Source: Cokeromyces recurvatus
Taxonomy: Eukaryota; Mucoromycota; Mucoromycetes; Mucorales; Mucoraceae
Length of the DNA: 45,048 bases
Assembly (NCBI RefSeq): GCF_025118155.1
Contig: NW_026251436.1
Location: 100,001 to 145,048 of the forward strand
Direction of reading: 5' to 3'
Of the stretch, positions 1-45,048 are shown piece by piece. The first letter of the stretch is position 1, and every line of letters begins with the position of its first letter. The position numbers and the translations under genes were made by a program. The notes under the pieces were generated by a model. That model ran no database searches. It was given only the letters and a program-made list of their open reading frames with translations, and was not told the origin of the DNA.

Positions 1-218
1 AATAAAAGCTATTTTTTTTTTTACTCCTTAATAATTACAGTGCAAATATCAGTTATTTTATTTTGCATGTTATTATTTTGGGCGTAATTCAAGATTTTGA
101 TCTATTACTATCTGATTTTTTCTTTAACTTTATAGAATTTAAAAAGCTGTTTACTCTTGTATGATGGTTGAGTTGGCACTTATTTCTTTTTATATTTTGA
201 CATAAGTTACTGTGTTAA

Positions 219-249
<31 letters not shown>

Positions 250-307
250 GTTATAATAGAAATGTAATGTCTGCTCATTTCTAATGCTAAAGGAACACGG
301 ATTCGAC

Positions 308-338
<31 letters not shown>

Positions 339-1637
339 TGTTACTAAATTTAGAAAGTGATTTCAAATATTCGTCTCCACACTCTAATATGTCTATCCAT
401 ATTTTAGATCGCCCTTCTAGACTTCACCAGCAACTACTTGTTCCTGAAAACTTGAAAATGCTAGAGGATTATTCTGACAGGAACTGCACTACTACGCCAT
501 GTCTATTTTATTTCAAATAGGGAGTAATATGTTGCTGTAGAGCTTCCTCTATCACACCTGCACGCCACCTGTATCAATGCATTACATGCTACAAAACCTT
601 TACTATCATTATTCTTCTTAAAGCTTTCCTTAATAATGAAGTACTTACCAACAGCTAAATTATAAAGGTCAAAATATTTCCAGCTGAATCTAATGATCTT
701 ACGACGACACAATGTCCTTTTTTTTTTCAATCTCATTGCCTACATATAACAAAAAAATGATATTGTGCAATCGTCTTGTTAGTCAGCCCACGCAACTCCA
801 CGAGAAATTTATAGTAACCAATAATGAGCTTCAAATTACTAAAAGTGATTTGGTCAACTTGTTGGAAGAAAAATTCGCCTTAAAGCCCATCAAGCTGACA
901 CCTCTAGCCAATCTACACCACCTTGTCATAAATGCGCTTGTCAATAGGCTCTCAAAGATGGCTCACAATGTCTTGTATTATCTGCTACTTGGTTGCAGAC
1001 ACATACTAGTGATATTACCGCTTCTACCACCCGAGCAGCAGGATGTAAACTTATCTAGGTCACAGCTACAAAAAATTTCCAGCTACCTTTAGATACTCAC
1101 GGCTTCCAACACATCTTTTTTGCCTACCAAAGCTTATATGCAAGTTGGTCAGATCTGATTACACAAATTGCCCTCAGTAAAACATATAATCAATTGTTAA
1201 AAGTAAAGAAGTTTATTAAGAATTAAGTTTCAGCACTGCTGTATGAAGATTAAATAAGTATAACGGTTAATCAACTATATATTGCGTTATTGTATTGTAA
1301 CTTGAATGAACAACTTTTTGTTATCATTATTATTACTATCTGATTCACAAGCCTTTGATAAATGAGTAAGAGAAAGAATATATCTTTATTCATATCTTAA
1401 ATTTACGTATTATTCCTTTTGTTGCTGTTGCCAGACTTTGATATAACAGTTCTATTGAATTTTATTAAATGCTAACAAAATTTATAAACCTTTCTTCAAA
1501 ATAGTATTGATATTCATCATCCTTATATCCTTTTATTATTTAATAAAACTATATTTCAATACTATAATTGCTTATAACAAGCAAGCAAATACAAGCATTG
1601 TTACTAAAAGGTCAGATACAAAAATAAAAAAAATTAA
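1..1637. other. Degenerate, coding-like stretch with no intact gene
   Basis: No intact gene can be supported here. Bases about 340 to 1110 are less AT-rich than the surroundings and hold overlapping open frames on both strands: a 126-codon plus-strand frame at 712 to 1092 and a 77-codon minus-strand frame at 503 to 736. I see no domain in either, and neither has convincing splice sites or a long continuation. Long A and T runs (for example around 227 to 249 and 308 to 336) interrupt the block. The most likely reading is the remains of an old mobile element or gene. From about 1110 to 1625 the sequence is plain AT-rich DNA. Confidence 0.3.
1626..1633 (-). terminator. Pol III T-run terminator of tRNA-Lys
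   Basis: Read on the minus strand, eight T residues follow the tRNA 3' end after four other bases. That is the usual RNA polymerase III termination signal and supports the tRNA gene being functional. Confidence 0.7.
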
Positions 1638-1710
1638 AGCCCAACGGGGGGGTCGAACCCCCAACCTTGAGATTAAGAGTCTCACGCTCTACCGATTGAG
1701 CTAGCTAGGC
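1638..1710 (-). tRNA. tRNA-Lys, anticodon CTT
   Basis: The minus strand folds as a standard cloverleaf. The 7-bp acceptor stem GCCTAGC/GTTGGGC has two G-T pairs. The D arm runs from GCTC to GAGC. The anticodon stem TGAGA/TCTCA encloses the loop CTCTTAA, giving anticodon CTT for lysine AAG. The T arm GGGGG/CCCCC carries the TTCGA loop. Internal A and B boxes are intact and no intron is present. A TATA-like stretch lies about 32 to 37 bp upstream of nucleotide 1 (at about 1742 to 1747 on the plus strand). A CACTA-type transposon begins after 58 intervening bases on the 5' side. Confidence 0.96.
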
Positions 1711-1768
1711 TCTTTGATGCCTGTGTAACCAGTATTAAAAATATATAGAAAAATTATGTAATTTCGAC

Positions 1769-1805
1769 CACTGCAAATAAAGTCTACTTTTACAATTGTA
1801 AAAGT
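1769..1805 (+). repeat. Left terminal inverted repeat of element 1 with start of subterminal palindrome array
   Basis: This end pairs with 4623 to 4660 apart from two substitutions near the tip, one A/G change further in and one single-base gap. It contains the perfect 18-bp palindrome CTTTTACAATTGTAAAAG at 1787 to 1804. Further copies of the ACAATTGTAAAAG and GGTGACC words continue to about 1855. Such subterminal repeats bind transposition proteins in plant CACTA elements; that role here is inferred. Confidence 0.85.
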
Positions 1806-3018
1806 TTGTAAAAGGTGACCCAGTCACAATTGTAAAAGGTGACCTTTTACAATCGAAAATTGAAAATTGGAAGTTTTAAAAAATTTTTATACCAAATGAA
1901 AGAGAAAAATTTGCTCATTTCGAATATGTTAAAATTTTTTTATTTGGTTAAGAATTGATAGAGATATTAGCATTTAAAGATTTGTTTAATGGTTAAAAAA
2001 TATAACAATTTTTTGGGTATAGTCTTTTTTACTAGAAAATAAATTTAGAATCCCGATTTTTTTTTACTTCAAATTTTATTGGACAAAAATTTTATATTCT
2101 GAATTCAAAAGAAGTTGAAAAAATAATAATAATAGCAATAATTCATTCAAGATGAATGTTTAAAATGTAAAGTTGTAATAAGTCTTTTTTTAAGAAAAGG
2201 TCAAATTATTTAACTTTTTCAAAAAAAATTTATTAAAAAAATAATAAAAATTCAAGTCAACATGTACAGTAATGAGTTATGTATAATGTCAATTGTTAAA
2301 ATCAAACTTATATTATTACTTTACAATAAGTTATTTTATCTAGTAAGATTAATTTGTCGTACTTAATATTTTTTTTTTTTTTTGTTGAACATAATGTCAA
2401 AATGTCTAATTGCCATTCCAAAATCAACTTGAATGTAGATGGAAAAATTAAAATATACCCCTGCTAAAGTATTTAAAAATAATAAAACTATTTATTATTT
2501 TTCAAATGAAAGATGCATCATCCGATTGTTAGTAATTTATTTATTTATTTTTCGTAAAGATAAGTAAAATGAAAGGGAATTTTTTACTGCATATATAAGT
2601 TTTAACTACAGCAATAAATTTAGTTATCTGTAAAAAAAATATTTTCTCCTTTTTTTATTATCTTATACTGATTATTAACATCTCAACTTATAAATTTATA
2701 AATTCATTGCAACATGTCTGTTTAATTAAACAAAGATCAATGTGAATGGAAATGATTAACTTGTTCTCAAAGTAGACTTAGATATAAGGTTGTTTACAGA
2801 CATACTATCTTTATCTATATTCATATATTCATTAAAAATTGATAAGAGTCTTGAAGATGCAATTACCAATGAACATAGTAAACAACAATAATAAGTATTC
2901 ATTGCAGATGTTACAATTAATAAATGTAATCACGCTAGCTTTTTTTTTTTATTTTGAATTATAAAAATAACCACTGCTGTTCGTTTTTTTTTCTTTTTTT
3001 TTTGTCATCGCACTAAAG

Positions 3019-3114
3019 ATGTCTATAATGCAAATGAAGAGTCGATTGCTGACAATGGTAATGACATTAATTTTATTGGATTAGAATATTTAGAAGATAA
3101 ATATATGGTTGAAA
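3019..3114 (+). pseudogene. Transposase-like exon remnant in element 1
   Basis: A 96-bp open exon sits between an AG acceptor (3017 to 3018) and a GTATGT donor (3115). Read with one leftover base from an earlier exon it gives 32 residues, including DVYNANEES and NFIGLEYLEDKYMV. Its start (D-V-Y-N-A) resembles the second transposase exon at 45029 in element 3 (E-E-I-F-Y-D-A), which also follows an AG acceptor in the same phase. No intact first exon like that at 44762 is found upstream, although an ATG-TAC beginning appears at 2262. I read it as part of the same gene in a decayed copy. Confidence 0.45.
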
Positions 3115-3729
3115 GTATGTATTAGTTATTAAAAGAAATAGTATTGTTATAATAACTTCTGTGTAAGCTATTTATGCTAACTTTTTTTATATAGTATGCT
3201 TTGTATATGACTTTGGAAATTGTTATATAATTACTTCGGCGATAGAATACATAAATGAAAGACTTCTTTGTCAGCTTATACAAATGCTTTAATAAGACTT
3301 TTTGTTTCTAAAAATTTTTTACTTTATTTCTTTTTACTTGTTTCTTTTTTTTCCTTCTTGTTTTCCTTTTTTTTCTTTTTTCTTTTTTTTTGAATTAGTA
3401 CTTAGGATAAATGACTTGAGATGATATACAATCCAATTGGTAAGTAACTTAGCACGGTTTGATTATCCCCGGCGAACATGTAATGAACATGGTTAGCTCT
3501 TTATATTTAAAGAAAAAAAAAAACTATATTCTAATCAATATCTTTTTTTTTTCAAATAGTTTTACTGTATACTTTGAATCTTTGGCGTTTTGCCTTTTAT
3601 AATGACTAATAGCGAATTATATAAAATACGTAAATAATAAAGATAAGGTAAACATAACATAAATATATCTTTATATCTTACTAAAGTTGTTTTAATGATA
3701 ACATCAACTAAACTTTTTTTTTTGTTTAG

Positions 3730-4070
3730 GCGTTAAAGGTCTATCTTTATAGCCTTTTCTCTTGTGGTGACCGATTACAAATAAAAGGTAAATAATATAA
3801 TAAGCATACTAATTATTATTTTAAACGCGTAAAATATTTATTAATCTTTCTTATCTTTTATTTAGGTAAGTGAAAAAAAAACTATTCTGCTTTGGTGGCC
3901 GTTAACGTGTAAAGAAATGATAACTTCTTTTCTAATGGTAAGAAACTAAAATATAATTTATTTGTTTTTTCATTGACTAAATCGTATTTTATTTTATTAT
4001 AGGAAGAATTCTATTATGAAAGAAGCTATCTATGGTCCTCTTAATGACTCTATTACGCGTTATCTCGGTC
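3730..4070 (+). pseudogene. Decayed exon series in element 1
   Basis: Coding-like pieces bounded by splice-like sites follow one another. One lies at 3730 to 3787 (ALKVYLYSLFSCGDR...), between an AG acceptor and a GTAAAT donor. A second starts at 3866 and ends at about 3939 before GTAAGA (contains TILLWWPLTCKEM). A third starts near 4003 (contains EEFYYERSYLW) and soon hits a stop. The reading phases of the first two do not join. They are best taken as broken exons of an element-encoded protein that I do not recognise. Confidence 0.35.
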
Positions 4071-4109
4071 CTTTCCATGGCGTATTTATTCTATTTTTTT
4101 GGATACATT

Positions 4110-4205
4110 TTTATATACATTTTTTTAAATATTTTTTATATATTTTTTATGTATTTTTTTATGTATTTTTTCATGTATTTTTTTATATATTTTTTTACGC
4201 GTTTT
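4110..4205 (+). repeat. Low-complexity T-rich tandem repeat
   Basis: Repeats of about 12 to 14 bp built on TATGTATTTTTT, roughly six imperfect units, lie inside element 1. The overlapping open frames here, rich in Phe, Tyr and Ile, are artefacts of this repeat. Confidence 0.7.
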
Positions 4206-4449
4206 ATAGTATATAATAATATAATATTTTATATATCGTAAAAGGAAATAATAAACGAAAATAAATAAAATCGTATTTTGAAAAAGAATATAAGCTCCAT
4301 TATCTACTGTATTTTAAAGAAGTCTAAAATGTATCATAATATAACGAATAAGCAAACGTTTAATTTGAATGTAAAGGCCAATAAGAGTAAAAAAACGTAA
4401 AGGAATGACGAATATTAAAGAAGCGTAATCCAATAGAAGCTTTGAGCTA

Positions 4450-4622
4450 TGAAGCAAAATTTTGTAAAAGGTGAACTTTCATGATTGTAAAAGGTCTACT
4501 TTCAGTATAGTTTCACAATTGTAAAAGTATACTGACTTGGTCAGGTTGTATCATTGTAAAAGGTCACCTTTTACAATTGTGAAAGTATACTGAAACTTTA
4601 ATGAAAGGTCACCTTTCAGTCT
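4450..4622. repeat. Right subterminal palindrome array of element 1
   Basis: Several copies of ACAATTGTRAAAG alternate with the 7-mers GGTCACC and GGTGACC and with stretches of TATACTGA or TAGACT. One near-perfect palindrome is at 4568 to 4585. The same words occur at the left end (1787 to 1855) and at the left end of element 3 (42778 to 42850). Confidence 0.8.
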
Positions 4623-4660
4623 ACTTTCACAATTGTAAAAGTAGACTTTTATCTCCAGTG
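4623..4660 (-). repeat. Right terminal inverted repeat of element 1
   Basis: Read on the minus strand this begins CACTGGAGATAAAAGTCTAC and matches the left end. The plus-strand end is ...CTCCAGTG, followed at once by the GAC target duplication. Confidence 0.85.
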
Positions 4661-4663
4661 GAC

Positions 4664-7600
4664 CAATCAAATTTCGTGCACGTGACATTTTTTTCTCCGA
4701 TATCCCTTTCATTGTTATTATTGTCTTGATGAATATGTTTCATTGAATTATTTTATTAAATATCCCTTATTATGCTTAATAAATAATTTTTGATTTAATT
4801 ATTAAATTTCTTACTAAAATGTATAAATTATATGAATATTCTGTCAACTCTCGTTTACTTCTAAAAGTCATTAAATAGCTTTATTAAAATTATAGTATGA
4901 TTTGTAAAGGAAAAAAAAATGAAAATAGAAGAAAGATAGATAAAAATAAAAGTAGAAGAGGAGAAGGACGCTAAAATTTATTAATATATTTACTAAAAAT
5001 ATATGAATAATGATTAAAGCTAGTATATAAGAATAATAAAGTACTTGTATTCTTTGTAAATAAGTATTATATGTAATAACAAGATAGAAATATAATTAAA
5101 TGTATTTGTAAAAAAATGTATATACATATATATGTATATAGAAGGAGATAATGATTATAACATTACATTCATTTCTTTTGTAACTAATATTTTCACCTTG
5201 AATAAGAAATAAAAAAACATGTATATTCAATCTTGGCTTATCCTCAGTTTAACTTTAAAAGCTATTTTTTATACCATTTCCGAAAATGAATTGCACCAAC
5301 ATAAAAAGAGAGGCAAAATTGCGCAGATAAATATTTTAGACAGCACACTAACTGAAATCATCTTGTTGTAACTATATAGTGTTTTTAGCATATAATATTC
5401 ATACATATGCCATTAAATGCTCTTGGCTACATATTTAGAAAATTCAAAAGAGATTTAAACATTAAAAATCTTAATTTAAAGATATTTCAATTGTCAAAAA
5501 GGACCAGTACTGATATCATTTAATTTAAGCGCTCCTTTCAATAATCAATTAACAACCGGAATGTAAAAAAAAAAAAAAAAAAAAAAAAAAATTATTACTA
5601 AAGCCCAGAAAAAAGTTCAAAGTAAAGCAATTGAATCTACATTGTTTGAATCTCTATCATTATTGTATATTTAGAACATTAATCTCAAATCAGTTGCTAT
5701 TCTTTGGTAAGATTGTTAATAACAATAATTCAATTAGTAGTATCCTGGTGTCAAACATGACTATGGATAACGTCCTTGCAGAATAATGTGCAAATCTCTT
5801 TAGTTTTTCAAAAATATATAAATCTACTAAGCTAAAGTATTTTAGTAACTCATTTATATAATTTATTATGATTGATAATATCCATAGCCTTTCGATATGA
5901 TTTAATATACTTTAAATAAAAGTCGATAATAAGAAGATTGGAAGCAATAGTGATAAAAACATGTCGTTTAAGGATTTTGAATATACTTATGAAGGGGGCG
6001 TACTTTTTTTTGGAAGCGTTGGTTTTAGTATAATTGAAGGATTCGCAGTTGATAATAGTTTTCGTGTAAAAGAAACAAAAAAAAAAAAAAAAAAAAAAAA
6101 GAATGAGATATATATCATCGGAAAAAAATAATCTATTATATGGATATAATAGAGCACGACAGACATGTATAGAGCATCAAAGCTAGTATAAAGACGCTCT
6201 TGAATAATACATTAATACATATCTATTGCTAAAAAGCATACGAAATAAATGCTTTTGTAGAAGCTATTCCTATTAGACCATATAGTTATCATACGGTGTA
6301 TCGTTATAAATATACTAATTTATCAATATGAATACATATAAAATTAAATGTGATAATTATAATATATGAGCTTCAGGTAAAAAACATAAAGTTATTTTTA
6401 CAACAAAATAAAGTATAATAAGAATGGAATTATTGGTAGCAAAAAAAAAAAAAAAAGAAAAAATAGTGACAAAATATCAATATCTTTAACATCTCAGAAG
6501 ACTTTCTTCAGCTCGCAGTTAAGAAGTTAACTGATTTCAAAAAAAAAAAAATTACCCCCTTTATTTCCATGGAATAAAAATTGCTAGCTCCAGTTAAAAA
6601 AATTGTCAAAATATGTCTTTTATCAGCAATTGTCTTGTTATTATTAAAATAGATAAGAATTTTTACTAACAATGCTCATTAAACACGCGAAATTAAAGAG
6701 TAAAGTTCATGCTTTGTTTAAATGTAGCTCATACATGATATAATTTATAAAATAACAAAAAAAAATCTCTAAAAACTTCTCTATCATATATCTGTGAAAA
6801 GCGACAAAAAACCCCATTGGGATTGAGAGACTAACAAGCTATACATTAATTGTTAGCAAAATCAAAAGAAACAAAAAGATGAATAGTATAGTTTGGAATT
6901 GATATGGAATTTCTATACCAAGATTTCAGCTATTAGTTAGATAAAATATGTAATAGTAAGTTAAGAAAACATTTTAGTATGTATAACTCATGTATCTTTT
7001 ACAATATCCTTCATATTATATATTACTTGTTTATATTATCTGTGAAGTATGGCATACACCCTGTTCTATTTCCTTTTTAGTTCGTCGGTAAGAACTTTGA
7101 ACACATATCTTTAAAATGATATTTTATCATATATTTATATATGTATATTAATATATAATTAAAAAAGAATTTGTCAGCTAATTTAAAGATAAACTTTCAG
7201 AGAGTTTAAGAAGCATTAGTTTTAATAGAGAGTTATTATATTTATTTGAATTAGTTACTTAATTTTAAAAGAGTAGTGGTCTAATAGATTATTATCTTTA
7301 TTACCTTAAGCGTGGTTTATATTACCAGTAAAACGAAGAAAGAACCAATAATTGGTAACAATAGGGAAAAATATGCAAATAAGCTATTTTTTACTAAAAA
7401 TAAACCAATAATTAAATTTTATGAGTGGCTGAGTTAAATACATGTGGCGAGTTAAATGAATCTGACCCGAGTTAAGTTTTACCTTTATGAAGCGGGGAAT
7501 AATAATAAAAAAAAAAATCAGGAACTTGGAACCATGCTCGAATACATGTTAAAGAAGAAAAATGATAATAAACAAATAAAAATGATAATAAACAAATAAG

Positions 7601-7886
7601 AAATGTTATTTGAAACGAATTTCTATTTCCAATTCAATACTATTTCTAGAATCTTTGTTTATTTGTTATCTTTATTTGAGACAAATTTGAACCATTTTCT
7701 TAAACAAAAAAAAAAAAAAAAAAATTAAATAAACGGAACTAAAACTGTTTATGGTAATAGAAGCAATTTGAAATAGAATCGGAAGAAGAAAAAAAAAAAA
7801 GAAACTTTATTTATTATATAAAAAAAAAGATTAAAAGAAAATTTACGATTTCTTTTTTCTTTACTAAAAACACACACACGCGAAAT
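4664..7886. other. Gene-free AT-rich intergenic DNA
   Basis: No coding region, RNA gene or element end can be supported in these 3.2 kb. There are long A runs near 5565 to 5590 and 6078 to 6100, plus scattered short TA-rich palindromes. The last 200 bp before 7887 form the promoter region of the C2/CBM gene. Confidence 0.6.
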
Positions 7887-8786
7887 ATGCTCAGTTCATC
7901 TGCTTCTCTCACTATTAACGTCTGCTCTGCTACTGAGCTTGTCTCTGTTGAACATTTTGGTAAACAAGATCCTTTCCTTCAATTCACTTTGGACTTTAAT
8001 CAGAAGGACACCTATTTGAGAACTTTTACTCATAAGAATGGTGGTGAAAGCGCGACTTGGAATCAAACTTTTACTATTTCCTTAAACGGTGAACCTGATC
8101 TCTTTATTGAAGTTTTAGATGAAGAACATACCGTGAATGAAGTTATTGGTTTTGCTGCTATTCCTATTAACCAAATAGTGTATGCACCTGGTGCTCAAAT
8201 GAACGGTCTCTTCCAAATTTATGACACTAAAGGTAATCCTGCCGGTCTTGTTAACTTGCAATTGGCTGCTTCTGGTTTCCCAAATTCTGCTCCTCCTAAC
8301 TTTGGTGAATTTGTTAGAGGACAAAGTTATGTTAATGAAGAACATTGCGCACGTATGAAATCAATTAATAAGAAAGCTACAGGTGTTGCTGTTGGTGGTG
8401 CACTTTTAGGTGGTGCATTGGCTATCGGTGCTGGTCTTCTCGGTAAGAAACTCTATGATGATCATAGAGAGGAAGAGGAAGAAGAAGAACGCTTGAGACA
8501 AGAAGAAGAGGAGAGACGTAGACGTGAACGTGAGGAATTTGAGGAAGAGCGTAATCGTTTTGAACAAGAAAAGAGTGAGTGGCAACAACCTGAACGTCGT
8601 GATGACTCTGAAGATCGTTACGATTGTTCTGATGATGATGATGTACGCAGATGGAATCCTGTTGGTACTTATGCTGCTGGTGATCGTGTCAAGTACCATG
8701 GTCAAGTTTATATGTGTCTTCAAGGTCACACTTCTAATCCTACTTGGCAACCTGATGTTGCTCATTCTCTTTGGCAAGCCGAGTAA
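7887..8786 (+). CDS. C2 domain protein with C-terminal chitin-binding module (CBM5/12 type)
   Basis: This is an intronless gene of 299 residues. Residues about 8 to 128 read as a C2 domain: strand pattern LTINVCSATEL, the calcium-loop-like FGKQDPFLQF, and ATWNQTF followed by FIEVLDEE. Residues 165 to 187 form a glycine-zipper hydrophobic segment (GVAVGGALLGGALAIGAGLL) that could insert in or lie on a membrane. Residues 191 to 235 are a highly charged Glu/Arg helix, probably a coiled coil, followed by an acidic linker. Residues 256 to 297 match the CBM5/12 pattern (W-NP-GTY-AGD-V-Y-G-Y-C-GH-S-NPTW-P). No signal peptide is seen, so the chitin-binding-like module would sit in the cytosol unless exported unconventionally. 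The ATG follows an A-rich leader; no earlier in-frame start is needed. Exact function unknown. Confidence 0.88.
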   Translation: MLSSSASLTINVCSATELVSVEHFGKQDPFLQFTLDFNQKDTYLRTFTHKNGGESATWNQTFTISLNGEPDLFIEVLDEEHTVNEVIGFAAIPINQIVYAPGAQMNGLFQIYDTKGNPAGLVNLQLAASGFPNSAPPNFGEFVRGQSYVNEEHCARMKSINKKATGVAVGGALLGGALAIGAGLLGKKLYDDHREEEEEEERLRQEEEERRRREREEFEEERNRFEQEKSEWQQPERRDDSEDRYDCSDDDDVRRWNPVGTYAAGDRVKYHGQVYMCLQGHTSNPTWQPDVAHSLWQAE

Positions 8787-9213
8787 AAAAATACATACAA
8801 ACAAAAATCTTATCCATAAAGAAATAGTCAACTATGGTAATATATCTACACTTTTCTTTTATATTTCATCTATGTTATATACCTATTTTAAATAAAATAC
8901 CTGTAATGTTATTGTGTATTGTATTGTATTTTTTTTTCTCAGAGATGATTATAGTATAACATGTAACCAAATAAAAGTGTGCAAAAATAAAGGAGTACAA
9001 GAAAATAAAAGAGTTTAAGTTTTTATAATAACGAATATCTAGATTAAATATAATATAAATGCATTTTATTTTATATATAGATATTTGTATGTGTATATTA
9101 CATACAAATGTATGTACGAAAATCTTATAAATGAAAGATATAATATGTAAATGGATAAAAAAGAAATTATATAACATGTAGGCACATTCTCTGGCCAAAA
9201 AAAAAAAAAAAAA
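8787..9213. other. Convergent 3' intergenic region
   Basis: The C2/CBM gene ends at 8786 and LEU1 ends at 9214 on the other strand, so both 3' UTRs lie here. AT-rich; no further gene is seen. Small open frames on the minus strand are low-complexity. Confidence 0.7.
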
Positions 9214-11481
9214 TTACCAATCAAGCTTAGTTTTCTTATTTTGTTGATTATTACTAGTTGACAATTTGGTGGCCTTTCCCTTTTTATAGCTCTTGCCATT
9301 CAACCAAGGCCATGATTCAGTACGTTTCAACTCAAATTCAGAGATCTTATCCACTTTTTGCATCGTTAAACCAATATCGTCTAAGCCATTCACAAGACAG
9401 TGTTTGCGGAATGGCTCCACATCAAAGGAAATTTCATTACCAGCATAATGAATCACTTGATTGACCAAATCAATTTCAACTTCAACGCCTTCCTTCTTGG
9501 ATACCTCAGCAATTTCCTCTAATTGTTTTTGAGGAAGAACGATAGGTAACATACCATTTTTGAAACAATTGTTATAAAAAATATCTGCAAAACTAGGGGC
9601 TAAAATGCATCGGATACCAAAGTCATTGAATGCCCAAGGTGCATGTTCACGAGAACTACCACAACCAAAATTAGGGCCTGTACAGACCAAAATACAGGAA
9701 TCACGGAAGGGAGTCTGATTGAGGATAAAGTCTGGATTCTCTTCACCTGTTTTAGAATCGAAACGAAGAGCATAAAAGAGGGCATTACCTAAACCTGTTC
9801 GCTTAATTGTCTTGAGGAATTGCTTGGGAATAATCATATCTGTATCGACATTAGATATATGAAGAGGTGCTGCATAACCTTTAAGAGTTGTGAATTTAGG
9901 CATACCACCTGTACTGCTGATAGAATTAGGCGTGGTGGGTGTGCAGTCTTCAGAGGAAATGCTTGTTTCGCTTTTGGCTTCATCATCAGATTCAAGTTCA
10001 GGTATAATCTCTTGGCGAGGACTGTTGTTCACTTGAATTAAATAAGAAAGATCAGTAGCTTCCATTTTGCGAACATCTGTAAGATAACCACGAATACCAG
10101 CAGCAGCAGCCATAGCAGGACTTACAAGATGAGTACGACCACCAGCACCTTGTCGACCTTCAAAATTACGATTGGAAGTAGACGCACAACGTTCCCCAGG
10201 GTTAAGTTGATCAGGATTCATACCAAGACACATTGAACAACCGGCCTCACGCCAATCAAACCCAGCATCTATAAAGACCTTATCTAACCCTTCACGCTCT
10301 GCTTGACGTTTGACAAGACCAGAACCAGGCACAACCATACCATAGACCCAATCTGCAATCCTTTTACCCTTGATGATTGAAGCAGCAGCTCGTAGATCCT
10401 CAATACGTGAATTAGTACAACTACCAATAAAGACTTTATCAATCTTAACAGATTCCATAGGCGTATTTGGAGCAATTCCAATATAGTCTAAAGCACGCTC
10501 AACAGCAGCACGACGAATAGGATCCTTAATTTTACTTGGGTCAGGAGCATTCTCAGTGATGGCGACAACATCTTGAGGGCTTGTTCCCCAAGTAACAGTA
10601 GGAGCAATGTTTGCAGCATCAATCTCAAGATCAATATCGTAGTGAGCATCAGGATCAGATTTGAGTGATTTCCAATAAGCTACTGCACGGTCCCATTCAA
10701 CACCTTTAGGAGCCAAGGGCTTATCACGAAGATAAGCAAAGGTAATTTCATCAGGGGCAATCATACCAGCACGAGCACCAGCTTCAATAGACATATTACA
10801 GATCGACATTCTTGATTCCATTGAGAGACTTGAGATAGCTTCACCACAGAACTCAAGAACACAGCCTGTGCCTCCTGCTGTGCCTATTACACCAATAACA
10901 TGAAGAACAATATCCTTTGAAGTAACGCCAGGTGAGGTTTTACCTTTAACATGAATACGCATATTTTTTGATTTTTTTTGAAGAAGTGTTTGAGTAGCTA
11001 ATACGTGTTCAACCTCTGAGGTACCAATACCAAAGGCAAGAGCACCAAAGGCACCATGAGTAGAAGTATGAGAGTCACCACAAACAACAGTTGTACCTGG
11101 TAAAGTAAAACCCTGTTCTGGACCAATAACATGAACAATACCTTGACGATCATCATCCATACCAAAATAAGTTAAACCAAATTCTTTAATATTTTGTTCG
11201 AGTGTTTCACACTGGGTACGAGAGTCTGCCTCCTTAATAAATGAAGTAATATTCTTAAAGTCTTTTCGTGAAGTGGTAGGGATATTGTGATCTACAGTTG
11301 CTAAGGTGCAATCAGGACGACGAACAGGACGGCCTGCATTACGAAGACCCTCAAATGCTTGAGGACTAGTAACTTCGTGAACTAAATGCCTATCGATATA
11401 GATCAAACATGTACCATCTTCTTGTTGATTGATGATGTGATCATCCCAAACTTTATCATAAAGTGTTTTACCCATAATCAA
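9214..11481 (-). CDS. LEU1: 3-isopropylmalate dehydratase (LeuC-LeuD fusion)
   Basis: This is an uninterrupted 755-residue frame. It isomerises 2-isopropylmalate to 3-isopropylmalate in leucine synthesis using a 4Fe-4S cluster. The N-terminal aconitase-type domain (residues about 5 to 475) opens with [10 protein letters not shown] and has [20 protein letters not shown] and [20 protein letters not shown]. Likely cluster ligands are Cys355 (FIGSCTNSR) and Cys415 and Cys418 ([11 protein letters not shown]). A Ser/Thr/Glu-rich linker at about 485 to 525 joins the swivel (LeuD) domain, which carries [13 protein letters not shown] and the substrate-loop segment [12 protein letters not shown]. Length and order match fungal Leu1. 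Start: either the first Met or the third residue (MGKTLYD) fits; no mitochondrial leader is seen. The C-terminal Lys/Ser/Asn tail is an extension beyond the swivel domain. Three TGACTCA boxes lie upstream. Confidence 0.97.
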
Positions 11482-11653
11482 TACGTTTTAATTTTAAACT
11501 AGAGTTTAAAGAGGAAGGTATATAATAGTAGTGAGGATTAAATAGTTAATGTATGAAGGAAAAAAAAAAGATATATGAAGAAAAAAAAAAAAACAAAAAG
11601 AAAAAAAAATGAATGATTAAAGCTTTTATGGTTTTTTTTTTTTGCATTTATCT

Positions 11654-11660
11654 TGACTCA
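11654..11660. promoter_or_regulatory. Gcn4/CPC1-type box, LEU1 upstream copy 1
   Basis: Perfect TGACTCA, 173 bp upstream of the LEU1 ATG. This is the classical site of Gcn4/CPC1 bZIP activators of amino-acid biosynthesis. Confidence 0.65.
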
Positions 11661-11714
11661 ATGAAATCAATAATTTTATTGGATAATTTTAAACTTAAAT
11701 TCTACCCCACTAAG

Positions 11715-11721
11715 TGACTCA
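11715..11721. promoter_or_regulatory. Gcn4/CPC1-type box, LEU1 upstream copy 2
   Basis: Perfect TGACTCA within GTGACTCAAT, 234 bp upstream of the LEU1 start. Confidence 0.65.
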
Positions 11722-11779
11722 ATTATCTTTTGAGCCTGTCAATTTCCATACCCGACTATAATGGATGCCTTGATGGCAG

Positions 11780-11786
11780 TGAGTCA
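11780..11786. promoter_or_regulatory. Gcn4/CPC1-type box, LEU1 upstream copy 3
   Basis: TGAGTCA (the same palindromic site read on the other strand) within GTGAGTCAGT, 299 bp upstream of the LEU1 start and 41 bp before the possible divergent gene at 11827. Confidence 0.65.
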
Positions 11787-11826
11787 GTAAGGTGAGGCTT
11801 TTAATTGGATAAAATAAAATAAACAA

Positions 11827-12079
11827 ATGGAGAATTCTAATACCTATAGTATTTTACATTGCCAAATTACATATAATGAAATTCATGAGGCCAATTTTAA
11901 AGTCTTAATAAATGAAAAAGGTAAAATGTGTCAACATGCGTATCATACTTTTCTGATTTAGGTGAAACAGGTAAAAGTATCTATATACATATATATATTA
12001 TTCTTTAGTTGTTTATAACTATATGATAGAGAAGCCAAATATTTGGAAAAGTAAGCCATATTCTAGTGAAGAATGTTAA
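11827..12079 (+). CDS. Possible small spliced gene divergent from LEU1
   Basis: The first exon, 11827 to 11920, begins ATG GAG AAT and leaves one base before a GTAAAA donor. A last exon, 12009 to 12079, follows a TTCTTTAG acceptor and ends in TAA; the phases agree. Skipping the middle gives a 54-residue product. A 9-bp exon at 11962 to 11970 between AG and GT would add three residues in frame, but the first intron would then be only 41 bp. The product starts MENSNTYSILHCQITYNEIH and ends KPYSSEEC. No family is recognised. The shared upstream region with LEU1 supports a real transcript, but such a short model could arise by chance. Confidence 0.35.
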
Positions 12080-12243
12080 ATCTATTAAATTTATACTATA
12101 ATTCATTAAATCAGTCTTATAATGAAAAAAAAAAAAAAAAAAAAACTCGGCAGCTCGCTACCAGAAATGATAAAATCAAACTAAATAAAAGATATAAATA
12201 AGTAGAATAATAGACTGAAATGTGTATTTGTTTGCAAGTTTAT

Positions 12244-12366
12244 TCATGAATTTGAGCTTAATATGAGTATAAAGTAAGAAAATGGTCGTACATCTTGGGG
12301 ATCTCTAGCTGTAATTACTACACTTTCAACACGAACTAAAGCAAATACTATTCTTGGAGCAGTCTC
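12244..12366 (-). pseudogene. Coding-like terminal exon remnant
   Basis: After a TAAG acceptor the minus strand reads 40 codons to a TGA, including ETAPRIVFALVRVESVVITA and RDPQDVRPF. The residue mix is balanced rather than the Asn/Lys/Ile/Phe bias of random AT-rich DNA. No upstream exon can be joined without stops, so this is probably a fragment of a dead gene or element. Not recognised. Confidence 0.3.
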
Positions 12367-13711
12367 CTTATTTTGATGTTATGAATGAAAAAGTCAAAAT
12401 TCCTTGAAATACAACTATAGATAAATAATGAGATACTTTGATTATAATTAAAAATGATCGTTTTATATATCCTTATATCAGTTCATTATCAGAAGAAGGC
12501 ATAATTAGTAATATCTAATGGCATTCAAATAATTTCACTTTTATAAAACCAAATTAAAACGTTCTTTCAGTACTCATAATATTAGCCAATTATAGATATA
12601 TATATGTATATATATACATGTATATATTCTACACATGTGTAATAATTATAGTCGTAACTATACTATGGCTTCTTGTGACTATATAATAATGATATATGAT
12701 ATATATATAACAACTAAAATTATTGCTCATTTGACATGGAAAGACTTGATGTCTTTTTATTTTCTTCTATTTAGTATCCTTTAATAAATTAGTTTTTAAT
12801 AAACATATTTCGAGCTTTTTGGTACTAATTTTATATTCAATTGTAATCCACTATCTTTACTAGCCTTTACCACTATTATGAAGATGAACTTTACTCTAAG
12901 CTCTTCCAGTAATATTTTTAGGAAGTATATCAAGTTATCTAAATCTTAACGATGATATTATTTCTGTATAATCCTTAATCTATGGCATCAAATGGAGGAA
13001 TAAGTATCATAATCACCTATTTGATTTTACTGATGTTATTTATATAGCAATTCTGTATTCTATTCTTAAGATTTATATTTCTTTATGAACTCCAACACAG
13101 TTTAAGCTTTTCTCTTTAACAATAAGAATTTATTAACATGGATTTTTATTTGTGTAAATTTTAGCCTTCATCAACTAATTATAGAAAAGGCAGAACTAGT
13201 TCTAGAAGAAAAAAAAAAAAGAAAAAGAAAAAAAAAGAAGAAAAAGAAAAAGAAAAATATCGTCCTTTAATTAGTAAGCTTTTAAATTAATCATCTTCGT
13301 ATCGACTATTATAAGGCAACTTGTGTTCATAAATATACCCAAAAATTTGCTTTAATTGAAAATACTAATGTTTCCGTGACTTATATAGATGATACTTAAT
13401 TAATATTTGAGACGCATATTTAATAAGATGCTCAATATTCAACAAAGAAGAACTGAAAAGAAAAGAGTAACTTCTAGCACAAGGAGTACAGGATACATAA
13501 ATCTGCTCACTTATATATTCTCATTATATATAAATTAATAGTGAATTTCTTTGTCAAAATATTCTAAGCTTATACTGAGATAACACTATCTGTAAACTTG
13601 AATATAAGGATCGAGTTATTAATTTGAAGCTAAATGTATTTAACACACATAAGGCTGAGTAAATTCAACTTGATAGTACTATTCAGATGGATAATATTAA
13701 TAAATTATTAT

Positions 13712-13749
<38 letters not shown>

Positions 13750-15501
13750 AAGAATAGGGCACTTGAACAAGAAGTATCTTAAAGTGAAGACAAGAAATTG
13801 AAGAAAAGAATAAACATGCTACTAGTTTTACTAACAGAGAACAAGAGTAGATACAAGGTTGCTGTGTAATTCTTGTTGCTAAAAGAAGAGTTTTGTGGTT
13901 TTTGCATTTATGAAAAACTTAACACAAGTATTCTTGATATATAAATATATACTAAGATAAAATTCGAAATGTAAGGAAATAAAGTCATATCAAAAAAAAG
14001 ATATAAAGTATAATACTAATAATTTTTGCTGAGAAATAGCTTATAAGCTCAACTTCTTCATCTTTACAAGTTATTAAAGAATACCTTAAACGTAGATTAT
14101 TAGTTACTGGCTGTCTGTCTGTCTAACTCCATATTATAATTAGCTTTACTGCCTATCACAACATAATTTACTTGAAACTAAAACTCTATTTTATTTTTAA
14201 CTAATACTCTATGCAAACTTCAATGAAAAAGATCTTTGTTCTTTTCTTTTACAATTTATATTGATCATATTTTTTCTTTTATATTCTAACCCGATACTCT
14301 TCATTTTATTATTTCATATGAATTTATATTATTATTTATTTTTGCCTAAAGATATTTCTTTTAATCTCGTACCTAATTATTCCTGATTGATGTACAAATG
14401 TTTTCTGAAAAAGGTGTATAGTGCAATATTATATATGAAGTGTGCAACAGTGTATTATCCCTCAATTATAGGTTAAAAGGTATAAAAATGAGTATTGAAT
14501 ACATGTATTGATTTGAATCATAGTTTGACATTCATGTTATATATAAATCGAAATATTATCATGTTAAATAGGCTAGTCTTATAAAATACCTATCGTATTT
14601 ATAAACAAATGAGTAAATAATGACTTTTTGTAGAATTATAGACTTATTAATAAGTAACACATTCCTAAATGTACAACATTAATAATGAACATATTTGTAT
14701 ATGCGTATATTCCGTTACTCTTATCGAACACATAAAGTATTTTTATTAAAAAGAAAAGGGATAGCACAAGTTGTAAATATTTTATGAATATGTTGAATTT
14801 AGTTAAGTTATATAAAGACATATCAGAGATGAATAAAGGAAGGAAAAGCCTAGGATTTTAGAACATGAATATAACCAGGATTATTATACCAAAAAAAAAA
14901 AAAATAAAATAAAATAAAAATAAAATAAAAAAATGTATTTAAACGCTTATTTTAAATCGATAAGACGTCAATCATGATACAAATTATAAGTTACAATAAG
15001 ATGTATGAATTTAGAAGAAGAAGAAGATATTTATGATAGCCATATTAGTAGATACTATACTCAATAGGAAATAAGTTACACTAAAGTTTGTGCGTTAAGA
15101 CGTATAATCATAATTCATCAGATCGTCAAGGATTTCCCATTTTTTTTTTTGTTAAAGACAATAATGTGTAACATCTAGAATTCTTAAAATCCTTTATTAT
15201 TATTACTAACTAAATCTAATGTATAATGTATAAAATGGAATAGGGGCATATTTTTAAATATTGGTATTTTTCTTTGCTATATAACTACTAATTTACAATT
15301 TACAGTAAAAAGAAGAAAGAAGGGGGGGGAGGAAGGGTTAGGGTGGGGATATACTTTTTTTTTGTTATTTGCTTGCTTCTTGTACAATATATCAGTATTT
15401 TATTTTCTTCATATGTGCTGTCTGTCATATCTATTTATTTAGCAACCTATAGACGTATATATAAAAGAGCATAAGTATATAAATAAATGTATTTATTACT
15501 T

Positions 15502-15604
15502 TTAAACCTTACGACTTGAGCGACTGCAATCTGGGCACCAACTTGTTTCAAAATATCTTCTATGAATGAGACAATAACTTTTACCACGACCAAAACAAAC
15601 ATGA
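15502..15604 (-). pseudogene. Cys/His-rich terminal exon remnant
   Basis: After an AACTAG acceptor the minus strand reads HVCFGRGKSYCLIHRRYFE then TSWCPDCSRSSRKV and a stop. The pattern C-x7-C-x3-H followed by C-x2-C resembles a small zinc-binding module. The preceding sequence looks like an intron, but no upstream exon is found in the next 500 bp. It may be the last exon of a decayed or distant gene. Confidence 0.35.
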
Positions 15605-16682
15605 CTAGTTGTTATTGTATTATTTAATTTATAATTACTGAATTGAATATACATTTTATTTTAAAATTACAAAAGAAACAAGTAAATAATAATAATAAAA
15701 AGCTTAACAAAGACAAACTTATCAGTGCTTTTTTATATTCAAAATATGTATTTGGTTTGTTTCACATTTTCTTCAATGGGTGTGAAAGAGGGACAAAAAA
15801 AAAAAAAATAAACTTTATTCAGTTTTTCCCTCTCATTTTAGTTATACGCAAAATCACAAGCTTAATCACGGGAACCAAATAATAAGAAAAGAAAGGACAA
15901 AAACAGAAAGAATATCGCCTTTTTTTTTTATTTAAAGAAAAAGATAATATAAGATTGTTTCTTTTCTTTTGTCTTTTTCTACATAAAGTTTTGTCTTTTA
16001 GAAAAGAATAATTTGTGAAATAAAAAAAAAAAGTTCTAATTTACACAAAAGATATAAAGAAAAATGAAATATCCGTGCATACCAAAAAAAAAAAAAAAAC
16101 GGCCCCGACTCCTCTCTTATTTTTTACACAAAAATTGTTACAATCCTTGACCCGTGATCTTATTCAAACAGGTTACATTTTGTCCCAATTTTTATGAATA
16201 AATACTTTATATAAAAAAAAAAAGGTTGTTGTCTACTAATAGCCTTTGTGTATTATTAATAATAGAGAATATAAGCCTTCTGTTACATATTGAATGGATA
16301 AAATAATTAGGCTTGTAACATTAAGCTACTATTACATAAAAGAAATCAATATTTATTCTTTTTTTTTAATACTTGGCTCGAGCGTTTTTCAATGTTTACT
16401 GTAATAACTAATAGTAGTAGCTTTATTTTATTTTGTTTTTTTTTCAATGATGTACAATCAGAAGGTGAATACAATCCTGTTTACTCCGCAAAAAAAAAAA
16501 TCAAAGATCGCTGAGTTAAAAAGATAAGCGTTATAAAGCATTTTATAGCCAAAATACAGAATATATAATAATAGATATTATACACGTATTGATGGACTCT
16601 GTAGTATTAAATATATTAATGATCGGTTACACTGAAAATAATCATTGTTAACTGTTTATTATCAAAGTATGTGCGATCTAAG

Positions 16683-16823
16683 TTAGGAAAAAGGAAAAAA
16701 AAATTGCTTGCCTGGGCTGGCAAATTTCTTTTTCAAATTGTGATGAGTTTCCTTTAAACTAAAAAGTACTTTAAGCATTGATCTTTCAGGGCTTATGATG
16801 GTAAAACCAATAAAAGTACGCAT
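16683..16823 (-). pseudogene. Short coding-like frame of 46 codons
   Basis: The minus strand reads from an ATG through ISPERSMLKVLFSLKETHHN and LKKKFASPGK to a stop. The composition is unlike its surroundings. No family is recognised and no splice partners are clear. Confidence 0.25.
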
Positions 16824-17025
16824 TTTTTTTTGACATAAAATGTTTCAACTTCCTAAAATAGTCGAAGAGTTAATTTTGACATATCGTTAATACCATAAAG
16901 CCATAAAAAAAGAGTATTTATTTACCTCTACTTGAGCTAAAGAAATGAGTAATTTAACTCATTCTTGAAACTGCTCTTGTAGAACTATTTTGGCTTACAG
17001 CTGCTTTCATTCAATTAATCATATA

Positions 17026-17305
17026 ATGATTAACACTCCACCTTTTAGGATAAACGGCGTCAACACTGTTATGCATTATGATAATCAAATATCTACTTTC
17101 CAAAGAATGGCTAATTGTTCAGTAAATACGATAAAAACATATCTAGTAAAGTAAGATAAATTCTTATTATCAATTGGGATTATTTTTTTTTCTAGAACCT
17201 AAATGAGCATCAAGAGTATATAGACGTGTTGCACAAAAAAAACAAAGGCTTTATGTTAATAAAATTGTTCATGATCAAAAGCTTAGTCTCTTTCTTGCGG
17301 AATAA
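17026..17305 (+). pseudogene. Two adjacent coding-like frames, possibly a decayed transposase
   Basis: A 42-codon frame at 17026 to 17154 (MINTPPFRINGVNTVMHYDN then STFQRMANCSVNTIKTYLVK) is followed at 17207 to 17305 by a 32-codon frame (RRVAQKKQRLYVNKIVHDQ). The first piece ends in what could be a helix-turn-helix. They are separated by stops, so any gene here is broken. Assignment to a transposase is a guess from the HTH-like segment. Confidence 0.22.
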
Positions 17306-18268
17306 GCTATAAAATAGGATAAAAAGAAAATTGAAAAGAAGTATTAATAAAGTCTTCATCTTCTTTAAATAGGGAATTTTTAATTTCTATTCATGTATAA
17401 TTTTTGCTCTGTCTGTTATGTTTTATTTGTATAACTTTTGCCATCCACAAAAAGTCGTTATGCAAGAGAATATTTTTAAATAAAACGTTATTATAATGAA
17501 AATCTGCTACAATACATTAATTTATTAATTGCTGTTAACGATTGTGACTCATCCTCTCTCTCTCTCTCTCCTTCTTTTTTTTTTCTTTATTCCTAAATAC
17601 ATCACAGAAAGAAATAAATAATAAAAAAAATGATAAAGACAGATTCATGTAAGGTTTACCATAGATAATTCCTTTAACCTCTCCAAAGTTTCATTAAAAG
17701 GCCTTTTTAATCAAATAATATATACTTGTACATAACTAATAGTATTATATTAGCTCTGTACTTGTAATTCGTTTTCTGTTGTGATCATTTACACTTGTAT
17801 ATGAAGAACTCCAACTTCTATTGGACATATTTGAAATCATTCAAGTTTGCAATGTCAAATATGAGATAGGATATAACTTGTTAATTATTGTATTAATAGA
17901 CATGTTACGTACGTGTAATAATTAATAAGAGATAAAATAGTTTATTACAAGTAGTTATATTATGTTGAATATATTGTACATTGTAAGACGTACTTACTAC
18001 CATTATAATACTTGAAAGTATTCATTATCTTTCGGTATGTGTACTGAATAAAAACTAGGTACACTAATAAATACTACTTACTGACTTGAGTCATATATTT
18101 AGAACCAAGAATAAACGATGTTCCCTAAGATAATCAGAGAAATTATTTTTTTTCCCCTTCTTCCCTTCTTCCCTCTTCAAGCTTCTTCTCTTCTTTATAT
18201 TGTACAAACTTGCTGTATGTTGTACTCTCACCATATTTAATCATCGCTAACACCACATGTAGATTATT

Positions 18269-18475
18269 CTAATTCCTATTAGCACTCATATGAAGAAGCA
18301 TCATATTTTCGTGTACTACCTTACTAATGGCGTTGGACAAATGTAAAACAGTAAGACCTATAATAAAAATAGATCCATGTAATACTAGATTTGAATGATT
18401 TAAAACAATTCTGCCATAATGGTAAGAAGTACCTTTCTTATCATCAAAATCGATAAAATAATAATTATCTAACAA
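18269..18475 (-). other. Unassigned 68-codon open frame
   Basis: A minus-strand frame starts MLDNYYFIDFDDKKGTSYHY and has a hydrophobic middle (SIFIIGLTVLHL). No signature, splice sites or neighbours support a function. It may be a fragment or chance. Confidence 0.15.
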
Positions 18476-19766
18476 TATGAATTGGGATGGACTCTGTATT
18501 TAAGTATTATCAGCGTAGAGATCTATAGATTACTTTACCGAATAAAAAAATTTCAAGTTATCCTGTATATATGTATATAGAAATGTACATGTATATTGTA
18601 TCCCAGGTCAATCAGCGTCTTCATATCTTAAAAAAAAAAAAAAAAAATTATCTCATATTTTAGGTAAGGTATTCTAGGAGTTATTATCTACATCCAGCCC
18701 ACTAGAGTATCGCAAAATCATCAAATTATCACATCACCTATATACCTTCTATCATATAAATGATTTGCTCAACACTTTTACAGCCCCTATATTCTTATAG
18801 TCAATTTAGTCTCACACTTGAGTTTATAAGACATTTCAACGGTATGCTTTATATAAATGATGTTATGTTTGTTTTACAAACAACAAGGCACGAGAAGATA
18901 GCCCTTTTTTGAAAAAGGTAATCAATATAGCTATGACCTTTGATTTCGAATAAAAGTATTATATTGGATTCATTCTGCTTATTAACAGCTAGCATACATA
19001 TTATATGACACTCTATTTTAACAAGTATATTTCAATACATCTTTTTATATAGAAGGTCACTATCATACACAGGGAATACTGATAATTAATATATTATCCA
19101 AATAGTGATCACAATAAAGCAAGTCTTATTTACTGATATCAATCGTTTTGGTTTTAAAACCCTTCTATCTTTTTGATGTTACTTAAAACGGTTCAATCAT
19201 AACTCAAGTACAAATGAACTCTCTCGAAACTAGTCAAGAGACATTTTAAATAACCAGAAGAAACTTGAAGTCGACGTATTGGAAAAAAAATGCATGATAG
19301 CTTTTCTATGTCCTCTATCAAAATGATCTAACTTTCAAGCATGCGAGAACCATCCTAGAATTGTTTTATAAGAATTTTCATTTATATTTATTTTCACTAC
19401 TATTTAATGGTCTATTGACTTAGTTATACTCTATATATCTGGCCACCTCTTTAATAAATCTACATGCTACAATTCTTTATGATGTTTATCTGAAAGGAAT
19501 ATTAAACCAACGATATTTTTATAGGTCCTAATAAATTTAGCCACTATTTCCATTCCTTCCGTACGCATAACTTTTTTTTTTCTTTTCTTTTTTACCTCAA
19601 GTATCCTTTTAATCGACTAATTAAAAAATGCTGCGTTCATATATACTTTTGTTTACAGTCACTGGAAGCAACTGAATATTCTTTGCTCTTTCTTTATTTT
19701 TCTAAATTCCAATGCGAAAGTATATATATATATATAACCCTTTTCAAATGAAACTGCATGAACTAT

Positions 19767-19925
19767 TTAATTTCGATTATATAGAACACACTTTTCATTA
19801 TGAGGTTGAGCATCATCATCCACATCATGGTAGGCTAATTTCTCCTCCCCCTTCCCAATCTTACAAATTCCTGCTGTACCTACTACTTCATTTTTCACCC
19901 TTGAACTTATTAGGAATATCGTCAT
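19767..19925 (-). pseudogene. Coding-like frame of 52 codons
   Basis: The minus strand reads MTIFLISSRVKNEVVGTAGI, then KIGKGEEKLAYHDVDDDAQ and a stop. Charged and small residues are unusually frequent for this AT-rich DNA. The opposite strand is also open over the same bases (19712 to 20041), so only one can be meaningful; the minus frame looks more protein-like. Not recognised. Confidence 0.25.
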
Positions 19926-21821
19926 TATCTCGTCTGATCTGCCTCAGTGAGCAGTTTTTAGATATAATCTGTTATCTTGTATTTTTTAGTGTTTATGGCT
20001 TTTCGTTATCGATATCTTTGAATATAATCATCCTATATTAGTAGACTTTTCGTTATTTGTTTTCGCATATCCTGATATCTTTCTCTCTTCTTTATATATA
20101 TATTGCTCTTTGAATTAGCAAACAGTTTTAACAAAATGGTAGTCGTTTACATCAAGATATGAATGCAGATTAATGTTAACATACAGTAAGCTATTCTGTT
20201 ATTAGTAGTATAAGTTTTATTATTCAAGAATTAGAAAGAAAGATTCAAGTCGATCATATTAAAGAGCTTGAGGGTCATTCACTCTATAGATTATATATAG
20301 ATTAATAGAGCATAGAAACCAATATGTTAAGGCATAATATGAAGAAGATTATAAGTCCTATACGTATCATTTTACTTTAATATTTGGCAATTATGTAAAC
20401 ACTATTTTCAATTAGTTTATCCAAAATTCAATATATAGATTGTATGAAGTTTTACGTTGGCTGCTGATAGTCATTTTACTTTTCGTATCTAGTTTCTTAT
20501 ATAACATAATATACACCCAATTTATTATTTACCTATCTGTACCTTGACTCCAAGTGTTTATTTAAACCTTTTTCATTTCCTTTTTTTTTTTTTAAGATTT
20601 ATTATTAAACCATCAAGAAACTAACATCTCTCCATGCTTGCGACTCTTTAACTAAATTATCAAATGAACCGATGTATATCGTATTCTTATATCATTACAC
20701 GTTGATATCAGACTCTATACCATTAATCCCTCTTTCTCATCTTTACATACAGTGTATTCAGATATATTACAAGAAAGAACTTCTTTTTATCACTATATTT
20801 ATCAAACTAACTCAGGTAAATTGTAATATATTCTATTTGGACATTTTGTGTCCATTCGGGTTGCTATTTCATTATAAAAACCGCTTATACATATATAAAG
20901 AATATAATGCAATCAAGAAAGGCTTGTACAATTCATATTTTGTCACTTGTAATTACATGTAATTCAGTCAACTATGACTATATGTAATTGATATATAACC
21001 TGTTTAATTATTGTATGTATGCATGTCACTTTGGATATACTGATGACCTAGTATAACTTGAACAATAAACAATATATCACCAGTTAAGCCCTCTTTTTAT
21101 ATATATAGAATATATTACAGAAATAAGATGAATGAAATACAGATCTGTAGTACAATTATATATTAAAAAGTACAGTCATCTCTCAGTCAGTCAGTCAGCC
21201 AGTCAGTCAGTATGTTTCTCCCTCATTCACTCACTAAAAGTATAACTACTTTATAACTATATACATATAATATAAATTTTGAATTGAGCATTTTTAAACA
21301 TTATAATATAGAATACATATTCATCTTTCAAGTCATTTTCATATATTGCATGGAGCTTAAAAATTCGGAATGAAGAAAATATATTGAGGTTATACAGAAT
21401 TTTCATTTGATAATTTTTTTTTTACTTGTCCACTCCCTACGTTCCCCCCCTCCCCTCTTTTGATAGTTCCTGAATAAAAAAAAAAAAAAATCTTCTTTTC
21501 CCCTTTGTCTCGATTTTTAGTATGTTCCCAGAGTATATAATATTCATTCTCCTATTTTTTTCTTTTTAAAAAAAAGTACTCTTTATTTTTTATTTTTTAT
21601 TTTAAATCCTTTTTTTTTTTTATTATTATTATTTTTCCAAACAGGAAAGCCTTATTAAAAGAGAACAAAAAAGGCAACGATATAGATAACAAATCATCCT
21701 TGTTACTGAAAAGAGCTTAGTTTTCTATTTTTATCCTTTTTTTTTGGCTTTCTTCTTCTTCTTCTTCTTTTTATATACATATATTTTTTTCATTTATATA
21801 CACATATACACGTTTAATATA

Positions 21822-23357
21822 ATGCAGAGTAATGGTAATATAAATATACATACAAATATATTTATACAATTCTATTGAAACCAAAAATCAAATATTAGTT
21901 ATTTCGGAACAGGCAGAATCATGTTCTGAACAAGGAAATGAATACCCATTTTGTTATCCAACTTTTACAGATGTTTGGAGAAATGGTTCGACTTATGATT
22001 TTATATGGAATTTCAAGTAAGTAGTAATAATAAAAAAAAAAATAAACTACTATTTCATTATTATAGAAACTTATATACATATTTATAATAATAATAGCTA
22101 TCCTTATTATGTTCAACATGTAAGAGAGTTTACTACAACACAATTTTTTTTTTCATTAAGATATATGCTTATGCTTTTTCTTTTTGTTAGGAATATCTTA
22201 ATCTTTACTTGTATTATTATATCAAGTTTGAATACAAAAATGTAAAAAACTTTACAAGGTTAGATCAAAGTTTAGGAAGTGTTAAGGTTACTGTAGATGA
22301 TTCATGGTTCCTTTCTCCACTTGAACCTGGTTCTTTAGATCTTAACTTGACTCTATATGGGTTTTATTTACCTTCTACTGAAAATGTAACAGAAGAATTA
22401 TCAAATCCAATTAGCATGTATCCTCGACCTTTTAATTTTACTATCACTCGTAAATATTTTAATATAACATGCAAGTGAGTTTTTTTTTCTTCTTCTCTCT
22501 CTCTCTCTTTTTTTTTTTTTTTTTTTTTTTTTCATGGATTAAGCTTATATCAAATATAAAAATTTGATATTCTTCTAGAGATGGCATCTCCTTCCGATGA
22601 TAATCATAATACCAGCAAAATAGACACGACGAATAATAACTCGAGTCATGATAGCAACGACTCAAATCATATGTCATCATTACCAGGATGGGCTATTGCA
22701 GTTATTGTGATAGCTGTTGTAGCCTTGATCTGTGGTATTATCGCCCTTATCTGGATCACCTTAATCTCTCGACGAGATAAAAAGGATAACAAACGAAGAA
22801 GAAATAATAAATTAATTCCTATCATAGGCCGTCATGAAGAGAATGAGAAATCATCTGTTATAGAAAAGCCAGCGACAGCCTCTATTCATTCACGAATTAA
22901 AATGTCGGCATTTTTCCGTTCAACCGACAGTGTCCCTGGTATGGAAAATGCGTCTAGTGTAGGTACGTTCACTTCGTCTACTATAAAGCAAGCCTTTCAT
23001 TATCAACAACAACAACAACAACATGGTCAACCGCCTATGTTTTCACCCTCTGATGAAAGGTATTATCCTGGTGGCTCTGCTCCTTTATTTTCTCCAACAA
23101 CAACAACAAATAATGATAGTATTCATAACCGACCTTCCACTTCTTCAACATTAGCACCACCTCAAGATAAATTATTCATTGAAGATGAATTCATAGATGA
23201 AGAACTAAGAAGACGAAGATTAGGTGAGGCCTTATTACAACGACAATTAGAAGAAGATGGTGCCTCAGTTAAACATGCGGGTCGATTTACTCGTGTTAAA
23301 AGTTTAGCTGACATACAGAAAAGTGCTGTTTTTGAGCAAAATCCCGAAAAGCAATAA
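21822..23357 (+). CDS. Single-pass membrane protein with glycosylated ectodomain
   Basis: Proposed exons: a main ectodomain exon from about 21899 to 22016, then 22098 to 22119, 22191 to 22449 and 22579 to 23357, all with GT..AG introns and agreeing phases. A first exon ATG CAG A at 21822 to 21828 fits in phase but gives no signal peptide, so the true 5' end is unsettled. The ectodomain begins with two cysteines (SCSEQGNEYPFCYP) and FTDVWRNGSTYDFIWN, which resembles the start of KRE9/KNH1-like domains, and has several N-x-S/T sites. A 25-residue transmembrane segment (GWAIAVIVIAVVALICGIIA) is followed by a basic stop-transfer (SRRDKKDNKRRRNNK) and a long Ser/Gln-rich cytosolic tail. The donor at 22450 is chosen over the one at 22475 because only it keeps the frame. 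Likely a cell-surface or wall-associated protein; function unknown. Confidence 0.68.
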
Positions 23358-23646
23358 CATATATAAATATATAGATATGAATATACATGTATATAAATAG
23401 TTGTATACACATCTATTTGTATATCTATTTTTTTGTACTATTTATGTGTATATACTAATATACAGGCATATATATTTTTGTGAAAAAAAAAAAAAAAAAT
23501 CTAAATTTTCTATAATTCAGATAGACCTATCTTTTTTTCTTTTTTCCCCACTCTTTTACCCTTATACCTCTTTCTTTCTCTCTCTCTCTCTTTTTTTTTT
23601 TTTTTTTTTTTTGCTCTATTTATCTATCTATCTCTCTTTCATTATA

Positions 23647-24510
23647 ATGAATAATAAAGAATTCGAACAAGAACCTCCTAGTTATGATCACGCTTTTCAA
23701 ACTAACCTTGATCCCCAGAATCAAGTTTACCAGTTTGGAAAAATTCATGATGCATCACTTGATTCTTATGAAAGAGGAGAAATGTTCATTCAAGCATTTG
23801 AATCATCCTTGGACTCATTTCCTTTAAAAGAAGCTCAAGAAATCAAACAAAATGGATTTATCAATTGTATACAACTTAATAACCCGACTACTCCTTTACA
23901 TTCTTCTTATAATACACATCCTAAACAACTACAACAACAACAAACACATGTACCTTTCCTTATCAAGGATACCTATTGTATTCAATTTTGGCCTTATATG
24001 AAAGGACAAGAACCAGACCTGGATGTGACAGTTCATGGTACACATCCATTTTTAAAGCTATCTGACTATGCTGATCATCATCAGAGTACATTATTATTAA
24101 CACAGCATTATTTCGAAATCACTCTACAGAGAGTATTCAATAAGGATATTGTCTTGGCTATCGGTTTATGTACTCAACCGTACCCTATCTTTCGTATGCC
24201 AGGTTGGAATAAGTTTTCGATAGGTTATCATAGCGATGATGGACACAAGTTCTGTGATGATGCAACAGGAGGTCAAGCCTTTGGTCCTAGTTGGACAAAA
24301 GGGGATACAGTAGGCTGTGGTTACTGTCCGGATACTGGCAATGTCTTTTTCACTTTAAATGGTGTATGGATATGGCAAGCCTTCGAAGGCCTTGGGCGTC
24401 ATTACTACTATCCAAGTATTGGTGCTGATGGTCCTGCTCAAGTAGAGGTTAACTTTGGTCAAAAACCATTCCAATATCCAATTGAAAATTGGATAGGAAA
24501 TTATATTTAA
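23647..24510 (+). CDS. SPRY-domain protein with PPxY motif (Ssh4/Ear1-like ubiquitin-ligase adaptor)
   Basis: 287 residues, no intron. The start at 23647 (MNNKEFEQEPPSYD) is preferred over an upstream in-frame ATG in a low-complexity pyrimidine leader. A PPSY motif at residues 10 to 13 is the type bound by WW domains of Nedd4/Rsp5 ligases. Residues about 155 to 272 form a SPRY domain: HYFEITL, AIGLCTQPYPIFRMPGW, SIGYHSDDGHKF, FGPSWTKGDTVGCGY and VFFTLNGVW. That combination matches yeast Ssh4 and Ear1, which recruit Rsp5 to endosomal or vacuolar membrane proteins. Those have an N-terminal membrane anchor and none is seen here, so this form is probably soluble or recruited by a partner. Orthology is inferred from domain pattern only. 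Confidence 0.85.
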   Translation: MNNKEFEQEPPSYDHAFQTNLDPQNQVYQFGKIHDASLDSYERGEMFIQAFESSLDSFPLKEAQEIKQNGFINCIQLNNPTTPLHSSYNTHPKQLQQQQTHVPFLIKDTYCIQFWPYMKGQEPDLDVTVHGTHPFLKLSDYADHHQSTLLLTQHYFEITLQRVFNKDIVLAIGLCTQPYPIFRMPGWNKFSIGYHSDDGHKFCDDATGGQAFGPSWTKGDTVGCGYCPDTGNVFFTLNGVWIWQAFEGLGRHYYYPSIGADGPAQVEVNFGQKPFQYPIENWIGNYI

Positions 24511-24650
24511 AGAAGAAGAAAAAGAAAAAGAAAACCAAAAAACCATAAAAAAGAAAAATAAATAAAAGAAATAAAAGGCTTTAATATTCATTTTGAAGAG
24601 AAATATTTCCAAATACGTGATTATATGTAATTATGTATATCTGACCGTTT

Positions 24651-24714
24651 GTGTGTGCGTGCGTACGTATGTGTGTGTGCGTATACGTGTGTGTGTGTGT
24701 GTGTGTATGTGTGA
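24651..24714. repeat. GT-rich microsatellite
   Basis: An imperfect (GT)n tract with a pure run of GT dinucleotides near 24689 to 24705. It lies between the convergent ends of the SPRY and endosulfine genes. Confidence 0.9.
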
Positions 24715-24749
24715 GATTGCTTCTCATGAGTGTGTAAACAAAATGAGAA

Positions 24750-25213
24750 TTACTGTTTATTAGCTTCTTTATCTGACTCCGTAACTAAAGGACTTTCTTT
24801 AACAGGACTTGCACCTGGTTGTGAAGTAGGATTAGAATGTGGGATGGTATCAGGTGAAGGATGTTCTGAGCCTATTGCTACAGGTTCTTTTCCAGCTTTC
24901 GAAAGTGCATAATCACCAGAATCAAAGTATTTACGTTCCTAAAATAATGATGAATAGAATGAGTATAAAAAACTTGAATAATCTTTTTTTCTTTTTTTTT
25001 TTATTATTTACTTTAAGTTTATGTCCTAAAAGATCTTTACGATCTGGAAGTTTCCCATACATACGAAGCAACTTCTTTTCTTCTTCGCTTAATTTCTAAA
25101 TTTCAATAAATAAAACACGGTTTAATAATGCACATTATATAAATTTATATTTATATTTCTAAGGATAAAATAATTACACTTATATCAACTTTATTCGCTT
25201 GAGATGGGTTCAT
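24750..25213 (-). CDS. IGO1: Endosulfine/ARPP-19 family protein (Igo1-like)
   Basis: Three small exons on the minus strand: 25213 to 25178, 25095 to 25012 and 24938 to 24750, joined by introns of 82 and 73 bp with GT..AG ends, all in phase 0. The product is 102 residues. It starts MNPSQANKVDISKLSEEEKK, continues LLRMYGKLPDRKDLL, and has the family signature RKYFDSGDYALSKAG at residues 42 to 56. Ser47 within FDSGDY is the residue phosphorylated in this family by Rim15/Greatwall kinases. Phosphorylated endosulfines inhibit PP2A-B55 and in yeast promote entry into quiescence and mRNA protection. The tail is Pro/Ser-rich and likely disordered. A plus-strand frame at 24730 to 24912 is the antisense of the last exon. 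Confidence 0.93.
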
Positions 25214-25765
25214 ATTATTTTATCTATTATTAAAATAAAAAGAAGAATATTTATAAAAAAAAAAAAAATGAAAGAAGAAAAAAAAAAAACTCTAGTAAAA
25301 ATAAAGCTTGTGTGTGAACATGTGCTACTGCTTATCTGTTCACAAAGCACCTTTACGTGACGTAATATCTGAATGGTAGTATTAGATTCTTCCTATAACA
25401 CGAAAATTATTGCAAAAAATTGTTTGTCATTTTTCATTGGCCTTTTTTTTTTTTTTTTTCTTTCAGTATAGAGAATCAGTTTATTTATTAGCAGCAACTT
25501 TAAATTAAGAAAAGACAGTTCTATTCACATAAACTGTACAAATAAAATAGAGCAGCTTAATCATAGTATTTATAATAGTCTTGTATATGTATATATATAT
25601 AAAAAAAAAAAAGTATTTTAACACGCATTTACCTGTAGAAGAATTAACTAGTTTTTTTTTTTCTGTACAATCCATGTTTCTAAGTCTAGACATTTTTTTT
25701 TCATTTTTTGCTGCTAAAATAATATAATGTTCATTCTTGTTTCATATTTACCGCAAAAGATGATT
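25214..25765. other. Upstream region of the endosulfine gene
   Basis: AT-rich DNA with A/T runs at about 25258 to 25268 and 25443 to 25459. It should include the IGO1 promoter. A minus-strand open frame at 25505 to 25693 has no splice or domain support. Confidence 0.5.
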
Positions 25766-26106
25766 TTAAGCTATAGCCAGTTTTGTTATCATTGCAGATT
25801 CCCACCCCCTATTCCTATTTACTGCATATTCTCTAGCCAGCCATGCAAATAAGCTAGTCATTCCTTGTTGAGCCTCTTCATTTATTAAGAGTATTTCTTC
25901 TTCTGAGTCACGACATGGTGGAGGCTTATTAAACTATCTCCTTCTTCAAAGAACAGTATCCCTGATTTAAATGTCAACAAACTTAATATCCCTGTTGAAT
26001 CTATGATAGAAGAGATACGGTAATATAAATTGGCGCGTATGCTGCTTATTTTATTTTATTTTATTTTTTTTTACTTTAGATTGTTATTACTGAATATCAC
26101 AGACAT
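25766..26106 (-). CDS. Possible small minus-strand gene, model incomplete
   Basis: The 3' part is clearly coding-like: from about 25926 down to the stop at 25766 the minus strand reads PPPCRDSEEEILLINEEAQQ, then GMTSLFAWLAREYAVNRNRG and WESAMITKLAIA. A possible first exon (ATG at 26106, MSVIF) with donor GTAATA joins in phase to a second exon after CTATCATAG at about 26017 (STGILSLLTFKSGILFFEEG). That second frame is shifted relative to the 3' part near 25925. Either an exon boundary is missed, the gene is frameshifted, or the acceptor GATAG at about 25936 is used. It is divergent from the BAR gene, leaving 246 bp as a shared promoter. Product about 80 residues; not recognised. Confidence 0.4.
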
Positions 26107-26250
26107 CTTCTTTTGAATTGTTATCCTTTTGCTTTACTTTTATTTTATTTTATTTTTATTTTTTTTTGTAAGCTATATTTGGAAGTGACAAATTAGCATA
26201 ATACGACAAGATTGCTAATCGGAATTGAATAACAATGATAATAAAGCGCG

Positions 26251-26289
<39 letters not shown>

Positions 26290-26352
26290 AAGAGAAATTC
26301 CCCCTCTTTTTTTTTTTCTTTTTTTTTTTTTCTCTCCCTCTGAAAAAAAAAA

Positions 26353-27573
26353 ATGTCACAAGCTAATAATGATGGCATCAAAGTAATTGATGCTGAACCT
26401 GCACCTACCACAAATACTGCCAATAGTAATAATGCTTTTCAAGGTGCCAATGCCATCCTGAATAACACTTTGGATAGCTTTGCTAACTTGAGTTCTCGTC
26501 TTAATCCTTTTACACAAAAATTAAATAAAGGTCTTGGTCAAGTTAGACAAGTAAGTAGCAATAATATAATAAGAATGATGGCATTTTATATGAAACCTAT
26601 CAAAATAGTTTGCTCAAGAAAAATTGGGGACTGCTGAAAATATTACAGAATTACCTCAAGAATATAAAGATTTGGAAAAGGTTTGTTTATTAAAAGGAAA
26701 AAAAAAAAAAAAAAAAATGGATGAATGAGTAAATGGATGAAATTGCTTATTTTTATTATTAGCGTGTTGATGCTCTTCGTAGTGTTCAAGCCAACTTGTT
26801 AAAAATATCTCGTACATTTAATAGTTCATCTTATGACTATCCTATTCAAATTCAAGATTCTCTAATTGGTATTTCTAATACGGTAACAAGAGAAATTCAA
26901 CATTTAACAATATCATCAGCTGCTGATAGAAGTGATGTAGAAGAACAACAACAACAGCAACAACAACAACCTAATACATTATTACATGGATTATCACGTG
27001 TTGCAGCTCAAGGTGCAGAATCAATTGGTATCGAAGAGCCACTAGGTACTGCTCTTTTCAAATATTCAACAATTACATCAAAAGTCGCCGATGCTCGTGT
27101 CAAGATGGACCGTACCATTGTTGAAAAGTTTAATAAGCCAATGCAAGCTACTTTGAATTCATCTTTGGATCAAGCTTTAAAGGCAAGACGTCATGTACAA
27201 TCCATCCGATTAACTTTAGATGCTTGTAAATCAAGATATCGATCTGCTCGTCCTGAAAAGTTGGAAGCTGCTCGATTAGAAGTAGAACAAGCTGAAGATC
27301 AATTTGTAGCTGCTGTTGAAGAAGCTACTCATTTAATGAAGACAGCTCTTGAAAATGTAAGCCTAATTATAATATATACATATAAAAAAAAGAAAGAAAG
27401 CGTATTCATTTTATTATTATTATTAGCCTGAACCTTTCCGTAATTTAGCAGACTTGGTTAATGCTCAATTACAATACTTTAAAGAAGCTCAGGAACTTTT
27501 GTCTGATCTTGCACCTGAATTAGATGAAATTCAAGTTACTCAAGAATCTCTATACAGAAACAATCATACTTAA
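26353..27573 (+). CDS. BAR-domain protein, Gvp36-like
   Basis: Four exons (26353 to 26550, 26609 to 26680, 26763 to 27356, 27427 to 27573) with phase-0 GT..AG introns give 336 residues. Features typical of fungal Gvp36-type BAR proteins: an amphipathic N-terminal stretch (LDSFANLSSRLNPFTQKLNK), then EKLGTAENITELPQEYKDLE leading into RVDALRSVQANLLKISRTF, and long helices later (ALKARRHVQSIRLTLDACKS, ARLEVEQAEDQFVAAVEEA). Such proteins bind and curve membranes of the Golgi, endosomes and plasma membrane. A polyglutamine insert of about 9 residues (CAA/CAG) lies in the middle at about 26944 to 26970. The ATG follows a 100-bp A-then-pyrimidine leader. Intron positions fit the frame exactly. Confidence 0.88.
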
Positions 27574-27732
27574 AAATACAAATATATTTTTATAAATATT
27601 TATTTATCTATTGTATTAAATATTGTATATTAATAATATTTGTATGACAAACTGTAAATCACATGAAAGGAAGGGAAATGTATCTTTTTTTTTCTTTTTC
27701 TTTTCTTTTCTTTTCTTTACTCATTTTATAAA

Positions 27733-29523
27733 ATGTCGAATAAAAGGAAGCAATCTTTAAACGATGAACAGATGAAAAAGGATGGTAAAAAGACAGCGTA
27801 TTTAGTAAACAAAAAAAAAAAAAATTAACTAGGATTGATTATGATATCAAACAATGAGAATAGATAATGACGAGCCAGTAACAACAGAGAAGGAAAATAA
27901 ACTATTATTAAATGATGAGCTTGTTTTGACAGAAAATAAAAAATCATCTTTTTGGAAGGCATATCCTACACCTTCTTCTGTTAACATGATTGACCCTAAA
28001 AATCCAGTAAAGGTGGAAGAGGATGAAAAGAAAGAGAGACGATCTAACGTTGTCTTGCCTTCATTTCATTCACAGTTTCAACCTGTCTATCCTCCTTCTT
28101 CTTCTTTTTCAGTCCTCTTTTCAAAGATCATCGAGACCGTTCGTTGTCGTTCGCTATTTTCAAAAGGAAAAGAAGAAAGGACTAGAGATGATTTACACAA
28201 TTTTATTGAAACAATAAAGAAAGAAAGTATAAACAAATCAATTAAAAGAAAAAGGTTTCTTATTGTAGGTGTTCATGGATGGTTCCCAATGAAGGTAACA
28301 TAAAATAAAAAGGCAACTTGTATTCAACGTGTCAATATAATTTGGGTGATAATAAAGTGTAGCTTGTTCGTAGTGTGATTGGTGAGCCTACAGGAACATC
28401 TAAGAAATTTTGTGAACAAATGACATTAGCTTTAAAACGCTATTTTTATAAAAGGTATGATATCAGACTAGCCGATGAATCCATTACAGCATTGCCCTTG
28501 GAATGGGAAGGCAAAGTGTTGGAGAGGGTGGATAAGTTTTATAAAGTACTTTCAATAGAATCCAATCATTTAATTAAAGAAGCTGACGTCATCTTATGGG
28601 CTACACATTCACAAGGAACACCTGTTTCTACCCTCCTGTTGAGAAAATTAATTGATGATAAAATAATTGATATTCAACGACAGCCAGTATGTATGTTGGC
28701 TATGGCTGGTATCTCACATGGACCCTTCCCATCTATCCTCAAAGGAAATTTAATAGTCAAGGTCAGTAAGGATATGACGTTTTTATTATTATTATTATGA
28801 TTTATGATTTATGATTCGATACATAAATAGTATTTTGAAGCAGATGCAGCAAGAGAATTATTTGAATTTATGGATTCAAGTTCTGATATATCAGTTCAAT
28901 TTCAAGATGCACTCCTATCTCTTTTATCACACCCTTATCTTAAAATAGTCTTGGTGGGTTCAATGCAAGATCAAGTAGTACCTATTTATTCTGCTATCAT
29001 CTCAGGTATCCTTCATCCTCGAATATTACGTGCTCTTTACATTGAGGGTGAAGTCTATGAGCCTAATCATTTTCTGATTCGACTTGTTTTATTTTCATTT
29101 AAACTGTTAAATCTTGGTTTATCTGATCATGGTCTTTTAATTCATCTTAGCCAAGTTCTAGCAGGTAATTTTTGGCAAGGAGAAGGGCATTCGAGGATTT
29201 ATGAGGAATTAGACGTCTTTCTATTATCCCTTCAATATCTATTTGAAACTCCCCCTTTTGGATCATTTAAAGTCATCAAAACGACCACCGTCTATGATGA
29301 CATAAAAAAGGAGTGGATACTAAATACGCCAAGGTTACTCAATAATCCTTATCATTTACCTTGGGCAGTACGTGGTATCTGGGATGATCCACGTATTTTA
29401 AATGATCCAAACTTGGCGAATGAACTACATCAACTGCAAGCCTTATTTGACCAATGGCGCCCTACTACAGCTAAACTAAAAGAAATTAAATATCGTCTAG
29501 AGCCATTAAAGGCAAGATTATAG
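27733..29523 (+). CDS. Alpha/beta-hydrolase-like protein of the YML020W family
   Basis: Exons 27733 to 27784, 27864 to 28294, 28363 to 28761 and 28831 to 29523 join in phase to give 524 residues. The first exon (MSNKRKQSLNDEQMKK) sits after a pyrimidine tract. The hydrolase core starts at RFLIVGVHGWFP. The nucleophile elbow is THSQG with Ser244. Asp341 in GSMQDQVVP and His414 in EGHSRIYEE are well placed to complete a catalytic triad. A segment of Cys/Leu-rich helices follows. The overall pattern resembles the uncharacterised fungal family of yeast YML020W, thought to be lipase-like. Substrate unknown. Introns are 69 to 79 bp. The intact triad suggests an active esterase or lipase, which is inference. 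Confidence 0.82.
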
Positions 29524-29809
29524 AAGAGGAGAAAAGAAGAAAGAGAGTTGAAGATTAGAATGTATAATAACCGTCCGCTTTTATGTATGTAACATATATA
29601 TACATATTTATATCTTTAATATAGATTAATCAAAAGAGGTCTTTTTAAATACCATATTGAGAAAATTTTTCCTATTTTATGCATTGATGAATGTTTATTG
29701 GTTAATAAATAATGTGGTTGGCTCCTTTTTTTTTATATATATTAAATTTATTTATTTATTATTTTTTCTTTTTTTTTTTTTTTTTTTTTCTTTCTTTTCT
29801 TTTCTTTTT

Positions 29810-29903
29810 ATGTCGAATAAGAATAAACCAATAATGTCTAAAAGGTCTTCTGCTACACTTGTCCTAGTGATAGGCATGTTGATATCAGGTAATACATGTA
29901 TCT

Positions 29904-29959
<56 letters not shown>

Positions 29960-31359
29960 AAAATAGGAAATGTCTTTATTTATTTGTTTATTTATTTGTT
30001 TGAAAAGGTGTTTGTAATACTATTTTAAATAAATTTCAAGACATGCAATGTGTAGATCATTGTGATGATCCCGACCCAAAGAATAGAAAGTATTTTGAAC
30101 AGCCTATTTGGCAAACGTAAGTCATAGAATAGACACACAATGTATAATGATAAATAAATAAATATATATATATACCTGTTTATATCATAGACTTAATATG
30201 TTTGTTGGTGAATTTGCTGTTTGGTCTGTTTATGTTTATCAAAAATATCAACAAAGAAAAATGTATAAAAATGGAATTTTGTCTAATTCTGTAATTCCAC
30301 CTCCTTCTGCAGTTAATCAATTGGATGCCTCTGTTATAATTGATGATGTTGATCAACATAATAAACTAATGACAGAACAACAAGAACCATTACCTGAACT
30401 AAAAGGTTGGAAGAGTCTTTTATTCTGGATACCTACTCTATGTGATTTAACTGCAACCACAGTAAATTTTGAATACTGATATCCTTCCTATCCCTCTATT
30501 TTACTAACTAAATGATTATGATTATAGATCATGAATGTAGGCTTAATTCTAACTTCAGCTAGTGTCTATCAAATGTTAAGGGGAGCTGTCGTGATATTTA
30601 CAGGCTTATTTAGCTATTTATTTTTAAATCGTCGTTTGCATCGATTTGAATGGTTTTCTTTAGTGCTGGTAGTTGTAGGTGTCGGTATGGTCGGTCTCTC
30701 TTCTATTTTATTTCCTCAAAAGAAACCCAGTGTCGTTGTATCGTCATCATCTTCTTCATTTGATTACCAATCACTTGTAGGCGTCTTTTTAGTTTTAGGA
30801 GCACAACTCTTTACTGCATCACAATTTGTAATTGAAGAAAAGATTTTAATACGTTATCATGTGACGCCACTTAAGGCAGTAGGACTTGAAGGATCATTTG
30901 GATTAATTTCTATTTTATCAGCCATGCCATTCTTACATATTTTATTGGGAAAACGTTATGCTTCATTTGATATAATTCAAGGATTTCATGACTTCTTTGA
31001 TCATTCACTTGTTTGGCAAACAGGGATTGCTATTAGTATATCCATTGCCTTTTTTAATTGGTTTGGACTTTCGATTACATCAGCAGTTTCTGCTACTGCC
31101 CGAAGTACCATTGATGCATGCAGGTAAAATAGAACCTATAATGAATTTAGATGATGTATTTATTTATTTATCAAATAATAGGACATTATTTATTTGGATG
31201 GTATCCCTTTATTTGGGTTGGGAACAATTTTCATGGATTCAAGTAGGAGGATTTATTGTTATGGTGACAGGTACGTTTTACTTTAATGGAGTTCTTAAAT
31301 GGCCATTTGTTCGTAAAGAAGAAGAGGAAGAGCGTAGACCCCTTTTATCGCAAGAGTAA
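29810..31359 (+). CDS. Drug/metabolite-type transporter, SLC35F6-like
   Basis: Five exons (29810 to 29888, 30008 to 30116, 30191 to 30461, 30528 to 31123, 31182 to 31359) with consistent phases give 410 residues. The protein is very hydrophobic with about ten predicted membrane segments, among them ATLVLVIGMLISG, FWIPTLCDLTATT, IMNVGLILTSASVYQMLRGA and GAVVIFTGLFSYLFLNRR. The order matches SLC35F6 (ANT2BP) of the EamA/nucleotide-sugar transporter superfamily. The human member is linked to lysosomes and mitochondria and its substrate is unclear. A cytosolic loop of about 60 residues between segments 2 and 3 is unusually long. The C-terminus ends EEEEERRPLLSQE; the acidic-plus-LL pattern could be an endosomal or vacuolar sorting signal. 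The ATG follows a T-rich tract at about 29767 to 29809. Confidence 0.88.
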
Positions 31360-31968
31360 AGAATCCGTCTATTTGTATTAATAATAATAAAAAAGACAGC
31401 GTAAAATCAAAATCCATGATAATTTCTTTTTTAAAATAAAAAAAAAATAAAAATAAAAGGTGGGGCGGGGATATAATTGCTTTGAAATAGAGTAGTAGAC
31501 TAGACTCTGCCAATACCAACACAGAGAATCATTGTAATATGCGTGCGTTCACTTGTTATAGAATAGGTCTTTCTACGTATAAGTGTGTGTATGTGTGTGC
31601 GTATTGTGTCAAACAAAATGATCTCTATTACTAGTGACTATACATGTAATCAGATTATAATAGGTTTCTTTTCTAGTCATGCGTGTATTCCATTCGTTTA
31701 TTTACGAATAAATAATGTAAAGAAAACTTTCATTTGACATAATATAATAATAATTCAATCGCCTATTTAATAATAGAATGTTGTTATTATTATTGTTCCT
31801 AATGATGCATAATAATAATAAAAAAAAAGGGATGTTATTCTTCGTTATATTTACATTGATGAGCTTAAAAAAAAATATACATATAAAAATTGTTGTTGCA
31901 TGAAATACACGTCTGTTTTCTTTTTTCTCTGTTTTATACTTCTTTCTTTCTTCCTTCATTACTTTTAA
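31360..31968. other. Intergenic region between transporter and RRM genes
   Basis: AT-rich with a short GT-rich patch near 31580 to 31605. No gene is supported; the minus-strand frames here are low-complexity or antisense. Confidence 0.6.
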
Positions 31969-34089
31969 ATGGAAAATAATAAAGGCAAAAAATGAATCTA
32001 TTAAAGAACAAAATATATTAAAAGAAAAAAAAAATAAATCTTTCTCTCTTTATATATATATAGATTGCTATAACGACAATAAAAGAAATCTATTTGTTTC
32101 AAATAACAATAATAATACATGGAGACAACAAAATCAAAAAAGAAGTATTCAACATAATGAAAATAATATAAATCAATATTGTAAAATAATATATATTTAT
32201 ATGTGAAAGAAAGAGTGTTAAAGAGATTTACATGATTTCTCTTAAAAAAAAAAGATGATCACTTTAATAAAGAGCAAATTATTCACTCTTGGTGGAATAG
32301 AGTACAAAATGAAAATGAACCATTTTTAACAACAAACATGAGTCATCATACAGCGAATTATGAACAAGGTTAAAAAATAAAATAAATACAAGAATACATA
32401 CATTATATTAATATATGTATATATTATATATTTTTTATTCATACACCTATTAAAAGGCTTGAAAAGGTTTAAAGCTACTACAACAAATGCAGCCGTCAAT
32501 CAATTTCATCTTACACCACCTGGTTTATCAAATCGTAATTGTAATAGTAATCTATTTTCTCCATTTCATTATCAACAACAAAATAGTCTTTGGAATGGAT
32601 TACATCAATCAAGAGATACTTCTTTATTTAAAGAAAATCATAAGCCTGCTTGGTCTCAAATAGTCTCTGGTGAAAGACAACAAGATATGGATTATGAATC
32701 ATCAAATCCAATGACAACAACAAATGATAATACAACAAAATATATTACAGATTCTATATCCTTTATTGCTTCTAATATGATGCGTGATGAAAATGAACAA
32801 CAAAATATAACTTTAATTCGACCTTATACTGTTGTCAAAATAATTAATGTATATAATATATATGTGTATCATCTAATCTAATCTAACACTATTCTATTCT
32901 ATTCTATTCTGCTCTGCTCTGCTCTGCTCTGCTCTGCTCTGCTCTGCTCTGCTCTACTCTGCTCTGCTTTACTCTGCTCTACTCTACTCTGCTCCACTCT
33001 GCTCTACTCTACTCTGCTCCACTCTGCTCTACTCTATTTAGATCCCTTGGAGTATAAATGCGAATGATATTAAACAAACATTTCAACAAAATATTCATAT
33101 TCAAGTACCAAATGAAACTGAACTACCACAATGTATACATGTAAAATAAAAATAGTGGTGATTGAATAATATATATATATATCATCTCACTCATATTCAC
33201 ATTGAATAGATCTTAATGGATGTAAAAACAGGTAAAACGTTAGGTACTGCTTATGCTGAATTAATCATTCGTGATCAAGAAAACTTGAAATCTATATTGG
33301 CTAATCTTTGCTTTGCCTCTGTACAAGGTAGACGTATTCGTTTCATCCATAGTTCTTATGATGAACTCTGTAATGATCTCTTTTCTTCTTGGGCTGGTGA
33401 ATTTAAAAATGGTATAGCTATTCCCTTTTCATTAGATACCATGAATGAGCAACAAAGGAATTCTCAATTCTTTATTGGTCAAAAGGATTTACAAAATTTA
33501 TTAAATGTTTGTAGAAATTATAAGGTGAGATATAAAAAAAAAAAAATGACTAGTAATCCTCCTCTCCTCTTTTTATTATTATTTTATTTAACAGACCTTC
33601 TTCATGTTATAAGATGTGTTATAATCGTAAATGTGCTGAAAGATCATTTGAATATCTGATTTCTATTATTATGAATATTCCATGGAAACAACCAAAGGCT
33701 GTAACTAGAATACAAAGAGACATTATATATGAATGTTATAAACTTGTTGCAGGTTATATAAATATCTATATTCATCTATGTCTTTATTTATCTTTATCCT
33801 TTTTATTTTAGAGGCCTTACGTGGTCATGTAAATCGAAAATTTCATCCATTTGAGGACTATCTGTTGCCGCGTTTAGTACGAGCAGCTATATTATGTGAT
33901 GGTTTTACTGTTAAACAGAAGAATGGTATCTTGAATAATGCGTAAGTTTCTTTTTCCCTTTTGACACATTCATACATTGACATTTACATTTGATATGATA
34001 GCAATTTATCTTGTCCTAAAGACTTGGAAGTTTATTTACAAGAACCCATTATTTTAAATGATGTTGAATTCAAAACTTTAATTCGTTAA
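31969..34089 (+). CDS. RRM-domain RNA-binding protein, heavily spliced
   Basis: Proposed exons: 31969 to 31984, 32064 to 32180, 32255 to 32368, 32457 to 32848, 33042 to 33140, 33210 to 33524, 33614 to 33752, 33812 to 33941 and 34002 to 34089; their lengths sum to 470 codons. The N-terminus is Asn/Gln-rich and disordered. The RRM spans [19 protein letters not shown] to [18 protein letters not shown], with the RNP-like stretch [18 protein letters not shown]-terminal fungal domain follows ([35 protein letters not shown]). Two uncertain points: the first intron would use a GC donor at 31985, and the acceptor before the seventh exon may be at 33594 rather than 33613. The upstream acceptor would add a plausible PSSCYK but breaks the frame. 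Probably an RNA-processing or mRNA-control protein. Confidence 0.75.
32890..33038 (+). repeat. Pentanucleotide CTCTG/CTCTA array inside an intron
   Basis: About 28 units of TCTGC, TCTAC, TCCAC and TTCTA make up most of the 193-bp intron (32849 to 33041) of the RRM gene. Other introns in this gene are 59 to 89 bp. The array is pyrimidine-only apart from one purine per unit and abuts the AG acceptor, so it may serve as an extended polypyrimidine tract. Confidence 0.92.
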
Positions 34090-34590
34090 TATTTATTTAT
34101 TTTTATATATTATGGAACAATGGCTTAAATTAGAAGAATACACATGTATTACTCAAATCAATAAATTCTTTATTCATATCAGTTGTTATCATATTGAAAA
34201 AAAAAAAAAATAACAAATGAACCATCAGAAAGTTTTAACTATATAATCCTATCAGTTTATGGCTTTTTTTATAATCAGTGTTTTTTATACATGTATATAG
34301 TCATTGAAAGAACTCGCAGAAAAAGGAAGAGAAAAAAGAAAAACACATAACTTGTAAAGAAAGGTTTTTCTTTTAGTTTTCTTTTTCTTGTTCTTTATAT
34401 ACAAAAAAAAAAAACATCAGATTTGGCTAAGTTTATATTTTCATCAGTGGCTCTTGAGGTAATAAACCTCCGTTTGTTATATCTTTATTTCCTTCGTGTA
34501 ATGAAAATGAAAATAATGACATTTCTCTCTTTTTTTTTAAAAAAAAGAAAAGAAAAAGAAATGGAAATAAAATAAGAAGACTGCTTTTAG

Positions 34591-34639
<49 letters not shown>

Positions 34640-34667
34640 CTGTTGTCGGACAAACAACACTAAAAAT
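34090..34667. other. Convergent 3' region with a 45-bp A run
   Basis: This lies between the RRM gene and the minus-strand PhyH gene. It holds an uninterrupted A tract at 34593 to 34637 and A/G-rich DNA around 34319 to 34360 and 34537 to 34580. No gene seen. Confidence 0.75.
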
Positions 34668-35689
34668 TTAGGGTAGTCCACATGTCTTCACAGCTAGTGC
34701 AACACATCGAGAAGCCAAAGGTAGATCTTCTTTTTTATCAAAGTAAACAAGGGGTTGCTTGGAAAACTGTGCCATGTAAGCGCGTCGAAATTTTTGAGGA
34801 CTTGAATTACTTGTACTATGATGTAAAAGACGGTGTGACATGAATAAAATAGAGCCTGCAGGCACCTCTAACAGGTACGAATTATTTTGGAAATCGACAA
34901 GCTCCACTGTTCCATTGAATCGGTTAACATCATCAAGTGCTGTCCAACAAGCTACTGTTGGTTCTTGTCTGTGACGTACATCATCATAATAATCTGAATC
35001 CTATTACTAAAAAAAGTTATTCTTTTTATATTGTTTATATATGAACACAGTTAGTGAATACCCTATGCCATGCAAATTGAGATAGTCCGAATATAGAAGG
35101 CGGTTTAATGATATATTGTTCATTCAACTAACACATCGTATAACATTTAGTCAGTTAGATACTTCATACTAGTCTAATCATTTAGAATAACAAACCAAAT
35201 ATGTATCTTCTGTTTCTAATAGTTGTCTTGCCCAAGCTCCATATTTATGTAATACTAAATCAGAAATCAAAGTACCATTATCACAATCAAGAATACTATC
35301 ACGTAATTTTTTATATTCTTTAACATCAGTTTTATAAAAATCGTTTTCAAACTCTAGAAAGCCACACGTCCAAGGCTCTGATTTTTATTTTTATTTTTTT
35401 TTTTAATTGTAATTAATTTATTAAAGGAAAAAAAAATTGTTGCAAATTACCAACAATACAACCAAGGTCGTGAATTAGATCATATCCTTCTGTCATTAAA
35501 TGATTAGAAAGAAGATCTGCTTCATCATGTAATGCACGCAGTTCATTCTCTGACAATGCTATAATAAGGATATTTTTTAGGTTAGAATTAAATATGTACA
35601 TATATATATATATATTTGATTTTACCATCAAGTAAGACAGTATATCCCTTTTCACAAAACTCGTTGATGTTTTCTTTTCTTAGAATCAT
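34668..35689 (-). CDS. Phytanoyl-CoA dioxygenase (PhyH) family protein
   Basis: Five exons on the minus strand (35689 to 35626, 35558 to 35451, 35377 to 35196, 35127 to 35062, 35000 to 34668) join in phase to give 250 residues. This is an Fe(II)/2-oxoglutarate oxygenase fold. The metal ligands are His139 and Asp141 (FAWHRD) and probably His200 in FMSHRLLHHS, preceded by the typical VPAGSILF. A following Arg pair (FRRAYMAQF) is placed like the 2-oxoglutarate-binding Arg. The N-terminal part contains ENINEFCEKGYTVLLD, a usual PhyH opening. Small PhyH proteins act on diverse small molecules or secondary metabolites, so the substrate is open. No peroxisomal PTS1 is present (C-terminus CGLP). It is divergent from MPP10. 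Confidence 0.87.
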
Positions 35690-35894
35690 TAATGAGTTCA
35701 ATCAGAAATGCACATTGTTTTTTTCATTTATTATGAAAACTGATTTTTGTGACTTGAAGTTGTGTGACTTGATTTATTTTTTTTATTTTTTTTTTTCCTT
35801 TCCTTTTTTTTTTTATTTTCATTGTGGAAACTAAATAAATAAAACCAAACTAGATCTTGGGATTAACCCTTTTTTTTTTATTTATTTATTGAAA
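35690..35894. promoter_or_regulatory. Bidirectional promoter between PhyH gene and MPP10
   Basis: Only 205 bp separate the two start codons, so both promoters must lie here. Pyrimidine-rich tracts (35777 to 35820 and 35868 to 35885) precede the MPP10 ATG. No specific factor site is identified. Confidence 0.55.
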
Positions 35895-37804
35895 ATGTCG
35901 AACTCAATTGACCAATTTATATCCAATGTTGTAGATAAACCACAAGTCTTTTTTACTTCAAATCAAGAGGTTGTTAATAATGCTTTGGAAATGGCAAAAC
36001 ATTTCTACGATAATGGTATCTATCTATAACTCTAACTATACGGCAAATGGTATACTCAGCCCTTTTTTTTTTTTCATCTAGTCAAAAAAATAGAACAAGT
36101 CCAATTTTCACCATTTACAGAATTATTAACAGAGGGATTTGATAACGATCAAATTTGGGAAGAAATTGCAGCACAAAACGAGCCCTTTTTAGATTATGCT
36201 AAAGATGCTCTTAAATCATTTAGCACCAAAAAACCTTCTCTGAAAGAATCTCAATCATTTAGTGACGATGAAAGTGTATCCGGCCAATCCATGGATCTTG
36301 ATGAAAATGAAGAAATCCAGGACGATGATGAAAATTTCGAATTTGATCAACAAGAAGAAACAGAAAATGAATCTCAAGATGAGGAAGAAGAAGAAGAACA
36401 AGAAGAACAAGAAGAAGAGGACACAGATATAGAAGAAGAAGAAGAAGAAAAAAAGTATATCAATTTATAAACCTTAACATGAATGTATATTAATATTTTT
36501 TTATTTTTTTTATTTTTTTTTTAAAAAAAAGACCTAAAAAAACATCAGAAGTAGACGATGACTTTTTTAATTTAGAAGAATTTAACAAGTGGACTGAAGA
36601 ACAGGAACAGTTAGACATGATGTCAGATCGAGAAGATGATGAATTTGATTTTGATAAAAATTTAGATGAATCCGAAGATGAAGAAGATGAAGATGAAGCT
36701 GTAGCTGCTGCAGAAATGACATATAATGACTTTTTTGGAAAGAGGCCAAAGCAGTCAAGTAAAAAAAGAGTTCAATTTGAAGATAATATAAAAGAAGATT
36801 TTGATGAGACAAATTCTGATAATGAGGAGGAGGAGGAGGAGGAGCAGTCAAATGAAGAAGATGAATCAATGCAGGAAGGCTCAGTGCGTGATCTCTTTGC
36901 AGAAGAAGATGATACTGAAGAATCGAATGATAATGATAAATCCGCCTTTCAAAAACAGCAAGAACGAATCCAGGCACAAATTGAAGAATTTGAAGAAGAA
37001 AATATTCAAGATAAACATTGGACATTACGTGGTGAGGCAACTGCTAATATTCGACCTGTAAATAGTCTCCTTGAAGAAGATCTTGAATTTGAACATGCGA
37101 ATAAGCCTGTTCCAGTTATTACACAGGAAACCACAAATACCCTTGAGGAGATGATTAAAAAACGTATCCTGGATAACATGTTTGATGATGTTGAACGCAA
37201 AGTGGATCCTACTTTACAACCTTTTGTGCCTTCTAGACGTATTGAACTTAGTGATGAAAAAGCCAAGCAATCACTTGCTGAAATATATGAAGATGAATAC
37301 ATGCATAAACAGGGGAACCAAGAAAAGAAAGATGCCCGTGATGAAGCACTTGAAAAGGAACACGAAGAGATTACAGAAATGTTCAAGACATTATGTTACA
37401 AATTGGATGCCCTTTCTAATTTCCATTACACACCTAAGGCACCTAAGCCTGAAATGACAATCGTGAGTAATACTGCTGCTATTAGTATGGAAGAAGTGAT
37501 TCCTGTCAATGTCTCAGAAGCTACTTTACTGGCTCCTGAAGAAGTATATGATAAGAAACGTAGTGAGGTGAAGGCGACAACAGAAATGACACAAGAAGAA
37601 CGTAAACGTCTTAGAGCTCAAAAGAAGAAATTGAAGAGAAAGGAAAAGGCAATGAAGGAAAGAGAAATGAAGGTAATGCAAAAGTACAATCCTCGAATTG
37701 GTCAAAAGAAGGAAAAGATGAATGCAGTCAAGGAACTACTGACGCAAAAGAATGTTACTGTTATTGGAAAAGATGGACAACAAAAGCAATTTACCAAAAA
37801 ATAA
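35895..37804 (+). CDS. MPP10: U3 snoRNP component MPP10
   Basis: Three exons (35895 to 36015, 36082 to 36454, 36532 to 37804) give 588 residues. Mpp10 acts with Imp3 and Imp4 in the SSU processome for 18S rRNA maturation in the nucleolus. Diagnostic segments: an N-terminal helical part (QFISNVVDKPQVFF), long acidic Glu/Asp stretches in the middle, then FNLEEFNKWTEEQEQ, YNDFFGKRPKQ, KHWTLRGEATANIRPVNSLL, EEMIKKRILDNMFDDVERK and LSNFHYTPKAPKPE. The C-terminus is basic (RLRAQKKKLKRKEKAMKE). The acidic runs are encoded by GAA/GAG repeats. Length is near that of yeast Mpp10 (593). Confidence 0.95.
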
Positions 37805-38249
37805 TGTATATGATTTATAGTTTAAATATAAGAAAAAACAAATAAATAAATAGATAGATAGATAGTGTAAAATACGAAAGATGTGGTAATGATATGTTTA
37901 TACGCTTACTGTGTTATACTACATATTGATCATATTACATAATAATATATACATTAAAGGGATTCATCATATAAAAAAGAAAAAAAGAAAAAGAAAAAAG
38001 AAAGAAAAAAAAGAAAAAAAAGAAAAAAAAGAAAAAAAAGAAAAAAAAGAAAAAAAAAAGAAAAAGAAAAAAGAAAAAAAGAAGAAAAAGTGCATATACA
38101 TATCATATAAACATACAATAATAAGAAGGATTCAAATTAATAACGATAATGGAATTGAGGGACGAGAAAGGGTATAGTGCTACTTGAGGAATTTTCTATA
38201 ATATGAATACAAAGGAATGTCGTGTAAAATGGTGTATCTTTTTTTCGTT
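37805..38249. other. Convergent intergenic region with an AAAAAAAG repeat
   Basis: MPP10 and the minus-strand gene below end here. From about 37974 to 38090 an A8G-type repeat (GAAAAAAAAG units) creates a spurious Lys/Glu-rich open frame. A short TAGA repeat lies near 37850 to 37865. Confidence 0.8.
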
Positions 38250-38897
38250 CTAAAGAGACTTTTTTGAAAAAGTAGTGTCACAAGTATTTGCCCTTTTACG
38301 CTTCCATTCAACACATTTAGAGGATGGGGCGGGAACTGTGACGATTTCATTATAATTTTCTTGCTGTTGACCCCAAATGATTTTAAATCTACCTTTTTGC
38401 ACTGAATGGCATGTTGGTGTTCTTGTGATACATTCATTTTTGACAATCTCCTCCTTTGTTGGAAAGGGTAAAGTTTTATTATTAGCGTTCTGCCAAAAGT
38501 GGTCGTCCCAAATGCACACTGTTGGGCCCACTGTAGAATAATGATGAGGAGAAGAATATCCATCGTCGTCACTTTCTAAATCATCTGAGTCATCATCATC
38601 TGTAGTAGAGGATGAGCAGCAGATAGACGTAGCTCTCTTTCGGTCAATACCTGTTAGATGAGCAAATTGACTAGCGGTCAAGTCTTCAGAATGAATTGTT
38701 GTATCGTAAGAGGATTTTCGAATGAATTTTTCAGTTGCAGCAGCCATTGTAGTGGCTGACGTTGTGCGGTTGTTGTTGTTGTTGTTGTTGCGAGAATAGT
38801 TAAATTTATGTGATAATTTGTGAAATCTTTTTTTCCATTTGATTGTATCAAAATAGTTGTGTAATGGTATAGAAGGGCTTGAGTTACTTTTGATCAT
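38250..38897 (-). CDS. Conserved-looking protein of unknown function
   Basis: 215 residues in one exon. After a basic N-terminus (KWKKRFHKLSHKFNY) there is a polyasparagine tract, a Ser/Asp-rich acidic middle (SSSTTDDDDSDDLESDDDGY) and a denser C-terminal part reading VCIWDDHFWQNANN, PFPTKEEIVKNECITRTPTC and SVQKGRFKIIWG. That last part looks like a compact conserved motif region. No transmembrane segment or catalytic motif is seen. A second, overlapping minus-strand frame (38180 to 38572) is a shadow. I do not recognise the family. Confidence 0.68.
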   Translation of the reverse strand: MIKSNSSPSIPLHNYFDTIKWKKRFHKLSHKFNYSRNNNNNNNRTTSATTMAAATEKFIRKSSYDTTIHSEDLTASQFAHLTGIDRKRATSICCSSSTTDDDDSDDLESDDDGYSSPHHYSTVGPTVCIWDDHFWQNANNKTLPFPTKEEIVKNECITRTPTCHSVQKGRFKIIWGQQQENYNEIVTVPAPSSKCVEWKRKRANTCDTTFSKKSL

Positions 38898-40113
38898 TAA
38901 AGTTAAACTGAAAATAATAATAAAAATGAAAAATGATAATAAAAAAAATATAAAATAAAAAATAAAATAAATATAAATATAAAATAAAATAAAAATAAGA
39001 AATGGCAGAATATTATAAATGTAAATTATATAATAAATTTGTGTTAATTCAGTTCATATAAAACATGCATATGAGTGGTTTATGCCCAAAGGCGAAATCG
39101 CCTCAGACTAAATAATATCCGTTAAACTATAATATTAACAGTTGGATAATATTTTTCTTTTTCCTTCCTACTTTTACCACCTCCCTGATATACAAATATA
39201 TATGTACATATTTATATAAAAGGATATAAGCACAAGCATACATTATCATTCTTCTGACCTCCCCACTTTTTTTTTTTTAAGTACAATATAAGCCTCTCAA
39301 AAAAAATAATATCGAATGCTGTATAATTTACCTGCTTTATATTTTTATTATGTTGAAAACATGTGTTCTTTTTGTGTGTGTGTGCGGGAATTAAAAGAAT
39401 ATCAGGCACAAAATAATAATAATAATAATATAATAAAACAGGTTAAAAAAAATTGTTAAATTTACTTATATTGTTGCTCCAGATATATTATCAAAAAAGC
39501 ATGTTAGCCTGTTGTAATTTATATATTCATATGCCGTTATTATAAAATATATATGAATATACATATGTGTATACATATTATATCATATATTATATTATAC
39601 ATTATATTATGTCTTATTATTCGTTTCAATTAGACAAATACTCCTATTTTTCTGCCATAATAAATACAATATTAATGAGAAATAATTTATCTTCTTCTTT
39701 TCCGGAATATTATATTTTAGACTAATTCACTTGCGTTACATTAAAATTCTGATTTTGTGTTTCATTACTAAAGAAAAAAAACTATTCTACTTTATTTGTT
39801 GTCAACAAGTAAATTTATTAATATACAATTATTTAAATCACAATTGTTCACAGAAAAAAAGAAGAAGGGGATTGAATAACGTGATAGTAGTAGTAACGGT
39901 ACTTGATCATTAACAACAATGTGGTTAATTTTTAGTTGCATTTTTTAATGACGTTATTATTTTAATAAACTTTCATTAATCAATAATTAATCTGTTGCTA
40001 TCAACGCAAAATAAAAAGGCTAAGCTAAGTTTTGAATCACAAGATAATTACTTCATTTAAATGTTAAAAAAAAATTACCGCACAAAAAAAAAAAAAAAAA
40101 ATCAAAAAGTTAT
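38898..40113. other. Intergenic AT-rich DNA before tRNA-Glu
   Basis: No gene is supported. Contents include poly-A and AAAT-rich stretches at 38935 to 39000, a TA-rich palindromic area at about 39540 to 39610, and an A run at 40083 to 40100 just 3' of the tRNA-Glu gene. T5 (minus strand, 40104 to 40108) is the likely Pol III terminator. Confidence 0.6.
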
Positions 40114-40185
40114 TTCCCCATCGGGGAGTCGAACCCCGGCCGTGTCGGTGAAAGCGACAAATCCTAGCCGTTGGACCAATGAGGA
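40114..40185 (-). tRNA. tRNA-Glu, anticodon TTC
   Basis: The minus strand folds into a cloverleaf. The acceptor stem is TCCTCAT/ATGGGGA with one T-G pair. The D stem is GTCC/GGAT. The anticodon stem TGTCG/CGACA encloses the loop CTTTCAC, giving anticodon TTC (glutamate GAA). The T stem is CGGGG/CCCCG with loop TTCGACT. The sequence closely follows eukaryotic tRNA-Glu. No intron. Exactly 58 bp upstream of nucleotide 1 a CACTA-type element begins. Confidence 0.96.
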
Positions 40186-40800
40186 ACTTACATTAATGTC
40201 GTTTCTTGACTTCTTGAGATACAAAAGAGTAAAACTTTAGACCCACTACAAGTAATGAAAATATTCCGCAACTGAAAACATACGTAAAACAAGTCTTTTT
40301 GCTGAGTTTTAAGTGATTTTTTCAAAAAATGATTATTTCGTCAACTTATTACTAGTAAACATGAAAATAAAATTAATATTAATTTTTTTATCATATACAA
40401 GCTTTTATATATCTAAAAAAAACTACAACTTTATAGCAAAAATTGATTATTTTATAGCAATTTTAATTTTACAGCCTTTTGGCAGTATTTAATTTTCATA
40501 GAGAAATTGGGAGAAAAAAAATTAATTGACCAATAAAAGTCCTAAAAATAAAAAAATAAACATTCAGCTGGAGTTAAAATGACGTTTTTATTTTTTTTGG
40601 TTCTTTCACCCCCACAATTTTCACTTGTAATTTCAGCATGCTAAAAAATTAACTTTTTTTTTCTTCTACAAACAGTTAGACATAAATTCTTATATAATAT
40701 TTCATACATGACAAGAAAAGATAACTATTATAAAAGTATACAATACATATAATAAACAAAAAAAATAATTTTGCATCTTTATTTAATTTAGTCATTTCGA

Positions 40801-40836
40801 ATGTAAATGTAAATGTAAATGTAAATGTAAATGTCA
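40801..40836 (+). repeat. ATGTAA hexamer array
   Basis: Five perfect ATGTAA units followed by diverged ones, inside element 2. Related ATGTAAAAAA words mark the start of each unit of the longer tandem repeat that follows. Confidence 0.85.
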
Positions 40837-40860
40837 ATGTAATTGTAAACATTAATGGAA

Positions 40861-41240
40861 ATGTAAAAAAAAAAGTAATCTCATAGATGCATGTTAATTG
40901 TCCCTAAAAAAATACAAAACACTTTCAACCATATTTAAATGTACACATACATATTATTACGTTACTACGACTGTTATTTGTTCAGTTTAAAATGACAAAA
41001 AACATTATGTCAATGCATTACTATTGAACTAATGTAAAAAAAAAAAGTAATTTCATAATTGCATGTCGAATTAACTGTGTTCAACTATATTTAACTGTAT
41101 ATATATATTATTCTCTTATTATAGCTGTTATTTGCTCAGTTTAGAATGACAAAAAAAATATTATGCGAATGCATTACTAATGAACTAATGTAAAAAAAAA
41201 GTAATTTCGTAAATGCATGTCAAATGATCTACATGAAATG
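40861..41240 (+). repeat. Tandem repeat of about 160 to 170 bp, 2.3 copies
   Basis: Units start at 40861, 41032 and 41188, each opening with ATGTAAAAAAAAA then GTAATYTCRTARATGCATGT. The first two share ACTATATTTAA-type, TGTTATTTG and GTTTARAATGACAAAAAA segments, then GCATTACT and GAACTAATG. The third is partial. Lies inside element 2. Confidence 0.85.
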
Positions 41241-41639
41241 TCCAAATTTCAATGTAATCGTTAATGAGTTCTAATTTACAATTATTTAATAATATATTAT
41301 TCTTTTACTAATGTTTCTATTTTATGGAATACGAACGATAACTTGTAAACAAAAAAAAGTACATGAACAATAACTAATAAAGAAAATTGTGGGGGAGAAT
41401 AAACTTATTGTAAACTTTAATTAGACAATTTTAATTAGTGCTAAAAAATTTTTTTAGTCCCTTTTTTTATTTTTTTTATCTTTTCTTTCTTTTCATTATA
41501 TTGTAATAACATGCTTTTTTTCTATTATTTCTATTTTTTAGAATTTATTTTTTACTAGGTAATTGTTAATATATAATTGTAAATAAATAATATAAACTAA
41601 ACAAACATAATGTATTCACTTTTTCATTTTATTTTACAG

Positions 41640-42181
41640 AGATATTGAGATTCTATTAAAGAATACTGCCTCTTGGTAACAGATAAAAAAAAAGAGAGAG
41701 AAAAGGTATATCATCAAGGCTTTTCTTCTTTTTCAAGTTATTGAAACTAATTTTGTATATTTATATTTAGATAAAGCTTTTTATTGTATTGTCTATCCAT
41801 TGAATACAAATGATCAAGTGTTCTCTTTTACAATCAATTGAATAATATGGTAAGTTTCTTTTACAACAATAATTCAACAAGTATTATAAAGTATATATAT
41901 ATTTACTCATTATTATTTAATCATGCTTAGATGGCTCTTGTTCTATTCAATAGATAGATATACTAATAAAAACTTTTATTTTCTCTTTATATTAAAGGTA
42001 AATATCATATTACAAGGGCTAAAATCATATATATAACATGTCATAATTAGTAACTTGTCTTTATTTTTATCATTTAGGTAGACATTTATATCCTGGTAAT
42101 ACTGAATAACTAACTACAGATCAAATGGCTAAATCAATGGTAATCTTGGCTACTACTACTAAAGTTATATTAACTCAAGGT
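41640..42181 (+). pseudogene. Decayed multi-exon gene inside element 2
   Basis: Coding-like pieces flanked by splice-like sites, but with stops. After CAG at 41639 one reads DIEILLKNTASW to a GTAACA donor. After TTTAG at about 41771 one reads KAFYCIVYPLNTNDQVFSF then a stop. After TTTAG at about 42078 one reads HLYPGNTE, a TAA, then LTTDQMAKSMVILATTTKV up to a GTAAGT donor at 42180. Probably a transposon-encoded or captured gene that no longer works. Not recognised. Confidence 0.4.
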
Positions 42182-42539
42182 AAGTATGTCGTTGTATTAT
42201 AGTATATATTATTATATATTTTTTTTTGCCATTATCATTATTATATAATATTCTATAACCCAATTTCAAATAAATAAATAAATAAATAAATAAATAAAAA
42301 GCCACATTTTTTTAAAAAAGAAAAGCTGTATAAACAAGGGCATTATAAGCCTATTAAACGTTAAGGAAGTGCAAATAATGAGCCAATAATGCAAACAGAT
42401 TTGTATAATAAAAGCCTCAATTGAGTATAAACATCTTTAATAAGATCCAATTATAAGTAAGAGTAAAGATATGAATTACGACGTTAGAGACCAATGATAA
42501 AGGCAGTTGCTAGCGTAATATCGTTGTCCCCCCAAAAAT

Positions 42540-42735
42540 AATAACCTATAATAATCACCAAAAGATACGTTTTACGTATTATCAGAATTGCGGAATACAC
42601 GTTTTCGGTAGTTTTCAGTGGACGTAAAACGATCGTTTTACTTGTCGTTTTCCGCAAGTACCGAATACTTTCGTATTACGTGTTGCGTAATACGAGACCG
42701 AAAACGATCGTTTTACGTATAGTTCTCCGCAATAT
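42540..42735. repeat. Right subterminal palindrome array of element 2
   Basis: A less AT-rich block with the perfect 18-bp palindrome GTAAAACGATCGTTTTAC at 42624 to 42641. A second core, AAAACGATCGTTTT, is at about 42701 to 42714. Several ACGTAATACG, TTTTCGGTA and TTGCGGA words occur. It plays the same structural part as the CAATTG palindromes of element 1. Confidence 0.85.
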
Positions 42736-42758
42736 ATCACAACTCTTTACTTGTAGTG

Positions 42759-43801
42759 GACCACTGCAGATAAAGTCTATTTTCACAATTGTTAAATGTT
42801 TGTAAAAGTAGACCTTTCACAATTGTAAAAGGTGACCTTTTACAAGAATTTTCGAAAATTGGAATATTAAAAAAATCATACCTTCTGAAAGCGACATTTT
42901 TCTGATTCAGAATGTATTTATTTTATTTTATTTGGTCAAGAATTCATCGAGTTATTATCATTTGGAAGTTTACTTTTCGCTTACATGCAATGCAAATTTC
43001 TGGGGTTTACATATTTTTTTATTGAGAATGAAATTGAATTTTATTGATAATCCCTTCAATAATTGTGATTGGCTAAATATGCATAGTGATAATTTTTTTT
43101 TTAATCTTGTTACTTTTTTTTTTTTTTACAACAAAGTCGTGAAGTATGCGTACCTATTTTTGTTATAAAATATATTCTATTCAATTTTAGAAGAGGGCAT
43201 AAGCATGTTATATGAGCATTTAACGTACATTAAAAAGTTTCAACAATAAAGGTGAATATTTTTTCTATTAATTTGCTGAAAGACGCTTTAAATAAATTCG
43301 TTAAAGCTTTGAACATAATAATGCGTCTATAAAAAATATAATTTGTTTATATTTAAAATAAAAAATAAATAAATAAAAGTTATCGACTATACAAAAAGAC
43401 GTCGCAATGGTTAAATTTGCAAATAAGATTGTTGCTAATGCCTGATGACAACTGTCCCATTGAGTAATTCTCTTACATTTATAAAATGTTTTCTTTAATT
43501 GAAATGACTTGCTAGTATTACTATAATATTCTTAACTGATTTATCTTTTCTACTTTTTATAATATAATTTTTTTGCATCCTAAATTCTATTTAAACGTTT
43601 TAACAATTTATAATAAAATCGTTCCATTGTTAATTATAAATTGAATAAAAAACATTAAAGCACATATTGGTTGGTGATGGGTAGCATTAAGTCATTGTTA
43701 GTTAATTACAATGTGCGAAGTCGTTGTTAATTCATTGCGAGTAGATGTTATATTTTTATTTTGAAATTAAAAGAAATAAAAAACGTAAGCGTTTACTGTT
43801 G

Positions 43802-43851
<50 letters not shown>

Positions 43852-44024
43852 TGCATGCTAAATTTAAATACAGACGGGAAGTGCTTTAGATGCAAAAGAT
43901 AAGGAACGAGAAAACAGAAAAGACAAATCTGTGAAAACTCTGAATAGTTTATTGAAAGAAAAATTATACAAAAACTGTATAAAAGAAAAAATAATATGAA
44001 AAAATTGACAATGGCTATTTATCT

Positions 44025-44065
<41 letters not shown>

Positions 44066-45048
44066 ATGTTAAGTGATATTAATAAAAATATGACTTGGAT
44101 AAATGATTGCTGGTATAATAGAACATTATACATAAACATTATCTCTGAATAATTCTGCTTAACAATAAGATATATTTTTATCTTTATTCTCCCTGAGCTA
44201 TTGCTGTTACTAGAAATGAAATATTTCAAATTATTATTTTTGAAGTAAGTAACGCGTTAATACTAATTCACATTGAATATTCCAGCTATAACCAATACCA
44301 ATTATTTATATGCTACTATTATGATCATTCTCTAAAGTGTTATTAAATCACAATATTCAACATTGTAGTTGTATATATAATATGTATGACTTGTATAAAT
44401 AATTATGTAATTGAATATAACAGTCATAATCCTATTGAAATCTTATTGTTACATAATATAATGCATGTAACTATTATTAATACTTAAATACTATAACCAT
44501 GACTATTATTAAAACTGAATGTTGAATGAATGCAATGCTTTGAAGTACAATACGCTAATTTTATTTGAATAGCTTCTTCATTATTTAATAAATTATAGTT
44601 TATTTCTATTAACTTGGTTGTAAATACAACTACAGTCATAACAGGAAGCGTTTGAAATTGAACTAACTTAAAAGTTAATAATTATTTGCCTATATATTAC
44701 CTTGATCTGATTAATATTTTTAATTTAATATTATAACCTTCTTTTTTCTCTTTATGTTAACATGTACAACTCGTTAAGTAAAGACCAAAGAGAATGTAGA
44801 TGCTCAACATGCTCTACTACTGAGCTAGGATACTTAGTAGTGCATAGGCATACTGCTCGTGCTCACAAGCAAATTGATGAGCAATCCATTGTTGTAGAAG
44901 AAGGTATGCAAAGTTTACATTATTATAGCAAAATGATATATTAGAATTAATAAAGTATTTAAACTAATGAACTATCTCTGAAAACTCTTTTTTTTTTATT
45001 GAATCAATTGTTATTAATCGCTATACAGAAGAAATATTTTATGATGCT
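42759..45048 (+). mobile_element. Element 3: left part of a CACTA-type transposon, same family as element 1
   Basis: A GAC at 42759 to 42761 is followed by CACTGCAGATAAAGTCTATT, nearly the same as the start of element 1. The likeness continues for about 200 bp: ACAATTGTAAAAGGTGACC, CGAAAATTGGAA, ATTTGGTYAAGAATT, then TTATCATTT against TTAGCATTT. The right end is not in the window. The interior is AT-rich with two long T runs (43805 to 43849 and 44031 to 44063). A probable transposase gene starts at 44762. The GAC is shared with the right flank of element 2. Confidence 0.75.
44762..45048 (+). CDS. Transposase N-terminus (CACTA type), runs off the window
   Basis: Exon 1 is 44762 to 44903, ending in a GTATGC donor. 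Exon 2 starts at 45029 after a TATACAG acceptor, in phase, and runs off the end. The first 47 residues contain C12-x-C14-x2-C17, then H28 and H30, and H35 (ECRCSTCSTTELGYLVVHRH). This fits a small zinc-binding motif of the kind found at the N-terminus of Tnp2-like transposases. Exon 2 begins EEIFYDA, resembling DVYNA of the exon at 3019 in element 1. The gene lies 2 kb inside the CACTG terminus and points away from tRNA-Glu. Alternative: a non-transposase accessory protein of the element. Confidence 0.55.

Follow-up and report, generated by a model that had tools for sequence, protein, structure and literature searches.

Transposable elements that insert at a set distance upstream of tRNA genes are best known among retrotransposons. 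TRE5-A, a non-LTR retrotransposon of Dictyostelium, inserts 40–54 bp upstream of tRNA genes in a single orientation and is reported to contact TFIIIB proteins, and in Ty3 and its relatives, which are Ty3/gypsy LTR retrotransposons, the position at tRNA genes is likewise set by TFIIIB, with Ty3 inserting 1–4 bp from the RNA polymerase III (Pol III) start (PMC5911963). DNA transposons that use tRNA genes have been described as Dada elements (PMC3706591). The CACTA/EnSpm superfamily of DNA transposons is defined by CAC..GTG ends, 3-bp target duplications (2–5 bp in the wider clade) and a Transposase_21 domain with C(2)C and HxxxH motifs (PMC12730594, PMC1636069), and its transposase has motifs in common with RAG1 (PMC12730594). 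In the literature searched, the elements described as lying upstream of tRNA genes at a constant spacing are retrotransposons; none of the matches listed concerned a CACTA or other cut-and-paste transposon in such a position.

Here, CACTA elements lying near −58 of tRNA genes (counted upstream from tRNA nucleotide 1) are a genome-wide rule in the mucoralean fungus Cokeromyces recurvatus. Like TRE5-A, these elements occupy a fixed zone upstream of the tRNA gene in one orientation, but in contrast to TRE5-A, which moves through an RNA intermediate and encodes an APE/RT protein, they belong to the DNA transposons, with inverted ends and a transposase of the DDE type. This genome also has its own Ty3/gypsy-type element, which, like Ty3, lies close to the gene, with an LTR tip at −12 of a tRNA-Arg gene. 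Ty3 inserts near the transcription start by means of an integrase, whereas the CACTA elements lie some 46 bp further up and use a transposase. With Dada they share being DNA transposons tied to tRNA genes. However, insertion inside an RNA gene by sequence with 6–7 bp duplications, as described for Dada, was not what we found, and the Dada transposase is assigned to another superfamily.

The window, by which we mean the whole 45,048-bp stretch analyzed, is the end of one contig (C46) in a 28.05-Mb genome of 64 contigs, and both of its tRNA genes are occupied (Table 1). The initial annotation placed element 2, which starts with CACTACAAG, 58 bp from nucleotide 1 of tRNA-Glu and reported the same gap between element 1 and tRNA-Lys; both measurements hold. 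Its description of the two families as unrelated-ended is too strong because every end has CACTR. Neither element 1 nor element 2 contains an ORF of at least 120 aa. The termini of element 2 match, and the element is flanked by GACC on both sides. Element 3, which the initial annotation had missed, lies directly behind it, so that two CACTA elements are stacked at tRNA-Glu, and because element 3, a member of element 1's family, abuts element 2, this gene has been used twice. No right end of element 3 is present within the window, as it lies beyond the contig end. Likewise missing from that annotation are the 46 bp of LTR between tRNA-Glu and element 2, which recur at a tRNA-Lys gene (L049) and match an end of the 311-bp LTR that is present complete, with its 4-bp duplication, at L063/L107.

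Table 1. Features of the two tRNA loci of the window, and exact CACTA left ends displaced from tRNA genes (contig coordinates)
Feature	Position	Strand	Remarks
tRNA-Lys (CTT)	1638..1710	-	ARAGORN; nucleotide 1 = 1710 by covariance model
Target duplication GAC, proximal copy, element 1	1766..1768		
Element 1, non-autonomous CACTA, 2,892 bp, start CACTGCAAATAAAG	1769..4660	+	left end at −59 from tRNA-Lys
Target duplication GAC, distal copy, element 1	4661..4663		
tRNA-Glu (TTC), anchor gene	40114..40185	-	ARAGORN 40113-40186; mature end = nucleotide 1 at 40185
LTR, first 46 bp (TGTCG...TTTAGAC)	40197..40242		tip at −12 of tRNA-Glu
Target duplication GACC, proximal copy, element 2	40240..40243		
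Element 2, non-autonomous CACTA, 2,515 bp, ends CACTACAAGTAATGA...TCTTTACTTGTAGTG	40244..42758	+	left end at −59, facing tRNA-Glu
Target duplication GACC, distal copy, element 2	42759..42762		last C = element 3 base 1
Element 3, family of element 1, left end CACTGCAGATAAAGTC	42762..45048	+	window and contig stop at 45048
Displaced left end	C46:142762		behind element 2
Displaced left end	C26:68889		behind 311-bp LTR
Displaced left end	C20:363582		behind F3 element
Displaced left end (presumed)	C13:76999		behind another CACTA end; tRNA 9.2 kb on

The spacing was examined in a sample of tRNA genes not chosen by flank, consisting of 63 genes scored by covariance-model search plus tRNA-Glu, from a genome that has more. 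Of these 64 genes, 62 were tabulated for YAGTG ends, and the other two were read later (L086, with an end at −58, and L095, with none). A YAGTG end is found at −57 to −60 in 11 of the 62, seven on the minus and four on the plus strand, whereas 16 fall in the remaining 316 upstream positions. Circular shifting of the 62 flanks, repeated 3,000 times as a control, never put more than 5 ends into the fullest 4-bp band. Chance is thereby rejected as the cause of the spacing, as the initial annotation had argued from its two loci, and without the two window genes the band is still occupied in 9 of 60. In all, 29 CACTA-type ends were collected at −56 to −60 (mean −58.07, SD 0.94), with 2 at −60, 7 at −59, 12 at −58, 7 at −57 and 1 at −56. 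For three loci (L085, L109 and L114) a surplus ARAGORN base was trimmed at each tRNA end, which turns −56 into −57. These ends belong to seven end-families (F1, 12; F2, 5; F3, 5; F4, 4; F5, F6 and F7, one each) and lie at tRNA genes for 13 amino acids (Lys, Glu, Thr, Gly, Met, Phe, Gln, Arg, Leu, Tyr, Val, Asp and Ile). Other tRNA genes thus do carry ends near −58, the opposite of the outcome that the initial annotation had named as refuting its proposal. The collection took only ends 55–61 bp from a tRNA gene; outside that range the same flanks show YAGTG at −36, −79 (L050), −84 and −104 in the 62 genes, where they count among the 16 ends outside the band, and at −46 in L082, none of them with a known family end. 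The 9-mer CACTACAAG by itself is not enriched genome-wide, with 126 matches compared with 184 for its reversed control; the signal is the longer end together with its position.

Searches that left the distance free gave the same band. A pattern search allowing 29 spacings returned 21 matches, of which 17 lie at tRNA genes, all at −56 to −59 (4 already known and 13 new), and four were set aside by eye from their letters as not being tRNA genes. The bare count of 21 proves little because the reversed-pattern control gave 15 matches; it is the tRNA genes under the 17 that carry weight. Sixteen of the 17 are on the forward strand and one on the reverse, which may be a trait of the search. Three further searches used left ends with no tRNA term and returned 36 exact matches: 16 for F1 (25 matches in all, control 0), 13 for F2/F3 (34 in all, control 6) and 7 for F4 (13 in all, control 0). 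Of the 36, 25 face a tRNA gene at −56 to −60 (F1, 11; F2/F3, 10; F4, 4), four are separated from a tRNA gene by a later insertion, one of them presumably so (Table 1), and seven lie elsewhere, at no recognized tRNA gene.

Many tRNA genes also host an LTR that has TGTC...GACA ends and its tip near −12, and these LTRs make it possible to separate distance from local sequence. Insertion of the LTR pushes the native flank away, so that −58 then falls about 46 bp inside the LTR. LTR A is present as two copies 5.3 kb apart around a Ty3/gypsy pol at the tRNA-Arg locus L032, with its tip at −12; a single 311-bp LTR in L107, flanked by a 4-bp duplication, supplies both end B and end C; and D and E, presumed to be LTR ends, are 46-bp stretches, each common to two unlike tRNA genes, that end in CGACA near −12. 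LTR tips near −12 are seen at L032, L063/L107 (tRNA-Ala), L025, L049, L065, L066, L075 and in the window. The B/C LTR is found near tRNA genes in both orientations, as a single 311-bp LTR in L107, and the full Ty3/gypsy-type copy is the one in L032.

In 15 of the 29 cases the CACTA element sits inside such an LTR module (A, 4; B, 4; C, 3; D, 2; E, 2), and the mean distance is −58.0 in these flanks compared with −58.1 in the other 14. The C5 copy is flanked by LTR A on both sides, which runs to position 47 on one side and resumes at position 45 on the other, with the duplication GGT, and in C1 (F3) and C35 the LTR resumes beyond the element with a 1-bp overlap; no LTR remainder was seen in the right flank of the L025 element. 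C26 shows the opposite arrangement: here a 311-bp LTR and its 4-bp duplication separate tRNA-Ala from a CACTA end at −372, and subtraction of LTR and duplication returns the end to −57. A single nucleotide of an LTR can also be hit by two families, namely F1 with F3 in A, F1 with F5 in C and F4 with F6 in D. The six bases adjoining the element carry 0.07–0.23 bits each, leaving no target consensus, and a sequence motif at the target is rejected as the cause. Because LTR-nested copies keep −58 after the native DNA has been replaced, it is distance to the tRNA gene, not sequence, that sets the insertion site. The proposal of the initial annotation that a spacing common to unlike-ended families is set by something on the tRNA gene is thus well supported, by seven end-families, 13 amino acids, one distance, the absence of a target consensus and the LTR-replaced flanks.

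The same copies bear on the idea that the tether is a factor bound to a conserved upstream motif (TCACGTGA, TGACGTCA or ATTGG, mostly at −46 to −80) and not the Pol III complex. Among 49 unoccupied tRNA flanks (L020–L079), TCACGTGA ending within −35 to −100 is present in 27, in fact at −40 to −79, which is the CACTA insertion zone, with a TGACGTCA-like motif in 8 and ATTGG in 18. In addition, CACGTG is found beyond the element both at the native site in C23, where AGG flanks an F2 element on either side, and at element 1 of the window. However, 11 of the 29 occupied genes have a proven LTR (A, B or C) at −58 and four a presumed one (D or E), and the distance is unchanged. The upstream motif is displaced in these cases and is therefore rejected as the main tether; we regard this explanation as very unlikely.

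Where the two ends of a family can be told apart, the elements have one orientation. All five exact F2 left ends face tRNA genes, whereas none of the four F2 right ends found does, and each of the five F3 ends seen at a tRNA gene is of the left type. Among F1 and F3 right ends, 12 flanks were fetched and contain no tRNA gene. For 4 of the 17 F1 right-end matches the outer flanks were read; in F5–F7 the two ends are not distinguishable, and right-end flanks were fetched for part of the matches. All six transposase genes about 2 kb from a recognized tRNA gene start at the tRNA side. These data also weigh on the still less likely possibility that the elements simply enter open, nucleosome-free or mechanically favorable DNA before tRNA genes, with no specific contact. 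The flanks of tRNA genes are indeed nucleosome-poor, but 11 ends in 4 bp compared with 16 in the other 316 positions is too narrow a distribution for such a region, and an open region would not account for the single orientation. Of 15 copies read on both sides, seven have a 3-bp duplication (GAC, AGG, GGT, CCA, CAC, TTA and TTA), element 2 has 4 bp and seven have 0–2 bp. Repeated use of a single tRNA gene was also seen.

Least credible of all is that tRNA genes and their CACTA neighbors were copied together by duplication or gene conversion, such that one old insertion was counted repeatedly. Longer flanks are shared in some pairs (two tRNA-Phe genes and a tRNA-Gln gene, with element sequence 98–100%), and unlike LTR flanks on the two sides of C56 F3 (L093/L154) and C1 F2 (L082/L123) suggest ectopic recombination between tRNA loci via shared elements, but co-duplication is rejected on the diversity of families, LTRs and flanks: different families share one LTR nucleotide, a given family is found in more than one LTR end as well as in flanks of other kinds, the occupied genes serve 13 amino acids, and copies read on both sides outside LTRs have unlike sequence beyond both ends.

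Membership of the elements in the CACTA/EnSpm superfamily follows from their CAC..GTG termini (CACTA/G), the 3-bp duplication and the Transposase_21 domain. The L025 copy encodes a 757-aa open frame with Transposase_21 (PF02992, E 7e-12) and the motif order D, D, C(2)C, HxxxH, E. A phylogeny of 10 transposases from this genome and 23 homologous sequences, with two short sequences of this genome left out, places the tRNA-linked transposases of F1 and F4 in two separate deep groups, both of which include members not seen at tRNA genes. Because these groups are deep and separate, tRNA targeting is either old or arose twice. Transposase relatives are present in Mucor saturninus, Rhizopus and Phycomyces. 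Of 24 transposase matches in the genome, six lie beside a recognized tRNA gene and 18 have none at the expected place, some of the latter being near contig ends (at least C28 runs into one). Of these 18, the left end of C55 falls on an LTR end beside which ARAGORN accepts no tRNA gene and C7:141729 has its end elsewhere, while the 16 fetched 5′ flanks have no tRNA gene and mostly no visible CACTR end. At this C55 locus (L106, C55:14.3 kb) the LTR end is C and a B-box-like GGTTCGAATCC comes after it, and the locus is perhaps a decayed tRNA gene.

The preference for tRNA genes is not absolute. Some exact left ends away from tRNA genes have real 3-bp duplications (C17, CAC; C24, TTA; C7, TTA). 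Among nine one-mismatch F1 matches, all with flanks fetched, one faces a tRNA gene, one lies on an LTR end with no recognized tRNA gene and seven do neither; eight fetched flanks from the 21 one-mismatch F2/F3 matches (three F2 right ends, L123–L125, and L126–L130, a further match being the right end of element 2 itself) contain no tRNA gene, and none of the six one-mismatch F4 matches, all with flanks fetched, is at one. A sub-family close to F4 with ends CACTRCGAAAAG (L117, L119–L122) has none of its five copies at tRNA genes and provides a built-in comparison for working out the requirements of targeting. Two palindromic miniature elements of about 90–100 bp with F1-like ends CACTGCAGATAAAGTA (L103 and L104, at C26:248.7 kb and 252.0 kb) are also off tRNA genes. 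Other known Pol III RNAs as hidden targets of the copies away from tRNA genes were rejected, as Rfam searches of 20 loci gave only below-threshold miRNA- or snoRNA-like matches. Neither of the two U6 genes is occupied, and 5S rRNA has no match in the assembly. Fixed-distance placement whatever the local sequence was thus found for tRNA genes only.

Collectively, these data make it very probable that CACTA (EnSpm) transposons are guided to 58 ± 2 bp upstream of tRNA genes, the likeliest route being the Pol III initiation complex. The LTR tips near −12 suggest that Pol III starts near that position, which would place the CACTA site about 46 bp upstream of the start. In yeast, a site about 46 bp upstream of the start falls just outside the region covered by TFIIIB, and a CACTA site so placed would favor docking on TFIIIB or a neighbor. 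From the sequence evidence we infer that the transposase, alone or with the element ends, most likely docks on the Pol III initiation complex, with TFIIIB, or a neighbor of TFIIIB, as a plausible partner. The transposase would then cut just past the upstream edge of the complex and leave the left end toward the tRNA gene, and the letters of the target would hardly matter. Autonomous copies would mobilize short copies such as elements 1–3.

Targeting at a fixed distance from Pol III genes, known as a retrotransposon trait, is here seen in a DNA transposon superfamily, and the LTR-nested copies amount to a natural experiment in which distance and sequence are uncoupled. The finding raises the question of how a transposase of the cut-and-paste kind recognizes a bound complex, and makes these elements a candidate for gene insertion at low-risk sites. 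For the family, it is probable that CACTA transposons acquired a Pol III-complex docking like that of Ty3 and TRE5-A in two deep lineages (F1 and F4), and that they share tRNA genes with LTR elements of the start site, both kinds of guest stacking without spoiling their targets.
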